Shown here in pieces: positions 1-64,000 of a DNA stretch of 64,000 nucleotides. The notes beneath the pieces were generated by a model. It did no database searches, was not told the origin of the DNA, and saw only the letters and a program-made list of their open reading frames with translations. How positions within the stretch are numbered: the stretch's first letter is position 1; every line of letters starts with the position of its first letter. A program made the translations under genes and the position numbers. The DNA is from Nitrospinaceae bacterium (GTDB lineage Bacteria > Nitrospinota > Nitrospinia > Nitrospinales > Nitrospinaceae): the NCBI GenBank assembly GCA_029261395.1, contig JAJDBJ010000005.1:1-64000 (forward strand), written 5' to 3'.

Positions 1-971
1 ACAATCTTATCCTTCAGTTCTATCGAGCCGACCGTTCCATCGAGAACGTCGGATGCGGATATATGGGTAAACGTCTGTTGGGGACCGTAGTAATTGACTA
101 GAAAATTACCATCCTCGGTGACCGGAATCGGTGAATCTCCCAACCGAATTTCTCCCACACGATTCGGAAAGATGCGCACGACGGCACTCAATTGGGTAGC
201 TTCCCGCAGTAACTGCAGGCTGAATGGAGGAAATATGGCTTGCTGATGTCTTCTCACCATGGGCATGAAACGGATGACCCCGTCACGTTCCGGCACAAAA
301 GAAACGTAACCGGCACTGTTGGCGGCATCCATTAAAGAAGGCAAACTGAGGCCGACTGCATAGATAGATTGCATAAAATCCGGGGTGATCGATTGATCAC
401 TGGACTGTACCATCGAGTATTGGGAAAAATCCAGAAGCTCGAATTCCTTCGGACCCATCATCACAACGGAGTCCTCTTTCGCCTGCTCGGCTGAAGAGTA
501 CACAAAATAACCCAGCACCGTCCGCTGTGAACGGCGAATCGCTTCGGTGAATTGGGTATCCGAATCGCTGACTTCATCCAGCAAATGCATCAGTTTCTGC
601 TGGCTCATGCCGGATATTTTTTTCTTGGCAATTTCTTTTTTAACTTTATCGAGGGAAACCTGAGACTCTCTTTCGGGAAACAGGAAGTCGAATCCAATCA
701 CCGCCGCACCGGACTCGGTCAACTTGTCCACCAGTTTGGCGTACCGGCTACGCGGCCAGGGCCAACGCCCTTCCCGCTTCAGGCTGGACTCATCAATAGC
801 AACGATCACTACCTGACCGGAAACCGGCCGTGGATCGCGCAGGGACACTTTAAAATCATAGGCCTTGGATTCGAGAAGTTCAAAAAAGGGAAGATTGAGG
901 GAATAGATAAAAAGGGAAAGCAGGGTGATCGGAACAGCTACTGTAAAGGCATTCAGCCAGCGAATTTTCAT
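1..971 (-). CDS. CHASE2-domain membrane protein (3' end cut by window edge)
   Basis: The reading frame is open from an ATG at 971 to the left edge, giving about 323 residues. An N-terminal hydrophobic segment (about residues 8-25) is followed by an extracytoplasmic CHASE2 sensor domain: the RDPRP turn near residue 42, then VIVAIDESSL, the WPWPRSRYA segment and VIGFDFLFPE are typical of the family. CHASE2 proteins are membrane sensors that usually carry an adenylate/guanylate cyclase, kinase or similar output after further transmembrane helices; that part lies outside the window, so the output cannot be stated. It is the last visible gene of a minus-strand set with a TPS-domain exoprotein and a FecR-like protein, a combination often seen around CHASE2 cyclases. 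Family call is firm; the signal is unknown. Confidence 0.8.
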   Translation of the reverse strand, partial: MKIRWLNAFTVAVPITLLSLFIYSLNLPFFELLESKAYDFKVSLRDPRPVSGQVVIVAIDESSLKREGRWPWPRSRYAKLVDKLTESGAAVIGFDFLFPERESQVSLDKVKKEIAKKKISGMSQQKLMHLLDEVSDSDTQFTEAIRRSQRTVLGYFVYSSAEQAKEDSVVMMGPKEFELLDFSQYSMVQSSDQSITPDFMQSIYAVGLSLPSLMDAANSAGYVSFVPERDGVIRFMPMVRRHQQAIFPPFSLQLLREATQLSAVVRIFPNRVGEIRLGDSPIPVTEDGNFLVNYYGPQQTFTHISASDVLDGTVGSIELKDKI

Positions 972-1053
972 ATAAAGATTTTAACACAGGAAGGACATCC
1001 GCTTGGGAAAACCAGGTAAAGGGAACCTAACAAATGACTCCTGTTACCTTATA

Positions 1054-2784
1054 TCAACAACCGCCGGAAGAACCACCGTTTTCAAAAAATTCGGTGAGGA
1101 ATGATCCCAGTGATCCCTGATTGATGGACTCCGCTACGACGGGGTTCATAGAAGGTTCGGTTGGCAAAGGAGGGTCGACCACATCACCGTTCAGGATCAA
1201 ATCACGGGTTTCATTAAATGAAGGATCCTCAGCGTTGATCAGAGGTGCACTCACATCAATATCACGCGCGGAAGTGATGACCACATTGGAAGGCACATTG
1301 AAATTACCCTTGCCGTTTCTTTCTAAGTCCGCCACCGCGACGAAATCGCCTTTCGTGGTGGTGACATTTTGATTCACGTTGATATCGTTGAAAGCATATG
1401 CATTCAAGGCAGAGAAAACGGAAGCCTCTACATTGAAGATAATGTTCCCAGTGGAAATCAGAAATACCGAGCCCGAAATACCCTGAGTGGCCTCTTCGTT
1501 CATTCCTTTAACAAGGATATTACCCGTCGTGCCGATCACCAGATTGTTCGCAGTGATATGACCAAGATCTTTTCCTCCGAGTTCCGCATTTTTGGAACCG
1601 TCGGGAGAAAGAGTCAGGTTACCGCCATCGGCAGGGACAAAAAAGACATCCCCTTCGCCGCTGTTCAGGTCGCCATCCAGCACCAGATCATCTGCAATAA
1701 TTGCGATATGTCCATTGTTGGTTGTCAGTGATTCGCCTGCACCCACAGTCACTGTTCCGGTGCCCTTTCGGCCACCACCGGTAGTCACTATTACACCGGC
1801 GGCATCCAATGTTCCGGCAAGCTGAATATTTCCCTCAGCACCGCCAACAAGGGAGATCAAACCATTCCCGTTCCGAGCAAACGGTTTTCCAATCATCTCG
1901 GTCGGAGCTACTTCCTGTCTTACACTGGAAAGAATAATCTTTCCATTCTCTTGTAGAACGGTTTGCGCTTCAATGATCGCGGAATGATTGACCACGTTGG
2001 TGACCACGTTTCTTGCCAACTGCGTTGTCAGTAAAACCTGCCCGCCATTGGCTTGAATAATTCCGGAATTGTTGATCTGATCATTGATTAAATTTCCCTT
2101 GGCGTCGGTCTGTAATCCAGACACCTGTTCGGCCACCGCAAAACTGATCAAGCCGTCGCCATTGAAATCCAGTGTTGTCGCTGTTGCATAACCCTCCGTC
2201 ATGGTTCCCAGATCCGCTACAATAATGGACCCGGTATTTTCTACCGCTGGAGCAGACAGACCGACATAACGTCTGGCATTGATGGTTCCATTATTGATCA
2301 CAGAAGCCAGGGGTAGATTCGGGTCCTGCGTAAACTGATAGTTCCCGTTTAAAAAGTTTTCATCGGAAATATTGTAGGTAGTTGCCAGAAGACCATGAAC
2401 ATCCACTACAGAACCGGCTCCAAACACCACACCCGAAGGATTGGTCAAGAAAACCTGACCGTTGGCCGAAAGCTTTCCAAGGATGATACTGGGGTCCACA
2501 CCGATCACGCGGTTGAGCGCCACGGCACTGGAGTTAGGCTGATTGAAAGTAACCGATTCCGCCGACCCAATACTGAAACCCTGCCAATTGGTGATCAACT
2601 GTTGAGTATTCTGCTGGATCACCATGTCCTGTGCGGTTTGTGAAATAGTACCGGTTCCGGAGACAATATCTCCGCCATTGGGCAGAGCATTCACCCATCC
2701 GGGCGTCGTCGCCCACAGGCCCACCAAAAGGCTGACAGCCAGCCGGTACAATCTGCGATTTCGTTTCATTTCGGATTTGCGCAT
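1054..2784 (-). CDS. Short TpsA-like exoprotein with filamentous haemagglutinin N-terminal (TPS) domain
   Basis: About 576 residues. I start it at the ATG at 2784, which follows AAAAGGA and lies just after the fecR-like stop; an upstream ATG at 2847 would overlap that gene. A signal peptide (basic MKRNRRLYR, then a hydrophobic run ending near WVNA) precedes a TPS secretion domain containing LPNGGDIVSGTGTI, NWQGFSIG and NPSGVVFGAGSVVDVHGLL. The rest reads as beta-helix repeats rich in N, G and T. Known TPS domains are recognised by a TpsB outer-membrane pore, and a tpsB gene lies two genes upstream. At under 600 residues it is short for the family, and it ends in a Gly/Ser stretch with a terminal cysteine (GGSSGGC). 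It is likely secreted or surface-held; the ligand is unknown. Confidence 0.85.
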   Translation of the reverse strand: MRKSEMKRNRRLYRLAVSLLVGLWATTPGWVNALPNGGDIVSGTGTISQTAQDMVIQQNTQQLITNWQGFSIGSAESVTFNQPNSSAVALNRVIGVDPSIILGKLSANGQVFLTNPSGVVFGAGSVVDVHGLLATTYNISDENFLNGNYQFTQDPNLPLASVINNGTINARRYVGLSAPAVENTGSIIVADLGTMTEGYATATTLDFNGDGLISFAVAEQVSGLQTDAKGNLINDQINNSGIIQANGGQVLLTTQLARNVVTNVVNHSAIIEAQTVLQENGKIILSSVRQEVAPTEMIGKPFARNGNGLISLVGGAEGNIQLAGTLDAAGVIVTTGGGRKGTGTVTVGAGESLTTNNGHIAIIADDLVLDGDLNSGEGDVFFVPADGGNLTLSPDGSKNAELGGKDLGHITANNLVIGTTGNILVKGMNEEATQGISGSVFLISTGNIIFNVEASVFSALNAYAFNDINVNQNVTTTKGDFVAVADLERNGKGNFNVPSNVVITSARDIDVSAPLINAEDPSFNETRDLILNGDVVDPPLPTEPSMNPVVAESINQGSLGSFLTEFFENGGSSGGC

Positions 2785-2809
2785 GGCGTAATGTCCTTTT
2801 GTTCCCACC

Positions 2810-3616
2810 TCAGCCTGAGGTACAGGGGTCAGATGAATCTTCTTCAAATTGGTCGTATTCTTCCTCTATCGCTTCGGTCACAATCGAACCTTGCCGGGGT
2901 TTTTCGCGATAACGCGATCCTACCCAACCCATGACCATTTGCTGAATCAAATTCCGTTCGGGACCCATCAAGGCTTCGGGTTCCGTCGGCGGCTTGCCTT
3001 CTTCAACGATCGTTTTCATCATTGCCCCAACCATCACATCTCCGATGACGGTAGGATCGGCATTGAGCGTTCGCACAACACCCGCCTGATTGGCCACCAG
3101 GGTTTTGAGTTTAGATACACTCAGGTATCCCTGGGTTCCGCGCGCCGCCACATTGGCAGTAGGAGAAAGTATCTTGAAATGGGACTTGGGATGCTTTTGC
3201 TCTTTATTGACGATATACATGGAAATGCCATGGCCGATACTGATTACCCCTTGCCGAAGCTTCTCCTTGGAATCGAACAGATAGGAGGAAATCGTCATCT
3301 TGGAGTTGGGGCCCAGGGCCATCAGGCTGGAGTCTTCAAACAAAATACGCAGACGGCTCTTGCGGCCCGTCCGGAACTCGTCACTGGCATACACCACTTG
3401 CTTGGGTTGTACCTTCTGCCAGGGGGTCAATGACACCGGAACCGCCTCACCAGGCTGGGCATCGGCTACCGGCTCTGCACCACCGGGAAGATATTCCGCA
3501 CTCCCAATAATGGCGATAATCTTTCCAACCGGTTTTTTTTCCGCCCAGGCGCTCGCTGGAAAAATCAGAAACGTTACTGCCAGTAGAGCCAGCCCTTTTC
3601 CAAAAAGTTTGGTCAT
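2810..3616 (-). CDS. FecR-domain exported protein
   Basis: 268 residues with a clear signal peptide (hydrophobic stretch about residues 6-24, cleavage after SAWA). The segment FRTGRKSRLRILFEDSSLMALGPNSK matches the FecR-type periplasmic beta domain in order, and ILSPTANVAARGTQGYLSV is the second conserved FecR block. Unlike true FecR it has no N-terminal anti-sigma helix or transmembrane anchor, so it probably acts as an exported accessory protein and not as a sigma-factor regulator. It sits between tpsB and tpsA and its stop lies 25 bp before the tpsA start, so the two are almost certainly cotranscribed. The C-terminal tail is acidic and ends with a cysteine close to the terminus (DPCTSG). 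Confidence 0.8.
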   Translation of the reverse strand: MTKLFGKGLALLAVTFLIFPASAWAEKKPVGKIIAIIGSAEYLPGGAEPVADAQPGEAVPVSLTPWQKVQPKQVVYASDEFRTGRKSRLRILFEDSSLMALGPNSKMTISSYLFDSKEKLRQGVISIGHGISMYIVNKEQKHPKSHFKILSPTANVAARGTQGYLSVSKLKTLVANQAGVVRTLNADPTVIGDVMVGAMMKTIVEEGKPPTEPEALMGPERNLIQQMVMGWVGSRYREKPRQGSIVTEAIEEEYDQFEEDSSDPCTSG

Positions 3617-3835
3617 CCCATTGCTCCTGCAAATTTCAGTATTACTGGTTTGATGGAAACATTATAGGCGTAAATGTAAATAAAGTTATTAGAAATATGG
3701 GAAATCTAATCAAATACCCCAAAAGGGGTTGATATTTGAGGAGATAGGGCGGCAAAAAGTTTAGGTTTATTAGACTTTTCAGGCAATTAACTAAGAGGGG
3801 CGAGCCAGGATCGACTAGATGGCCCGAAACCGGGA

Positions 3836-5587
3836 CTAGAAGGAAACCATTCCGTTAAGGTAGAGCGTGTTGGAGGATCCGTCTGAAGGGTCCGGGCCTC
3901 CGAACACAGGGAACCCGTAGGCCAAGGCAAAGCTGACGGCAGGATAATTTGGTCCCAGCGAAGATACGTTCAACCGTACGCCAAGACCTGCACCGCTCAA
4001 ATCCCGGTCATTCTCACCGGGTTGCCGGTTCTTGATAAACACCGCGCCATGATCCAGAAAAGCGAAGAAGGATAGTATCTGATCCAATTGCACCGGACGG
4101 GGACTCTTGAGTACGTTCACTTTAAAGGGAAAGGGAACGATCAGTTCCGCGGAAACAAAAAATCCGTTGTCCCCCGCCGCTTCTGCCAACGGGTACCCTC
4201 GCACCGACCCAAATCCACCGATTGCAAACTGATCCGGCGATAAAACTCTTTTGGAGGTGACCTGCCCCCGGGCCTTTAACATAAAATAGGTTTTCCCGAT
4301 GAATGCGGACTGAAACCGGGTGACATCAAAACTGGAAAGCAATGCATCGCCGCGCCCCTGAAACCGTGAATTCAGGGGATCGGAAACGTCACTTTCGCTA
4401 AATCCCTGCTGCAAGCGTAGCGAATAAAATGTGTGGCCACGCAATGAATCCTTAAAGAATCCCCCTGCCTCGAAATAGGTATCGCGTAGTTTGTCATTAC
4501 TGGAGGGGGACCCCAAAAAATCGTTTGAGAAATCCCGAATTTCTCCCCCCAGGCTCAGGTGAAATTCGGAACTGCGGGTCCGCATCAGAGAGTGACTGAG
4601 GTCCACAGTAAAGATGTTGGCCTTACCACCGGCATTCAGCACCACCAGGTTGCCGCCCAGATTAAAATCGGTGAACGTGTACGACAAGGTAAGCGTGGTG
4701 CCATAAGGACCAATGGGGATCGAATAGGAGGGATTGATAAAAACCTGGTCATCATTGGACGTGACCCCGCGTACGGACAAGCGGTCGCCCATTGAGAACA
4801 GGCTTCCCGTCTCACCCGTCAAACCGTATCGTTGTTCCCCGGTAAATCGGGAACCGAAGTTGTCCGCGTCAAAAGCCACTTGATAAGTACGGGATTCCTC
4901 CACCTGCAACGTCAAGTCTGATGTGCCGGAGACCTCCCCTGGTTTCAAGACGGCTTTGACTTTCAATCCCAGAATGGCATTCAACTCCAGAAGATGTTTT
5001 TCCAGAGCGCTTTCTTTGAGAGCCGGATTATTGAGTAGTGGTTTCAACCGCGCCAGGATCTCCTCCTGCTTGAATTTTGTGTTCCCGGTCACTTCGATTT
5101 TACCCAGCTTGCCCTCTACCACTTGAATGGTAACCGTTCCGTTTTCAATTTCCTGTTCCGGAACATAGGCGCGAGCCAGAATGTATCCCTCCACACTATA
5201 CAAAGAGGTGATTTCCTGGGCAATGAGGTGAAGAATACCGAGAGTCACTTCCAACCCATCGCCCACCTCCAAAATGGGTGCAAGGGTGGCGTCATCGATC
5301 AGCGTATTACCGGTGATCTCAATTTTTTTGACGATGAATCTGGGGCCTGCCCCAGGGTCGACCACGGTACGGCTGTCCTTGATGGAAAGAGGCGGGAGTT
5401 CTTCTTTGGGAGGTTGGAATTCGGGACGCGACTGCTCCAACGCTTTTTGGCCCACGCCGGATTCGCCCGCTGGGGGCACTGAAACCTGAGCCTTCAGGAG
5501 CGAAGGGAACATCATCGCATTCCCAACGAAACTGAGCGCAATGAATAGCAAACAGAGTTTGAGCGTGGTCCTGTTCGTTTGGATCAT
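3836..5587 (-). CDS. TpsB-type outer-membrane transporter (ShlB/FhaC/HecB family)
   Basis: 583 residues from the ATG at 5587 (an in-frame TTG lies just before it). A signal peptide ends near residue 35. Two POTRA domains follow at about 85-160 (FIVKKIEITGNTLID) and 162-235 (KIEVTGNTKF), then a 16-strand beta-barrel of the ShlB type. The loop-6 motif GGFGSVRGYP is at about residues 458-467, and the chain ends in the aromatic residue expected of an outer-membrane barrel (NGMVSF). These proteins move one TPS-domain partner across the outer membrane; the TpsA-like gene downstream is the obvious client. A 220-bp gap with no gene separates it from the FecR-like gene. No clear ribosome-binding site precedes the start. 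Confidence 0.92.
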   Translation of the reverse strand: MIQTNRTTLKLCLLFIALSFVGNAMMFPSLLKAQVSVPPAGESGVGQKALEQSRPEFQPPKEELPPLSIKDSRTVVDPGAGPRFIVKKIEITGNTLIDDATLAPILEVGDGLEVTLGILHLIAQEITSLYSVEGYILARAYVPEQEIENGTVTIQVVEGKLGKIEVTGNTKFKQEEILARLKPLLNNPALKESALEKHLLELNAILGLKVKAVLKPGEVSGTSDLTLQVEESRTYQVAFDADNFGSRFTGEQRYGLTGETGSLFSMGDRLSVRGVTSNDDQVFINPSYSIPIGPYGTTLTLSYTFTDFNLGGNLVVLNAGGKANIFTVDLSHSLMRTRSSEFHLSLGGEIRDFSNDFLGSPSSNDKLRDTYFEAGGFFKDSLRGHTFYSLRLQQGFSESDVSDPLNSRFQGRGDALLSSFDVTRFQSAFIGKTYFMLKARGQVTSKRVLSPDQFAIGGFGSVRGYPLAEAAGDNGFFVSAELIVPFPFKVNVLKSPRPVQLDQILSFFAFLDHGAVFIKNRQPGENDRDLSGAGLGVRLNVSSLGPNYPAVSFALAYGFPVFGGPDPSDGSSNTLYLNGMVSF

Positions 5588-5605
5588 CAAATGTTGGGTT
5601 TTGAG

Positions 5606-5623
5606 TCGACGTTTAAACGTCGA
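5606..5623. promoter_or_regulatory. Perfect 18-bp palindrome upstream of tpsB
   Basis: The sequence TCGACGTTTAAACGTCGA is identical on both strands and lies about 20 bp before the tpsB start codon. It is too symmetrical and too close to the start to be coding. It could be an operator for a dimeric regulator or a hairpin over the translation start region. Function is inferred only from position and symmetry. Confidence 0.4.
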
Positions 5624-5801
5624 TGGGTTATCCGCCGAACCCCCCCCAAAACCGCTATCATTTGTTCGGCAATTCCCTGTTTATTGGATAACTCATTATA
5701 TATCATTTAGATAGGGGGCGCTACCGGAGACTTGATCATTCGGAAAAAAAACCGGACTGGGGTGGGGTTTCCCCAATACAATTGGTGAGTTGGGGCCAAC
5801 T

Positions 5802-6869
5802 TTAGGAGATTCTATTGACGGACCATCTTCCGGGGATGGCCTCCTTACAACCGGGGCAGGTTCCGTTTTCGAGGACATTGGCGAGCACCCGAAATCCGTG
5901 ACGCTCGATCAGGGTTTTTCCACATTGAGGACACAAGGTATTTTCGGTATCTCCTACATCGCCGGGCCGGTTGCCAGAATAAACAAACTTTAGGCCTGCC
6001 TTCTTTCCAATAGTTCGAGCACGCAAAAGTGTTGCGACCGGTGTGCTGTCCCGATCATTCATCTTGTATTGCGGATGAAACGCCGTAACGTGCCACGGGA
6101 TGTCTTCGGACACAGAAGCAATAAACTCGGCTATCTGAGTCAACTCCCCATCCGAATCGTTATAGTCGGGAATCACCAGCGTCACGATCTCCAACCAGAA
6201 TCCCATCGCATGCACCTGGCGAACGGTTTCCAGAACCTCTTCAAAGTTCCCACCCAGTTTTAAATATTTTTTCCGGTCGAAACATTTGAGGTCGATCTTG
6301 AATAAATCCACCCAGGGCTGAATGTACTCCAGCACTTCCGGTGTGCCGTGGCCGTTGGAAACATAACCGGTGACCAATCCCCTGCTCCGGGCTTCCTTGA
6401 ACACCTCCACCGCCCACTCGGAAGTGATCAACGGTTCATTGTACGTGGAAACAAGGGTTCGGGAACCCTGCTGTTCGGCAAGGTCGCATAAACCTTGAGC
6501 AGTTATGGCATCAAAATCGAGTGTGGAGAAGTCATCGCGAAGAGTCTGGGAAGTGAACCAGTTCTGGCAGTAGGCGCAACGGAAATCGCATCCCAGCATG
6601 CCGAAACTCAATGCCCGGGTTCCGGGCAGAGCATGAAAGAATGGCTTCTTTTCGATGGGATCGTTGTGGATGCCGGCGGCATAATTGAAAGGAACCTGTA
6701 ACACGCCATCCGGATCGCTGTAGCGGACCTTGCAAACACCTCGTTGACCGGGACGCAGCTGGCAGCGGTGACCGCAGGCCGTGCAAATCAGAGAATTTTT
6801 TTCAATGGGGATGAACAGTTCACCCTGGCGGGTGTTCTCATCCAATGCGGTTTGAGCTGTGGGTTTCAT
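5802..6869 (-). CDS. Radical SAM enzyme of the AmmeMemoRadiSam type (PflA-like)
   Basis: 355 residues from the ATG at 6869, chosen because GGAGG sits just before it; an in-frame GTG upstream has no such site. An N-terminal cysteine-rich segment (CTACGHRC...RGVC) precedes the radical SAM cluster motif CDFRCAYC (C94, C98, C101), which binds the 4Fe-4S cluster that cleaves S-adenosylmethionine. A C-terminal zinc-ribbon-like part (CPQCG...CPGC) closes the protein. This architecture matches the radical SAM member of the AmmeMemoRadiSam trio, whose reaction is not established. The usual partners (AMMECR1-like and Memo-like genes) are not in the window. It lies directly downstream of sufU on the same strand, so it may be cotranscribed with the SUF operon. 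Confidence 0.8.
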   Translation of the reverse strand: MKPTAQTALDENTRQGELFIPIEKNSLICTACGHRCQLRPGQRGVCKVRYSDPDGVLQVPFNYAAGIHNDPIEKKPFFHALPGTRALSFGMLGCDFRCAYCQNWFTSQTLRDDFSTLDFDAITAQGLCDLAEQQGSRTLVSTYNEPLITSEWAVEVFKEARSRGLVTGYVSNGHGTPEVLEYIQPWVDLFKIDLKCFDRKKYLKLGGNFEEVLETVRQVHAMGFWLEIVTLVIPDYNDSDGELTQIAEFIASVSEDIPWHVTAFHPQYKMNDRDSTPVATLLRARTIGKKAGLKFVYSGNRPGDVGDTENTLCPQCGKTLIERHGFRVLANVLENGTCPGCKEAIPGRWSVNRIS

Positions 6870-6931
6870 AACCCACCTCCTTGCCCTCACCTGACACAGA
6901 CCAGGAAATCAAGGGCTGTAACCAACCGAGT

Positions 6932-7384
6932 TTATTCGGTCGATATACTCTCGTCCTTTTCCAGGGCACCCATCAGGGAATGCCAGGACAAGCTGGCACA
7001 TTTGATCCGGGAAGGAAATTCCCGGATTCCTTTAAACAGGGCCAATTTGCCCAAGTGATGCTCTTGTTGGTCCGGGTCCAATTCTCCCAAAACCATTTTG
7101 TGAAACTCCTCGAAGATCATTTTAGACTCGTCGACTTTCTTGCCCTTCAGAAAACCCGTCATCAGGGACGAACTGGCTTTGGAAATTGCGCAGCCCGAAC
7201 CCATGAAGCTGACTTCTTCAATCACATCGTCGTCATTGATTTTCAAGTACACTGTATAATCATCGCCGCACAACGGGTTGAAGCCATGACAGAAATGCGT
7301 GGCTTCAGGCATTTCCCGAAAGTTCCGCGGCTTCTTGTTATGATCCAAAATCACCTGTTGGTAAAGCTCGTTATCGTATGACAT
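6932..7384 (-). CDS. sufU: SufU/IscU-type iron-sulfur scaffold or sulfurtransferase
   Basis: 150 residues, the usual length. The three zinc/cluster cysteines are all present: NPLCGDD (C39, with D41), GSGCAIS (C65) and RIKCASL (C129). The 18-20 residue insertion between the second and third cysteines is of the SufU type, which takes persulfide sulfur from SufS and passes it to the SufBCD scaffold. It follows sufS by 117 bp on the same strand, which fits a SufS-SufU pair. It also contrasts with the degenerate IscU-like domain at the head of the operon, so this is the only copy here with its ligands intact. Confidence 0.93.
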   Translation of the reverse strand: MSYDNELYQQVILDHNKKPRNFREMPEATHFCHGFNPLCGDDYTVYLKINDDDVIEEVSFMGSGCAISKASSSLMTGFLKGKKVDESKMIFEEFHKMVLGELDPDQQEHHLGKLALFKGIREFPSRIKCASLSWHSLMGALEKDESISTE

Positions 7385-7501
7385 TTTAAATTTCCTATTT
7401 ACCCAAATCGAGAGGTTTGCAGTAAAGCTTCTCTATATCAATATAGTCCTGCCTTATCAGAAAAACAAAGGAGGAAAATCCGACCGGACAAATACCCGGT
7501 G

Positions 7502-8755
7502 TCAGGAAAACAGCTTGATTGCCCGGCGCACGCTGGCGGCCAGAACGTCTAGCTCCTCAAATTTATTGTAAAACGAAGCGGAAGCGCGGGAGGTTGCGGG
7601 CACACCGAACCGTTGCATGGTTGGTTGCGCACAATGATGTCCGCCCCGAACCGCGACGCCATCCTGATCCAGCAAGGTCACCACATCATGCGGATGAATC
7701 ACATCGATAGAAAAAGATAAAATGCTCGCCTTGTTTTCAGCGGTACCGATGATGCTCAATCCATCAATTTCGGACAACACGCGAGTGCCGTATTCCAACA
7801 GTGCATGCTCGTATTCGGCGATTTTGTCGAGTCCGATTTCCTGAAGATAGTCGATGGCTTCGCCGAGACCTATCACCTGGGTAATCGCCGGCGTTCCCGC
7901 TTCAAATCGTGCAGGGGGATCGGCATACAGAGTTTTTTCTATGGTCACCTGCCGGATCATGTCTCCGCCGGTGACGTAAGGGGGCATCTCTTTCAATACA
8001 TCGTATTTTCCGTAAAGTCCGCCGACGCCGCTGGGTGCGTACATCTTGTGCCCGGAGAAAGTATAGAAGTCGCAGCCGATATCCTGCACATCAATTTTCA
8101 TATGCGGGGTGCTTTGCGCCCCGTCGATCAATACTTTGGCGCCTGCTTCGTGCGCCAGCCGGGTAATCTCCTTAATGGGATTCACTGTTCCGAGAGCATT
8201 GGACACATGGTTGACCGCCACCATCCGCGTCTTGGGCGACAGGAGCTTTTGATACTCCTCCATGATGAGTTCGCCCCGGTCATTGACCGGAATAACTTTC
8301 AGGTGCGCACCTTTATCCTCGCACAATACCTGCCAGGGCACGGTGTTGGCATGATGCTCGATATTGGAGATAATAATCTCATCGCCTTCTTTTACGAACT
8401 TCTTGCCAAAGCTGTACGCCACAAGGTTGATCGCCTGGGTGGTGCCACTGGTAAAAATGATTTCCTTTTTGTTCTCTGCATTGAACAGATTAGCTACTTT
8501 TTGACGGACATCTTCGAACATCTGCGTCGCATGTTCGCTCAGTTTGTACGCTCCCCTCCGGACCGTCCCGTATTCGACTGAATCGAAATAGCGAACCTTT
8601 TCGATCACACGCAGGGGCTTCTGGGTGGTGGCGGCGTTATCAAGGTACACCAGCGGTTTGCCGTTCACCTCTCGCGCTAATATAGGAAAATCCGCTCGAA
8701 TTTTATCAACATCGAAAGGAGGTTTGGCAGTGATCAGGGTATCGGTCTCAGGCAT
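7502..8755 (-). CDS. sufS: Cysteine desulfurase SufS (class II)
   Basis: 417 residues. A PLP enzyme that removes sulfur from L-cysteine as a persulfide for iron-sulfur assembly. Seen in the sequence: the N-terminal FPIL...YLDNAATTQKP signature, the PLP-binding lysine in TFSGHKMYAPSG (K237), DGAQSTPH, and the short active-site loop RGGHHCAQP with the persulfide cysteine C375. The start overlaps the end of sufD by 8 bp, which implies translational coupling. The short cysteine loop and the neighbour SufU fit group II desulfurases that need SufU for activity. Confidence 0.95.
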   Translation of the reverse strand: MPETDTLITAKPPFDVDKIRADFPILAREVNGKPLVYLDNAATTQKPLRVIEKVRYFDSVEYGTVRRGAYKLSEHATQMFEDVRQKVANLFNAENKKEIIFTSGTTQAINLVAYSFGKKFVKEGDEIIISNIEHHANTVPWQVLCEDKGAHLKVIPVNDRGELIMEEYQKLLSPKTRMVAVNHVSNALGTVNPIKEITRLAHEAGAKVLIDGAQSTPHMKIDVQDIGCDFYTFSGHKMYAPSGVGGLYGKYDVLKEMPPYVTGGDMIRQVTIEKTLYADPPARFEAGTPAITQVIGLGEAIDYLQEIGLDKIAEYEHALLEYGTRVLSEIDGLSIIGTAENKASILSFSIDVIHPHDVVTLLDQDGVAVRGGHHCAQPTMQRFGVPATSRASASFYNKFEELDVLAASVRRAIKLFS

Positions 8756-10073
8756 CTTTCGCCTCCAATTTTTTCAGAAGTACTTCATTCAAATCCGCGA
8801 CCACATCCGGAAACGGGATCGTCTGAATCAGGCTCGCCACGAAACTGGTGGTGAGCAGCGACTTGGCCAACTCCTGGGACAAGCCGCGGGTCTTCAGATA
8901 AAACAACTGGTCTTCGTCAATTTGCCCGACGGTCGTCCCGTGGGTGCATTTAACGTCATCTGCGAAAATCATCAGGTTCGGCTTGTTGTCCGCATGCGCC
9001 TCGTCGGACAGCATGAGGTTATTGATCAACTGATCCGAGTTGGTCAACTGTGCACCCTTGTCGACGATCACGGTGCCGTCAAAACTGGAGCGTCCCTTGT
9101 CGTCGATAACGTTCTTGAACAACTGGTTGCTATTGCAATGCGGCGCTTCGTGATGAACCCGAACGAAATTGTGTACCTGCTCCTGATTCACCAGGACAGA
9201 GGCTCCACTCAGGTGCAGTTCTGCACCCTCCTCCTTCAGCCGCACTTCGTAATGATGCCGCGCCAGACGGTTTCCGGAAGAAGCATTCCTGGCGAAGAAA
9301 CGCGCGTCGCGATGCAACTGCACCCGCGTTTTCGAACAATGCCAAGACTCGGCATCGTCTTTCTGCACCTGGGCATAGTTGATACCCGCACCGTCCCTGA
9401 CAATGAAATCATTAACCGCGTTGACGAAATAATTCTCCCGCGTTCCAGCGTAGGCAACAATCATCTTGAGCTCCGCCATCTCACCCAGCCGCATGACCAG
9501 GCGGGGATGGGAAGTCACCGGAGCCGATGCGGAACCGGTCGAGATATAAAGAAACTGTACGGGATTGTCGAACGTGGCCTTGGCGGGAATATCGATCCAC
9601 ACGCCATGATGCACAAACGCGCTATTGATCGCGGCGAACACATCGTTTTCATTTTCCAGCGAGTCCAGCAGAGTTTGTTTGATTTCACTGTCTGCGACCG
9701 CTTCGGACAGGCATTGTATTTTGAATGAATCACCGAGACCGGAGACATCCGAAAGGCTTTCCTGATACGCTCCATTAACGAACACCACCACGCTGTTTTT
9801 ACAAGCGGGATAAATCTGGCTTTGCACCCAGGCGGCATCCACAGGACTGTCCGCGGCCAACTCAAACGCCGTGCCAGCCAACTCGTGCGTATTGACGAAC
9901 GTATACATCTCGTGTTTTTTGTGAGGAAACTTCAACAGCGCGAACCGCTCAATACCGGCCTGATTAATGGCGGACAGAGAGGCTTTGGCTTGCTTGCCTC
10001 CCATGAATTTCTTGTGGAGCGTGAGTACTGCCGTTTCCGGAGCTTCAGTTTTTTCCATTGCGGATCCTGACAT
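8748..10073 (-). CDS. sufD: SUF scaffold subunit SufD
   Basis: 441 residues. It belongs to the SufB/SufD family: the C-terminal beta-helix core is visible in SFDGTVIVDKGAQLTNSDQLINNLMLSDEAHADNKP (read as parts), KCTHGTTVGQIDEDQLFYLKTRG and the final helical part. SufD pairs with SufB and the ATPase SufC to build and release 4Fe-4S clusters in the cytoplasm. It lies 9 bp after sufC and overlaps sufS by 8 bp, in the order sufB-C-D-S-U. The N-terminal half is divergent, as is normal for SufD. Confidence 0.93.
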   Translation of the reverse strand: MSGSAMEKTEAPETAVLTLHKKFMGGKQAKASLSAINQAGIERFALLKFPHKKHEMYTFVNTHELAGTAFELAADSPVDAAWVQSQIYPACKNSVVVFVNGAYQESLSDVSGLGDSFKIQCLSEAVADSEIKQTLLDSLENENDVFAAINSAFVHHGVWIDIPAKATFDNPVQFLYISTGSASAPVTSHPRLVMRLGEMAELKMIVAYAGTRENYFVNAVNDFIVRDGAGINYAQVQKDDAESWHCSKTRVQLHRDARFFARNASSGNRLARHHYEVRLKEEGAELHLSGASVLVNQEQVHNFVRVHHEAPHCNSNQLFKNVIDDKGRSSFDGTVIVDKGAQLTNSDQLINNLMLSDEAHADNKPNLMIFADDVKCTHGTTVGQIDEDQLFYLKTRGLSQELAKSLLTTSFVASLIQTIPFPDVVADLNEVLLKKLEAKDA

Positions 10074-10082
10074 AGTATTCTC

Positions 10083-10838
10083 TTATTTCGCCGGAGCGGT
10101 AATCCAGTCGTAGCCCTGCTCTTCCAACTCGTGGGCCAGTTCCTTGCCGCCGGACTTGACGATTTTCCCGCCGCTGAACACATGAACAAAATGCGGCTCG
10201 ATATAATTGAGCAGACGCTGGTAATGCGTGATCAGGATTAGCGCGTTGTCTTTGTTGTTGAGTTTGTTGACACCCTCCGCCACTACTTTCAGCGCGTCAA
10301 TGTCCAGACCGGAGTCGGTTTCATCCAAAACAGACAATTTGGGACCGAGTACCGCCATCTGCAGAATCTCATTTTTCTTTTTCTCGCCACCCGAGAAACC
10401 TTCATTTAAAAAGCGGTCTTTGTATTTCTTATCCATGCCGACCATCTTCATTTTCTCATCGAGAATTTCATCGAAATCCAGAGGATCGACTTCATCCTGC
10501 CCTTGTTTCACGAGCTTGGCGTTGTAGGCCATACGCAGAAACTCGGCATTGTTGACACCGGGAATCTCAACAGGATATTGAAAACCCAGAAAGATACCGG
10601 CCAGCGCTCTATCTTCCGCATTCATTTCCAGAAGGTCTATCCCGTTGTAGGTGATACTTCCTTTAAACACGATATAGGACGGGTGGCCCGCCAGCACTTT
10701 CGCCAGGGTACTTTTACCGGACCCGTTGGGTCCCATGATTGCGTGGACTTCACCGGCGTTAACCGTCAGCGAAAAGCCTTTGACAATTTCATTGCCCTCG
10801 AACCCCGCGTGCAAATCTTTGATTTCAAGTAATGACAT
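10083..10838 (-). CDS. sufC: SUF ATPase SufC
   Basis: 251 residues, full length. An ABC-type ATPase without membrane partners that drives the SufBCD scaffold. Walker A is MGPNGSGKS (G36-S43), the Q-loop lies in GIFLGFQYPVEIPGV, the signature is FSGGEKKKNE, and the Walker B/D-loop region reads SVLDETDSGLDIDALK, all characteristic of SufC. It is 9 bp upstream of sufD and 176 bp downstream of sufB; that gap contains a short inverted repeat which could modulate message between the two. Confidence 0.96.
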   Translation of the reverse strand: MSLLEIKDLHAGFEGNEIVKGFSLTVNAGEVHAIMGPNGSGKSTLAKVLAGHPSYIVFKGSITYNGIDLLEMNAEDRALAGIFLGFQYPVEIPGVNNAEFLRMAYNAKLVKQGQDEVDPLDFDEILDEKMKMVGMDKKYKDRFLNEGFSGGEKKKNEILQMAVLGPKLSVLDETDSGLDIDALKVVAEGVNKLNNKDNALILITHYQRLLNYIEPHFVHVFSGGKIVKSGGKELAHELEEQGYDWITAPAK

Positions 10839-10881
10839 AGTTTATTCAGCCTTGATACAAGTTTAAGATATCTATTAAAAA

Positions 10882-10908
10882 GTCACCCCTCGACAAGCTC
10901 AGGGTGAC
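10882..10908. repeat. 27-bp dispersed inverted repeat, copy 1
   Basis: A 27-bp unit with arms GTCACCC and GGGTGAC around a centre that reads cTCGACAAGCTCa. A second copy at 63870-63896 matches 22 of 27 positions by direct comparison. It lies in the sufB-sufC gap. Units of this kind (CTTCGACAAGCTCAG core) are widespread intergenic repeats in bacteria; no function is known to me. Confidence 0.7.
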
Positions 10909-11014
10909 ACGGGCGAACCGCCGTTGGAAATCGTATTACCCCCAGCGGCGAAGGAAACGCGTCAACTTCCAACTTACGCCCCGGCCAAACTGAGTCCAGC
11001 GTTATGTTGTCCGG

Positions 11015-12478
11015 TTAGCCGACGCTGTTTTCGAGCTTGAGTGTCAACAGCTTCTGTGCTTCAACCGCAAATTCCATGGGCAACTGTTTGAACACTTCCT
11101 TACAGAATCCATTGATGACGGCGGTAATCGCATTCTCCCTCGAGATACCCCTCTGCTCGAAATAGAACAGCTGTTCTTCACTGATCTTGGAGGTCGACGC
11201 CTCATGTTCCAATTGAACCGAACTGTTGGCAGTCTCGATATAGGGAAAGGTATGCGCGCTGCACTGATCGCCCACCAGCATGCTGTCGCATTGCGTGTAG
11301 TTGCGGGCATTGGTCGCGCCCTTACCCACCTTGACCTGGCCGCGATAACTGTTACTCGAATGATCTGCGGATATTCCCTTTGAGATGATACTCGACTTGG
11401 TGTTTTTACCGATGTGGATCATCTTGGTACCGGTATCGGCCTGCATGTAACCGTTGGTCAACGCCACCGAGTAGAATTCACCCTGGGTGTTGTCGCCCTG
11501 CAGAATACAGCTGGGATATTTCCAGGTGATGGCGGAGCCGGTTTCCACCTGCGTCCACGAAATCTTGGAATTGTCGCCAGCGCACTTACCGCGCTTGGTG
11601 ACGAAATTGTAGATACCGCCCTTGCCTGTTTCCGGATCGCCAGCGTACCAGTTTTGCACGGTGCTGTATTTGATTTCCGCGTTGTCGAGCGTCACCAGTT
11701 CCACCACTGCGGCATGCAACTGGTTGGTATCGAACTGCGGCGCCGTACAGCCTTCCAAATAAGAGACGAAGCTGTTCTCTGCACATATGATCAACGTGCG
11801 TTCGAACTGCCCGGTTTCTTCGGTATTGATGCGGAAATAGGTAGACAGCTCCATCGGTGAAATCGTGTCCGGCGGAATATAGACGAACGAACCGTCGGTG
11901 AACACGGCACTATTGAGCGCAGCATAATAGTTGTCACCAATCGGCACGACGGTGCCCAGATACTCTTCGATCAACTCGGGATACTCCTGCAAGGCCTCGG
12001 AAATAGGACAAAAGATAATGCCCACTTCCATCAGTTTCTTTTTGTGCGTGGTGGCAACGCTGACGCTGTCGAACACCGCGTCGACCGCGACATTGGACAG
12101 GCGTTTTTGCTCGTCCAGCGGAATGCCCAGCTTCTCGAAATTGCGGAGCAGTTCCGGATCGACTTCGTCGAGGCTTTCAAGTGTTTTCTTCGGCTTTGGC
12201 GCGGAGTAGTAGGAGATATCCTGGAAATCAATTTTCGGGTAATGCACGTTCGGCCAAGCCGGTTCCTTCATGGTCAGCCATTTCCGGTAAGCCTTGAGCC
12301 GAAAATCCAGCATGAACTGCGGCTCTTTTTTCTTCAGGGAAATGGCGCGTACGACGTCTTCGTTCAGGCCTTTCGGCAGGGTATCGGTTTCGATATCCGT
12401 GGTGAACCCGTACTTGTATTCATTTTTCTCCAAAGCTTCGTCAACGCTCATCGTCTTGGAGTTCGTTTCTTCCGTCAT
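11015..12478 (-). CDS. sufB: SUF scaffold subunit SufB
   Basis: 487 residues, typical length. SufB carries the site where the nascent 4Fe-4S cluster is built. Recognisable blocks include [18 protein letters not shown] near the N terminus, [32 protein letters not shown] (split across two neighbouring conserved runs), and the C-terminal [20 protein letters not shown] followed by [12 protein letters not shown]. The start ATG at 12478 is preceded by GAGGAG, a good ribosome-binding site. It follows the IscU/Nfu fusion gene by 29 bp, so that gene heads the operon. Confidence 0.96.
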
Positions 12479-12507
12479 TATAAATACTCCTCAATTCCCA
12501 GAGGGAA

Positions 12508-13266
12508 TTAGAATGTCGCATCCATATTGGGCGTGACCTGGAGGTCTTTGTAAATCTCCTTCCGCAGGGTCTGCTCGATAAACGACAGAGTGCCGCCTAC
12601 GGAAGACCCGCAACTGCCGCAGGCGCCCTGGTATTGGATGATGATCTTTTCACCATCCACCACTTCCTGCACCTGCACGTTGCCGCCATCATTCATGAGT
12701 GCCGGACGGATTTTCTCGTCCAACACGATATTGATCTGCTGAATCTGTTCTTCCTCAGTCAGCCCCATCCAAGCCTGCTCCTGCAGGTTCAATTCCTTGA
12801 TCCCGGCAGGTTTGCCCGCTTCCTTATTGATCCCCGCAGCAGCCAGCGCTACCGCCTTGGCTGAGGGATAATTTTCTTTAACCAGTTTTAACAGCTCCGG
12901 CACATTGCCGAACGCCAGTTTTTTCGATTCCGGAACAGCTGGCTCAGCGGGATCGTCCCTCAAGGAACGCTCGATATCTGCCCCTAATAGAGAACAGGCC
13001 TCGTCCATTGTGAGGTTCTGAACCATTGCGGACAGCGTTTCGCCGATGGCCACGGACACCTTGCCGCCATAAGCAAAAAACTTGGCGCTGTACACCCGGT
13101 CTTCTTCGGTATCCACCAGCCAATAGAGCTTCATGTCCTTGAACTTGGCCTCGACCAGAGCCATCCCCTTTTCGGTAGCTTCTTCCTGGTAAAAGGCGCC
13201 TCGGTTCTTCGGACTTTTGGCAGCCGCTTCGAATTTTTCGGAAAATTTTTCTTCAGTTACAGACAT
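12508..13266 (-). CDS. Nfu-type iron-sulfur carrier fused to a degenerate IscU-like domain
   Basis: 252 residues, first gene of the SUF operon. The C-terminal third (about residues 170-252) is a NifU/Nfu domain with the cluster motif GACGSCGSS. The N-terminal part (about 1-115) follows the IscU fold: KFSEKFEAAAKSPKNRGAF resembles the IscU start, and FFAYGGKVSVAIGETLSAMV aligns with the IscU segment around its second cysteine. In that alignment all three IscU ligand cysteines are replaced, so this domain should not hold a cluster. It may instead dock partner proteins while the Nfu domain carries the cluster. Fold assignment of the N-terminal part is by pattern only; the Nfu domain is certain. 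Confidence 0.85.
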   Translation of the reverse strand: MSVTEEKFSEKFEAAAKSPKNRGAFYQEEATEKGMALVEAKFKDMKLYWLVDTEEDRVYSAKFFAYGGKVSVAIGETLSAMVQNLTMDEACSLLGADIERSLRDDPAEPAVPESKKLAFGNVPELLKLVKENYPSAKAVALAAAGINKEAGKPAGIKELNLQEQAWMGLTEEEQIQQINIVLDEKIRPALMNDGGNVQVQEVVDGEKIIIQYQGACGSCGSSVGGTLSFIEQTLRKEIYKDLQVTPNMDATF

Positions 13267-13374
13267 TTATATCACACACCGGGGTGGCACCTAAATAACC
13301 AGAAAAAAGGACCTTATCCCGGACCCTTACAGGTTTAAACTTCATTTTATATCAAAATCCCAAGAATAACGGGA

Positions 13375-13403
13375 ATATTATATCAATACTCTACCGATAT
13401 CAA
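13375..13403 (-). promoter_or_regulatory. Candidate promoter of the SUF operon
   Basis: On the minus strand, TTGATA (13398-13403) is followed 15 bp later by a perfect TATAAT (13377-13382), or 17 bp later by TAATAT (13375-13380). It lies about 110 bp before the first SUF gene. The spacing to the perfect -10 is short, so this is a tentative call. Confidence 0.35.
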
Positions 13404-13700
13404 TTGATCATTAGATGCACCCCGGAGGCAGAAGGACTTATAAATTCAGTGAAAATCACGTTTTTAAGGCTTTCCGTCTCCTGCAGGGACACCAATTGTA
13501 CATTTTAGAGTCTGGTAATAGGAGGAATTTTGTTTTCCTCAAGAGAGTCGACGGCTATCTCGAAGAGTAACAAATTATATCATTACCATATAACCTATTG
13601 TTTTTATTAATATTTTATCAGTATCGCTTTTAGACATATCCTCCTGCCTGCTTTTTTAGTCTTCACATTATTTAATTATAGAATGGCCGAAAATGGACCA

Positions 13701-13728
13701 TTGCTTTTCCAAGATAATAAGATACAAT
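13701..13728 (+). promoter_or_regulatory. Candidate promoter for the 13806 gene cluster
   Basis: TTGCTT (13701-13706), a 16-bp spacer and TACAAT (13723-13728) form a sigma-70-like promoter about 75 bp before the first gene of the island. It matches consensus at 4 of 6 and 5 of 6 positions. Confidence 0.45.
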
Positions 13729-13805
13729 ATTTGTAACTTCAAAATTTGTAGTTTTAAATTTCGCCTGTTCATTAACTATTTCCCAGATAAGCAAGGAGCC
13801 CATAA

Positions 13806-14321
13806 ATGCCCAGCGTAACCATCACACGCGAAGGATTCCTCGAAGACCTGCAAGGCCGAACGTTTTCGGATGTCGTGAAGGACCCTGAACAACCTTTCGA
13901 TGCGGTTCTTGAATTCTTTAATGATGACAGCAAACAACGTCGGATGGAGGAATCTGAGATTCACCACGACCGACCGCCTTTGGCTGGCGTCGTCCGCGAG
14001 TTGGAGTCACTCCCAATTATCGATCGATCTCTGGCAAAGACACATAATCCAAAGAGCAAGCGATTACGGCAAGCGGTTGGTGTGGTGGTGCGCATCATCA
14101 TGCAAGCTCGTGGTTGGCAGAAAACCGGTCGCAAAGGCTCACTGGGTGTCCGGGCTGGGAAAATTTTATCAGAATCCAACCACAACACAGGTGGGCTGGC
14201 ATTCTGGTTCATTCGGGCCGAGCGCTATGTACGTGCCGAAGGCATGCCATTCCGGTCCGTACGAGAGCGTTACCAGGAATTTGAACCCGCGATGTCACAA
14301 CCATCGCATAGCGAAGGTTGA
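13806..14321 (+). CDS. Unknown protein, first gene of the DgcN-like/racemase island
   Basis: 171 residues, start ATG preceded by AAGGAG at good spacing. I do not recognise the family. The N-terminal third is acidic (MPSVTITREGFLEDLQGRTF...VLEFFNDD), the middle is basic (SKRLRQAVGVVVRIIMQARGWQKTGRKG), and a tryptophan/arginine-rich helix follows (LAFWFIRAERYVRAEG). There is no signal peptide, transmembrane segment or cysteine. The stop codon lies 27 bp before the proposed start of the DgcN-like gene, so they should be cotranscribed and probably share a pathway. Base composition is closer to its neighbours upstream than to the AT-rich genes that follow. Confidence 0.75.
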   Translation: MPSVTITREGFLEDLQGRTFSDVVKDPEQPFDAVLEFFNDDSKQRRMEESEIHHDRPPLAGVVRELESLPIIDRSLAKTHNPKSKRLRQAVGVVVRIIMQARGWQKTGRKGSLGVRAGKILSESNHNTGGLAFWFIRAERYVRAEGMPFRSVRERYQEFEPAMSQPSHSEG

Positions 14322-14348
14322 ATGCGAATTCAGCGAAGAAAGGTCAAA

Positions 14349-15527
14349 ATGATCAAATATGAAACGACGTTTGCCAAACGGCAAAAGAAAGCTCAAAGGG
14401 AACGCAAGCCTGACCTTAAGCGGACGGCTCTGGTCTATTGTGAAAAGCAATTTGGCTTGGCGGACGGGAAAACAGCGTCAGCGTTGGCTCGACACTCTGA
14501 TCTCTATACCGTTGTTGGCATTCTCGACAGTTCATTAGCAGGCAAGGATGCCGGAGAAGAGTTAGGGAAAGAAAAGAGCGGGATTCCCATTTTTTCAAAT
14601 CTAAAAGACGCTTTGAGCAAACTATCAAAGGTCCCGGATTGCTACATATACGGGAAGGCTCCCTTGGATACTTATATTTCCACTGAAGAAAGGCTTCTAA
14701 TTCTGGAAGCTATGGAAAACGATATGGACATCATAAGCGGTCTTCATCAATTCTTTTCCGAAGACGCGGAGTTTGTCCTTATCGCTGCCCGGAACAACAT
14801 CCAAATTAAAGACATCAGAAAACCTCCGCTATTAAAAGATCTGCATGTCTTTACAGGTCAAATATCCAAAGTGAATGTTCCGGTAATCGCCGTATTGGGT
14901 ACCGATTGCGCCTGCGGAAAAATGACTACCGCCGTGGAGCTCAACAAAACTTTAAACAATCTCGGCGTAAAGTCGGTACTCATCGCAACAGGTCAAACCA
15001 GCTTGATGCAGGGAGCAAAGTATGGCGTATCGACCGATGCTCTTGTCAACCAGTTCGTGGTCGGTGAAATAGAAAACTCCCTTTTGCAAGCATTTGACAA
15101 GGAAAGTCCTGACATCATTTTAGTTGAAGGGCAGAGCGCCGTCAGTCATCCGGCTTTTATGAGCTCTCACGCCATTTTAAAAGGAAGCATGCCCGATGGC
15201 ATTATCCTTCAACATCCACCTGCGCGGACATTCCGGTGCGACTTTCCTGACTTGGCAATGCCCACGGTTGAGAGCGAAATCAAACTGATTGAAGCGATTT
15301 CTGAGGCTAAAGTGACGGCTATTGCATTGAGCCATGAAAACTTGACAGACGAAGAAATTCTAAATGTCATAACGGACTATGAGCAACGGTTTCAATTGCC
15401 GACAACGGACGTATTGAATCATGGATGCCGAAAGCTTGTTCAAGCCCTGGGCACTCGTTTCCCAAAACTGAATCAAATCATCCAACGAAAGAGCCTGGAA
15501 ATAATTCCTGTATTGGCAGCAAGTTAG
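14349..15527 (+). CDS. DUF1611 protein, DgcN (D-glutamate N-acetyltransferase)-like
   Basis: 392 residues from the ATG at 14349, chosen because GAAAGG precedes it; an ATG at 14322 directly abutting the upstream stop has no site. An N-terminal Rossmann-like part (TALVYCEKQFGLADGKTASAL...VVGILDSSLAGKDAGEELG) is followed by a P-loop-like element, VLGTDCACGKMTTAVEL, then SVLIATGQTSLMQGAKYGVS and LVEGQSAVSHPAF. This is the DUF1611 arrangement. A characterised DUF1611 member, DgcN, acetylates D-glutamate in D-glutamate catabolism. Here the next gene is an amino-acid racemase, so the pair may make or modify a D-amino acid. No DgcA-like dehydrogenase is present, so the exact pathway is open. Confidence 0.75.
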   Translation: MIKYETTFAKRQKKAQRERKPDLKRTALVYCEKQFGLADGKTASALARHSDLYTVVGILDSSLAGKDAGEELGKEKSGIPIFSNLKDALSKLSKVPDCYIYGKAPLDTYISTEERLLILEAMENDMDIISGLHQFFSEDAEFVLIAARNNIQIKDIRKPPLLKDLHVFTGQISKVNVPVIAVLGTDCACGKMTTAVELNKTLNNLGVKSVLIATGQTSLMQGAKYGVSTDALVNQFVVGEIENSLLQAFDKESPDIILVEGQSAVSHPAFMSSHAILKGSMPDGIILQHPPARTFRCDFPDLAMPTVESEIKLIEAISEAKVTAIALSHENLTDEEILNVITDYEQRFQLPTTDVLNHGCRKLVQALGTRFPKLNQIIQRKSLEIIPVLAAS

Positions 15528-15550
15528 TTGGCACCACCTGGTAAGAACAA

Positions 15551-16636
15551 ATGAAATCATTCATGCCGAGAATAGAGATTGCCCTGCCCCAAATAAGGGA
15601 TAACGCCCGGATGTTATCCGAACTTTATGGACAAAAAGGCATCTCCTTAATGGGAGTCTCTAAAGCGGTGCTGGGAGAACCCCCGGTCGTCGAGGCAATG
15701 ATACAGGGCGGAGTCAAATTTATTGCTGACTCTCGCATTGAAAATATTCAAAGAATGAAAACGGCTGGGATATCCACCCAGTTTGTGCTTCTCCGCACAC
15801 CCTTGAGTCAGGCTGAATCTATAGTTAAAAATGCAGACATCAGCTTGAACACTGAGATCGAGACTCTCAAAGAGCTTTCCCATTACGCAAAAATTCAAAA
15901 TAAAAATCACCGGGTAATCATCATGGTGGAGCTGGGTGATTTGCGTGAAGGAGTACTTCCCTGCGAACTTTCTGACTTTGCAAAAAAGACACTTGCTCTG
16001 CCCCATATCGAGTTGATTGGTATTGGTTGCAACCTGGCTTGTCATGGTGGAGCGAAACCTGATGAAACAAATATGCATCAACTATCCAAACTGGCTGATG
16101 TCCTTGAGAAAAAATTTCAGATCAGACTGGAAATAATTTCGGGCGGCAACTCAGCAAATTATGAGTGGTATAGCTCTGCCCGGGATATCGGCAGGATCAA
16201 CAATCTCCGCCTGGGTGAATCCATTCTATTGGGTCGCGAAACCACGAACCGCAAAGCGATTCCAGGATTGCACACGCGTGCATTCCAACTCATTGCCGAA
16301 GTTATTGAGTCCAAGAACAAAACATCCCTACCCTCCGGAGAGATCTGCCAGGATGCTTTTGGCAATACTCCAAGCTTCCAGGATCGAGGTATGCGCCAGA
16401 GAGCAATTATTGCTTTGGGAAGGCAGGATGTTCAGATTTCCAGCTTGAAGCCTGACAGCTCATTGGAAATACTGGGATCCAGCAGTGACCACATTATTCT
16501 GGACAGCAAAAACCAAAACTTAAAGGTTGGAGATGAAGTGAGGTTTGACCTGGATTACAGTGGTATTCTTTCAGCCATGACTTCTCCTTTTATCAGAAAG
16601 CAATTCACTGATCGCAGGAGTCGTGCAGCGGCTTAA
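15551..16636 (+). CDS. PLP-dependent amino-acid racemase, alanine/ornithine racemase family
   Basis: 361 residues. The N-terminal half is the fold-III TIM barrel of the alanine racemase superfamily: LMGVSKAVLG holds the PLP lysine (K38), FIADSRIENIQRMK follows, MVELGDLREGVLP matches the strand that contacts the cofactor ring in ornithine/alanine racemase-like proteins, and IISGGNSANYEW carries the phosphate-binding glycines. The C-terminal part is beta-rich (RQRAIIALGRQDV...VGDEVRFDLDY). Substrate cannot be read from sequence. It lies 23 bp after the DgcN-like gene with a weak ribosome-binding site and may start at the second ATG, 15563. Its AT-rich codon choice matches its partner and differs from moaA downstream. 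Confidence 0.8.
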   Translation: MKSFMPRIEIALPQIRDNARMLSELYGQKGISLMGVSKAVLGEPPVVEAMIQGGVKFIADSRIENIQRMKTAGISTQFVLLRTPLSQAESIVKNADISLNTEIETLKELSHYAKIQNKNHRVIIMVELGDLREGVLPCELSDFAKKTLALPHIELIGIGCNLACHGGAKPDETNMHQLSKLADVLEKKFQIRLEIISGGNSANYEWYSSARDIGRINNLRLGESILLGRETTNRKAIPGLHTRAFQLIAEVIESKNKTSLPSGEICQDAFGNTPSFQDRGMRQRAIIALGRQDVQISSLKPDSSLEILGSSSDHIILDSKNQNLKVGDEVRFDLDYSGILSAMTSPFIRKQFTDRRSRAAA

Positions 16637-16815
16637 TTGAACGATAGCAGCGATAGCCACTTCCTCATCAAAATATAACTATATAAAGCTTCTCAATTTT
16701 TACCTTTTTTCTGACAGCGAAATCCAAGATGGATCGATCTAAGCCAGATTCTCTTAAAGGGCTAAAGTCGAATTAGAATCATTAATCCACATTATCATTA
16801 TGAAAAAGGACTGAA

Positions 16816-17295
16816 GTGGACCCGAAAAGCGAAATTCAAAAGCTCATTCAAACCGAGCTGAAAAAGTGGGAGAGTTACGATAAAAAAAACGAAACGTTTA
16901 GAGTCAGCCAGTTGGCTCGCTTCCAATCCCTGCGCAATCTCCTCAACGAACTCATCGCCTCAATTGAACCGGAATATATCAAGTCGAGTATCCTGGAAGA
17001 CCGGGCAACGATTGAGGTGAGTCATGAAAATGACGACTCAAGTAAAATGCATTGGACCATTCAACCGAACTTTAAAGCCCAGGAAAGACAGGAGGAGTAC
17101 TGGAGCCGCAATTTGTGGCAACATAAAGTGAGCCTGGAAGAAACTCCTGGATTCACGGTTAATGAAAAGCAGGGAGAAGATCGCGAGCGAACCCTGGAAT
17201 TTGGAACAGCGGACGAAGTCATCCACTGCCTCGCTCAGGAAATAGCCAAGAGAGTCGCTTTCTATCGATACGCAAAAAAGCAATTAAAGCTGTAG
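16816..17295 (+). CDS. Unknown soluble protein
   Basis: 159 residues with a GTG start preceded by AAAAAGGA. No family recognised. The N-terminal 60 residues are strongly helical and charged (IQKLIQTELKKWES...LRNLLNELIASI), followed by a beta-rich middle with several tryptophans (KMHWTIQ, EEYWSRNLWQHKV) and a C-terminal helix (VIHCLAQEIAKRVAFYRYAKKQLKL). No signal peptide. It lies 180 bp after the racemase, so it may have its own promoter; a TAGAAT at 16774-16779 could be its -10 but no good -35 accompanies it. Confidence 0.65.
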   Translation: MDPKSEIQKLIQTELKKWESYDKKNETFRVSQLARFQSLRNLLNELIASIEPEYIKSSILEDRATIEVSHENDDSSKMHWTIQPNFKAQERQEEYWSRNLWQHKVSLEETPGFTVNEKQGEDRERTLEFGTADEVIHCLAQEIAKRVAFYRYAKKQLKL

Positions 17296-17336
17296 GCTCT
17301 CTTCCGCGAATGAAAACTAATTTTAAAGAGGTCAAA

Positions 17337-17507
17337 ATGGAATTCCACCCTTTTTATATTCTAGTCACCTCAATGATTTGCAATTTCGTCGTATTGGGAA
17401 TTTCCCTGAACCGGCCGAATTCATTGATACCTGTCAGCCTATCAGCCATTTCGATTTCTCTTCAGGGATACGCCTTGCGGCAGATCGCCCTCAATTCGGT
17501 CAGCTAA
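17337..17507 (+). CDS. Small membrane protein, unknown
   Basis: 56 residues from the ATG at 17337, which has AGAGG just upstream; an earlier in-frame ATG at 17310 is less well placed. Two hydrophobic segments span about residues 5-23 (FYILVTSMICNFVVLGISL) and 28-47 (SLIPVSLSAISISLQGYALR). It follows the 159-residue unknown gene by 41 bp on the same strand. Reality as a gene rests on the ribosome-binding site and the clean membrane pattern. Confidence 0.5.
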   Translation: MEFHPFYILVTSMICNFVVLGISLNRPNSLIPVSLSAISISLQGYALRQIALNSVS

Positions 17508-17684
17508 GGGATAACACCCTCTGCCCTCCTGAAAGTTATTCAAGAGCGCTCCCAGCCTGTAATTCCAATAAAAACATGGAAGAATCCGGATTCGAGGTGT
17601 ATTCGGGTGGCAATCACTCTATTCCCACAAGGGGAAAGGGTAGGAAAATCCACTATTTTGGTGCATCCCCTCAAAAAAAAAAGG

Positions 17685-17690
17685 TATAAT
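17685..17690 (+). promoter_or_regulatory. Candidate -10 element upstream of moaA
   Basis: A perfect TATAAT follows a run of ten A residues, about 90 bp before the moaA start. No acceptable -35 is found at normal spacing (TTGGTG lies 21 bp away). The leader between here and moaA contains a small CTCC/GGAG hairpin. Low confidence. Confidence 0.3.
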
Positions 17691-17782
17691 TTGCCCAACA
17701 AATACCGATAGGTTTCCAGACACACGATCCTCCTCCGGCGGAGATATTCCCCGGTAATGCAGGGCATACGAGGGACAAGATT

Positions 17783-18796
17783 ATGAGCGAAGCGACCCAA
17801 AAAGAACGGCCCATACTGATCGACGGAATGGGGCGAAAGATCGTCAACCTACGCATTTCCGTTACCGACCGCTGTAATTTCCGCTGTACCTATTGCATGC
17901 CGGCGGACAATGTCGAGTTCATGGACCGTGGCGAATTGCTGTCCTTTGAGGAAATCACCCAGGTGGCCCGCGTGGTGGCAAAAATGGGAATTTACCGAAT
18001 CCGCCTGACCGGCGGCGAGCCTCTGCTCAGAAAAAACCTGCCGACTCTCGTCGAGATGCTGGACGGGGTGGAGGGCATTGAGGATATCGCGCTGACCACC
18101 AACGCTTTTTTCCTGAAAGACCAGGCGGCGGTCCTTAAAGAAGCGGGCTTGAAGCGCCTCAATATCAGCCTCGATGCCTTGGATAAAGAAAAATTCACCC
18201 ACGTCAACCGGCGCGATTGCCTGCAACAGGTGCTGGACGGCATTGCGGAGTCCCGCAGAGTCGGATTCGACTCGATTAAAATCAACGCCGTCGCCGTGAA
18301 GAATTTCTCGGAAGATGAAATCCTGAAGCTGGTGGAAATGGGCCGGGAGCAGGACCTCGAAATCCGCTTCATCGAGTTTATGCCACTGGACGCCGACCAG
18401 ACTTGGGAACGCGACAAGGTGCTGTTCGGCCACGAGATTATCGACATCATCAAAGAGAAATACGAGCTGGTGCCCATCAAAGATTCATTGGAGATCGGTC
18501 CCGCCAGCGAATATTCGTTCGCCGACAGCAAGGGGAAAGTCGGTATCATCACCGCCGTCAGCAATCCGTTCTGCGACTACTGCAACCGCATCCGCATGAC
18601 CGCAGACGGCAAACTGCGTACCTGCCTGTTCTCCACCAACGAGCACAACCTCAAGGAACTGATCCGCGAGGGTGCTACCGACTCGGATATCGAGCAGAGA
18701 ATCCGCGCCGCGCTGGTCACCAAGGAACCCGGCCACAAGATCAATCTCGACAGCTTCGAGCGGCCCGTTCGCGCCATGCATGCCATCGGCGGCTAG
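17783..18796 (+). CDS. moaA: GTP 3',8-cyclase MoaA (molybdopterin biosynthesis)
   Basis: 337 residues. A radical SAM enzyme that starts molybdenum cofactor synthesis from GTP with MoaC. The N-terminal cluster motif is CNFRCTYC (C31, C35, C38), followed by the SAM-binding RLTGGEPLLRKNL. The second, C-terminal cluster has its three cysteines in FCDYCNRIRMTADGKLRTC. The chain ends with the essential double glycine tail (MHAIGG). Start ATG has GAGGG upstream. No other moa genes are nearby. GC-rich codon use marks the end of the AT-rich island just upstream. Molybdopterin is needed by enzymes such as nitrite or nitrate oxidoreductases. Confidence 0.97.
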   Translation: MSEATQKERPILIDGMGRKIVNLRISVTDRCNFRCTYCMPADNVEFMDRGELLSFEEITQVARVVAKMGIYRIRLTGGEPLLRKNLPTLVEMLDGVEGIEDIALTTNAFFLKDQAAVLKEAGLKRLNISLDALDKEKFTHVNRRDCLQQVLDGIAESRRVGFDSIKINAVAVKNFSEDEILKLVEMGREQDLEIRFIEFMPLDADQTWERDKVLFGHEIIDIIKEKYELVPIKDSLEIGPASEYSFADSKGKVGIITAVSNPFCDYCNRIRMTADGKLRTCLFSTNEHNLKELIREGATDSDIEQRIRAALVTKEPGHKINLDSFERPVRAMHAIGG

Positions 18797-19212
18797 CCCT
18801 TTACAGGGCAGGAAATTGGCTGACCGTTAAGGGCAAGTGATTGGCTCCGTGCGCAATCCAGGCAATTTCTGAGTATTACACTTTCCCGTTGTTCGTTTCC
18901 ATGCACTTTCAATAGTTCACCAAGCCCCCACTGAGCCCTATCTTATTGATTTAGATAGCCTTATAGCAATAAAACCTAAGCCCTTCAGAAATCCGGATTG
19001 AGGCCACTCCGCAAGCGGCACGCAGGTTTAAAGAAAATCTGGTTTTTTGGAACAGGGGGACTATATTAAAATTATAAATCGGTAGTTGTTATACCTGTTT
19101 ACCTCCTCTTTAAGTGTCCGGGTGCAGACTCTCTTGCACCCGGACATTTTTTTTCCTCCCCGATTTGTGTTAATTTGTTATCACTTTGAAAACGCCTGAT
19201 CCCGATTCCCGC
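18797..19212. other. Intergenic region moaA-larE with terminated RNA
   Basis: 416 bp with no gene-sized ORF. The right part ends in a very strong terminator (19115-19154), although moaA stops over 300 bp earlier. This suggests either a long moaA 3' tail or a separate short RNA. I found no clean promoter: TTGGAA at 19047 and TATAAA at 19073 are 20 bp apart. Confidence 0.45.
19115..19154 (+). terminator. Strong Rho-independent terminator
   Basis: A perfect 12-bp stem (TGTCCGGGTGCA with TGCACCCGGACA), an 8-nt loop and eight T residues. It ends a plus-strand transcript just before larE. A CCTCCT tract at 19102-19107, complementary to a Shine-Dalgarno sequence, lies immediately upstream and would be exposed in any short RNA ending here. 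Confidence 0.9.
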
Positions 19213-20022
19213 ATGACTCTTCAACAAAAACATGAAAAATTGAAATCCCTGTTCCGTGAGATGGGCAGTGTCGCCGTCGCCTATTCCGGTGGAGTCGATA
19301 GCGCCCTCGTCCTGGCAGTCGCGCATTCGGTGCTGAACAGCAACACACTGGCCGTAACCGGAAGATCAGCCAGCCTGGCGCAACGCGAACTGGAAGCGGC
19401 CACGGACCTCGCAAAAAAACTGGGCGTCGAACACTGCGTCATCAACACAGAAGAAGTCGCCTCCCCCGATTACGCCGCGAACCCGGTCAACCGATGCTAC
19501 TACTGCAAATCGGAACTGTATTCTCAATTGCAGAAGGTCGTCGATCAACACAACCTGAGATACATCGTCAACGGCACCAACGTCGACGACCTGGGGGATC
19601 ACCGGCCCGGTCTCGTCTCGGCGCGCGAGGCGAACGTGCGCAGTCCCTTATGCGAAGCGGAATTAACCAAACAGGACGTACGCGATCTGGCCCGGCAGTT
19701 GAGACTCCCCGTGTGGGACAAACCGGCGATGCCCTGCCTGTCCTCGCGCATACCTTACGAACAGGCCGTCACACCCGAAAAACTGGCAATGATCGAGCAG
19801 GCGGAGGATGTTCTGATCGCGCTCGGCTTCACGCAATTGCGGGTGCGGCATTATGGCGAGTCGGCGCGCATCGAACTGCCCATCGAAGACCTGCCGCGCT
19901 TTTATAAAGACAACCTGTTCGAGCCGGTGCGTCAACGGTTTCTCGAAATCGGATTCAGTCAAGTGACGGTGGACCCCGAAGGATTCCGTTCCGGCCGTTT
20001 GAACGAAGAAAGCATTGCTTAA
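19213..20022 (+). CDS. larE: LarE-like ATP-dependent sulfur transferase (PP-loop family)
   Basis: 269 residues from the ATG at 19213; a TTG nine codons earlier is also in frame, and neither has a clear ribosome-binding site. LarE makes the thiolated nickel-pincer cofactor of lactate racemase. The PP-loop AYSGGVDSALV lies near the N terminus. Cysteines occur in NRCYYCKSELY and in KPAMPCLSSRIPY, the latter at the position of the sacrificial cysteine of the first characterised LarE. This three-cysteine set resembles homologues reported to use a 4Fe-4S cluster instead. No larA, larB or larC is in the window, so it may serve another thiolation. Confidence 0.85.
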   Translation: MTLQQKHEKLKSLFREMGSVAVAYSGGVDSALVLAVAHSVLNSNTLAVTGRSASLAQRELEAATDLAKKLGVEHCVINTEEVASPDYAANPVNRCYYCKSELYSQLQKVVDQHNLRYIVNGTNVDDLGDHRPGLVSAREANVRSPLCEAELTKQDVRDLARQLRLPVWDKPAMPCLSSRIPYEQAVTPEKLAMIEQAEDVLIALGFTQLRVRHYGESARIELPIEDLPRFYKDNLFEPVRQRFLEIGFSQVTVDPEGFRSGRLNEESIA

Positions 20023-20041
20023 GTGATAATTATGATCGTGT

Positions 20042-20180
20042 TAATATTTCCCCTCCTTACGAAGGAGGGGATACAGGGGAGGTTATGGTGCCCTCTACCT
20101 TGATTTTAGAGAGTTTTCATAAACCTGCAAAACCCACCCCACCTGTATCCTCCCCTTGGTAAGGGGAGGAATAGTTAATT
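20042..20180. repeat. REP-type inverted repeat pair (about 140 bp)
   Basis: The left arm (about 20042-20084) contains the hairpin CCCCTCCTTACGAAGGAGGGG followed by ATACAGGGGAGGTT. The right arm (about 20131-20180) is an imperfect inverted copy: ACCTGTATCCTCCCC then TTGGTAAGGGGAGGA. The outer ends are TAATAT and TTAATTA-like. About 45 bp separate the arms. The structure is that of a small non-coding mobile or REP-doublet element between larE and the next gene. Confidence 0.65.
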
Positions 20181-20243
20181 ATCTACCTTATGGAAGGCTC
20201 TCTTTGAACGAAGCGGTTTTGTCCGAGGTCGAAGGAGAATAAA

Positions 20244-20486
20244 ATGTTTCAATTTAAATTGAACGACGAAATCCGCAAGCAGATGAAAAATCCGGACCTG
20301 TTCATCAAGGGGATGGAAAAAACGTATTGGGGGTTGATCATCGCCATGGCCGGTGTCGGGCTGATGCTGATCCTGTATTTCAACAATCCGGAAAACGTAC
20401 TGCACCCCACCTGGATATTGCTCATCGGCCTCGGCCTCGCCGGCTGGGGCGAATGGCAGAAATACAAGGGCAAGGGAAGCCTTTAA
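20244..20486 (+). CDS. Small two-helix membrane protein
   Basis: 80 residues with AAGGAG at ideal distance from the ATG. An N-terminal charged part (LNDEIRKQMKNPDLFIKG) is followed by two transmembrane helices at about residues 31-49 (WGLIIAMAGVGLMLILYF) and 58-72 (WILLIGLGLAGWGEW) and a lysine-rich tail. No family recognised. It stands alone between a REP-type repeat and a minus-strand RNA element. Confidence 0.7.
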   Translation: MFQFKLNDEIRKQMKNPDLFIKGMEKTYWGLIIAMAGVGLMLILYFNNPENVLHPTWILLIGLGLAGWGEWQKYKGKGSL

Positions 20487-20559
20487 AATACGGAGAAAGG
20501 GATAAATTTATCCACAGATGAACACAGATAAATATTTGCACCGGGCCTCGCCCGGACAC

Positions 20560-20593
20560 AAAAAAAGGACCCTTTCTTTTCGAAAAGATCCTT
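20560..20593 (-). terminator. Rho-independent terminator of the small RNA
   Basis: Reading the minus strand, AAGGATCTTTTC pairs with GAAAAG...GGGTCCTT and is followed by seven T residues. The GGGTCC arm can alternatively pair with the RNA's 5' region, so the two folds may compete. Confidence 0.75.
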
Positions 20594-20712
20594 GGGGGTT
20601 GTCTTCCCACTACTTCGGCTTCTCTCGAAGGCAACCCCCGTTGGCCTATAGCCGATCCAACTTACCCTACTAACTCTCGGCTATATCAGGAGTGGGTCCC
20701 ATTACCCTCTCC
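20560..20712 (-). ncRNA. Candidate structured small RNA with own promoter and terminator
   Basis: On the minus strand a promoter (20718-20748) is followed by about 150 nt without an ORF and a U-rich terminator. Predicted pairings by eye: GGACCC (20567-20572) with GGGTCC (20694-20699) closing the whole; TATAGCCGA (20647-20655) with TCGGCTATA (20677-20685); and GGGGGTTG (20594-20601) with CAACCCCC (20632-20639), which encloses CTTCG/CGAAG (20613-20617 and 20626-20630). Length and solo promoter recall 6S RNA, but the branched fold does not clearly match it, and I recognise no known riboswitch core. Start near 20712 is inferred from the -10. Confidence 0.65.
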
Positions 20713-20717
20713 CATAA

Positions 20718-20748
20718 ATAATATGAGCCGACCCGCCACCCCTGTCAA
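20718..20748 (-). promoter_or_regulatory. Sigma-70-type promoter of the small RNA
   Basis: A perfect -35 TTGACA (20743-20748) and a -10 TATTAT (20718-20723) with a 19-bp spacer; CATATT at 17 bp is the alternative. It lies in the gap just downstream of proC's stop codon, so it is not a proC promoter. Confidence 0.65.
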
Positions 20749-20774
20749 TATCTGGCGTCAAAATTTCCAGGCGA

Positions 20775-21635
20775 CTACTTACTTTTTTTAGGCGGGGTGT
20801 TATTTTCGGAGTTTTGGCCGAGGACCTGCGACCGTTTGGTGGCGGCTTCGACGGCGTTCATGAGTGTGGTGCGGAGCCCCCCTTCTTCCAGACTTTGCAA
20901 GCCGGAGATGGTGGTGCCGCCGGGTGAGGTGACCTGATCTTTCAATTCGCCGGGATGCTTGCCGCTTTCCAATGCGAGTTTGGCGGAACCGAGAACGGTT
21001 TGCAAGGTGAGAATATTCGCCACGTCGCGCGACAGTCCCATCTTCACTCCGGCGTCGGACAGGGCTTCGATGATCATGAAAATGTAGGCCGGCCCACTGC
21101 CGCTCAACCCGGTTACCGCATCGAGATGCGATTCATTCACGTCGACGGTTTTTCCGACGGCTTCAAAAATCCGGTGCGCCACTTTGAGATCTGCGGCAGA
21201 CACATTATCGTTGACTGCCAGCGCGGTCACTCCTTCATGCACCAGAGCCGGAGTATTGGGCATGGTGCGCACCACTCCCAACTTTTTCTTGCCGTCCGGA
21301 TTTAAAATTTCCTCAATGGTTTTGATGGCAATGCCGGCAGCGATGGAGATCACCAGTTTTTTATCGTCGCCCGCATCGGCAATGTTTTCCAACACGGCTC
21401 TCATCGACTGCGGTTTGACGGCCAAAAGAATAATGTCGCATTTCTTTGCCAGTTCTTTGCTGTCGTCGGTAGTTTTCGCATGATATTCCTGGCGCAACCA
21501 TTCCCGCCGTACCGGGCAGACGTCGGCGACCATCAGGTTTTTGGCTTCGATAAATCCCGCGGACAGAAGGCCCTTGATCAGCGCCTCGGCCATGTTGCCA
21601 CCTCCGATGAATCCTATTTTTTTACTTTTCAGCAC
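20775..21635 (-). CDS. proC: Pyrroline-5-carboxylate reductase ProC
   Basis: 286 residues, GTG start with GGAG upstream. It reduces 1-pyrroline-5-carboxylate to proline with NAD(P)H. The Rossmann fold opens with IGFIGGGNMAEALIKG, VRTMPNTPALVHEG is the conserved strand-loop of the family, and the dimer/substrate region reads DAVTGLSGSGPAYIFMIIEAL and SPGGTTISGLQSLEEGGLR. A lysine-rich tail ends the protein. It follows yggS by 27 bp on the same strand, the common yggS-proC arrangement. Confidence 0.96.
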   Translation of the reverse strand: MLKSKKIGFIGGGNMAEALIKGLLSAGFIEAKNLMVADVCPVRREWLRQEYHAKTTDDSKELAKKCDIILLAVKPQSMRAVLENIADAGDDKKLVISIAAGIAIKTIEEILNPDGKKKLGVVRTMPNTPALVHEGVTALAVNDNVSAADLKVAHRIFEAVGKTVDVNESHLDAVTGLSGSGPAYIFMIIEALSDAGVKMGLSRDVANILTLQTVLGSAKLALESGKHPGELKDQVTSPGGTTISGLQSLEEGGLRTTLMNAVEAATKRSQVLGQNSENNTPPKKSK

Positions 21636-21662
21636 AACTTTTTCTCCTGCATCTATATGAGT

Positions 21663-22358
21663 TTAGTGAGCCTCACGCTCTCCGAAAATAGCCGAACCCA
21701 CCCGCACCCAGGTGGCGCCTTCTTCGATGGCCACTTCAAAATCGTTCGACATGCCCATGGACAATTCGTCCATGGAAATATTTTCGACATTCACTTTTTG
21801 CATCCGGTCCCGCAGATTCCGTAACGCGGCAAAATGCTTGCGTGACTTTTCAGGATCGGGATCGAACGGTGGAATCGTCATCAACCCCCGGACGGAAATC
21901 CCGGTCAGGGACACCAGCATGTCGAGCAACTCTTCCAGGTTGGGGGCCAGCACACCGGACTTGCTGGACTCTCCCGAAATGTTGACCTGAATCAATACCG
22001 GCGTGACTACATCATGTTTCAAACTGTACCGGTGAATATCTTCGGCCAATTCCGAATTGTCAACCGAATGAATCAACTCGAACAGGCCGGGAATATACTT
22101 TACTTTATTCCTCTGCAAACGCCCAATGAAATGCCAGTGATAGGATTCCGTGCCCAGAGCTTCGATTTTGTCCCGGGCTTCCTGAACCTTGTTCTCCCCC
22201 AACACACAGCCCTCTATCCCACCGACTTCGATGCGTTCAGCGGGAACAGTTTTGGACACCGCAACCAAACGAACGGCATCCGGCTCGCGTCCGGATTTAC
22301 GGGCGGCCTCGGCCATGCGTTCTTTAACGGTAGCAAGGTTATCGGCAATCAAGGACAT
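21663..22358 (-). CDS. yggS: YggS/PLPBP family pyridoxal phosphate homeostasis protein
   Basis: 231 residues, a single-domain fold-III PLP protein that buffers intracellular pyridoxal phosphate and has no known catalytic activity. The PLP lysine is K36 in LVAVSKTVPAERI; HFIGRLQRNKVKYI, VNISGESSKSG, GLMTIPP and LSMGMSNDFEVAIEEGAT (phosphate loop), then VRVGSAIFGER are all family blocks. It lies between a PII-like gene and proC on the same strand. Confidence 0.95.
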   Translation of the reverse strand: MSLIADNLATVKERMAEAARKSGREPDAVRLVAVSKTVPAERIEVGGIEGCVLGENKVQEARDKIEALGTESYHWHFIGRLQRNKVKYIPGLFELIHSVDNSELAEDIHRYSLKHDVVTPVLIQVNISGESSKSGVLAPNLEELLDMLVSLTGISVRGLMTIPPFDPDPEKSRKHFAALRNLRDRMQKVNVENISMDELSMGMSNDFEVAIEEGATWVRVGSAIFGEREAH

Positions 22359-22421
22359 GGATCGGTCTGGGGGTTGAAAGTTTACAGGATTAAAGCCGAT
22401 AACCCTTATTCAGAATGACGT

Positions 22422-22769
22422 TCAATATAAAGCCTGGGTGCCCTTCTCTCCGGTACGCACCCGAATGGCTTCTTCCACCGGCTGGACAAAAATTTTACCA
22501 TCTCCCAGGTTGCCGGTGTGCAGGATGGACACCATCGCGTCGACCACCTCATCGACACTTTCATCCTCCAGAACGATAGTGATTTCGATCCGGTGATGAA
22601 ACTGGGGGACCTTGCTTATTTCCGGATCGGGATCGGATTGCATTTGACTCAGGGGTTTGCCGATACCCTTGATTTCGGATACGGACATACCGGGAACCCC
22701 CAGGGCAAACAACTTTGCCCTGATCTCATCCAGCTTTTCGAACCGCATGTAGCATTTGATCATTTTCAT
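22422..22769 (-). CDS. PII-family signal protein lacking the T-loop tyrosine
   Basis: 115 residues, the normal PII length. The body is clearly PII: MKMIKCYMRFEKLDEIRAKL at the start, GMSVSEIKGIG before the T-loop, and TGNLGDGKIFVQPVEEAIRVRTGE at the end, which includes the ATP-binding block. The T-loop reads SQMQSDPDPEISKVPQFHH and has no tyrosine, so it cannot be uridylylated at the usual Tyr51. It is likely a specialised PII paralogue sensing ATP/ADP or 2-oxoglutarate for an unknown target. No ammonium transporter is adjacent. It lies 63 bp upstream of yggS. Confidence 0.88.
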   Translation of the reverse strand: MKMIKCYMRFEKLDEIRAKLFALGVPGMSVSEIKGIGKPLSQMQSDPDPEISKVPQFHHRIEITIVLEDESVDEVVDAMVSILHTGNLGDGKIFVQPVEEAIRVRTGEKGTQALY

Positions 22770-22788
22770 GAGAACACTAATTTAGACC

Positions 22789-22826
22789 AAAATAAAAGGC
22801 TTTGCAACCGTACAGATTGCAAAGCC
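22789..22826 (-). terminator. Rho-independent terminator after the CheY-like gene
   Basis: On the minus strand a perfect 10-bp stem GGCTTTGCAA / TTGCAAAGCC with a 9-nt loop is followed by TTTTATTTT. It ends the response-regulator transcript 30 bp after its stop and separates it from the PII gene. Confidence 0.9.
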
Positions 22827-22857
22827 CTGTGATATTCAACTCGCAGGTCATTATGGA

Positions 22858-23253
22858 TTAATAATTAAATTCCTTCCCAGCGGTGATTTGCGCGTCCACC
22901 ACTGCTAACAGCTTTTCTTTCTCGACGGGTTTGACAAGGTAGTCTTTGACGCCTTTTTTCAATAAATCGGTCGCCAGCTCTGTATCCGGATACCCGGTGA
23001 CCACAACTATGGGAATTCCCGGTGCCTGCTCCCGAAGGTATTGAATGCACTCCACCCCATTGACCTTGGGCATTCGAATATCGCACAGGATCACTCCGAC
23101 ATTCATCATATTGTCTCCGGACTTTAGAATGTCGATGGCATCCTGCCCGTCCACCGCTTCCAGTACATGGAGTCCATTCTGTTCCAACTGCAATTTAATT
23201 ACCTCCCGAACGTCAGCTTCATCGTCGACTACCAGAATTTTTCCCTTAGCCAT
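22858..23253 (-). CDS. Single-domain response regulator (CheY-like)
   Basis: 131 residues, a receiver domain only. The acidic pair is D10/D11 (ILVVDDEAD), the phosphorylation site D58 (ILCDIRMPK), the switch threonine T86 (VVVTGYP) and the lysine K108 (YLVKPVEK). There is no DNA-binding or enzymatic output domain, so it must act by protein contact or in a phosphorelay. It is divergent from the large sensor kinase gene starting near 23511, and its transcript is closed by a strong terminator, so the pair may form a divergently encoded two-component system. Confidence 0.93.
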   Translation of the reverse strand: MAKGKILVVDDEADVREVIKLQLEQNGLHVLEAVDGQDAIDILKSGDNMMNVGVILCDIRMPKVNGVECIQYLREQAPGIPIVVVTGYPDTELATDLLKKGVKDYLVKPVEKEKLLAVVDAQITAGKEFNY

Positions 23254-23510
23254 AGCAACCTCCTAATTATATGTAGGTTTCTAAAGAACCCTAGGATTAG
23301 CGAGATGAAATTTATCGCGCATCAATCACGCTTGATGCTTATATTCAACAATCCTCCTCCAAGGCGGAGGCACTAATCGTTTCTTAAAAGTAGTCCCTCC
23401 AGCCAAACTTCGCCACTTTTTTTGTAAAAAGCATGAAATTTAAAAACTCAGGACCTATATTAGCTACGGTGAATATCGGAAAAATCCCAGCACCTCTAAA
23501 AGGGTGGCCC

Positions 23511-25922
23511 GTGACCAAGAAACGAAAATCCGCGCGCAACTCTTTTTTGCGTATGGGATTAAAAAATAAATTAATTGCCATCGTAATCGTAGTTGGGACG
23601 GTACCGTTGATCCTGGCTATGATCTTCTCCTACCTGCAGGGCAACAAATCGCTGACCCAGGTGATCGGCGCCAGCTTCCAGGCACTGGCCCACGAAACTT
23701 CCACTAAGATTGACTTCCTGTTGAAGGAGGAAATCAGTAAAATCACCCATCTGGCCAGTCACCCCACACTGGTACTTTGGGTCACGCAACAAAACAAATA
23801 TCTGAAACAAATCCCTCTTTCTAAAATCGAACAGGAAATCCAGGAACAATCCCAAGCGTGGAGCAAGCAAAAATCACTCCCTCTTTCACCCACTACAAAC
23901 AGAGCCAGTCATGTATTGAACGATTTTTTGAAGAACAATCTGCATGCATCAGAAAACACAGACTCACTGTTCGTTACTAACTTAAAAGGTCTATTGGTTT
24001 CCAGTATCAATTTTCATCCCGGCTATGTGAACACCCACCGCTCCTCCTGGAAAAAAATAATGTCGGGGAACCTGGAAACCTTTATCGGCCCTCTGACACA
24101 AGATTTACAGTCGAAGGACTACACATTCGAATTAGCCGTACCTATCAGAGATCATGAAAGACAGATAGTGGGTGTGTTGCATCGAGTCTATTCCGCCAGG
24201 GATTATTTTGCCAATGCCCTCGAAACCATCACCTTCGGTGAAACCGGCCACGTCATGTTGATCAATTCTAATGGCGAGGTGCTATCCTGCCCGATTTTAC
24301 CGACGGGACACAAGTTAGACGACCCCAAACTGGTCGAAGCCGTTACCGGTCCCAAAGCGGCCTGGGCTCAAACGCAGGGAGATGGTCACGGCAGTGAAGA
24401 CATTTCCATCATCGGCTACTCTCCTCTTGAAAAAACGAATCAATACACCTTAGCCTCCACCGATCATCGGTGGTTTACGTTTGCCTGGCAGGCTTCCGAC
24501 GAACTGTTTGCACCGACCGAAAGCCTGTTGTCCTGGGTTTCGGGCGCCGGATTGTTCTCCATTCTCCTGATCGTCATCATGGGTTCCCTGGCGGCCAATA
24601 AGATCGTGCGTCCCATACGACAGGTCCAAAGTGCGGCTCAATCTATTGGCCGGGGTGAAACGGTGCCGCCTCTGGAAATCAAAACCGGAGACGAGATCGA
24701 ATCCCTCGCGGAAGAAATCAATACCATGAGCGGACTTCTTCAAAAGAAGTTTTCAGGATTGGAATATCAGGTGGAAGCCAAAACTCAGGAAGTGATTCAT
24801 CTCAAGAAGTATACCGACAGTATCCTGATGAGCGTCCCGGAAATTGTTTTGATCCTGGACCTCGATTTGAAAATTGAATACGCCAATGCGGCTTTTGAAC
24901 AATTGACCGGCTATCCGCCCGCCAGGTATTTGGAACATACCCTGCTTGAAATTTCCCCGGAACCTTCGAAAGAGTGGCGTGCTTTGAATAAAGAGATCGC
25001 AAAATATCAATGGGGAATCAAAAAGAATCACTCTTCCCCTTCCAAGCCTGTCTCCTCTTATAAAGCCAAAGATCCTCTGGCTCCTTCTGATGGGAATTCC
25101 AAAGACTCTCAAAACACCATTACACTGGGCGACCAGATTTTTGCCTACCAGTTTTTTGATGTGCTCTTGGAAGAGGAAAAGACACGGCGGATCGGCCTCA
25201 TTATGAAAGACATTACCGAAGAAAAACGACTGCTCGACAAGTTGACCCAGGCCGACAAACTTTCCGGCCTGGGGACCCTGACCGCAGGGATCGCGCATGA
25301 AATGAACAACCCGCTGTATTCCATCATGGGTTTCACCGAAGCCATCCTGGAAGAAAAGCAGATTTCTAAAATCCAGCCCCTCGCCCGAAAAGTGCTGGAT
25401 CGATCCAAACACATGGCCTCTGTCATTCTCAATCTCTCGGGCTATACCCGCGCCAACGAGAAGGATGCCTTCAAAAAGGTCGATGTGAACGAAAAGATCG
25501 AAGCCGCCGTTGAAATGGCCTTGATGGCTCCTTATACCGACGACATTACCCTGGAGAAAAACTTTGATTCGGTTCCCGGTATACTGGCCAAACCGGAGGA
25601 AATCCAACAGGTGTTCCTCAATGTCATCAGCAATGCCATACAGGCGATGCAAGGCAAGGGCACGCTGACCCTCTCCTCTCGACAAGACCACGAATTCATC
25701 GTCGTTCAAATCCGGGATACCGGCCCAGGCATCTCCCCCGAACACATCACCAAGGTATTCGATCCGTTCTTCACCACCAAGGGACAGGGCGAAGGCACGG
25801 GGCTGGGACTCAACATCGTCCACCGGGTGGTGAATCAATATGGCGGAAATATAAAAATCGAATCGGAACCGGGTGAGGGAACAACGTTTGTGATCTCGTT
25901 TCCCGTTAACGGAAATAAATGA
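23511..25922 (+). CDS. Membrane sensor histidine kinase (dCache-like sensor, HAMP, PAS, kinase)
   Basis: About 803 residues from a GTG at 23511 preceded by AAAAGGG; an upstream in-frame ATG at 23433 has no ribosome-binding site. Transmembrane helix 1 is at about residues 20-38; a large periplasmic domain of about 280 residues follows and has Cache features (TFGETGHVMLINSNGEVL). Helix 2 is near 345-365, then HAMP (NKIVRPIRQVQ...RGETVPPLEIKTGDEI), a PAS domain (SVPEIVLILDLDLKIEYANAAFEQLTG), and the kinase core with H-box GIAHEMNNPLYSIMGF, N-box NVISNAIQAM, and G-boxes DTGPGISPEHI and GTGLGLNIV. It probably signals through the divergent CheY-like protein; the ligand is unknown. Confidence 0.92.
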   Translation: MTKKRKSARNSFLRMGLKNKLIAIVIVVGTVPLILAMIFSYLQGNKSLTQVIGASFQALAHETSTKIDFLLKEEISKITHLASHPTLVLWVTQQNKYLKQIPLSKIEQEIQEQSQAWSKQKSLPLSPTTNRASHVLNDFLKNNLHASENTDSLFVTNLKGLLVSSINFHPGYVNTHRSSWKKIMSGNLETFIGPLTQDLQSKDYTFELAVPIRDHERQIVGVLHRVYSARDYFANALETITFGETGHVMLINSNGEVLSCPILPTGHKLDDPKLVEAVTGPKAAWAQTQGDGHGSEDISIIGYSPLEKTNQYTLASTDHRWFTFAWQASDELFAPTESLLSWVSGAGLFSILLIVIMGSLAANKIVRPIRQVQSAAQSIGRGETVPPLEIKTGDEIESLAEEINTMSGLLQKKFSGLEYQVEAKTQEVIHLKKYTDSILMSVPEIVLILDLDLKIEYANAAFEQLTGYPPARYLEHTLLEISPEPSKEWRALNKEIAKYQWGIKKNHSSPSKPVSSYKAKDPLAPSDGNSKDSQNTITLGDQIFAYQFFDVLLEEEKTRRIGLIMKDITEEKRLLDKLTQADKLSGLGTLTAGIAHEMNNPLYSIMGFTEAILEEKQISKIQPLARKVLDRSKHMASVILNLSGYTRANEKDAFKKVDVNEKIEAAVEMALMAPYTDDITLEKNFDSVPGILAKPEEIQQVFLNVISNAIQAMQGKGTLTLSSRQDHEFIVVQIRDTGPGISPEHITKVFDPFFTTKGQGEGTGLGLNIVHRVVNQYGGNIKIESEPGEGTTFVISFPVNGNK

Positions 25923-25937
25923 ATACGGGCTGGGGGA

Positions 25938-26720
25938 TTACTCGGGGGCGGGGGCCATCAATTTGATCCAGTGCTTTTTCTCCCACTGCATGGCTTCCCG
26001 GTATTGAATATACTCTTTTTCCTTGGCCTTGAAATCCTTATGATGCGTCTGCCATTGGCCATTGCGCCGTACCGGCGGTGCCGCCTGATGGCACATTTCA
26101 TGATGCACCGTCAACTCCAGTACGCTCACGGGAACAAATTCCTGCTTCAGCCGCGGATGAACACGGATCAATTTATTTTTAGAATCATAGGAACCAAATC
26201 TGAAAGATCGGCGATTGGGAACTTTGACATTTTTTCCCCATTCGATCTTAGCTTCCACTTTGCCGTTAAAATATTCTTGATTCAAGCGATCATAAATCGC
26301 CTGCAGATCCCGCTCATCGACCGGCGGGAGTTCCACGAATTCCAGTTCCGCCTGTCGGGCCTGGGCCCGGCATTCCTTGAGAAAACCGCGCACCAACGTG
26401 CGGTGCGACTCCGGCAAAAGCTCCAATTGTGCCACCTGGCCCAGCAGTCGGCCTTGAAGAGATTCCTGCACATCGGACATCTCGTGCGGAAACAAATCGT
26501 AATAGCCTTCGTTGAATATCTCCCATTTCACCCGTTGGGAGTTGGAATCGATACTCACCTGCCCTAAAAACTCAAGACCCTTTTTGCGGCACCGGAATAT
26601 ATTCTTGAACACCTTTTCCGCTGACGCGAAGGCGCTGGGGGCTCCCAGGGTAATCGTACCGGGGTTGACGGATTGTTTTCTTAAAGCTGGCATGGAAGAA
26701 CTCGCTTTCAGGTGGGCCAT
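25938..26720 (-). CDS. SprT-like zinc metalloprotease-domain protein
   Basis: 260 residues. The C-terminal half is an SprT-like domain: IYDRLNQEYFNGKVEAKIEW, then LIRVHPRLKQEF and the zinc motif HHEMCH (an HExxH), with a possible third ligand in THHKDFKAKEKEY. The N-terminal 120 residues (FKNIFRCRKKGLEFLGQVS...) are not recognised. SprT-like proteins are related to Spartan and may cleave DNA-bound proteins, but bacterial members are little studied. It converges with the kinase gene (15 bp between stops). The start may be the ATG at 26720 or 26693; no clear ribosome-binding site favours one. Confidence 0.78.
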   Translation of the reverse strand: MAHLKASSSMPALRKQSVNPGTITLGAPSAFASAEKVFKNIFRCRKKGLEFLGQVSIDSNSQRVKWEIFNEGYYDLFPHEMSDVQESLQGRLLGQVAQLELLPESHRTLVRGFLKECRAQARQAELEFVELPPVDERDLQAIYDRLNQEYFNGKVEAKIEWGKNVKVPNRRSFRFGSYDSKNKLIRVHPRLKQEFVPVSVLELTVHHEMCHQAAPPVRRNGQWQTHHKDFKAKEKEYIQYREAMQWEKKHWIKLMAPAPE

Positions 26721-26850
26721 CGAGAATCAATCAAGAGGCTTTTAAGTCTAACCCAACGATATTACACTCTTGAGCGGTGTTAATTCAATCCCTTTTTTCA
26801 TAGGTTTGGACTGTCTTTACTTGCTTCGAAATTCGTGTAATGATTGTTCT

Positions 26851-28191
26851 ATGCGAAATTTAGGAGTCGCCTTTTTAATACTTTTACTGGGAAGCGCCTG
26901 CGCAGGAGCTCCTGTTACGGAGACCCCCTCCGTCGCCTACGATCCTGGCCCGGATATCGAACGGTTTCTGGATACCGTGGACCCTGCCGAAGAGACCCAG
27001 GTTCTGGCGCGCCTGAAGGAATCCAAGGTTTCCCATGACGCCATCAAAGCCTATCTGCGCAAGAATGCCGCAGGCTCTCATGGACTTTCCGGTATGTTCG
27101 CGGGCGTACCGGTCAAACACATGGGCAAGGAGTTGACCTATTCCTTATACGTCCCCGAGTCGGCACAGGAGGGACACCCCCTGCCGATGATCGTTATCCT
27201 GCACGGTATGGGCGGAAAAGGCGATTTGACTCTCCAGAGTTGGCGGAAGCGGCTGAACGATGAGTTCATCATCCTCTGCCCCTCGTACCCCATGGGCGCC
27301 TGGTGGACTCTGTCGGCGGAGGAGTTGGTTCTGCAACTGATCCGCGAAACCAAAATGCGGGTCCCGGTCGATCCCAACCGGATTTTTCTGGCGGGACTTT
27401 CCAACGGAGCCATGGGGACCTATATGATAGGGTCATTTTATCCCGATTATTTTGCCGGCATCATCCCCATTGCCGGTGCGATTGCGGAACCCCATTATCT
27501 GCATTTCCTGATCAATCTCAACAACACCCCGCTCTACAGCATTCAGGGGCAATACGACCCTGTCTTTCCGATCCGGTTCAGCCGCCGGATCAATCAAATT
27601 CTGACCGATATGAAATATCCTCTGACCTATCGCGAACACACCGAGAAAGGCACGGCGCATGGCGGACATTTTCTTCCCGAATCCGAAGTACCCGCACTTC
27701 TGGAGTGGTTGAAGGAACAACGACGGGAACCGTATTCCGCCACCATCCGTATGGTACGGGAAGGCAATCATCTGGACCGCATTCAATGGGCCCGCGTGAC
27801 TCGCGGGTTGAGTATGGCCGCCCTGCAGATACCCGGTCCACTGCCGGAATCCATGAACGTCAAAGACGGCAAAGCCGCCACCCTGATCGTTGTTCACAAG
27901 GAACCCAACCTGTTCGAAGTCACAGGGAAAAACCTGCTGGAGATGGAGCTCTATTTGGATGCCGACCGGGTGAATTTTGAGCAACCGGTCATGGTCACGT
28001 TTCAGGAAATGAAAGAGCTGAAAGGTAAAGTCATCACCAGCCAGAAACTGGTCAAGTACCATGGGACAGTAACCCGGGATACCGCCCTCCTGCTCCGGGA
28101 ATTCAAATTGCGCCGTGACCCGGAACAACTCTATGACGCCAAAATCACCGTGGTCCTGGAAAAGAGTTCCCAATTTGCCATGAAGCCATGA
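26851..28191 (+). CDS. Lipoprotein alpha/beta hydrolase (esterase/depolymerase-like)
   Basis: 446 residues from the ATG at 26851, chosen because it opens a perfect lipoprotein signal (MRNLGVAFLILLLGSAC, lipobox LGSAC with Cys17). After a short linker, the hydrolase domain has the oxyanion region VILHGMGGKGDL, the nucleophile elbow LAGLSNGAMG (Ser about 186), IAGAIAEP and a histidine segment GTAHGGHFLP; GQYDPVFP probably holds the acid. This is the pattern of PHB-depolymerase/feruloyl-esterase-like enzymes. A beta-rich C-terminal 130 residues is not recognised. Its stop overlaps the mutS2 start by 4 bp (ATGA), so the two are translationally coupled although functions seem unrelated. Confidence 0.8.
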   Translation: MRNLGVAFLILLLGSACAGAPVTETPSVAYDPGPDIERFLDTVDPAEETQVLARLKESKVSHDAIKAYLRKNAAGSHGLSGMFAGVPVKHMGKELTYSLYVPESAQEGHPLPMIVILHGMGGKGDLTLQSWRKRLNDEFIILCPSYPMGAWWTLSAEELVLQLIRETKMRVPVDPNRIFLAGLSNGAMGTYMIGSFYPDYFAGIIPIAGAIAEPHYLHFLINLNNTPLYSIQGQYDPVFPIRFSRRINQILTDMKYPLTYREHTEKGTAHGGHFLPESEVPALLEWLKEQRREPYSATIRMVREGNHLDRIQWARVTRGLSMAALQIPGPLPESMNVKDGKAATLIVVHKEPNLFEVTGKNLLEMELYLDADRVNFEQPVMVTFQEMKELKGKVITSQKLVKYHGTVTRDTALLLREFKLRRDPEQLYDAKITVVLEKSSQFAMKP

Positions 28192-30569
28192 ACCACTCCG
28201 ACACTCCCGCTCCACAAAAAATACAACGAACCCATACGGCTGATATTGGATGGTCCGCCGTCCAAAACGCGCTGGCCGGGTTGACCGAATCTCCCGTAAC
28301 GCGTGAACTCTGCGCCGCTCTGCATCCCGAACCCGATTTTGAGTCGGCCCAACGCCTGCTGGAAGAAACCTCCGAGATGTTTTCCGCACTGGCAGGAGTC
28401 GAGCCCTGCCCTCTTCGGTCTTTCGACGATCTGTCTCCGATCCTCCAACAGGCCGTGGAAAATCTTTTTGTGGAACCGGTCTCCTGCTTGCAAGCCGCGC
28501 ATCACTTGCGGTTGGCGCGTGATCTCAAAAAATATTTTAAAAATCAGGATGACGGGACACTCCTCAAACAAATCAGTGAAACCCTGGACCCTCTATCGCC
28601 ATTGTTGAAAGAAATCGAACGGTGCCTGGATGCCGACGGCGAGATCAAGGAGAACGCATCGCCGGAACTGAAGCAGGCGATACGGAATGCCGCTTCAGCG
28701 CGCCAAAACCTGGAAACGTCTCTCAAGAAAATCATGGCCAAAACCGGATCGAAAGAGGCGTTACAAGATAGTTACTTCACCGAACGGGAAGGCCGCCTGG
28801 TTCTGCCGGTCAAGGCGGAAGCCAAATCCCAACTGGGGGGCATCGTGCACGACAGCTCCGGCAGTGGTCAAACGTTGTTCATAGAACCCACCGCCATCAT
28901 TCCGCTGAACAATAAAGTCAAAATTGCGCGAATGAATGTCGAACAGGAAAAAATCAAAATCCTGCAGGAGCTGGCACGCGGCCTGCGGGAGAATCGGGAA
29001 GTGCTACAGGCGAATCAAGATATTTTAACCGCCCTGGACGCAATTTACGCGCGGGCCCGGCTGGCTGGAAAAATGGAGGCACGCCGGTTTCTGTTGCGGG
29101 ACGACGGACTGGTGAATCTGCGCCGGGCACGCAATCCCGAACTGGTCCTGAACGGACAGGAAGTGATTCCCAACGACATTCAATGGGACGCGGCGACACG
29201 GGTCATCATCATCTCCGGCCCCAATACCGGCGGCAAAACGGTGACATTGAAAACCGTGGGACTGATGTCCATGATGGCGCGGGCCGGATTGCTCCTGCCG
29301 GTCGCGGACAATTCTGAGATGGGGTTTTTCCCGGAAGTGTACGCCGACATCGGCGACGACCAGAACATTGAATTGCAGTTGTCCACCTTCTCCGGACACC
29401 TTGCAAAAATTATTCATATCTTGAATAACGCTTCCGAAGGCGCGTTGATTCTACTGGACGAGCTGGGGATCGCCACCGACCCGCACGAGGGAGCCGCGCT
29501 GGCGGAATCGATCCTGATCGAAATGAAGCAACGCGGCTTGAGGGTTCTGGTCTCCACCCACTACCTGGCCCTGAAAACCCTCGCGCAAACCGAAGAGGGC
29601 TTTTTAAACGCCTGTACCGAATTTGACGATCAGACTCATCGCCCCACTTACCGCCTGATATTCGGAGTACCGGGAGACAGCGCCGCGCTGGAAACCGCCG
29701 AGCGCCTCGGGCTCGACGCCGACACCCTCGATCGCGCCCGCGCCATCTACGAGCAAAAGGACCATCGCGCCGAACAACTCCTGCAATCGCTAAGTCGCCA
29801 GAAACGAGAGTTGGTCAATGCTCAGGAAACGCTTCAACAAAAGATGGAAGAAACCCACCGACTGCTGGAGGAGCAGAAATCCCTCACCGAAAAGTTAAAG
29901 GAAGAGGAGCGGGATTTCGTCAAAACCAAAGCAAAAAAAGTACAGGCCTTCGTCCGCGACTCCAAGCGGGAAGTTAAAAAACTCTTGGACAGCCTGCGCG
30001 AGACTCGCGACGTGCCGCAATTACGCAAGGCTGAGAAACAGATCCACCAACTGGGACAAGTCCCTTTATCCGCACTGTCCCCGCAGGAAGCGGGTTGGGA
30101 AGTGCCCGCGGATCAACTCAAATTCGGAGACCGGGTGCGGGTGGAAAATTATAATGCCATTGGCACCCTTTTGGAAGATCCCAAGGGAAAAACCAAGGTA
30201 CGCATACAATTAGGAAATCTCGAGACCACAGTGGGTGTCCACACACTGAAGGGAAGCCGTGACCCTGCCCCTCCGAAAACCACCAAGGCGGAACCGGAAA
30301 TACGAATCCAGACAGAAGCTCAAACGTCTTCCCAAACTACATGCGACCTGCGGGGAAAAACCGTGGATGAAGCGAAGGAAGACATGGAAGTCTTTCTCAG
30401 TCGTGCCATCGTTAACAAACTGGGGAGAGTGATTGTCATTCATGGCCACGGCATGGGCAAACTGAAGCAGATGGTGCGAGACACGCTGGACGCCTCCGGT
30501 ATCGGCAAGAACCATCATCCCGGCGAACGCCACGAAGGCGGCGACGGCGTGACGATAGTGGAACTTTAA
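28188..30569 (+). CDS. mutS2: MutS2 endonuclease/ATPase
   Basis: 793 residues, full length. Domains: MutS2 core and lever (about 1-310), MutS-type ATPase with Walker A SGPNTGGKTV near residue 345 and Walker B GALILLDELGIATDPHEGAAL, a long coiled coil (about 510-610, rich in K/E/Q), a KOW-like segment (LKFGDRVRVENYNAIGTL) and a C-terminal Smr nuclease domain (CDLRGKTVDEAKEDMEVFL...VIVIHGHGMGKLKQMVR). MutS2 suppresses recombination and, in some bacteria, rescues collided ribosomes. It starts inside the stop of the lipoprotein hydrolase gene. Confidence 0.96.
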   Translation: MNHSDTPAPQKIQRTHTADIGWSAVQNALAGLTESPVTRELCAALHPEPDFESAQRLLEETSEMFSALAGVEPCPLRSFDDLSPILQQAVENLFVEPVSCLQAAHHLRLARDLKKYFKNQDDGTLLKQISETLDPLSPLLKEIERCLDADGEIKENASPELKQAIRNAASARQNLETSLKKIMAKTGSKEALQDSYFTEREGRLVLPVKAEAKSQLGGIVHDSSGSGQTLFIEPTAIIPLNNKVKIARMNVEQEKIKILQELARGLRENREVLQANQDILTALDAIYARARLAGKMEARRFLLRDDGLVNLRRARNPELVLNGQEVIPNDIQWDAATRVIIISGPNTGGKTVTLKTVGLMSMMARAGLLLPVADNSEMGFFPEVYADIGDDQNIELQLSTFSGHLAKIIHILNNASEGALILLDELGIATDPHEGAALAESILIEMKQRGLRVLVSTHYLALKTLAQTEEGFLNACTEFDDQTHRPTYRLIFGVPGDSAALETAERLGLDADTLDRARAIYEQKDHRAEQLLQSLSRQKRELVNAQETLQQKMEETHRLLEEQKSLTEKLKEEERDFVKTKAKKVQAFVRDSKREVKKLLDSLRETRDVPQLRKAEKQIHQLGQVPLSALSPQEAGWEVPADQLKFGDRVRVENYNAIGTLLEDPKGKTKVRIQLGNLETTVGVHTLKGSRDPAPPKTTKAEPEIRIQTEAQTSSQTTCDLRGKTVDEAKEDMEVFLSRAIVNKLGRVIVIHGHGMGKLKQMVRDTLDASGIGKNHHPGERHEGGDGVTIVEL

Positions 30570-30602
30570 TCTTCAACACACAACATTTATGAGGATCTTA
30601 TA

Positions 30603-31181
30603 ATGAAACGTATAATTCCGATTGGCTTCATCAGCCTGACACTGTTTTTAATATTGTCCCTTCTTGCTCATGCAGGCGGAAAGGCGCAAGTCTCGCTTCA
30701 CGGCAAGCCCTTGACCCTGTTGGGCACTGCTTTACAGGAAGGACAACCGTTTCCTGCAATCACGATTCCCGACAGCGGATTGCAGATGACTGACCTGCGA
30801 TCCTTCAGGGGCAAGGTGACGATCATCAGCATTGTGCCTTCGATTGACACCAAAGTATGCGAGAAACAAACACATATCTTAAGTGAAGAGAACGGCGGAC
30901 TGGACAAAACCGTTCGCCTGGTGACCGTCAGCCGGGATCTGCCGTTCGCGCAAAAACGGTTCGCTGAAGAAGCGAAGATTCACAACGTTCTGTTTCTTTC
31001 GGATTATCGGGACGGCGGCTTTGGTACGTCTACTGGACTCATGATTCAGGAGAATCGTTTGTTGGCTCGGGCGTTGGTCGTCGTGGATAAGGAAGGTGTG
31101 ATCCGTTATTTGGAAATCGTGCCGGATCTTGGACAACTGCCAGACATGAAAAAAGCATTTCAACTGGCGGGATCGTTATAA
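30603..31181 (+). CDS. Exported one-cysteine thiol peroxidase (Tpx family)
   Basis: 192 residues with GAGG upstream of the ATG. A signal peptide covers residues 1-24 (cleavage after LAHA). The mature part is Tpx-like: VSLHGKPLTLLGTALQEGQPFP (in two blocks), IVPSIDTKVCEKQT with the peroxidatic cysteine C86, and VSRDLPFAQKRF. In cytoplasmic Tpx the last block contains the resolving cysteine; here it is alanine, and C86 is the only cysteine in the protein. It should therefore be a 1-Cys periplasmic peroxidase reduced by another thiol. It follows mutS2 by 33 bp and may be cotranscribed. Confidence 0.85.
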   Translation: MKRIIPIGFISLTLFLILSLLAHAGGKAQVSLHGKPLTLLGTALQEGQPFPAITIPDSGLQMTDLRSFRGKVTIISIVPSIDTKVCEKQTHILSEENGGLDKTVRLVTVSRDLPFAQKRFAEEAKIHNVLFLSDYRDGGFGTSTGLMIQENRLLARALVVVDKEGVIRYLEIVPDLGQLPDMKKAFQLAGSL

Positions 31182-31209
31182 GAGTAAAGAGGGCTTCGAG
31201 GAGAATTAT

Positions 31210-31914
31210 TTATACTGCTTCGGCTTCTTGCTGAGGCTGTAGGTCTTCCGGTTTGATCACGGGGCGGGCGATGCACAAGGTTCCAATAAAGTTTTTTTCC
31301 ACGCCGCGCGTCTGCACGTGATCGTCGCTCTCCTCCCACAGCCCACAGGCATCCACCGCAAATTCAATGGCGGGGATATCAGTGGATATCACTGAATTAG
31401 GGCTGGTCCTCAATTGAACAGGAAGGTGATAGGTCGCCCGGTGGCCGACCCGCTTGGTCATGATTCTTGGAAGTATTTCCTCTTTGTTACCCATATACAA
31501 AAGATCGCCGATGAACTCCCCCACCATTTCGCCGTCCTCGTATCCCAGCAACCGCACGGCAGGGTTGACGAAAACAACGATGCCATGGCTGTCCAGCTGG
31601 AATATCAGATCATTGGTGGATTCGACAATAGATTTGTACCTGCGTTCAGTCTTGCCCAGCTCAACAGCCGTTTTCTTGCCGGTCTCATGGGCACCTCCGA
31701 TCAAACCGGGAAGGGTAAAGAGCATCGCCAGTAAAACGATACCGACATGCACCCCGGTATCGAACCAGGACATCCCCCTCTGGGAAGACATTTGAATGGA
31801 GGACTCAATTACACCCTCCAACCCGAATTCCCACATCAGGGACAACACCAAGACCAAAAACACGGTCGCTCCAAAGTGCTTCCAAATCTTCCTTTTAAAG
31901 TTTTCCGGACTCAT
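31210..31914 (-). CDS. Membrane protein with one PAS domain and no output domain
   Basis: 234 residues. Two transmembrane helices at about residues 15-31 and 53-72 enclose a short periplasmic loop. A PAS domain follows at about 90-200 (YKSIVESTNDLIFQLDSHGIVVFVNPAVRLLGYEDGEMVG). No kinase, cyclase, GGDEF or methyl-accepting region follows. It may be a sensory adaptor that binds a ligand or cofactor and acts through a partner. It stands alone between tpx (convergent) and the M16 protease. Confidence 0.75.
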   Translation of the reverse strand: MSPENFKRKIWKHFGATVFLVLVLSLMWEFGLEGVIESSIQMSSQRGMSWFDTGVHVGIVLLAMLFTLPGLIGGAHETGKKTAVELGKTERRYKSIVESTNDLIFQLDSHGIVVFVNPAVRLLGYEDGEMVGEFIGDLLYMGNKEEILPRIMTKRVGHRATYHLPVQLRTSPNSVISTDIPAIEFAVDACGLWEESDDHVQTRGVEKNFIGTLCIARPVIKPEDLQPQQEAEAV

Positions 31915-32054
31915 AGGGCGCGTCTAGGAAACAGGCTGAAAAATATTAAGAACACGAACATGAATTAGATAGTCATTAGATTACCATTTATAGGGTATGA
32001 AATCCAGTATTTCTTGAGTGAAAAATGATGAAATCCACCGTATCCGTTGAAGGA

Positions 32055-34982
32055 TTAATAAAACACCTTGACCAGATTTTTGAAATGGGAGGACGATTTT
32101 TTAATCTTGCCCTCGTTGCCCAGGGCGCATATCGTTCCCTGATCGCGGATTTTTTCAAATATCGGAGCATATTCCCGAATATCGGTTATCCGAGTCGACA
32201 ATAACTCGTCCAGGCGTTGTTGCTTGAATTCCTGAGTCATGCCGGTCAAATGCTCGGTTTTGGCGAGAGCCCCTTTGCGGTCCGGAGTCAGAGGTGGATC
32301 GATCTTACCGGCGCAACCGATGATAATCTTCTCGAACTCTTCCTCGGGGATTTTAAGCTGGCTCAAAAATTCAGGGATGTCATCGTATATCGCCAGAGTT
32401 TCCACCAGGTTGGGATCGCGGTAAGATACCAGCGACAAGTCTCCGGTATAGAGGTCAAAGCTCAACGAACTGCCATACGCACCTCCCTTGACGCGCACCC
32501 GGTCCCAAAGATAAACCGTACGCAACAGAGCCTTGAGGACATCGAACTGCCCGGAAAACTTGAATCCATGATCGTAAAGGTTGGCGGCTTTCCCAACATA
32601 TTGAACAGTGCTCGCCGTCATGAACGCTTCGTCCTCATCCACCGATCCAAACTCCAGTTCGGCGGTGGGGTGGGAGACGTCGGGCAATACATCGGTAATT
32701 CCCTGCAAACGTTGCTCCACCTTTTTATAATCCTTGCCCGCGCAGGTGACATTGATCAGCAGGTTGTCCCGGGTGAACACATACTTCGCCACGTCACGAA
32801 AACTGTCCGCGACTTCCGGCGGATTGTTTTCCACACGCTGCAACAGGCCTTCGAGAAAATGGAAATAGGTGATGCCTTCCAGTAATTCGTCATAACGACC
32901 GAGGCGGGAGTGATAGGACTGGAGCCGCGACATGACATAGTGATTGCCGTTCGGAACAATGGATGCCTCCATGTTGGCCTTGGCGCTCCGGATAATTTCC
33001 GCAAGCCGTTTGTGGTTGTCGAAGTTGCTCTCGCCGATCAATTCTTCGTACAGATCGAATAAGTCGTCAACTTTTTCCACAAGCGCCGTGCCATTGAAGT
33101 TGAGATAGGAAATGATCCGGTTCCGATCCTGTAGCGGGACGGTGGAAAAATCGGACGAGGAAATTCCGCCGGTGCGGATTCCGATCTGCTGGCCCATTTC
33201 CACATAGTCGCGCTTGTTGGTTCCCATCCCCATCATCAACCGGCCCAGCAAAGACAGATACTGAATTTTATCCTGCGGCACTTTATCCGTAGTGAAGCAC
33301 ATTTGGGTGTAGGCAATCTTGTTGGTGAACAAATCGTGAAACAATGTTGTTGGCGCGTGACTCTTTTTTATTTCGGAGGGATATTGCGGTGCCTCTTTAT
33401 TCACATCCGACAGCGTTAAGGAAGGCAAGGTGGCCAGAGCTTCCGGCGAGTCCGGCTCCATCTGCCGTTCTTGAAGTGATTGCGTGGTTTTCACCAACTG
33501 CTCAATTTCCGACTCGGCCAGCGATGCTTTCATTTGCCGAAGTTGCTTGCGGACCTTGGCCTCCTGCTTCTCACCCAACCCCGGCTTGGGAACCAGCACC
33601 ACCACACTGCGGTGTGTGTTTTCCAGCAAAAACTTGCGGATGAGTTTTTCAAAATGGCCTTCCTTCGATTTCTTTTTGATCTTTTTTAACAGCCGGTCAT
33701 ATTTCAGATGGCTCAGCGGATTGGCGTCGTACAGCCAGGAACCGAGGGCCTGAATGTTGTAGACGATGCCCTTCGGAAATCCACCGAAATTGGCCTCGCG
33801 CAGTTTGAAGTCGACGGTATTGACCGAGGCCAGCACCTGATTTTCATCAATGCCTTTTTCAGCCAGGTCTTCCAGAGTGTTGAAAATAAGATCAACGATC
33901 TTCTGGGTATCTTCTTTTTCCGCACCTTTCAGGCCCACGGCAAACATCGTCTCGAGACGGTTGTCGTCGAACCCGCCGCCGATCACCTCGGACCCCAGGT
34001 TAGAATCCAACAATGCCTTACGTAAAGGCGATCCCGGGGTGCCCAATAAAATATGGCTCAGAATATCCATGAACAGGCAATGCTCGTAATCGGTCGCTTT
34101 TCCTAACTTGAGACCAACAACGATGAAGCTTTTTTTCTCAGGCGATTCGTCTTTAGAAATCGGGTAAGAAACTTCTTTTAATTTGGGTTTGCTGAACCGC
34201 CGTTGAAAACCCACCTGGGAATCCACCTCCATGCGGTCAAACTCATTGAGATATTCCTCATGCAAAAATTTGAGATTGTCCTCCGTGTTGCCGTCGCCAT
34301 ACAAAAATATCCGACTGTTCGAAGGATGGTAATAACGCCGGTGAAAATCCTTGAACTCTTCATAAGTCAACTCGGGGATAGACACCGGATCGCCGCCGGA
34401 CTCGTAACCGTAGGTGGTTTTCGGGAACAAGGAGTGCGCCAGGTAACGGTCGAGTACGCTTTCGGGACTGGAGAACACGCCCTTCATTTCATTGAACACG
34501 ACGCCCTTGTAGGACACCGGGCCGTCCGGGTCTTCCAGCTCGTAATGCCACCCTTCCTGCATGAACGTTTCTTTGGTGATGGCCGGATGAAACACGGCGT
34601 CGAGGTACACGTTCATGAGGTTGTACAAATCCTTTTGATTACGGCTGGCCACCGGGTACATGGTCTTGTCGGGAAATGTCATGGCATTGAGAAATGTCTG
34701 CAGACTGCCCTTCATGAGCTCGACGAACGGCTCTTTGACGGGATATTTTCGGGAACCGCACAGCACGCTGTGCTCCAGAATGTGAGCCACCCCACGATCG
34801 TTAACGGGCGGGGTGCGAAATGTGACGCTGAACACCTTGTTGTCGTCGTCATTTTCCATCACCAACAGCTCGGCTCCGGTTTTCTCATGCTCGAACTGCA
34901 GTGCGACGGAGTTGATCTCCTTAATGTTTTCCTGGTGGATACATTTAAAACCATGATAGGTCTGGTGAGTTTCAAAACTCAT
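32055..34982 (-). CDS. M16C metalloprotease, presequence protease (PreP)-like
   Basis: 975 residues from the ATG at 34982, preceded by AAAGGA; an upstream in-frame start at 35027 lacks a site. The inverted zinc motif is HILEH (H67, E70, H71) in VAHILEHSVLCGSRKYPVKE, with a distal glutamate in VVFNEMKGVFSSPESVLDRY. The size and the four-repeat clam layout (second half includes FHDLFTNKIAYTQMCF and GVAYGSS-like KGGAYGSSLSFD) match the M16C/PreP subfamily, which degrades short peptides. No signal peptide is seen, so it is probably cytoplasmic. It shares an inverted repeat with the end of the exonuclease III gene upstream. Confidence 0.92.
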   Translation of the reverse strand: MSFETHQTYHGFKCIHQENIKEINSVALQFEHEKTGAELLVMENDDDNKVFSVTFRTPPVNDRGVAHILEHSVLCGSRKYPVKEPFVELMKGSLQTFLNAMTFPDKTMYPVASRNQKDLYNLMNVYLDAVFHPAITKETFMQEGWHYELEDPDGPVSYKGVVFNEMKGVFSSPESVLDRYLAHSLFPKTTYGYESGGDPVSIPELTYEEFKDFHRRYYHPSNSRIFLYGDGNTEDNLKFLHEEYLNEFDRMEVDSQVGFQRRFSKPKLKEVSYPISKDESPEKKSFIVVGLKLGKATDYEHCLFMDILSHILLGTPGSPLRKALLDSNLGSEVIGGGFDDNRLETMFAVGLKGAEKEDTQKIVDLIFNTLEDLAEKGIDENQVLASVNTVDFKLREANFGGFPKGIVYNIQALGSWLYDANPLSHLKYDRLLKKIKKKSKEGHFEKLIRKFLLENTHRSVVVLVPKPGLGEKQEAKVRKQLRQMKASLAESEIEQLVKTTQSLQERQMEPDSPEALATLPSLTLSDVNKEAPQYPSEIKKSHAPTTLFHDLFTNKIAYTQMCFTTDKVPQDKIQYLSLLGRLMMGMGTNKRDYVEMGQQIGIRTGGISSSDFSTVPLQDRNRIISYLNFNGTALVEKVDDLFDLYEELIGESNFDNHKRLAEIIRSAKANMEASIVPNGNHYVMSRLQSYHSRLGRYDELLEGITYFHFLEGLLQRVENNPPEVADSFRDVAKYVFTRDNLLINVTCAGKDYKKVEQRLQGITDVLPDVSHPTAELEFGSVDEDEAFMTASTVQYVGKAANLYDHGFKFSGQFDVLKALLRTVYLWDRVRVKGGAYGSSLSFDLYTGDLSLVSYRDPNLVETLAIYDDIPEFLSQLKIPEEEFEKIIIGCAGKIDPPLTPDRKGALAKTEHLTGMTQEFKQQRLDELLSTRITDIREYAPIFEKIRDQGTICALGNEGKIKKSSSHFKNLVKVFY

Positions 34983-35025
34983 GGACGTTCCTTTCTGGAT
35001 ATTAAAACCCGACGAGGGAAGCCTC

Positions 35026-35091
35026 ACGGGATAGGGGTTGAGTTGAAGCGGGTCAAGAATATCACAAGGCGGGGGGGATTCCCTATCCCGT
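35026..35091. repeat. 11-bp inverted repeat between exonuclease III and PreP-like genes
   Basis: ACGGGATAGGG (35026-35036) and CCCTATCCCGT (35081-35091) are perfect complements 44 bp apart. The second arm contains the stop codon of the exonuclease gene and the first lies in the leader of the protease gene. A transcript across both could fold here; there is no T run, so it is not an ordinary terminator. Confidence 0.4.
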
Positions 35092-35847
35092 AATATCGAG
35101 GCCTACAGGACAATGGTCGGAACCCATCACTTCTGGCGTGATGAACGCATTTTTAACACGTTTTATGAGGCCCCCGGTGACGAAAAAGTAATCTATCCGC
35201 CACCCAATGTTGCGCTCGCGGGCATTGGCGCGATAGGTCCACCAGGAATACTGGTCCGGCTTCTGGTTGAACTGACGGAAGGTATCAATGTAGCCATGGT
35301 CGACGAACTTGTCCATCCACTCACGCTCAATGGGCAGGAACCCGGAGTTTTTTTCATTGGGCTTGGGATTTTTCAGGTCGATCGCTTTGTGCGCCGTATT
35401 CACATCCCCGCAAATAACCAGCTCTTTCCCTTCCGCACGCAACGCTTCGCAGTGTTCCAGAAACGCGTCGTAATAATCGAGCTTGTACTGCAAACGTTCT
35501 TCGCCGCTGGTGCCGTTGGGGAAATAAATATTGAGCAGATCAAACTTGGGGAACTCAAGACGGATGTAGCGGCCCTCCACATCGAACCGTTCGATCCCCA
35601 TTCCGAGATGAACGCTTTTCGGTTTCTTTTTGGTGAAGACCACCACGCCACTGTAACCCTTGCGTTGCGCCGGATTCCATGTCGCGTGATAACCGTCCAG
35701 CTGTGCCACATGCGGGGGCACCTGATCGGGATAGGCTTTGGCTTCCTGCAGGCACAGCACGTCCGGCGATACCCGGTCCACCCATTCCAGAAATCCCTTT
35801 TTCACCACGGCACGGATGCCGTTAACATTCCAACTATAAATAATCAT
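35083..35847 (-). CDS. xthA: Exodeoxyribonuclease III (AP endonuclease)
   Basis: 254 residues. Belongs to the ExoIII/APE family of Mg-dependent AP endonucleases acting in base excision repair. Seen: YSWNVNGIRAVVKKGF at the start, DVLCLQEAKAYPDQV with the metal-binding glutamate, GYSGVVVFTKKKP, ELVICGDVNTAH, DTFRQFN...YSWWTYR, and the catalytic end GWRIDYFFVT and GSDHCPVGLDI. The gene is monocistronic or leads into the PreP-like gene 100 bp downstream. Confidence 0.95.
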   Translation of the reverse strand: MIIYSWNVNGIRAVVKKGFLEWVDRVSPDVLCLQEAKAYPDQVPPHVAQLDGYHATWNPAQRKGYSGVVVFTKKKPKSVHLGMGIERFDVEGRYIRLEFPKFDLLNIYFPNGTSGEERLQYKLDYYDAFLEHCEALRAEGKELVICGDVNTAHKAIDLKNPKPNEKNSGFLPIEREWMDKFVDHGYIDTFRQFNQKPDQYSWWTYRANARERNIGWRIDYFFVTGGLIKRVKNAFITPEVMGSDHCPVGLDITG

Positions 35848-36012
35848 AAAGCCTCGTGAAGTTTTCCCTTTAAAAACAGCGAAAAGAATAAGGGAATTAT
35901 TAACTTAGTGCAAGCATTCTCAAAATATTCGGCTAAACTAATAAAGATGGGTTATTTTTGGTTATCCATTTTTTTCATAATCATCCATCCATAAACTTCC
36001 AAGGAGACTCCT

Positions 36013-36537
36013 ATGTTGGATTTCACCCATATCCGCTACGGTATTGCCATCGCTCTGGTGGCAATTTTGTTCGGCGGTCTGCTCGGACTGTCGTTCGGTT
36101 GTTGCGAAGACAGTATCAAAGGCAACCTGAGAGCGAGTGCGGATGCCGTACTGGACAAGCATTACGACGGCGATGCCAACAAGGCGGTCTCAACCATCAA
36201 AAAATCCTGGGTCTATTACAAGCGCGCGCATCTACATTCCCAGACGATGGGCGTCATGGCCATCGTGTTCGCCCTGCTAACCGCCCTGCTTAACTTTCAG
36301 CCAAAATTTCAGTTGGGAATTTCTCTATTGAGCGGCTTGGGGAGTCTGGGGTATGGCGTGTTCTGGTTACTGGCGGCACTGCTGGCACCGGGGATGGGAT
36401 CAACCCACGCCGCCAAAGAATCGGTGGTGCTGATCGCTCAACTATCGGGCGGAGCGTTCTTTGTTTCCGGGGTCGCGCTATTCTGTCTGGTAGTGTTTAA
36501 ATTGTTTATACAAGGTCGGAAAACTTCCAACCCCTAG
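36013..36537 (+). CDS. Multi-spanning membrane protein, unknown
   Basis: 174 residues with AAGGAG upstream. Four hydrophobic helices at about residues 10-30, 77-95, 101-124 and 139-162. A soluble loop after helix 1 holds GCCEDSIKGNLRASADAVL, with a vicinal cysteine pair at the membrane edge that could bind metal or form a disulfide. Family not recognised. It is convergent with the SnoaL-like gene (3 bp between stops). Confidence 0.7.
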   Translation: MLDFTHIRYGIAIALVAILFGGLLGLSFGCCEDSIKGNLRASADAVLDKHYDGDANKAVSTIKKSWVYYKRAHLHSQTMGVMAIVFALLTALLNFQPKFQLGISLLSGLGSLGYGVFWLLAALLAPGMGSTHAAKESVVLIAQLSGGAFFVSGVALFCLVVFKLFIQGRKTSNP

Positions 36538-36540
36538 AGA

Positions 36541-36948
36541 TCAGGAAGTTTCTTCCGCAGTAACGGTAGGAATGGCGGCGGCGTGATGGAGAATCATTTT
36601 CCATTTCCCCGCCACTTTCTGATACAGGTTGGTGGCGTGCACCTTGGAGCTTTGCACGCCGGTCATCTTGATGGAAAACAGGTTTTCCTGGCAACTCACC
36701 CAGGCAAAATCATCCTGAATCATCACATCCTCGTCTGACACTTTGATTTCCATGTGCTGGTTGTGGTTGAAAATGTCCTCCCAGCTGTTAATGATCTCGT
36801 GATATCCCTTCAGCACCGGCCAACCGGGATGAATACAGCGGGCGCAGACATCGTCCTGCCACACGTCTCTCATCATGGCCAGATCCTGCTTGTTGAACGC
36901 TTCGTAAAAGTGCTGATTCGAGGATAGAATTTGCTGGTCGGTATGCAT
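36541..36948 (-). CDS. SnoaL/NTF2-like (DUF4440-type) protein
   Basis: 135 residues. A cone-shaped NTF2-like fold is suggested by the N-terminal helix (NQHFYEAFNKQDLAMMRDVW), the HPGWPVLKGYHEIINSW segment and four late beta strands (DFAWVSCQENLFSI, VHATNLYQKVAGKWKMILHHAA). This group includes small ligand-binding proteins and enzymes with no common reaction. It precedes the ccmG gene on the same strand but is 70 bp downstream of it, so it may be the last gene of the ccm operon. Confidence 0.8.
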   Translation of the reverse strand: MHTDQQILSSNQHFYEAFNKQDLAMMRDVWQDDVCARCIHPGWPVLKGYHEIINSWEDIFNHNQHMEIKVSDEDVMIQDDFAWVSCQENLFSIKMTGVQSSKVHATNLYQKVAGKWKMILHHAAAIPTVTAEETS

Positions 36949-37017
36949 TGTAGGTTTCGTTTCCGATTGAGGTTTGGGAGCAAGCGCGTGCCGACTCTGT
37001 ATTTCTATTAGAAGGGT

Positions 37018-37623
37018 TTAGCCGGGAGCTTTCAACAAATATTCGAGAGCTTCGAATGTTTGTTCCGATTCCCAGTTTTTGGCGCCATCGACTTCGGCCA
37101 CCACCATGCCCTTTTTATCGATGACGTAAGTGGTGGGAATCGTAATCGAATTATACCGGCGTTCCACCTGCCCGTCCTGATCGAGCAATACCGGGAAGGA
37201 CAATCGGTACTCGTCGGCAAAGGTCTGGACCTTGTCGGATGACCCCTTGTCGAGACTGACGGCCAGTATTTCCAGTCCCTCAGACCGGTAGCGGCGGTAC
37301 AGGTTTTCCATTCCGGGCATTTCCACCCGGCAGGGTCCGCACCAGGTGGCCCACAGATTGAGAATAACCACCTTGCCCTTATGGTCCGCCAACTGCACGC
37401 GGTGGCCCTTCAGGTTACGCACGGTAAAAGCCGGTGCCTTGAAGCCGACTTCCGGTTTTTCAGTATCCACGCCGGGCGGCACCTGAACTTCCGCCAGGGT
37501 CACCGGGGTCTCATAGTAATGATCTACCATGATCAGAATCGCGGCGACAAACAACACCATATAAATGGCCGCGTACTTTTTAATGAGAGTAAAGTCGCTC
37601 TTTTTTGATACGGTCGATTTCAT
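37018..37623 (-). CDS. Membrane-anchored thioredoxin, CcmG/ResA-like
   Basis: 201 residues. One N-terminal transmembrane anchor (about residues 17-33), then a periplasmic thioredoxin domain with active site LWATWCGPCRVEMP (C95, C98), the cis-proline region SITIPTTYVIDKKG, and a TlpA/ResA-type insert. In cytochrome c maturation such proteins keep the apocytochrome CXXCH cysteines reduced. It is the last core gene of the ccm operon and overlaps the end of ccmC by 44 bp. It could equally be called TlpA or ResA; the operon supports CcmG. Confidence 0.88.
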   Translation of the reverse strand: MKSTVSKKSDFTLIKKYAAIYMVLFVAAILIMVDHYYETPVTLAEVQVPPGVDTEKPEVGFKAPAFTVRNLKGHRVQLADHKGKVVILNLWATWCGPCRVEMPGMENLYRRYRSEGLEILAVSLDKGSSDKVQTFADEYRLSFPVLLDQDGQVERRYNSITIPTTYVIDKKGMVVAEVDGAKNWESEQTFEALEYLLKAPG

Positions 37624-38290
37624 CTTTCATCCGTTCGAGTCGCACTCTGAGACCCATCAAAAGAAAATAAAGCAGGGTGAATGCCCCCAGGGCCACTATC
37701 AGTGTAATATTCATGGAAGTTTCATTCCCGGTACCGATACCCTGGGTGGTGATGAATTTGGGGTCCGGGTGAAACGTTCTCCACCAGAGCACCGAAAAGT
37801 GGATCAAGGGTATGTCGAGAAAACCGACAATTCCTATCACGGCGGCGTATTTTGCACGGATGGAACCGGCCTCGCTCTGCGCCCGGAGCATGAGATAAGC
37901 GACATAAATCAGCCATAATACGAGGGTGGAGGTCAGCCGTGCGTCCCAGACCCACCAGACGCCCCAGATCGGCTTGGCCCACAGGGGACCGGTGATCAGT
38001 ACCAGAGAGCAGAAAACAATGCCGATTTCCGCCGAGGCGTGGGCGTAGATGTCCCATTCCCGCTCTTTCTTCCACAGAAACAGAATACTGCACAGGAAGA
38101 CCACGAAAAACGCGAAAAACGCTATCCACGCCGAAGGCACATGAAAATACATGATGCGCTGGACCACACCTTCCGTGCGTTCCGTCGGCACATAGATGAA
38201 GATCGCCCCCAGTGCCACCAGAACCGTCGCGGCTGTCAGACCCATCAGTCCGTAACCGGGGCTGTCTGATTTCTGAGACGCGTCACTCAT
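37580..38290 (-). CDS. ccmC: Heme handling protein CcmC
   Basis: 236 residues, six transmembrane helices. The WWD heme-binding domain reads GVWWVWDARLTSTLVLW, flanked by the family histidines (YFHVPSAW before it and LDIPLIHFSVLWWRTFHP after it). CcmC transfers heme to CcmE on the periplasmic side. Its ATG overlaps the ccmD stop (ATGAGTGA), a coupling typical of ccm operons, and its 3' end overlaps ccmG. Confidence 0.93.
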   Translation of the reverse strand: MSDASQKSDSPGYGLMGLTAATVLVALGAIFIYVPTERTEGVVQRIMYFHVPSAWIAFFAFFVVFLCSILFLWKKEREWDIYAHASAEIGIVFCSLVLITGPLWAKPIWGVWWVWDARLTSTLVLWLIYVAYLMLRAQSEAGSIRAKYAAVIGIVGFLDIPLIHFSVLWWRTFHPDPKFITTQGIGTGNETSMNITLIVALGAFTLLYFLLMGLRVRLERMKDEIDRIKKERLYSH

Positions 38291-38435
38291 TGCCCGAATC
38301 CTTTTTGAGGGTTTCCTTGATCAGGTCGAGATCCTTTTTAAGGGAGTGGTTTCGTCGGATCAGGGAAAACACGTACATAAAAATCCCCCCCCAGACGAAC
38401 ACATTGACCGCAAATAAATACCCCAGGTTGTCCAT
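38283..38435 (-). CDS. ccmD: CcmD-like small membrane protein
   Basis: 50 residues, found by reading the gap between ccmB and ccmC. Sequence begins MDNLGYLFAVNVFVWGG, one transmembrane helix (about 6-25), then a positively charged cytoplasmic tail (RRNHSLKKDLDLIKETLKK). AGAGGAG precedes the ATG. Position, size and topology fit CcmD, which helps release holo-CcmE from CcmC. Its stop overlaps the ccmC start. Confidence 0.85.
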   Translation of the reverse strand: MDNLGYLFAVNVFVWGGIFMYVFSLIRRNHSLKKDLDLIKETLKKDSGNE

Positions 38436-38439
38436 CAAA

Positions 38440-39120
38440 TCACTCCTCTAAAATATGATCGATCGTCATAATAGATACGCTGATAAAGATAATGTCGAAA
38501 CACAGGATCAATCCTACCCAGTTCATCATATCCGCAAGGGATTTACCATCCAGAATTTGTCCGGTCATCCGGACCGATCCGATGGCGATCGGCACGATCA
38601 GCGGATACAGTAAAATCGGAAGCATGATCTCCCGCGTTTTCAAATTGGAAGACAGGGAGGACAACAGTGTTCCCAATGCGCTGAAACCCAGCGTGCCCAT
38701 AAAAACAACTATCAACAAGGGTCCCAGATGAGACCCGATATCCACATTGAAAAATATCATGAACACCGGCAGAAGGAACGTTTCCATAATCAAAAGAAAC
38801 GACAGGTTGCTCAGCATTTTACCGAAGTAAATAGCCGAGCGGTCCACCGGTGCCAGCATCAATCCCTGCAAACAGCCGTTCTCTTTTTCCAGCGTGAACG
38901 AACGGTTGAGTCCGAGCGTTCCTGCGAACAGGATAGCCACCCATAAAATTCCCGGCCCCACCTGATTGGCACCCACAACGCTGAGGTTGATGGAGAAGAT
39001 GAAGATCAACATCACCAGAATCGCGAACACGAACATGGAACTGAACAGCTCGCGGGTTTTGAACTCGGTGACGAAATCCTTCCAGACAATCGCCTTCACC
39101 TGAGACAGATAAGCGTTCAT
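38440..39120 (-). CDS. ccmB: CcmB, membrane subunit of the CcmAB ABC complex
   Basis: 226 residues with six hydrophobic helices. The N terminus (VKAIVWKDFVTEFKTRELFSS) and the block LGLNRSFTLEKENGCLQGLMLAPVDRSAIYFGKML (as adjoining short runs) are CcmB family features, as is ILLYPLIVPIAIGSVR. With CcmA it uses ATP to release heme-loaded CcmE from CcmC/CcmD. It overlaps ccmA by 4 bp and precedes ccmD by 4 bp. Confidence 0.94.
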   Translation of the reverse strand: MNAYLSQVKAIVWKDFVTEFKTRELFSSMFVFAILVMLIFIFSINLSVVGANQVGPGILWVAILFAGTLGLNRSFTLEKENGCLQGLMLAPVDRSAIYFGKMLSNLSFLLIMETFLLPVFMIFFNVDIGSHLGPLLIVVFMGTLGFSALGTLLSSLSSNLKTREIMLPILLYPLIVPIAIGSVRMTGQILDGKSLADMMNWVGLILCFDIIFISVSIMTIDHILEE

Positions 39121-39866
39121 CTCAACTCCTTCGCCTGCTCGACTGTCTCGAGATACTGACGCTCGAATCCGGCAGGATCAATATTTGACACGGTCTCCCA
39201 CAGAGCCAGTTTTCCACGAACCATGATCGCCACCCGGTCGCACATTTCCAGCCCACGCGAAAAATCATGCGTGGTCATCAGAATCGTCCGTTGGTCCGTG
39301 TGCAGAGCCTGCAACTGTTCCTTGAGAATTTCCGACGCATGCTGATCAAGACCTGTGTACGGCTCATCCAAAAATAAGATCGACGGATTGTGCACAATCG
39401 CCCGCGCGATGGATAGCCGTTGCAACATGCCGCGGCTGAACGTCCGTACGCGGTCGTGCATTCTCGGCTTCAACCCCACCTCGTCGATCACTTCGATCGC
39501 CCTCTCTTCCGCCTGATCCACGCCGTACATCGTGGCATAAAACCGAATGTTCTCGAGCGGTGACAAATCGGCGTACAAAAAACTGGCATGGGAGATCACC
39601 CCGATCTCTCGCCGCATTTCCGGGTCCGCTTCCTTCACATCGTACCCCGCCACGGTGGCTGTGCCGGACGAGGGCCGGGTCAACGCCGACAGAATACCGA
39701 TCAACGTCGTTTTACCGGCACCGTTGGGACCGAACAGACTCAGGAACTCGCCTTTCTTCAACTCGAAGTCGATACCGCGTAAGGCTTCCAGATGTCCGAA
39801 ATGTTTTCGGATACCTTGCACCTGAATGGCTGGGCCGGGATTCGGCGAAGGTTTGGATTCGGTCAT
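39117..39866 (-). CDS. ccmA: CcmA, ATPase of the CcmAB complex
   Basis: 249 residues. ABC ATPase with Walker A LFGPNGAGKTT (G46-T53), signature segment FSRGMLQRLSIARAIVHN and Walker B SILFLDEPYTGLD, then the switch histidine in MTTHDFSRGLE. The SRGM signature is usual in CcmA. It starts 36 bp after the CcmI-like gene and overlaps ccmB by 4 bp. Confidence 0.94.
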   Translation of the reverse strand: MTESKPSPNPGPAIQVQGIRKHFGHLEALRGIDFELKKGEFLSLFGPNGAGKTTLIGILSALTRPSSGTATVAGYDVKEADPEMRREIGVISHASFLYADLSPLENIRFYATMYGVDQAEERAIEVIDEVGLKPRMHDRVRTFSRGMLQRLSIARAIVHNPSILFLDEPYTGLDQHASEILKEQLQALHTDQRTILMTTHDFSRGLEMCDRVAIMVRGKLALWETVSNIDPAGFERQYLETVEQAKELR

Positions 39867-39902
39867 GGGGGATAAGGAAGTGTGGGGCGACTCACTGGTG
39901 AA

Positions 39903-40232
39903 TCAGGCCGCACCCGCGGTCTTTTTTTTCTGCTTCAACTGCTTTTCCAATGCTTCTATTTTTTCCAGGAGACCCATCGCCTCCCCCTCCAGCTTGTGGT
40001 GGAGCGCATCGAAATCCGGCTGGGATATTTTATCGGTCTTGAAATCGAATTCCAGTTCTTTAATAGCCAGCAGCACTTCCTCTTTACGGACCAGAAGATG
40101 CTTGTACTCTTCCTCGACAGGGTCCAGAGGCGCAAACAATCGCCGGGGAGGGAGCTTCGAAAACAGGGGAATGCCGACGGCGATCAGGATCGAGATTACA
40201 AGAATCAGCTGTAAAAAATTAGCACCGGTCAT
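39903..40232 (-). CDS. Small membrane-anchored coiled-coil protein, CcmI-like
   Basis: 109 residues: one N-terminal transmembrane helix (about 6-24) and a cytoplasmic coiled coil (LDPVEEEYKHLLVRKEEVLL then ISQPDFDALHHKLEGEAMG) ending in a lysine-rich tail. It resembles the N-terminal membrane part of CcmI, including the E-x-D-x-x-x-G/K spacing seen there, without the tetratricopeptide part. It sits between ccmH and ccmA, 4 bp after ccmH. A role in apocytochrome handling is inferred from position. Confidence 0.65.
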   Translation of the reverse strand: MTGANFLQLILVISILIAVGIPLFSKLPPRRLFAPLDPVEEEYKHLLVRKEEVLLAIKELEFDFKTDKISQPDFDALHHKLEGEAMGLLEKIEALEKQLKQKKKTAGAA

Positions 40233-40236
40233 AATG

Positions 40237-40731
40237 TCAGGAGTCTAACCGGTCGAGTTCGTCCGCCAGTTTCTTCGAATATTTTCCGGAAGGAGCGTCT
40301 GTTTCGGGTGCCGATTCCTTCCCGTTTGCGTCGGCATCCTTTTTGGTTTGGGATGGGCGTACCCAGGATTGAATCACCTTGCGCACCCCGAAACCGCCGA
40401 TCGCCAACGCCGCAAACGGCATGATCCAGGCCGACAGGTTGAAACCGGATTTGGTCGGGGCCGACAGTATCGTTTCGCCGTACTTGTCGACATATTGCTT
40501 GACGATCTGGTCCACCGTTAATCCGGAATCCAGTTTCCCTGTCAATATTTTGCGCGTTTCCTTGGAGGTGTCGCAGGTGCAGTTGATCAGCACCTTGCCG
40601 CATTTGTCGTCGCATTTGCACATCAGCGCGTTTTCCAGATTGGCCAGTTGCGATGCGGCCCACACGGTCGCCGGCCCTGCCAGCAGAATGAGTGCAACTA
40701 TCATCACTATATAGATTCGAATCATTTTCAT
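40237..40731 (-). CDS. ccmH: CcmH-like heme lyase subunit with cysteine-rich motif
   Basis: 164 residues from the ATG at 40731 (AGGAG upstream; it starts just after the ccmF stop). Signal peptide or anchor at 5-26, then ASQLANLENALMCKCDDKCG and KVLINCTCDTS, giving five cysteines (38, 40, 44, 51, 53) where standard CcmH has LRCxxC. A three-helix domain (GLTVDQIVKQYVDKYGETIL) and a second transmembrane helix (about 100-119) match CcmH. CcmH reduces and presents apocytochrome thiols to CcmF. The enlarged motif could bind metal or act as a multi-cysteine relay. Confidence 0.85.
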   Translation of the reverse strand: MKMIRIYIVMIVALILLAGPATVWAASQLANLENALMCKCDDKCGKVLINCTCDTSKETRKILTGKLDSGLTVDQIVKQYVDKYGETILSAPTKSGFNLSAWIMPFAALAIGGFGVRKVIQSWVRPSQTKKDADANGKESAPETDAPSGKYSKKLADELDRLDS

Positions 40732-40736
40732 AGGTT

Positions 40737-42794
40737 TTACTCCTGCGCCGGCAAGAAGATGGCTTCCTGACGTTTCAAACGTTCCGTCCTGCGGCGAGCT
40801 TCCAGCCGGTCCGGCCACACGGCGATCATGGTTCCAAACGCGATGACCCAGCCACCCGTCCACATCCACTTGACCATCGGCATGACATACACCTTGACGG
40901 TGACCGACGCATCTTTAAAATAACCCGTCTTGCCATCATCCTTTGTGACCAGGTTATCCCCTTTAAAGTCCGCCAGGATCATATACAAATCTTCTTTGAG
41001 CGTGGACCTCAAGTCCACTTCAGAAATCGGTTGTTTCTGCCCCTTGTAAAACTCTTTTTCCGGGTAGCCGACAAATATCCGTTCGCCATCCCTTTCAATA
41101 CCCAATTGAGCGACGACCCGTTCCTTGGTATCGTTCGACTTGATCCAAAGGAGTTTTTCAAAGGTGATGTCGTACCCGCGGAGTTCAAAACGATCGCCCT
41201 CTTTCAGGTGTTTCTCCACGTTGGTGCTGTACGACTGGGACCCGGCGATCCCTGCAAAGATCAGGACCACACCCAAATGAACGATATAACCTCCGTATCG
41301 GCTTTTATTTTTCCAGACCATGCCGGACAACGCGCCGACCGGGGACTCGCCATGGGCTTCCATGCGGGCACCGGTGCCTTTCTGGAATTCGATGAGCATG
41401 GACGTCATCACAAAAATGCACAGGATGAAAGTGATGTAAGTAAAGATTTCCGATTTGTCGGTGAGCGGTACGAACGGAAATAAAATGGCGGCACCTATCA
41501 CCGCCGCCAGAATGGGTTTCGTAAAATTCTTTTTCAGGTTCGACCAACTGGATCGACGCCACGCGATGACGGGTCCGATGCCGATCAACGCCAGCAAGAC
41601 CATGCCGATGGGCACGTTCACCTGATTGTAGAACGGCGGACCGACAGTGATTTTCACTCCACGGAAGGCTTCGGAGACGATCGGGAAAATGGTGCCCCAG
41701 AATGTGGAGAATGCGATTCCCAGAAGTACCAGGTTGTTGAGCAGAAAACTGGCCTCACGGGACAAGAACGAGTCGAGTTCATTTTTACTTTTCAACAGTT
41801 GCAGACGCAGTAAAATCATCGTTACCGAAAATGCGACGATCACGCCCAGGAATCCCAGGAAGTAATAACCGAGTGTCGCTTCGTCAAACGTATGCACCGA
41901 CTGGATCAACCCGCTTCGTGTAATGAAGGTGCCGAAGATGGTCATCACGAACGTCAGCAGAACCAGCGACATGTTCCAGACCTTCATCATGTCCTTCTTC
42001 TCCTGAATCATCACCGAATGCAGATACGCGGTGGCAACGATCAACGGCATAAACGCCGCGTTCTCCACCGGGTCCCACGCCCAGTAACCGCCCCAGCCCA
42101 GCTCAACATATGCCCACTGCGCGCCGAACAGGTTTCCCATGCACAGGAAAAACCACGATACCAGCGTCCATTTCCGGGTCAGGCGAATCCAGCCATCGTC
42201 CAGGTTTTTAGTGAGCAGTGCGGCGACAGCAAAGGCAAAGGGTACGGTGAACCCGACATACCCCAGGTACAAGGTCGGCGGGTGAATCACCATCCAGTAA
42301 TTTTGGAGGAGCGGGTTCAGGCCCCGGCCATCTGGCGGAGGTACGGGAAGACGCTCAAAAGGATTGGTCGAAAAGTTGAGGAGCACCAGAAAAAACAGGG
42401 TGATGACCATCATCACCGCCAGTGCAATGGGTACCAGCCGGACATTCTGCTTCCGGTTCTGGACATGAACCACCATCATGTAGGTGGTGAGAATCAGAGT
42501 CCAGAAAAGGAGCGATCCTTTTTGTCCGCCCCAGAACGAGGAAAACTTGTAGAACACATCGAGGTCGATATTGGAATAGGCGGCAACGTATTGCAGGCTG
42601 AAATCGTTGGTCAGAAAAGCCTTCCACAGCGCGACGGAAGAAACCATGATACAGGCCCACACGATGATGGGGGTTTTGTCGGCACTCATGTAAACGTCGA
42701 CCCGGTTGCTCCGGAAAGCCATCACATAGGAAACAACCCCGTAAATGGCCGTTGCCAGGGCCAGCAATAATGCGAATTCTCCGATATCATTCAT
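40737..42794 (-). CDS. ccmF: Heme lyase CcmF
   Basis: 685 residues with about 14 transmembrane helices. The WWD domain reads GWGGYWAWDPVENAAFMP; histidines thought to ligate heme occur in NYWMVIHPPTLYLGY and in the later periplasmic and membrane loops, e.g. GGYIVHLGVVLIFAGIAGS. CcmF joins heme from CcmE to the CXXCH cysteines of apocytochrome c together with CcmH. The gene follows ccmE by 87 bp and directly abuts ccmH. Confidence 0.95.
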   Translation of the reverse strand: MNDIGEFALLLALATAIYGVVSYVMAFRSNRVDVYMSADKTPIIVWACIMVSSVALWKAFLTNDFSLQYVAAYSNIDLDVFYKFSSFWGGQKGSLLFWTLILTTYMMVVHVQNRKQNVRLVPIALAVMMVITLFFLVLLNFSTNPFERLPVPPPDGRGLNPLLQNYWMVIHPPTLYLGYVGFTVPFAFAVAALLTKNLDDGWIRLTRKWTLVSWFFLCMGNLFGAQWAYVELGWGGYWAWDPVENAAFMPLIVATAYLHSVMIQEKKDMMKVWNMSLVLLTFVMTIFGTFITRSGLIQSVHTFDEATLGYYFLGFLGVIVAFSVTMILLRLQLLKSKNELDSFLSREASFLLNNLVLLGIAFSTFWGTIFPIVSEAFRGVKITVGPPFYNQVNVPIGMVLLALIGIGPVIAWRRSSWSNLKKNFTKPILAAVIGAAILFPFVPLTDKSEIFTYITFILCIFVMTSMLIEFQKGTGARMEAHGESPVGALSGMVWKNKSRYGGYIVHLGVVLIFAGIAGSQSYSTNVEKHLKEGDRFELRGYDITFEKLLWIKSNDTKERVVAQLGIERDGERIFVGYPEKEFYKGQKQPISEVDLRSTLKEDLYMILADFKGDNLVTKDDGKTGYFKDASVTVKVYVMPMVKWMWTGGWVIAFGTMIAVWPDRLEARRRTERLKRQEAIFLPAQE

Positions 42795-42881
42795 ATAGTA
42801 ATTGTCCTGTCGCCTCTGGCACGGTGGAATCCACTTGAAATGAAGTCAGCACCACTTCGCCTTGAAGACTCAGTTTGGGAG

Positions 42882-43373
42882 TTAGATTGTAGTTTTTCCG
42901 GGCTGGATATTGGGTGATTCCAAAACTGGCGGTTTGTCCTTGCCATAAGGAACGTTCCCGGGATGGGTTTTACCCGCTTCCTTTTCTGCTTCATATTTGG
43001 AAGGACAACTGGTCATCAACGTATTCGCGTGGAACACCCCGTCCCTTCCCAAAGTACCTTCCACCACCACTTCCCGGCCATCTTCAAACATGTCGGGAGT
43101 AACGCCTTTATAGGTCACGGGCAACGTCGCTTTATTCTCTTCAATCCGAAAGGAAACCAGAAGCGCATTGTCCGGGCTCCGGTTGATCGACCCGTTGACC
43201 ACTTTACCCTTCACCTTGATCCCGGCGCCATGATACTGGGCTGGGGCAACTGTCAACTCGTCCACTGTCAGGAAAAACTTGGACGTGGTGCTGATGCTGG
43301 TGGTGATCAGATACCCCACCGCCAGAACAATCAAAACGCTACCAATGATAAATTTGATCTGCTTGGATTTCAT
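42882..43373 (-). CDS. ccmE: Heme chaperone CcmE, CxxxY type
   Basis: 163 residues: N-terminal anchor (about 7-25) and OB-fold domain (FFLTVDELTVAPAQYHGAGI, KVKGKVVNGSI, LLVSFRIEEN, FEDGREVVVEGTL). The covalent heme site, HxxxY in most bacteria, is here TSCPSKYEAE, with C123 in place of the histidine and Y127 kept. CxxxY CcmE defines the variant called System I*, known from archaea and some Desulfovibrio-like bacteria. The C-terminal tail is long and polar. It heads the ccm operon behind a good promoter. Confidence 0.94.
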   Translation of the reverse strand: MKSKQIKFIIGSVLIVLAVGYLITTSISTTSKFFLTVDELTVAPAQYHGAGIKVKGKVVNGSINRSPDNALLVSFRIEENKATLPVTYKGVTPDMFEDGREVVVEGTLGRDGVFHANTLMTSCPSKYEAEKEAGKTHPGNVPYGKDKPPVLESPNIQPGKTTI

Positions 43374-43812
43374 TATCTATATTCTCAGCCCCGGAACCGG
43401 GTTAAAGGGTTAAAAAATAGGCTACTTTCCTGCTTTTGTGCTCATAGTATCACTCCCAAAATACCCCTGTCAAAGCAAATCCCCGCCCAACTCACAATCG
43501 CCCAGCTAACCTAAAAACCAGACTCTTCGTCGCGATGTTCCTCAGAATGACATTGAAACCCTGATTTGTCATCTTGTGTACCAGCGAAAGATCTGGGTTC
43601 TCATCCTTTCATCCCGCCGAAAAGTGCAGACAAGGAAAATCCCCCCGGCCCCCTTCCAAGAAGAGGAGTTTTTATTCTGTCCCCCTTGCCTGGGTGGCGA
43701 ACCGCCACGGGTAAATTGATATCCGTGAATTGCACCCAAGGATCATCACTTGCTGTGAACTGTCAGCCCGCTCCCCCTCCGGGTAGGAGGTGTACATTTT
43801 TCGCTTTTTTTG
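43374..43812. other. Intergenic region between divergent ccm operon and dcw cluster
   Basis: About 440 bp without a credible gene. It contains the ccmE promoter at its left end and the mraZ promoter just beyond its right end. In between, about 43530-43620 carries segments such as CTCAGAATGACATTG and CCAGCGAAAGATCTGGG that resemble common dispersed intergenic repeats. No stable terminator-like hairpin with a T run is seen. Confidence 0.5.
43444..43473 (-). promoter_or_regulatory. Promoter of the ccm operon
   Basis: On the minus strand a perfect TTGACA (43468-43473), an 18-bp spacer and TACTAT (43444-43449) with an extended TG one base before the -10. The ccmE start is about 70 bp downstream. 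Confidence 0.65.
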
Positions 43813-43840
43813 TTGACAGAATGTCGCATTGTGGTAGCAT
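43813..43840 (+). promoter_or_regulatory. Promoter of the dcw cluster
   Basis: Perfect TTGACA (43813-43818), a 16-bp spacer and TAGCAT (43835-43840). The expected start of transcription, near 43847, falls inside a set of 10-bp periodic repeats. Confidence 0.65.
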
Positions 43841-43841
43841 A

Positions 43842-43866
43842 GTGTCTTAATGTGTCACAAAGTGTT
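43842..43866 (+). promoter_or_regulatory. Candidate MraZ operator: three GTGT(C/T) repeats every 10 bp
   Basis: GTGTC at 43842, GTGTC at 43852 and GTGTT at 43862, exactly one helical turn apart, directly after the -10 box. MraZ proteins are known to bind short direct repeats with 10-bp spacing in their own promoter (TGGGN in E. coli; AAAGTG-type in mycoplasmas). The third unit here sits within AAAGTGTT. Inference from spacing and position. Confidence 0.55.
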
Positions 43867-43905
43867 ACGAACCGATTATCCAAGCATCATCTCCTGGCAG
43901 AGACA

Positions 43906-44289
43906 ATGAACGGTTTTTTAGGTACTTACAGCGTAAATATGGACGAAAAGGGCCGCCTCAACGTGCCTTCCAAGTTCAAGGCCATCATGGAGCGTCTTTA
44001 CGACCCCAACTTGGTGGTAGCTGTCATGGATAACTTTCTGATCGCCTTTCCCCAGAAGGAATGGCAGGTCAATGAGGAAAAATTGAACAGTTTGTCCGGG
44101 CTGGACCGGGAAGATCGGCAAAAGATGAGGGAATTTTATTCCCAGGCCAGCGAGTGTGAGTTGAAATCCGGAAAGCTTCTGGTTCCCCAGTTTCAGCGGG
44201 AAATCGCCGGATTGAGCAAGGAGGTCGTACTGGTCGGGATGTCAAAAACGTTTGAAATTTGGGCGGGGGATCGATGGAACAAATCTTAA
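43906..44289 (+). CDS. mraZ: Transcriptional regulator MraZ
   Basis: 127 residues from the ATG at 43906; a longer frame to a GTG at 43852 would run through the operator-like repeats and adds residues absent from the family. Two AbrB-like/SpoVT domains: the first begins GTYSVNMDEKGRLNVPSKFK, the second ECELKSGKLLVPQFQREIAG. MraZ forms rings, binds repeats in the dcw promoter and represses the cluster. The RNA-methyltransferase gene follows at once. The ribosome-binding site is weak. Confidence 0.93.
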   Translation: MNGFLGTYSVNMDEKGRLNVPSKFKAIMERLYDPNLVVAVMDNFLIAFPQKEWQVNEEKLNSLSGLDREDRQKMREFYSQASECELKSGKLLVPQFQREIAGLSKEVVLVGMSKTFEIWAGDRWNKS

Positions 44290-44317
44290 CCGCTCAACCC
44301 ATGGGAGGGCAACCGCC

Positions 44318-45256
44318 ATGGTGGACTATCACATACCCGTACTGAGAGAGGAGGTCCTCCATTATTTAAACGCCGGGGACAAACACCTCATCGTCGACGG
44401 AACATTAGGCGATGGGGGGCATACCGAAGCAATTCTGCAGAATTCCGGGCCGCAATGCCGGGTTCTGGGAATCGACCGGGATGCCGAGGCCCTGGCCCGA
44501 GCCCGCAAGCGTTTGGCTCCTTTTGGAGAACGGACCATTTTGGTACACGGGAATTACAGTGACATCCAAAGCATCCTGGCCCAAAGAAACATCCAGGGAA
44601 TCGACGGCTTGCTTTTGGATCTCGGGGTTTCGTCCCGACAGTTGGACACTGCCGAGCGCGGGTTCAGCTTCACGCACGACGGACCTCTCGACATGCGAAT
44701 GGATCGGGAGGATACAGCGACAGCGGCGGACCTGCTCGAAACGCTGTCCGATAAAGAATTAGAAGACATCATCAAGAATTACGGAGAAGAACGGCACTAT
44801 AAAAAGATCGTACGGTTTATCCGCAAAGCGCAGGGCAAAGGCCCCCTAAGAACCACTGCCTCTCTTGCAAATATCCTCTCCAGCGCGGTTAAGACTCCGC
44901 GCCCCGCAAGGATTCATCCCTCCACACGAACCTTCCAAGCCCTGCGCATTGCGGTCAACCGTGAACTCGATCATCTCCGAACCTCTCTTACCGACTCCCT
45001 GCAAGTTTTGAACGACACCGCCCGAATGGTGGTGATCTCCTTTCACTCCCTGGAAGACCGCATTGTGAAGCAGTTTTTTCAGGATGAAGAGAAATCATGC
45101 ATCTGTCCTCCAAAAATGCCGATTTGTATTTGCGATAAAACGAGTCGGATGAAGGTCATCACCCGCCGCGTGGTCACGCCGTCTGCGGAGGAAGTTAAGG
45201 CCAATCCTCGCGCTTCCAGCTCCAAGCTGAGAGCGGCTGAAAGAATTTATGCTTAA
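44318..45256 (+). CDS. rsmH: 16S rRNA m4C1402 methyltransferase RsmH
   Basis: 312 residues from the ATG at 44318, with GGAGGG upstream; the frame extends further 5' but without a site. Typical start YHIPVLREEVLHYLN, SAM-binding VDGTLGDGGHTEAIL, LLLDLGVSSRQLDTAERGFS (read in parts), and end SFHSLEDRIVKQFF followed by ITRRVVTPSAEEVKANPRASS. A cysteine cluster (SCICPPKMPICICDK) near residue 260 is also common in the family. Overlaps ftsL by 8 bp. Confidence 0.96.
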   Translation: MVDYHIPVLREEVLHYLNAGDKHLIVDGTLGDGGHTEAILQNSGPQCRVLGIDRDAEALARARKRLAPFGERTILVHGNYSDIQSILAQRNIQGIDGLLLDLGVSSRQLDTAERGFSFTHDGPLDMRMDREDTATAADLLETLSDKELEDIIKNYGEERHYKKIVRFIRKAQGKGPLRTTASLANILSSAVKTPRPARIHPSTRTFQALRIAVNRELDHLRTSLTDSLQVLNDTARMVVISFHSLEDRIVKQFFQDEEKSCICPPKMPICICDKTSRMKVITRRVVTPSAEEVKANPRASSSKLRAAERIYA

Positions 45257-45566
45257 GTTCGCTCACAAACTGGTGACCGAATGGTTTCACGTATCGCCCC
45301 GGGAGTTTGGGGTCGTTGTTCTAACAGGCTTTCTTTTTCTTGTGTGTGCTCTGGTCTATGTCTGGCCCAACGTCAAGATGGTGAATCTGGCTTATGAGTT
45401 CCAGAAGCAGAAACGCCTGCATCAGGATCTGATTCAGGTCAACAGCCTGCTGAAACTCGAACGGGACAGCTTGATGTCGCTGGACCGCATTCAGTATCTG
45501 GCAGAGACCCAGATCGGAATGAAAGAGCCGCAACCGGGCCAAGTGGTCACCATTCTATTGAAATAA
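45249..45566 (+). CDS. ftsL: Cell division protein FtsL-like
   Basis: 105 residues: short cytoplasmic N terminus, one transmembrane helix (about 20-39, FGVVVLTGFLFLVCALVYVW), and a periplasmic coiled coil (FQKQKRLHQDLIQVNSLLKLERDSLMSL, here in overlapping heptads) ending in a small tail with GMKEPQPGQVV. Sequence is poorly conserved in the family; position between rsmH and the transpeptidase gene makes the call. It bridges FtsB/FtsQ and activates FtsWI. Confidence 0.88.
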   Translation: MLKFAHKLVTEWFHVSPREFGVVVLTGFLFLVCALVYVWPNVKMVNLAYEFQKQKRLHQDLIQVNSLLKLERDSLMSLDRIQYLAETQIGMKEPQPGQVVTILLK

Positions 45567-45570
45567 CATC

Positions 45571-47316
45571 ATGCGAAATCATAAATCCAAATCCAGTGTC
45601 ACCTCCCCGCAGGCCGTCAAGGGCAGGCTGGCCATGGTGTCCCTGTTCCTGACCGCCCTGGGTCTCATATTGGTGGGGCGGCTGGTCCAGCTCCAGATCA
45701 TCCAGCACGATCGCCTCGCCGCCCAATCGGATAGACAGTATCTGCGAACCGTGGAAATCACTTCCGGTCGGGGCAATATTTATGACCGCAACCGCAACCA
45801 GCTGGCCACCAACATTCAGGTCGAATCGGTTTACGCCGACCCCAAGAGCATCACCGACAAAAATAACACTGCCCGCATACTCGCCACCGCGCTGAAGCTG
45901 GACCCCAAGACGGTTCTGAAAAAATTGAAGTCCGACCGGCATTTTGTCTGGATCAAACGCAAAGGCGAAATGAACGCCGTAGAAAAACTCAAGCAGTTGG
46001 GTCTCTCCGGTATCGGATTTATCGCTGAAGCCAAACGGTACTACCCGAAACGCAAACTTGCCGCCAGCACCCTCGGTTTCGTGGGGCTGGACAATCAGGG
46101 CCTGTCCGGAGTCGAACACTTCCATCACGCCGTTTTGAAGGGGAATCCGCAACGATCCGTGCTGGAAAAAGATGCGCGCGGACGTTTTTTGTGGACCACC
46201 GCCTACGCCCAAGAGATCAACAAGGGAAAGCGGGACGTCGTGCTGACCTTGGACGAAGTTATCCAGTTTATCGCGGAGCGGGAGCTTAAAAAGCAGGTTC
46301 AGGAATACCAGGCAAAAAGCGGGCTGGCGATTGTTATGGACCCATTTACCGGCGCCATTTACGCCCTGGCCTCCGCCCCCGAGTTCAACCCGAACAACTA
46401 CTCGGCCTATCCCAAGAGCTTCTGGAGAAACGACGCCGTGGCCAGTGCCTACGAGCCGGGTTCGATTTTCAAGCCGATTGTCGCCGCCGCGACTCTGGAA
46501 GAAGGTCTGGCGGGACCGGACGATATCTTTTTTTGTGAAAACGGATCACTCCAAATAGGCAAGTCACACATCGGCGAGGCCGACAACCATCAGTTCGGAT
46601 GGTTGACTCTGCGCAACATCATTGCCAAGTCGAGCAACATCGGCGCTATCAAGATTGCTCAGAAACTGGGTAAAGACCGCTTCTACGGCTACATGCAAAA
46701 GTTTGGGTTCGGTGACAAACTGGGGGTCGATCTCCCGGGAGAAGCTTCGGGATCCCTGCAAACTCTCCCGCAGTGGTCGGGGTTGTCTCTGGCTTCCATG
46801 TCTTTCGGTCATGAAATAGCCGTGACTCCCATCCAGATGGCTTCCGCCATTGCCACCATCGCCAATGGCGGAACGCTTGTCCGCCCGCGCATGACCCAGT
46901 CCATTCTCAAAAATGGCGCTATTGAAAAAACTTTCGAGCCCGAGGTCATGCAGTCGGTGCTGTCTGAAGAAACCAGTCGGCAGATGATCAACATTCTCAA
47001 ATCGGTGGTGAAAAACGGAACCGGCCGCAAAGCCGCGATCCCCGGCTTTGAAGTCGCGGGTAAAACCGGCACCGCTCAAAAGATCGACCCGGCGACTCAC
47101 AGTTATTCGAAAAGCAAATATCTCGCGTCGTTCATCGGATTCGTTCCGGCGGACGCGCCCCGGCTGGTCATCCTGGTGATGATCGACGAGCCGCAAAAAT
47201 CGTATTGGGGAGGCGAAGTGGCCGCCCCGGTGTTTCAAAGAATTGCCCGGAAAACGTTGCGGTATCTGAACATCCCTTCCAGTTTGGATCGGGTGTTTGT
47301 GCTCGACCGGGTGTAA
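45571..47316 (+). CDS. ftsI: Septal peptidoglycan transpeptidase FtsI (PBP3-like)
   Basis: 581 residues. Short cytoplasmic part, one membrane anchor (about 21-40), non-catalytic pedestal (ITSGRGNIYDRNRNQLATNI), then the transpeptidase domain with the active-site EPGSIFKP (Ser about 298), SSN motif (AKSSNIGAIK) and KTGT (VAGKTGTAQ near 497). No PASTA domains. It cross-links septal peptidoglycan with FtsW. It lies 4 bp after ftsL. Confidence 0.95.
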   Translation: MRNHKSKSSVTSPQAVKGRLAMVSLFLTALGLILVGRLVQLQIIQHDRLAAQSDRQYLRTVEITSGRGNIYDRNRNQLATNIQVESVYADPKSITDKNNTARILATALKLDPKTVLKKLKSDRHFVWIKRKGEMNAVEKLKQLGLSGIGFIAEAKRYYPKRKLAASTLGFVGLDNQGLSGVEHFHHAVLKGNPQRSVLEKDARGRFLWTTAYAQEINKGKRDVVLTLDEVIQFIAERELKKQVQEYQAKSGLAIVMDPFTGAIYALASAPEFNPNNYSAYPKSFWRNDAVASAYEPGSIFKPIVAAATLEEGLAGPDDIFFCENGSLQIGKSHIGEADNHQFGWLTLRNIIAKSSNIGAIKIAQKLGKDRFYGYMQKFGFGDKLGVDLPGEASGSLQTLPQWSGLSLASMSFGHEIAVTPIQMASAIATIANGGTLVRPRMTQSILKNGAIEKTFEPEVMQSVLSEETSRQMINILKSVVKNGTGRKAAIPGFEVAGKTGTAQKIDPATHSYSKSKYLASFIGFVPADAPRLVILVMIDEPQKSYWGGEVAAPVFQRIARKTLRYLNIPSSLDRVFVLDRV

Positions 47317-47326
47317 CGCAAGTCCT

Positions 47327-47368
47327 GAAGGTGAAACAGGCGGTTTCCAAACCGCAAGGCTCACCTTC
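47327..47368 (+). promoter_or_regulatory. Two-step hairpin between ftsI and murE
   Basis: An outer 8-bp stem GAAGGTGA / TCACCTTC and an inner GCGGTTT / AAACCGC stem are separated by a symmetrical 5-nt internal loop on each side. It fills the 64-bp gap before murE and has no T run, so it could stabilise or process the message and not end it. Confidence 0.45.
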
Positions 47369-47380
47369 ATCCGAGTGTTT

Positions 47381-48883
47381 ATGGGTCAACAACTTTTAGA
47401 CCTGATTGAGGGTTATCCCATGGCTGACGTAACAGGAACGCTGGAACGCGATATTTCATCCATCGCCTACGACTCCCGCAAGGTGGAGCCGGAAGGACTG
47501 TTCATCGCCATGCCCGGCCACCACCACGACGGTGGACGGTTTATCGGACAAGCCATCGAAAAGCAGGCTGCGGCATTCGTCACGGAAATGCCTCAACAGA
47601 AGATTGCCGAAGCCGGTTTACAGAACTCCGGCGTCACGGCCATTCATGTAGACGATTCACGTCACGCGCTGGCCTGGGTGTCCGACCATTTTTACGGACG
47701 CCCGTCGGATCAACTGGATTTGATCGGCATCACGGGAACCAACGGCAAAACCACGTTGACCTATCTGCTGGAACGGATTTTTGAAACCGCAGGACATTCC
47801 TGCGGCGTCATCGGTTCCATCAATTACCGCTACGGCGGAACGGAGTACCCAGCCCCCATGACCACACCGGAGGCGCTGGAGATCAACCGCATGCTTTCGG
47901 AAATGACCGGCCAGGGGGTCGAGAAATGTTGCATTGAGGTGTCTTCCCATTCGCTGGCACTCAAGCGGGCGCGCGAGTTGCGGTTTGCGGTGGGAGTGTT
48001 CACCAACCTCACGCGGGATCATCTCGATTATCACAAAACGCTCGAACACTATAAGGACAGCAAGAAAATTTTGTTCCGGGACTGCAAAATTCAAAAACAG
48101 GTCATCAACATCGATGACCCGGTGGGACGTGAAATTGTACAGGAAAATCCCATTGAAACTCTGACCACCGGCTTGGACTCGTCTGCTGACGTAACGGCGG
48201 AGGATTGTGTTTTGTCCGAAGACGGCATCCGGTTCACACTGAAAACCCCTTCAGGCTCCCACGCCATCCAGTCCCCTCTGCTGGGACGGCACAATGCGTA
48301 CAACCTGCTTTCGGCCTCTGCGGTCGCGTTGACGCAGGGAGTTTCGCTGGCCCACATTGGGCAGGGGATTCAATCGCTGGAACGTGTTCCGGGGCGATTT
48401 GAAAAAGTACAGCAAGGTCAGGACTTCATTGTCGCGGTCGATTACGCGCATACGGATGACGCTTTGGCCAATGCCCTGAAAGCCGCCCGGGCCATCTCAG
48501 AAAATCGCGTGATCGTCGTATTCGGATGCGGTGGCGACCGCGACCCCGGCAAGCGCAAGGAAATGGGGCGTGTTGCGTTGGAGATGAGCGATTTCGCCAT
48601 CATCACTTCCGACAATCCCCGCACGGAAGACCCGGAACAGATTATCCGGCAGGTGTGCGAGGGTGTCCCCGCGAACCGGAAACGCAATGAACATTACACG
48701 GTCCTTCCCAACCGCCGGGAAGCGATTAATTTTGCTATTGGCCGGGCGCAAACAGGCGATCTGGTGTTGATCGCCGGCAAAGGTCATGAGGACTACCAGA
48801 TTCTCAGTACCGGGAAAATTCATTTTGATGATCGTGAAGAGGCGGAACGAGCTCTGAGAGAAAGACTCGGTGCTAATGGATAG
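47381..48883 (+). CDS. murE: UDP-MurNAc-tripeptide synthetase MurE (meso-DAP type)
   Basis: 500 residues from the ATG at 47381; the longer frame starts inside the upstream hairpin. Adds the third residue of the peptide stem. Mur ligase ATP loop GITGTNGKTTLTYLLE, YPAPMTTPEALEINRML, central VDYAHTDDALANAL, and the substrate motif TSDNPRTEDP, where DNPR marks meso-diaminopimelate enzymes. Ends RALRERLGANG overlapping murF by a few bases. Weak ribosome-binding site. Confidence 0.95.
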   Translation: MGQQLLDLIEGYPMADVTGTLERDISSIAYDSRKVEPEGLFIAMPGHHHDGGRFIGQAIEKQAAAFVTEMPQQKIAEAGLQNSGVTAIHVDDSRHALAWVSDHFYGRPSDQLDLIGITGTNGKTTLTYLLERIFETAGHSCGVIGSINYRYGGTEYPAPMTTPEALEINRMLSEMTGQGVEKCCIEVSSHSLALKRARELRFAVGVFTNLTRDHLDYHKTLEHYKDSKKILFRDCKIQKQVINIDDPVGREIVQENPIETLTTGLDSSADVTAEDCVLSEDGIRFTLKTPSGSHAIQSPLLGRHNAYNLLSASAVALTQGVSLAHIGQGIQSLERVPGRFEKVQQGQDFIVAVDYAHTDDALANALKAARAISENRVIVVFGCGGDRDPGKRKEMGRVALEMSDFAIITSDNPRTEDPEQIIRQVCEGVPANRKRNEHYTVLPNRREAINFAIGRAQTGDLVLIAGKGHEDYQILSTGKIHFDDREEAERALRERLGANG

Positions 48884-50270
48884 CGATTTGGAAACTTTGG
48901 TGACCGCCATTCAAGGAGAGTGTTTGATGGGAGAACCTTCCCAAAAATTCCAGGGAGTTTCGATCAACTCACGAACCCTGAAACCCGGTGAGTTGTTCAT
49001 TTGCATCCAGGGAGACCGGTTCGATGGTCATGAATTTTTAAACGATGCGATCAAAAAAAAAGCGGCGGGGGTGGTGGTTTCCGACCGCGCAAAACTTGAT
49101 GAGTCTTTGGCTCAACAAGCGGGCATCTTTGCCGTAGCGGTGCCGGACACGCTTCACGCTCTCCAGGAATTGGCGAGTTACCACAGAAATCAGTTTTCGA
49201 TCCATGTGATCGGCATCACCGGAACCAATGGCAAATCGACCACCAAGGAAATGATCGCCAGTGTGATGAAAATGCGTTATTCGACACTCAAAACTGAAGG
49301 CAACCTGAACAACCACATCGGCCTGCCGTTGACTCTGCTGGAGCTGAAACCCTCCCATGAAGCGGCGGTGATTGAAATGGGCATGAGCGCGGCGGGAGAA
49401 ATCGAACGCCTGGCGGAAATCGCCAAACCTCAGATCGGTGTCATCACCAATATTTCACAGGCTCACATGATCCAATTAAAAACATTGAAAGACATCCAGG
49501 CGGCGAAGGGCGAATTATTCCAATCGTTGAATGAGGACAGCACCGCCATCGTCAATGCCGACGATCCGCTGGTGTATGAACTGGCCGAACAATTGCGGGC
49601 TGGAGTCATTACGTTTGGAATCGACAACGAGGCCGACGTGCGTGCCACCGATATCCGCCCCAATGAGGACTCCGGGTATGACTTCACCTTAAACGTCTTG
49701 GACAAAGCGGTTGCCGTCCACCTGCCCTTTCTCGGCCGATTCAATATTTACAACGCACTCGCCGCCGCCGCGGTCGGCCATGTTCTGGACATCTCGCCGA
49801 CGCAGATCAAAACCGGATTGGGCGCCAGGCACAAGCTCTCCCAGCGGGGCGAAGCGGTTCGTTATGGAGACATTGAAATTATCAACGACACCTACAACGC
49901 GAATCCGCAATCCATGCGGGAGGCCATGCATATCCTGAAAGAGCGCGCCACCGACGGCAGAAAATTTCTGATCATCGGCGACATGCTGGAGTTGGGAGAC
50001 GGTGAACAATCCGCGCATCAGCAATTGGGCAACGAGGTCACCGAATATGGGTTCGACTTTTTAGTCACGGTCGGGGAACTGGCAGGTCTTGCCGGCACCG
50101 CCGCCATAGAATCAGGGATGACGAATTACCAGGTCCGTTCCTTTAACAACCATCAGGCGGCGGCAAACTTCCTGAAGACGACCGTCCAACCCGGCGATTG
50201 TTTGTTGTTCAAGGGATCGCGCGGATCGCATATGGAAACCGTATTGGAAGTTTTAATACAGCAGAAATAG
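48876..50270 (+). CDS. murF: UDP-MurNAc-pentapeptide synthetase MurF
   Basis: 464 residues from the ATG at 48876, overlapping murE by 8 bp. Adds D-Ala-D-Ala. Three Mur ligase domains: N-terminal GVSINSRTLKPGELFICIQG, ATP-binding IGITGTNGKSTTKEMIAS, TLKTEGNLNNHIGLPLTLL, and C-terminal INDTYNANPQSMREAM. The ATP loop and the DTYNANPxSM motif are diagnostic. Next gene mraY starts 8 bp after its stop. Confidence 0.95.
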   Translation: MDSDLETLVTAIQGECLMGEPSQKFQGVSINSRTLKPGELFICIQGDRFDGHEFLNDAIKKKAAGVVVSDRAKLDESLAQQAGIFAVAVPDTLHALQELASYHRNQFSIHVIGITGTNGKSTTKEMIASVMKMRYSTLKTEGNLNNHIGLPLTLLELKPSHEAAVIEMGMSAAGEIERLAEIAKPQIGVITNISQAHMIQLKTLKDIQAAKGELFQSLNEDSTAIVNADDPLVYELAEQLRAGVITFGIDNEADVRATDIRPNEDSGYDFTLNVLDKAVAVHLPFLGRFNIYNALAAAAVGHVLDISPTQIKTGLGARHKLSQRGEAVRYGDIEIINDTYNANPQSMREAMHILKERATDGRKFLIIGDMLELGDGEQSAHQQLGNEVTEYGFDFLVTVGELAGLAGTAAIESGMTNYQVRSFNNHQAAANFLKTTVQPGDCLLFKGSRGSHMETVLEVLIQQK

Positions 50271-50278
50271 AGGAAGCG

Positions 50279-51364
50279 ATGCTTTATCACATTTTTTATC
50301 CACTCAGCTCGGACTACTCGTTCTTGAACGTGTTTCGGTACATCACGTTCCGTTCGGCCTGGGCCGGAATTACCGCGCTGGCGCTGTCTCTGCTGATCGC
50401 TCCCTACCTGATCCGATTTCTACAAAGACTGGAGATTGGGGAAAAAATCCGGGACGACGGGCCGGAACGCCACTTGAGCAAAGCCGGCACGCCGACCATG
50501 GGCGGGTTGTTGATTCTGTTCTCCTTCATCCTGTCCACCCTGCTGTGGGCGAACCTGAGCAATCCCTATATCTGGGTGGTCGTGTTCGTCGCTGTCGGTT
50601 TCGGATTGATCGGGCTGTATGACGATGTCCTTAAATTTCGCAAAGGTGGCGGATTGCGGGCGCGGAGCAAACTCCTTTTCCAGATTCTACTGAGCGTGAT
50701 CGTTGCCGTATATCTGGTCTATTACGATCCGATAAGAGACGGTTATGCCAGCCAACTGTTCGTTCCTTTCTTTAAAGACTTCACCCCCGACCTCGGTTGG
50801 GGATATTTGATCTTTATAGTGTTCATCGTTGTAGGAACCTCCAACGCGGTGAATCTGACGGACGGACTGGACGGATTGGCCATCGGTCCCATCATCATCG
50901 CCACTATCACGTTTACAGGCATCGTCTACCTGACCGGCCACTTCAAATTTGCGGAATACCTGAACATTCAGCATATCCGGGAAGCGGGAGAACTCGCCGT
51001 TCTCACCTCCGCCATCATCGGCGCCAGCCTGGGGTTTCTCTGGTACAACTCCTACCCCGCGCAAATTTTTATGGGCGATGTCGGCTCCCTCTCACTCGGA
51101 GGAGTGCTGGGCACCATCGCCTGCATCTCCAAGCAGGAACTGTTGCTGATTCCCGTTGGAGGAATTTTCGTCATCGAAGCATTGTCCGTCATCATCCAGG
51201 TCGGATATTTCAAATACACCGGAGGCAAACGTTTTTTCAAAATGGCACCTCTGCATCATCATTTCGAACAACTCGGCTGGCCGGAACCGAAAGTGATTGT
51301 CCGGTTCTGGATCGTCGCGGCGATCCTGGCCATTGCCAGCTTAAGTACGCTCAAACTGAGGTAA
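50279..51364 (+). CDS. mraY: Lipid I synthase MraY
   Basis: 361 residues from the ATG at 50279 (AGAGGA upstream). Ten transmembrane helices. Family marks: MLYHIFYPLSS start, RHLSKAGTPTMGGLLIL, GLYDDVLKFRKGGGL with the catalytic Asp pair, NLTDGLDGLAIGP, FMGDVGSLSLGG and APLHHHFEQLGWPEPKVIVRFW (in parts). It transfers phospho-MurNAc-pentapeptide to undecaprenyl phosphate at the inner membrane. Confidence 0.97.
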   Translation: MLYHIFYPLSSDYSFLNVFRYITFRSAWAGITALALSLLIAPYLIRFLQRLEIGEKIRDDGPERHLSKAGTPTMGGLLILFSFILSTLLWANLSNPYIWVVVFVAVGFGLIGLYDDVLKFRKGGGLRARSKLLFQILLSVIVAVYLVYYDPIRDGYASQLFVPFFKDFTPDLGWGYLIFIVFIVVGTSNAVNLTDGLDGLAIGPIIIATITFTGIVYLTGHFKFAEYLNIQHIREAGELAVLTSAIIGASLGFLWYNSYPAQIFMGDVGSLSLGGVLGTIACISKQELLLIPVGGIFVIEALSVIIQVGYFKYTGGKRFFKMAPLHHHFEQLGWPEPKVIVRFWIVAAILAIASLSTLKLR

Positions 51365-51367
51365 CGC

Positions 51368-52702
51368 GTGAAGTTTAAGAATAAAAATATTTCGATCATC
51401 GGCATGGCACGCTCCGGCATCGCCGCCGCCAACTTCCTGGCGGAACAGGGCGCGCGTGTGACTCTGCTGGATGGTAAATCGAAAGAAGCGCTGAGCGATG
51501 GGCTCAAGCAACTCGCGTCCGGTGTGAGCACGGTTTTTCAATCATCCTCACCTTTGCCCGATGCGGATCTGGTGATCCTGAGCCCCGGTGTGGATATTCA
51601 TTCTCCAGATTTGAAATCCGCCCGCGCAAGTGGAACTGAAATTATCAGCGAGCTGGAACTGGCGTACCGGATGAGTGAAACACCGATCATCGCCATCACC
51701 GGCACCAACGGGAAGTCCACAACCACATCCCTGATCGGCCACCTGCTGGATCAAGGCGGCAAGGACGTGCGGGTCGGAGGCAACATCGGTGTGCCTTTTA
51801 TCTCCCTCGTCAAAGATCAACCTAAGGACTACATGGTTCTGGAAATCAGCAGTTTTCAGTTGGAGGGCGCGGTGCAGTTTCATCCGCATATCAGCGTCAT
51901 CCTGAACATCACGCCGGATCACCTCGACCGGCACAAAACGATTGAGCATTACGCCGAATTAAAAGGAAGAATCGCCGCTCATCAAACCAAAGACGATGTT
52001 CTGGTCCTCAACCACGACGATCCATGGGTACACCACGTCGCGGCGGGGAAACTATCGCGCAAATGGTATTTCAGCATGAGCGAGCCGGTGGAACAGGGTT
52101 GTTATTTGAGCGGAGACCTCGTCCTGTTCAAAGATGGCGAAAAAGAAGAGACGATCTGCCGCATCAGCGAATCACATCAAGCCATGCAGTGGCAGGTGGA
52201 AAATATTTTACCTTCGGTACTGGTCGCCCGGCTGGCGGGGGTTGATGCCGCCTCCATCGCCAGGACTCTGCGCGAATTTAAAGGACTGGAACACCGTCTG
52301 GAATGGGTGCGCGCGCTCAACGGTGTCGATTTTATCAACGACTCCAAGGGCACCAACATCGGCGCGCTGGAAAAATCGCTCAACAGTTTCGATCGGCCTG
52401 TCGTCTTGATTGCGGGCGGACAGGATAAAGGCGGAGATTTTCAATCACTGAAACCGCTGTTCAAAAAAAAAGTCAAACACATGATATTGATCGGCGAAGC
52501 CCGGCTCAAGATTCAGACGGTCCTCAACGGATCGTTCGGATACGAGAGTGCGGACGACATGGAAACCGCAGTGCGTCAGGCCTATGCCCAGACGCAACCC
52601 GGCGACGTGGTTCTGCTTTCTCCGGCATGTGCGAGTTTCGATATGTTCCGGGACTACGAGGACCGGGGCCGGCAATTTAAAGGATGCGTGCAATCGCTTT
52701 GA
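51368..52702 (+). CDS. murD: UDP-MurNAc-L-Ala:D-Glu ligase MurD
   Basis: 444 residues with a GTG start and GAGG upstream, 3 bp after mraY. Adds D-glutamate to UDP-MurNAc-L-Ala. Seen: NISIIGMARSGIAAANFL, ATP loop AITGTNGKSTTTSLIGHLL, LNITPDHLDRHKTIEHY, INDSKGTNIGALEKSL and the end LLSPACASFDMFRDYEDRG, all MurD-specific. The D-glutamate it needs might be linked to the racemase island elsewhere in the window, but no evidence ties them. Confidence 0.96.
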   Translation: MKFKNKNISIIGMARSGIAAANFLAEQGARVTLLDGKSKEALSDGLKQLASGVSTVFQSSSPLPDADLVILSPGVDIHSPDLKSARASGTEIISELELAYRMSETPIIAITGTNGKSTTTSLIGHLLDQGGKDVRVGGNIGVPFISLVKDQPKDYMVLEISSFQLEGAVQFHPHISVILNITPDHLDRHKTIEHYAELKGRIAAHQTKDDVLVLNHDDPWVHHVAAGKLSRKWYFSMSEPVEQGCYLSGDLVLFKDGEKEETICRISESHQAMQWQVENILPSVLVARLAGVDAASIARTLREFKGLEHRLEWVRALNGVDFINDSKGTNIGALEKSLNSFDRPVVLIAGGQDKGGDFQSLKPLFKKKVKHMILIGEARLKIQTVLNGSFGYESADDMETAVRQAYAQTQPGDVVLLSPACASFDMFRDYEDRGRQFKGCVQSL

Positions 52703-52757
52703 GAGGCATGAACCGTGAGCGCGAAAGTAGCAAATTTAAAATCATTAGAGGCAATGC

Positions 52758-53870
52758 GTGAGTTCTCATCGAAAAAAACAGTACGGTTGCGATTCCACAT
52801 TAGCGTGGACTCTTGCCGCATTGATTCTGGCGGGGATCGTCATGGTCTTCAGCTCCAGCGCCGTGCACGCGCAGGAAACGTATCAGGATTCGTTTTACCT
52901 GCTGAAGCGCCATGTCGTGTGGGTTCTGCTGGGAACGGGACTGCTCATCTTCGCACGCAAGTTCGATTATCACCGATGGGAAAAACTGACGCTCCCGATC
53001 ATGGCGGCAACCTTTCTGTTGTTACTGGCGGTGATGGTACCCGCACTCAGCAAGGAAGTGGGCGGAGCACGGCGATGGCTGACGCTCGGCGGGTTTTCCC
53101 TGCAACCCTCGGAAATCGCCAAGTTCACCGTCATCCTGTTCATCGCCAAATCGATGGTGAAGCGCGCGGACAAGTTGAAAAGTTTCGCGTACGGGTATCT
53201 GCCCAACCTGATCGTATTGGGAATTTTTTTCCTGTTGATACTTCTGCAACCGGATTTCGGAACCGCCATGATCATTTCCATCGTGGCGTTCCTCATGTTG
53301 TACGTCGCCGGGATTCAAAAGAAGTTTCTGTTCTACTCCGTACTGGCGGTGATTCCGTTTCTGGTCACCGCAGTGATGGGCGCGGCGTACCGCACACGAC
53401 GCATACTTTCGTTCCTCGACCCCTGGGCCGATCCTTCGGACACCGGCTTTCAAGCCATCCAGTCGTTTCTGGCGTTCGGGCGCGGCGGCATCTGGGGACT
53501 CGGGTTGGGCGACAGCCGGCAAAAACTGTTTTACCTGCCGGAAGCGCATACAGATTTCATCTTCTCCGTGATCGGGGAGGAGCTGGGAATTATCGGCACA
53601 TTGGGAATCATCCTGCTGTTCGGAATATTGATCTGGCGGGGATTCGTCATCGCGTCGCAGGCCAAGGATTTGTACGGCACGCATCTGGCCATCGGATTGA
53701 CTCTGCTGGTCGGCTTGCAGGCCCTTACCAATATGGGTGTGGCGGTCGGTGTTCTACCGACCAAAGGGTTGACGCTTCCATTTATCAGCCTGGGCGGATC
53801 GTCCATGTTGATCACGCTGTTGTGCATGGGAGTGCTGTTGAACATATCGGACCATTCGGTCCGGCGTTGA
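52758..53870 (+). CDS. ftsW: Septal peptidoglycan glycosyltransferase FtsW
   Basis: 370 residues, ten transmembrane helices, SEDS family. GTG start at 52758 with AGAGG 7 bp before it. Family features: VVWVLLGTGLLIFA, GGARRWLTLGGFSLQPSEIAK (two runs), LQPDFGTAMI, the large periplasmic loop with FLDPWADPSDTGFQ and QAIQSFLAFGRGG, and VLPTKGLTLPFISLGGSS. It polymerises lipid II with FtsI. About 55 bp separate it from murD. Confidence 0.95.
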   Translation: MSSHRKKQYGCDSTLAWTLAALILAGIVMVFSSSAVHAQETYQDSFYLLKRHVVWVLLGTGLLIFARKFDYHRWEKLTLPIMAATFLLLLAVMVPALSKEVGGARRWLTLGGFSLQPSEIAKFTVILFIAKSMVKRADKLKSFAYGYLPNLIVLGIFFLLILLQPDFGTAMIISIVAFLMLYVAGIQKKFLFYSVLAVIPFLVTAVMGAAYRTRRILSFLDPWADPSDTGFQAIQSFLAFGRGGIWGLGLGDSRQKLFYLPEAHTDFIFSVIGEELGIIGTLGIILLFGILIWRGFVIASQAKDLYGTHLAIGLTLLVGLQALTNMGVAVGVLPTKGLTLPFISLGGSSMLITLLCMGVLLNISDHSVRR

Positions 53871-53880
53871 ATATTTATTA

Positions 53881-54972
53881 ATGGCGAACTCAGTCGTCAT
53901 AGCGGGCGGCGGGACCGGAGGACACCTCTATCCCGGCATTGCCCTGGCAAAAGCGCTTATGAAGCACGATGCAGACATTCAAATAACGTTCATCGGCACC
54001 CGGCAGGGGATTGAGTCGCGCATCCTGCCGCGCGAAGGATTTCGCCTGAAGACGATTTTATCCGGCGGCCTCCTCGGGAAAAAAGGCATCGGGCGTTTGA
54101 TCAACTGGCTCAAACTGCCGGTCAGCATTCTGCAATCGCTGGGCTACCTGCTGATGAACCGTCCGCGGCTGGTGGTGGGAGTCGGCGGGTATGTCTCCGG
54201 ACCGGTGGCGCTGTCGGCGTGGGCGCTCCGCATCCCGATGCTGATTCACGAACAGAACACGGTCCCCGGCGCAACCAATCGCTGGCTGGGCAAAGTCGCC
54301 AGCAAAGTGGCGATCACGTTTGAAATGTCCAAAAAATATTTCCCCGCCGACAAGGTGGTGGAAACGGGAAACATGATCCGCGAAGAATTTGCGGAAGTGA
54401 AAGCGCCCAACGTCCCCACCGGAGAAAAGTTCACGGTGCTGATTGTAGGCGGAAGCCAGGGCGCGCAATCGATCAATCGCGGTTTGCTGGCCGCGCTGGA
54501 TACGCTGGCGCCGGTGAAGGATCGTTTGCACATCATTCATCAGACGGGACAATCCGACGAAGCCGAGGTGCAGGCCGGTTACAAACACAAAGGGTTTTCC
54601 GCCGACGCACGGGCGTTCATTTACGACATGGCAGATCAATACCGCAAGGCATCGCTGATCATCTGCCGTTCAGGGGCCACCACGTTGGCCGAAGTGACGG
54701 CATTGGGGATCCCTTCAGTGCTGGTGCCCTTCCCTTTCGCGGCACACAACCATCAAGTACACAACGCACGCGCCCTGGAATCCAATGGCGCGGCACAGGT
54801 TATTCTCGACAAAGACGTCAACGGCAAACTGTTGGCGGGAATTATTATCGACAGCATGGAACATCCCGAAGCATTACGGGAGATGGGCAACAAAAGTTTT
54901 CAAATGGGACGGCGAGACGCCACCGAGCGGGTCCGCCAATTGTGCATGGAACTGATGGGCAGTCCCAATTGA
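53881..54972 (+). CDS. murG: Lipid II synthase MurG
   Basis: 363 residues. Transfers GlcNAc to lipid I at the cytoplasmic face. N-terminal GGGTGGHLYPGIALAK is the lipid-binding loop; GVGGYVSGPVALSA, HEQNTVPGATNRWL, LIVGGSQGAQSINR, ICRSGATTLAEVTALGIPSV and FAAHNHQVHNA are the standard GT28 blocks. No ribosome-binding site is obvious, suggesting coupling to ftsW 10 bp upstream. Confidence 0.97.
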   Translation: MANSVVIAGGGTGGHLYPGIALAKALMKHDADIQITFIGTRQGIESRILPREGFRLKTILSGGLLGKKGIGRLINWLKLPVSILQSLGYLLMNRPRLVVGVGGYVSGPVALSAWALRIPMLIHEQNTVPGATNRWLGKVASKVAITFEMSKKYFPADKVVETGNMIREEFAEVKAPNVPTGEKFTVLIVGGSQGAQSINRGLLAALDTLAPVKDRLHIIHQTGQSDEAEVQAGYKHKGFSADARAFIYDMADQYRKASLIICRSGATTLAEVTALGIPSVLVPFPFAAHNHQVHNARALESNGAAQVILDKDVNGKLLAGIIIDSMEHPEALREMGNKSFQMGRRDATERVRQLCMELMGSPN

Positions 54973-55017
54973 ACCACTAAAAAGCAACACGCAGGACCCA
55001 GGAAATTTTGAGGGCGT

Positions 55018-56427
55018 ATGTTTTTAGGCAAAACCAAACGGATTCACTTTATCGGTATCGGAGGTTCTGGCATGAGCGGAATTGCTGAAGTGCTGATCAA
55101 CGAGGGTTACGAAGTCACCGGATCGGACAAGTCCCGATCGAACGTGACTGACCACCTGGAAAAGATCGGCGCCCGCATCGCTTACGAGCACAACGCCAAG
55201 AATGTGGACGGATGCCAGGTGGTGGTGACTTCCACCGCTGTCAAATCGGACAACGTGGAAGTGCAATCGGCTCGCGCGCAAACCATTCCCGTCATCCGAC
55301 GCGCCGAGATGCTAGCAGAACTGATGCGGATGAAGCAGGGCATCGCCATTGCCGGCACGCACGGCAAAACCACGACCACCTCTTTGGTGGCGACGGTTCT
55401 GGCGGGCGGCAACCTCGATCCCACCGTCGTGATCGGCGGCAAGCTTAAAAGTGTCGGGAGCCACGCCAAAATGGGACAGAGCGAATTCCTGGTGGCGGAA
55501 GCGGATGAAAGTGACGGTTCTTTTTTGAAATTGACGCCGACCATTGCCGTGGTCACTACGCTTGATGAAGAACACATGGACTTTTACAAGACGCTCGACA
55601 ATATAAAGGACGCGTTCCTGACGTTCCTCAACAAAATACCGTTCTACGGCACGTCGGTGCTGTGCCTCGACGAACCCAATATCCAGTCGCTTATTCCCAA
55701 GCTGGAGAAACGGTTCATCACTTATGGATTGGTGAGCCAGGGCGATTACACCGCGCGCAATATCCGGGTGAAGGGATTGGACGCGCAGTTCGACGTCTTT
55801 TATCAGGGTGATGAGTTGGGGACCATCCATTCCGTCGCTCCCGGCAAACACAACGTGCTGAACACGCTGGCGGCGGTCGCAGTGGGGATGGAACTCAACC
55901 TGACGTTTGACACTATCGCCCAGTCACTCAAGCAATTCAAGGGCGTCCAACGCCGCTTTGAAATTCACCACAACACGCAATCGCTGGTCGTGGTTGATGA
56001 CTACGGTCATCACCCGGTGGAAATCAAGGCAACGTTGAAAACCGCCCAGGAAGTGTGGCCCGACCGAAGACTGGTGGTCGTGTTTCAACCGCACCGGTAT
56101 TCCCGAACCCAGACTCAGATGGAACATTTCTGGTCCGCGTTCAACGATTCGGACCTGTTGATCATCAATGACATCTACCCTGCCGGAGAGGAGCCCATCG
56201 AAGGCGTCCACTCACAGGGAATCGTGGACGGCATTCGGAAATTCGGACACAAAAATGCCGAACATGTTGCAACCGCTAAAGAAACTTTGAAACGCCTGTC
56301 TCAGATTCTGCAACCCGGCGATGTCTTCATGACACTCGGCGCGGGTAATGTGTGGGAACTGGGGCGCGACCTGCTGGCCAACCTTCCCGAGCGGCTCCGC
56401 GAGGGAAAACCTGGAAAGGATAGTTAA
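55018..56427 (+). CDS. murC: UDP-MurNAc:L-Ala ligase MurC
   Basis: 469 residues, GAGGG close to the ATG. Adds L-alanine to UDP-MurNAc. Seen: IHFIGIGGSGMSGIAEVL, SDKSRSNVTDHLEKIGARI, ATP loop GIAGTHGKTTTTSLVA, EADESDGSFLKL, DDYGHHPVEIKATL and FQPHRYSRTQTQMEHF. All are MurC-specific. It is followed by a 135-bp stretch before the likely murB start. Confidence 0.97.
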   Translation: MFLGKTKRIHFIGIGGSGMSGIAEVLINEGYEVTGSDKSRSNVTDHLEKIGARIAYEHNAKNVDGCQVVVTSTAVKSDNVEVQSARAQTIPVIRRAEMLAELMRMKQGIAIAGTHGKTTTTSLVATVLAGGNLDPTVVIGGKLKSVGSHAKMGQSEFLVAEADESDGSFLKLTPTIAVVTTLDEEHMDFYKTLDNIKDAFLTFLNKIPFYGTSVLCLDEPNIQSLIPKLEKRFITYGLVSQGDYTARNIRVKGLDAQFDVFYQGDELGTIHSVAPGKHNVLNTLAAVAVGMELNLTFDTIAQSLKQFKGVQRRFEIHHNTQSLVVVDDYGHHPVEIKATLKTAQEVWPDRRLVVVFQPHRYSRTQTQMEHFWSAFNDSDLLIINDIYPAGEEPIEGVHSQGIVDGIRKFGHKNAEHVATAKETLKRLSQILQPGDVFMTLGAGNVWELGRDLLANLPERLREGKPGKDS

Positions 56428-56562
56428 TTCATGTTGAACAATCCTTGGAAAACACGACTCATCCGCTTTGCTCACTTGCATCAGGGGCAAAGCGTACCAA
56501 TGGCAACCCTGACCGGATCATCCCGATCGATCCTGGGAAAAACCATTCACAAGAGAACTTTT

Positions 56563-57489
56563 ATGAGCCCTTCGACAAACTGGTTGAACCGAATCAAGGG
56601 AGAAATTCGATACGATGAACCTATCGCCAATCACACCTCTCTGCGCGTTGGAGGTCCGGCGGATATATTCATCATCCCCAAAGATGTATCGGACCTGCAA
56701 CTCATTTTCAAACATCACAGGGATATGCCGATATTCATCCTGGGAGAAGGCACGAACCTCATCATGAATGACAAAGGGTTCCGGGGCATCGTCATTTCCA
56801 CCAAAAACCGTTTCAAGACAATTGAACCTCCCGTGTTTTTCAAAAACACAAAGGGTGAAGAAGGCGCCGTGGTCACTGCGGGCGCCGCGACAAAGATGTC
56901 CTATCTGGTCAAACATCTCGCTAAATACTCACTGACCGGAATGGAAAACCTGGTGGGTATTCCCGGCTCTCTCGGAGGAGCGCTGTTCATGAACGCCGGA
57001 GCGGACGGTACTGAAATCTGCGATGTGATTCGCAGTGTCACCCGCGTCAATGCCGAAGGCGATCTGGAAACTCTGACAAAAGCGGAGCTCGAATTCGAGT
57101 ACCGCAAAACCACCTTTCCCAGCAAAGGCGGCATCATTGTATCTGCGGAGCTGAACTTAAAAAAAGGCGACCACCTGGAAATCCAAAACACCATCGACAG
57201 CCATCTGGTCCGCCGCAAAAACAAACAGCCGCTGTCTCTGCCCAACTCGGGTTCGGTATTTAAAAATCCGGAAGGCGATGCCGCAGGCCGCCTCATTGAG
57301 GAAGCGGGATTGAAAGGATTCTGTATCGGTGACGCCGGAGTATCGATCAAGCACGCCAACTTCATCGTCAATAAGGGAGAAGCTACGGCTTCGCAGGTGA
57401 TTGAAATCATCGAACATGTCCGGGACACGGTCCTGGAAAAAACTGGCGTTGAACTGGAAACCGAAGTGATCATTGCCGGCGAACGGTAA
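56563..57489 (+). CDS. murB: UDP-N-acetylenolpyruvoylglucosamine reductase MurB
   Basis: 308 residues from the ATG at 56563, which gives a normal MurB length; the frame is open back to an ATG at 56431 (352 residues), whose extra 44 residues look unlike the family. FAD-binding: NHTSLRVGGPADIFIIPKD, ILGEGTNLIMNDKG, GIPGSLGGALFMNAGADG; catalytic serine region LPNSGSVFKNPEGDAAGRLI; end ANFIVNKGEATASQVIEII. It reduces the enolpyruvyl group with NADPH to give UDP-MurNAc. Confidence 0.94.
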   Translation: MSPSTNWLNRIKGEIRYDEPIANHTSLRVGGPADIFIIPKDVSDLQLIFKHHRDMPIFILGEGTNLIMNDKGFRGIVISTKNRFKTIEPPVFFKNTKGEEGAVVTAGAATKMSYLVKHLAKYSLTGMENLVGIPGSLGGALFMNAGADGTEICDVIRSVTRVNAEGDLETLTKAELEFEYRKTTFPSKGGIIVSAELNLKKGDHLEIQNTIDSHLVRRKNKQPLSLPNSGSVFKNPEGDAAGRLIEEAGLKGFCIGDAGVSIKHANFIVNKGEATASQVIEIIEHVRDTVLEKTGVELETEVIIAGER

Positions 57490-57492
57490 CCC

Positions 57493-57522
57493 GTCGTGCA
57501 CACTTGGAGGTTGCACGACTTT
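57493..57522 (+). terminator. Terminator-like hairpin after murB
   Basis: GTCGTGCA and TGCACGAC form a perfect 8-bp stem with an 11-nt loop directly after the murB stop, followed by TTTAAAATTTT. The short T run suggests partial termination inside the cluster. Confidence 0.55.
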
Positions 57523-57539
57523 AAAATTTTAATGAACTT

Positions 57540-57606
57540 GGTCCGTTAACAAAGGTACCCCTCCTTCCTTTGTCCCCGGCTCTTGGCCAAGGGCCGGGGG
57601 CGGACC
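57540..57606 (+). promoter_or_regulatory. Branched inverted-repeat element in the ddl leader
   Basis: GGTCCG (57540-57545) pairs with CGGACC (57601-57606). Inside, CAAAGG (57550-57555) pairs with CCTTTG (57567-57572), and CCCCGGC (57574-57580) with GCCGGGG (57593-57599), the latter around a CTTGGCCAAG palindrome. A three-way junction in the leader of the TTG-started ddl gene; it may be a mobile repeat or a regulatory RNA fold. Confidence 0.5.
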
Positions 57607-57634
57607 GTTAATTGTGATGGCAAGGAAAAATTAA

Positions 57635-58555
57635 TTGGAACAATTGAAACAAAAAACGATCGGCGTACTGATGGGGGGACTTTCCCCGGAGCGGGAAGTT
57701 TCGTTGACCTCCGGAAAGGCCATTTTCAACGCCATCCAGAGTAAAGGATTGAACGCTGAGATGATCGACGTGGACCACAACATCGGCGCCACCCTGGCGG
57801 AGCGGAAGGTTGACCTCGCTTGCATCGCCTTGCACGGCACCTGGGGAGAGGACGGCACGATCCAGGGGGTTCTGGAGTATCTCAAAATCCCTTACACCGG
57901 CTCGGGCGTTCTGGGAAGCGCCATCGCGTACAACAAAGTGGTGTCCAAGGAGATATTCATGGAACGCGGCATCCCCACGGCTCCGTATCAGGTGATCACC
58001 GCCGAAGATCGGGGCCAGGTGAAAAGAGCGCTGGACTTGCCGGTGGTGGTGAAACCCGCCGACCAGGGATCGAGTATCGGCGTCAGCATTGTCCAAACGG
58101 AATCCCAATGGGAAACGGCACTCGACGAGGCATTCGAGGTTTCGGAGGAGATCCTCATCGAACAATTTATCGAAGGCAAACTGTTGGCGGTGGGGATGAA
58201 CGGCCCCTTGCCCATGCCGATCGTGGAAATTGTACCCAAATCGGGATTCTATGATTACGAAGCGAAATACACCGAGGGCAAAACAGATTATGTGTGCCCG
58301 GCGCAATTGTCCTCAAAGGAAGCACAACAGTGCCGTGACGCATCGGTCCGGGTGTTCAAGGCTCTCAAGGGCCGGGGGTTCCCGCGCGTGGATTTGATTC
58401 TGGCTCAGGGTACGCCTTACGCACTCGAAATGAATACTGTACCCGGCATGACACCGACCAGCCTGCTTCCCATGGCGGCGCGTCAGGCCGGTCTGGAATT
58501 CGATGATCTGGTCATCGAAATTTTAAAACGAGCCCAGCTCGATTACAAAAACTAA
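57635..58555 (+). CDS. ddl: D-alanine-D-alanine ligase Ddl
   Basis: 306 residues with a TTG start, supported by AAGGA 8 bp before it and no nearby ATG in frame that keeps the N-terminal strand. ATP-grasp enzyme supplying D-Ala-D-Ala to MurF. Seen: IGVLMGGLSPEREVSLTSG, LHGTWGEDGTIQGVLEYL, YTGSGVLGSAIAYNK, VVKPADQGSSIGVSIV, and LEMNTVPGMTPTSLLPMAA with Mg ligands. The TTG start and the structured leader suggest that its expression is held down or controlled apart from the rest of the cluster. Confidence 0.94.
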   Translation: MEQLKQKTIGVLMGGLSPEREVSLTSGKAIFNAIQSKGLNAEMIDVDHNIGATLAERKVDLACIALHGTWGEDGTIQGVLEYLKIPYTGSGVLGSAIAYNKVVSKEIFMERGIPTAPYQVITAEDRGQVKRALDLPVVVKPADQGSSIGVSIVQTESQWETALDEAFEVSEEILIEQFIEGKLLAVGMNGPLPMPIVEIVPKSGFYDYEAKYTEGKTDYVCPAQLSSKEAQQCRDASVRVFKALKGRGFPRVDLILAQGTPYALEMNTVPGMTPTSLLPMAARQAGLEFDDLVIEILKRAQLDYKN

Positions 58556-58561
58556 AACACG

Positions 58562-59479
58562 ATGATGGATTACATCTTACATAAACCTAAAGGATCGCGC
58601 CTCAACTGGGGAGAGGTCCATTCGCGCCAGCGGAAAAAGAACAAGCGTCCGAGCAAAGCTCTGAAGGGACGCAAAATCAAAAATCGCGGAAGCGGAACCG
58701 GTTTCCGGGAACTGGCTAAAACCTGGCTGGACGTGGTCGCCAAAGCGGTGCTGGTCATGGTCATGGGTTATGGCGCATTTCATGGGTTCCGATACGTCAC
58801 CACTGCGCCGCAGTTCGCTGTATCGCAAATCAATTTTTCAGGGAACGAGAAGGTCAGCCTGCTCACTCTGGAAGGCATGGCTCAACCGCTGATGGGTCAA
58901 AATATTTTCCAGCTTGATCTGCAGTCCATCACTGAACAGTTCAAGGCGAACCCATGGATTGAAAACGTTTCCGCTGTGCGGCGATTGCCCCGGGGAATCC
59001 GCATTCAGGTTCAGGAGCGTAAGCCGTTCGCGCGTATCCAGTTGGATAAAACTTATTTGATGGACCACTACGGAGTCTTGATCGTTCCCGACAACAAACA
59101 ACACGACGCCCTCCCCCTCATTACAGGAGTGAAATTAAGCGGAGTGAAGCTGGGAAACGAAATACCGGTAGCGGGAATCGTACCGGGATTACAGGCCATG
59201 CATTTCATGAATCAACTGGGCGCGTTCAAGGACGATCCCATTCAGAAATTTCATATGTCCAGTCCACTCAAGCTGGTATTCACCACCGGGAGCCGGGGGA
59301 TCGATATCTATCTGGCCGTGGATCGGATTCAGGAAGGCTTTGAAAATTTAAAAATAATACTCGACGCCATGGACTCCAACCTCTCTGGGATTCAATACAT
59401 CGACCTGTCTTTCAAGGACAAGGTGGTGGTTAAGAAAAACCGGATGGAACCACGGCGCGGGATCGTACACAAGATTTAA
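58562..59479 (+). CDS. ftsQ: Cell division protein FtsQ
   Basis: 305 residues. Long basic cytoplasmic N terminus (KGSRLNWGEVHSRQRKKNKR and following), one transmembrane helix (about 60-78), POTRA domain (FAVSQINFSGNEKVSLLTLE to VRRLPRGIRIQVQERKPFA) and the FtsQ/DivIB beta domain ending in SGIQYIDLSFKDKVVVKK. It links early and late divisome proteins. Starts 6 bp after ddl. Confidence 0.93.
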   Translation: MMDYILHKPKGSRLNWGEVHSRQRKKNKRPSKALKGRKIKNRGSGTGFRELAKTWLDVVAKAVLVMVMGYGAFHGFRYVTTAPQFAVSQINFSGNEKVSLLTLEGMAQPLMGQNIFQLDLQSITEQFKANPWIENVSAVRRLPRGIRIQVQERKPFARIQLDKTYLMDHYGVLIVPDNKQHDALPLITGVKLSGVKLGNEIPVAGIVPGLQAMHFMNQLGAFKDDPIQKFHMSSPLKLVFTTGSRGIDIYLAVDRIQEGFENLKIILDAMDSNLSGIQYIDLSFKDKVVVKKNRMEPRRGIVHKI

Positions 59480-59503
59480 CCGTCTTTAGAAAAGGGGACA
59501 CAC

Positions 59504-60736
59504 ATGTCCAAAAAAGAAAACTATATTGTCGGCCTGGACATCGGCACAACCAAAATCTGTTGCATCATCGCGGAGGTGACACCCCAGGGTGAGATCGATA
59601 TCATCGGTCTCGGCCAGTCACCCTCCCGTGGCCTGCGCAAGGGAGTCGTAGTCAACATCGACGGCACGGTCGAATCGATCCGAAGCGCGGTCGAGGAAGC
59701 GGAGTTGATGGCGGGTGCGGAGGTCGATTCCGTCTTCGTAGGGATCGCCGGTGGCCATATCAAAAGCATGAACAGCCACGGCATCATCGCGGCAAAACAC
59801 AAGGAGATCAACCATCACGACGTGGACCGCGTTATCGAAGCGGCCAAAGCCATTGCTATTCCACTGGACCGTGAAGTGATCCACGTTCTGCCGCAGGAAT
59901 ACATCGTGGACAACCAGGACGGCATCAAAACGCCTCTCGGTATGGCGGGGATACGCTTGGAAGCCAAAGTGCATATCGTTACCGCCGCAGTCACCTCGGC
60001 GCAGAACATCGTCAAGTGCGTCAACAAGGCGGGACTCGGTGTGCAGGATATCGTGCTGGAACAACTCGCTTCCAGTGAATCGGTACTCTCCCCCGACGAA
60101 AAGGAACTCGGTGTGGCGTTGATCGATATCGGCGGCGGCACTTCCGACCTGGCGATTTTCTATCAAGGCGCGATCAAGCACACTTCGGTGCTGGCTATCG
60201 CCGGTGCTCAGGTGACCAACGACATCGCTATCGGCTTGCGCACTCCGAATGCTGAAGCGGAGAAAATCAAACACGCGCACGGATGCGCTTATTCGAGTCT
60301 GATCAAACACGACGAAACAATTGAAATCTCCACGGTCGGCGGTCGGAGTACTCTCAAGGTGTCACGTCAAATCCTGAGCGAAATTATTGAGGCGCGTATT
60401 CGGGAAATGTTTGAAATGCTCAACCACGAAATCCAGACCTCCGGGTTCCAGGACAGTATCTCTTCCGGCATCGTCATCACCGGAGGATCGGCTTGCGTGG
60501 AAGGCATGGCGGACCTGGCAGAGGAAGTGTTCCAGGTGCCGGTACGCATCGGCACTCCCATGGGTCTGAGCGGTCTGGTGGATGTGGTCACCAACCCGAT
60601 CTACGCCACCAGCACAGGTCTGATTCATTACGGCGAGAAAAGTTACAAATCGGGTCGCAATATGGACCTGCAAGGCAGAAATCTATTTGAAAAAATATTC
60701 AGTCGCATGAAGGGCTGGACGGACGAATTTTTTTAG
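59504..60736 (+). CDS. ftsA: Cell division protein FtsA
   Basis: 410 residues. Actin-like ATPase tethering FtsZ to the membrane. Phosphate loop [16 protein letters not shown]; 1C domain with [19 protein letters not shown] and [18 protein letters not shown]-binding [36 protein letters not shown]. The C-terminal amphipathic membrane-binding helix is [26 protein letters not shown] lies upstream of the ATG. Confidence 0.97.
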
Positions 60737-60753
60737 TCAACAAGGAGGCAACA

Positions 60754-61938
60754 ATGGGCATGATAGAATTTGAACCAACCAATGATTATTCGGCGAATAT
60801 CAAAGTCATCGGCGTCGGCGGCGGTGGCGGTAACGCCGTCAACGCCATGGTACGCTCCAACATTCAGGGCGTGGAGTTCATCCAGGCGAACACCGACATG
60901 CAAACGCTGGACGCTTCTCCCTGTCAGCACAAAATCCGGATCGGCACGGAACTGACGCGCGGACTCGGCGCCGGGTCCAATCCCGAAACCGGAAAACTGG
61001 CGGCGGAGGAAAGTCGCGATCATTTGTACGAAGTGCTGGAGGGCTCGGACATGGTCTTCCTCACCGCTGGCATGGGTGGCGGAACCGGTACCGGTGCCAC
61101 TCCGGTTATCGCGGATATCGCACGGGAAGTGGGAGCGCTCACCGTTGGCGTGGTGACCAAGCCATTTATGTTTGAAGGAAGCCGACGGCAAAAGCAGGCG
61201 GAGGAGGGTATTGAGGAGTTGAAGGAATCGGTGGATACTCTCATCGTCATTCCCAACCAGAAACTGCTCAGCTTCATCGGTAAACAAACCTCACTGAACA
61301 CCGCTTTCTCACAGGTCGATGACATCCTGCTCCAGGCGGTTTGCAGTATCTCGGATCTGATTGTGATTCCGGGATTGATCAATCTCGACTTCGCGGATGT
61401 CAAAACCATCATGTGCGGCATGGGCAAAGCGTTGATGGGCGGCGGTATCGCTTCCGGTGAAAACCGTGCGATCGAGGCGGCTCAGCGTGCCATCTCAAGC
61501 CCTCTGCTGGACGAGGCATCGGTAGAAGGCGCACGCGGTATTCTCATCAACATCACCGGCGGCGAAGACCTCACCCTGCACGATGTCAACGAGGCGGCCA
61601 TGCTGATCCAGAAAAGTGCCCATGAAGATGCGCATATCATCTTTGGTGCGGTGGTGGATGAATCCATGAAGGAAGACATGCGCGTGACGGTGATCGCCAC
61701 CGGGTTCGAGAAACAGGAAAGCCAACGACTCTTTCTTGCGCCACAAGAGCCCAACACCATGCCGATGAAAAAAGTGGTGAACGGACCCGATGTGGAAATG
61801 GATCTGGGAAATCACCCCGCGTACCAACAGGAGAGTTTGAAGGAGTTGGCGGATATTATCCGAAAGGAATCACCGGAAACGATCTCCAACAGTTCAAACT
61901 TTGATATCCCGACGTTCCTGCGAAAACACGCCGATTGA
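60754..61938 (+). CDS. ftsZ: Cell division GTPase FtsZ
   Basis: 394 residues, AGGAGG upstream. Tubulin-like GTPase forming the Z-ring. Seen: [31 protein letters not shown], tubulin signature [13 protein letters not shown] (about 105-112), [16 protein letters not shown], and the C-terminal peptide [13 protein letters not shown] which binds FtsA. The variable linker is short. Last gene of the dcw cluster; the downstream hairpin before the convergent gene lacks a T run. Confidence 0.98.
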
Positions 61939-62013
61939 TCGCAGGTTCGCCCAGAGAGGGGATGTGGAATCGTTGAGGCGGCTCCACACCCCCTCCCTCC
62001 TTTCAGCTTCCGC

Positions 62014-62790
62014 TCACTTTTTATTCAAATCCCAGTTGTAATCCAGATAGGAAACGTCGACGTCTCCCTTTTTCAGGAAAGACCGGTCTTTCTCAGGTGC
62101 GTAACGGGAGAGGAACGGCAGGACGCCGCCCTTCGCTTCAAAGTCCTCCTCGAACCAGTCGAAAATTTTTGAGAGCGTCACCCGCCCCCTGCTACGGTCG
62201 ATATGCAAACCTTTACCTCTGTTTTCCAGAAACCGTTGCATCTGATCGTCGAGTTGCGCGTCCAACTTGTCCGTCGTGTAGGCTTCCTTGCGCAGGTCGG
62301 GACAACTCACCGATGCGCAAACGATGGCGACATGGATGCGCGGATCGCCCATCTTCCTTAAAATTTCATGCTCGATTTCGTCCAAGGTCACTTCCTTACC
62401 GCCGACCACGCCGACCTTTTTCTTCCAGACCGATCCAAACAAGCTCCCGGCGTCCTTGATGCTCTTCACGGGATAATGATCCACCACCATTTTGACCGCC
62501 ATGATGTTGTAGACGTTGATCCAGAAGCACAGCTTATCCTTCTCGCTTTTCAGCTTTGAGGGAGAGAACGATTTCAGGTCCGCGATCAGCTTCGCATACG
62601 CCGGGTCTTTCTTGATACCGGCATAATTGACCCCGGCGATCCGAACGCCTGCGATCGTCGTGGGTCCGACGTATTTTTTCACCAAACCATCCCAGGCTGT
62701 GAAATCAAAGGCCCATACCGAGGACGGCGCCAGCATCATGCAAACGATCAATACCCAGAATTTTGCAAAGAAAATACGTTTCACGGACAT
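62014..62790 (-). CDS. Exported DUF547 protein
   Basis: 258 residues from the ATG at 62790, which has AAAGGA upstream and opens a signal peptide (FFAKFWVLIVCMMLAPSSVWA); an in-frame upstream start at 62838 lacks these. DUF547 features: KDKLCFWINVYNIMAVKMVV, DEIEHEILRKMGDPRIHVAI and CASVSCPDLRKEAYT with a cysteine pair, then VTLSKIFDWFEEDF. Function of the family is unknown; it is often exported. Convergent with ftsZ. Confidence 0.88.
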   Translation of the reverse strand: MSVKRIFFAKFWVLIVCMMLAPSSVWAFDFTAWDGLVKKYVGPTTIAGVRIAGVNYAGIKKDPAYAKLIADLKSFSPSKLKSEKDKLCFWINVYNIMAVKMVVDHYPVKSIKDAGSLFGSVWKKKVGVVGGKEVTLDEIEHEILRKMGDPRIHVAIVCASVSCPDLRKEAYTTDKLDAQLDDQMQRFLENRGKGLHIDRSRGRVTLSKIFDWFEEDFEAKGGVLPFLSRYAPEKDRSFLKKGDVDVSYLDYNWDLNKK

Positions 62791-62936
62791 TTTCAAATCC
62801 TTTAACTGCATTTTAAAGTTTACACGGTATAATGACATGAATAAGTCTCCCAGGGCGAACGGTAATTTGATTCATAGAACTTGTTCCCTGTTTAGTCCCT
62901 TCCGGCAGAGTTCCCTTACACTTTTTTGATAGCCGC

Positions 62937-63782
62937 ATGAAGCCTGATCCCAAAGATTTGCTCTACGTTTCCGATCTCGATGGCACCCTGCTCGATCCGC
63001 ACAGCGATTTCCCCTCTGCCTGGGTGGATCGCCTGAACCGCCTGATCGAGCGTGGCCTCAAGTTCACCATTGCCACGGCCCGCAATTACGATTCGGCTCA
63101 TCCCATTCTACACGAGGTGAACCTGCAACTGCCGGTCATCCTGTTCAACGGCGCGTACCTGACGCATTTCAAGACCGGCGAGAACTTGAAACAGTCTAAT
63201 TATATCGAACGCGACGTGGCCTACGAACTGCTGGATCTGGTCGCTCCGCTGGAGCAGGACCCGTTCGTCTATACCTTCGATGAGCGGCACCGACTGTACT
63301 ATCGGAACGCCATCAATGAGGGTTCGCTGGCCTACCTAAAAAGCCTGGAGGGCGACGGCCGCCTGCACTATGTCGATGAGTATCAGTTCACCGACAACGA
63401 ACAAATTGCCGGCCTTCTGTTGATCGATACCCCTGCGGTACTGGCCCCCGTCTACCGGCAACTCCGCGAACGGTTCCCAGACAATCTTAACCTGTACTTC
63501 GCAAAAGACATCGCCCGGCCTAAATACAACTGGTTACAAATGTTCCACCACCACGCCGACAAGGGCAGGATGTTGCGCACCCTGTCCCAGCAATTGGACA
63601 TCCCATTATCGCAGATTGTGGTGTTCGGGGATTACCTCAACGACCTTGAAATGTTTGAGATTGCGGGGAAGGCCGTCGCCGTCGGCAACGCCCTGCCGGA
63701 GGTGCAAGCCGTAGCCCATCAGGTGATCGGCACCAACGCCGACGGAGGGGTGCTCGACTATCTGGAATCTCTCGGATTCTGA
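62937..63782 (+). CDS. HAD-superfamily phosphatase (Cof/YkrA type)
   Basis: 281 residues. Catalytic motif I VSDLDGTLLD (D13, D15), motif II ITVATARN-like FTIATARNYDSAHP, motif III lysine in the PKYNWLQMFHHHADKGRML segment, and motif IV VVFGDYLNDLEMFEIAG, followed by AVAVGNALPEVQAVA. The mobile C2-type cap lies between motifs II and III. Cof-type phosphatases act on sugar phosphates or cofactors; the substrate cannot be told. No ribosome-binding site is evident. Confidence 0.92.
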   Translation: MKPDPKDLLYVSDLDGTLLDPHSDFPSAWVDRLNRLIERGLKFTIATARNYDSAHPILHEVNLQLPVILFNGAYLTHFKTGENLKQSNYIERDVAYELLDLVAPLEQDPFVYTFDERHRLYYRNAINEGSLAYLKSLEGDGRLHYVDEYQFTDNEQIAGLLLIDTPAVLAPVYRQLRERFPDNLNLYFAKDIARPKYNWLQMFHHHADKGRMLRTLSQQLDIPLSQIVVFGDYLNDLEMFEIAGKAVAVGNALPEVQAVAHQVIGTNADGGVLDYLESLGF

Positions 63783-63869
63783 TAATAACTGTACCCTGTG
63801 AAGCATATTGAGGTAGAATTTCATTATCGGCAATAATCCCGTTTCAAGTGGAGTGGGTACTTTTTTATT

Positions 63870-63896
63870 GTCGCACTTCGACAGGCTCAGTGTGAC
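63870..63896. repeat. 27-bp dispersed inverted repeat, copy 2
   Basis: GTCGCAC and GTGTGAC arms around a TTCGACAGGCTCA centre; 22 of 27 positions match copy 1 at 10882-10908. It lies in the gap after the HAD phosphatase gene, just before the last partial gene. Confidence 0.7.
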
Positions 63897-63912
63897 AAAT
63901 GGGAAATCTAGC

Positions 63913-64000
63913 ATGACTGATAAAAAACAGCCGCAGGAACCGGAAAAGACTATCTACCAGCGCGACAAAACCGCGCCGGAACCGAAGGTCCCCGACAAGC
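63913..64000 (+). CDS. Start of an unknown gene cut by the window edge
   Basis: An ATG at 63913 opens a frame that runs to the right edge (29 complete codons). The visible part is charged and proline-rich (MTDKKQPQEPEKTIYQRDKT), suggesting a disordered N terminus. No function can be given. A weak TGGGA precedes the start. Confidence 0.45.
   Translation, partial: MTDKKQPQEPEKTIYQRDKTAPEPKVPDK

Follow-up and report, generated by a model that had tools for sequence, protein, structure and literature searches.

Within the window, the 64,000-nucleotide stretch of Nitrospinaceae DNA that was analysed, the gene proC (pyrroline-5-carboxylate reductase; 20775–21635, minus strand) is followed by a convergent gene for an 80-aa protein without a Pfam match (20244–20486, plus strand), and between the two the elements of a small-RNA gene succeed one another on the minus strand. 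Read from 20748 to 20560, these are TTGACA, a 17-nt spacer, CATATT, and about 155 nt of further sequence that closes with a 12-pair stem and a T run. The 80-aa gene is present in 54 of 77 Nitrospinota genomes, and genes for a YggS-like protein (Ala_racemase_N) and a P-II nitrogen regulator precede proC in the window (21663–22769). On the far side of the 80-aa gene, positions 20040–20180 hold cccctccttacgaaggagggg, a palindromic repeat, and after it a related copy in inverted orientation; this looks like a dispersed repeat, and similar sequence occurs near the locus in another genome, G007 (L003, L100).

Twelve full copies of the RNA locus were available for comparison. The −35 element TTGACA (20743–20748, minus strand) is exact in 11 of them and reads TTAACA in G002, while the −10 element (20720–20725, minus strand) is CATATT or TATATT in 11 and CCTATT in the deviant copy, G009. 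The two elements stand 16–17 nt apart across the copies, and upstream of the promoter the homologues diverge in sequence. The initial annotation had proposed a minus-strand TTGACA/TATTAT promoter; its −35 element stands, but the conserved −10 element at the 17-nt spacing is CATATT, not TATTAT. Placing the start by the −10 element and the end by the U-tract (20560–20566, minus strand) gives a putative small RNA gene of ~155 nt (20560–20716, minus strand). It ends, as had been claimed, in an intrinsic terminator, with hairpin 4 (20565–20593, minus strand) forming the 12-pair stem and the T run at its end. A U-run 3′ of hairpin 3 is seen in 9 of the 12 copies, the copies without a clear U-tract terminator being those of G001, G008 and G014. 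In G001 (L095) the palindrome CCAGCGTGACGCTGG takes the place of the terminator after hairpin 3, and in G003 the same palindrome sits just past the terminator. By themselves these signals prove little, since their numbers are near chance: a scan of a 451-base region returned one promoter-like site (0.4 expected) and one terminator-like site (0.7 expected). The proposed ~150 nt of non-coding sequence is borne out at ~155 nt, as indels between homologues shift every frame and no ORF is common to the copies, which rules out a shared reading frame.

More telling than these counts is the fold, whose stability lies well past chance: the folding energy is −60.5 kcal/mol, compared with −43.4 ± 3.9 kcal/mol in shuffled sequences (z = −4.4; 0 of 200 as stable). 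The architecture consists of three hairpins in series plus the terminator, all on the minus strand. Hairpin 1 (GGGAG.GGGU/ACCC.CUCCU) spans 20688–20713. Hairpin 2 (UAUAGCCGA/UCGGCUAUA; 20647–20685) has a 9-bp stem joining 20685–20677 to 20655–20647 and a C-poor, AGU-rich loop. In hairpin 3 (GGGGGUUGCCUUC/GAAGACAACCCCC; 20594–20639), 20639–20627 pairs with 20606–20594 over 12–13 pairs, including an 8-bp stem, and the GGGGUUG/CAACCCC core is invariant in all copies. Three perfect stems of 9, 8 and 6 bp had been reported; the 9- and 8-bp stems are real and conserved, but the 6-bp outer pairing, GGACCC/GGGTCC, is private to the window's genome. It is whole in the window only, and in the four closest homologues the corresponding positions read G-G, C-A, C-C and C-T, with T-A kept. 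In the window this pairing overlaps the terminator stem, and two competing folds had been proposed on that basis; because the pairing is private to one genome, the proposal is unsupported. The overlap is also what would favour a riboswitch or a cis-acting leader whose two folds compete. We consider such an element highly improbable: the pairing is broken in homologues, no second conserved fold was found, and no same-strand gene follows in the window, where, as in most copies, a convergent gene comes next.

The 12 full copies come from 11 Nitrospinota genomes in five genera and two families. BLAST finds relatives in three genomes of the window's genus; a covariance model built from five copies adds G001 and G002 of that genus, G009 (another genus of the same family) and G022 (the second family), and also matches L016, which has the same sequence as the G014 region. 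A second covariance model, without the terminator, confirms these copies and gives no match outside the order at E 0.01 among 387 relatives. Diverged copies in G008 and G010 were found by reading downstream of proC. With a third model, run on 40 genomes, the sole G008 match has the expected location and strand (E 0.02). The sole G010 match falls at the right locus but is scored on the other strand, hairpin 3 being close to a palindrome. A partial copy lies at a contig edge in G011, and weak matches of the second model in G064, G066 and G019 (E 0.05–0.6) did not recur with the third. Two more genomes of the window's genus, G004 and G006, gave no match; since they are 70–72% complete and proC also went undetected in them, the RNA's absence there is uninformative. 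In the family f2, neither covariance-model searches nor reading of the locus found the RNA, which makes it dispensable within the order; where proC borders the 80-aa gene in f2 genomes, it nearly abuts it, with no RNA between.

Nearly all copies lie directly 3′ of proC and are mostly followed by the convergent 80-aa gene; in G005, proC and the RNA are separated by a 76-aa ORF. G007 carries two near-identical RNA copies (L010:3920–6415 and L003) flanking ~2.2 kb that hold the end of an RHS-core-like ORF, an unassigned ORF and a Sel1-repeat gene, after which the second copy follows. We read this doubling as the product of a duplication or an insertion at this locus. Together with the inverted repeats, the pair of copies around an inserted block could be taken to indicate a palindromic mobile or repeat element and no RNA gene at all, but we give this reading next to no weight: the window sequence is single-copy in its own genome, the place after proC is fixed across genera, the promoter is kept, and the stems show compensatory changes.

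These changes were assessed in a covariance-model alignment of ten sequences, used instead of a MAFFT alignment of all ten copies, which misaligned the distant ones. Being fitted to the structure, the covariance-model alignment has an advantage in its pairing score; 93.6% of its cells pair (38–52% in slid controls). Double-sided changes affect 12 of 32 pairs (4.6 in shuffles), and the score was not attained in any of 500 shuffles. A MAFFT alignment of seven sequences, not fitted to structure, points the same way with less force (5 pairs; 4 of 500 shuffles). Covariation is strongest in hairpin 1, where 7 of 11 pairs show a double-sided change in at least one copy and the inner stem is GGGU/ACCC in the window, CGAG/CUCG in G022 and ACGGU/ACCGU in G014. 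The cores of hairpins 2 and 3 (UAUAGCC/GGCUAUA and GGGGUUG/CAACCCC) hardly vary and are held more tightly than pairing alone requires; with these core pairs invariant among the aligned copies, hairpin 1 and the inner part of hairpin 3 supply most of the covariation. Judged from sequence comparison, the proC-side locus is almost certainly a real conserved structured RNA gene.

Searches of Rfam returned nothing credible for the window at gathering thresholds or at E up to 10, nor for the homologues tested at E up to 5. The homologues, the covariation, the kept promoter and the lack of an Rfam match together uphold the initial annotation's picture of a complete stand-alone RNA gene of unassigned class. 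Its suggestion of 6S RNA does not hold. The size and autonomous promoter would suit 6S RNA or another RNA-polymerase-binding RNA, but a genuine 6S RNA (RF00013) lies elsewhere in the same genome (G000:C30:31743–31918; 87 bits), RF00013 is over the cut-off in 67 of the 77 Nitrospinota genomes at places other than the proC-side RNA, and the latter has no RF00013 match even at E = 10. Its hairpins are serial, and the 6S hallmarks of paired 5′ and 3′ ends and one long stem with a large central bubble are not present or conserved, and we regard 6S RNA or another polymerase-binding RNA as extremely unlikely. The best reading is that the locus represents a new, lineage-restricted small-RNA family in part of the Nitrospinota order, ordinary in kind, and that it is a stand-alone non-coding small-RNA gene, probably trans-acting.

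As to how such an RNA may act, the loops of hairpins 2 and 3 contain 8% C in 497 bases and are rich in AGU, often as AGUGG or AGUAAG. AGU occurs 37 times, where mononucleotide shuffles give 13 and dinucleotide shuffles 24; the motif was picked after looking, six of nine loop pairs come from one genus, and the copies in G008 and G010 seem to be without it. TRAP-like (G/U)AG repeats are not enriched in the loops. Sequence identity is 0.92 and 0.84 in the stems of hairpins 2 and 3 and 0.56 and 0.45 in their loops, and conservation within the RNA is lowest in the loops and linker. Stems that stay fixed while loops drift suit recognition of structure or by protein better than a conserved antisense seed. 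This bears on the alternative of an Hfq-independent antisense small RNA, whose hairpin 2 and 3 loops would pair with pyrimidine-rich mRNA sites (CUUACU, CCACUU). A stand-alone gene with a terminator, and long unstructured loops with recurring AGU-containing words, would fit it, and we hold it to be a plausible if less probable reading, given the poor conservation of loops and linker and the purine-rich loops, unlike the C-rich loops of RNAs that pair with Shine-Dalgarno sites.

Hfq (PF17209) was found in 0 of 16 Nitrospinota genomes and ProQ (PF04352) in 0 of 12, with working controls in both cases; a CsrA gene is present in 13 of the 16 genomes examined for it, including the window's. The presence of CsrA and the repeated loop motif might suggest a CsrA-titrating RNA of the CsrB/RsmZ type, but the loops show no excess of GGA (12 observed against 18 expected), and we think this very unlikely. 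Short motifs repeated in several loops, held on rigid stems, are somewhat easier to reconcile with a multivalent protein-binding RNA than with an antisense RNA. RNA polymerase would produce a transcript of 155–200 nt from the sigma-70-type promoter; its three rigid stems would present single-stranded, C-poor loops in which AGU motifs recur, and these multiple sites may bind a cellular protein, without Hfq or ProQ, that the RNA titrates or scaffolds. Taken as a whole, a lineage-specific trans-acting RNA gene acting by protein binding is our best explanation, with a probability of roughly 0.6. Protein binding as the mode of action, considered on its own, is put forward tentatively from sequence features, at a little short of even odds. 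It is doubtful whether the RNA would go further and constitute a new class of multivalent protein-binding RNA, defined by AGU motifs, two C-poor loops and sequence-constrained stems, that titrates, or serves as a scaffold for, an RNA-binding protein for which no partner of this sort is known.

In the sea, Nitrospinota are major oxidisers of nitrite, and the open papers that were searched yielded no description of a regulatory RNA in Nitrospinota or of a small RNA in Nitrospina. With its covariation support and strong promoter, the present family is a concrete first candidate for a regulatory RNA in this phylum. Since neither Hfq nor ProQ turned up in the genomes examined, it also has a bearing on small-RNA action in the absence of those chaperones. 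Among known systems, the proC-side RNA resembles 6S RNA in its similar length, its own promoter and its stand-alone gene, but it coexists with a separate 6S RNA in the same genomes and has neither the long central-bubble stem nor an RF00013 match. With protein-sponge RNAs of the CsrB/RsmZ type it shares serial hairpins and a short motif repeated in several loops, but that motif is AGU and not GGA, the sequence is otherwise different and Rfam gives no match. Like Hfq-independent antisense small RNAs, it is a stand-alone gene with exposed loops and, in the window, an intrinsic terminator; it differs from them in that its loops are purine-rich and variable, whereas its stems are conserved in sequence.
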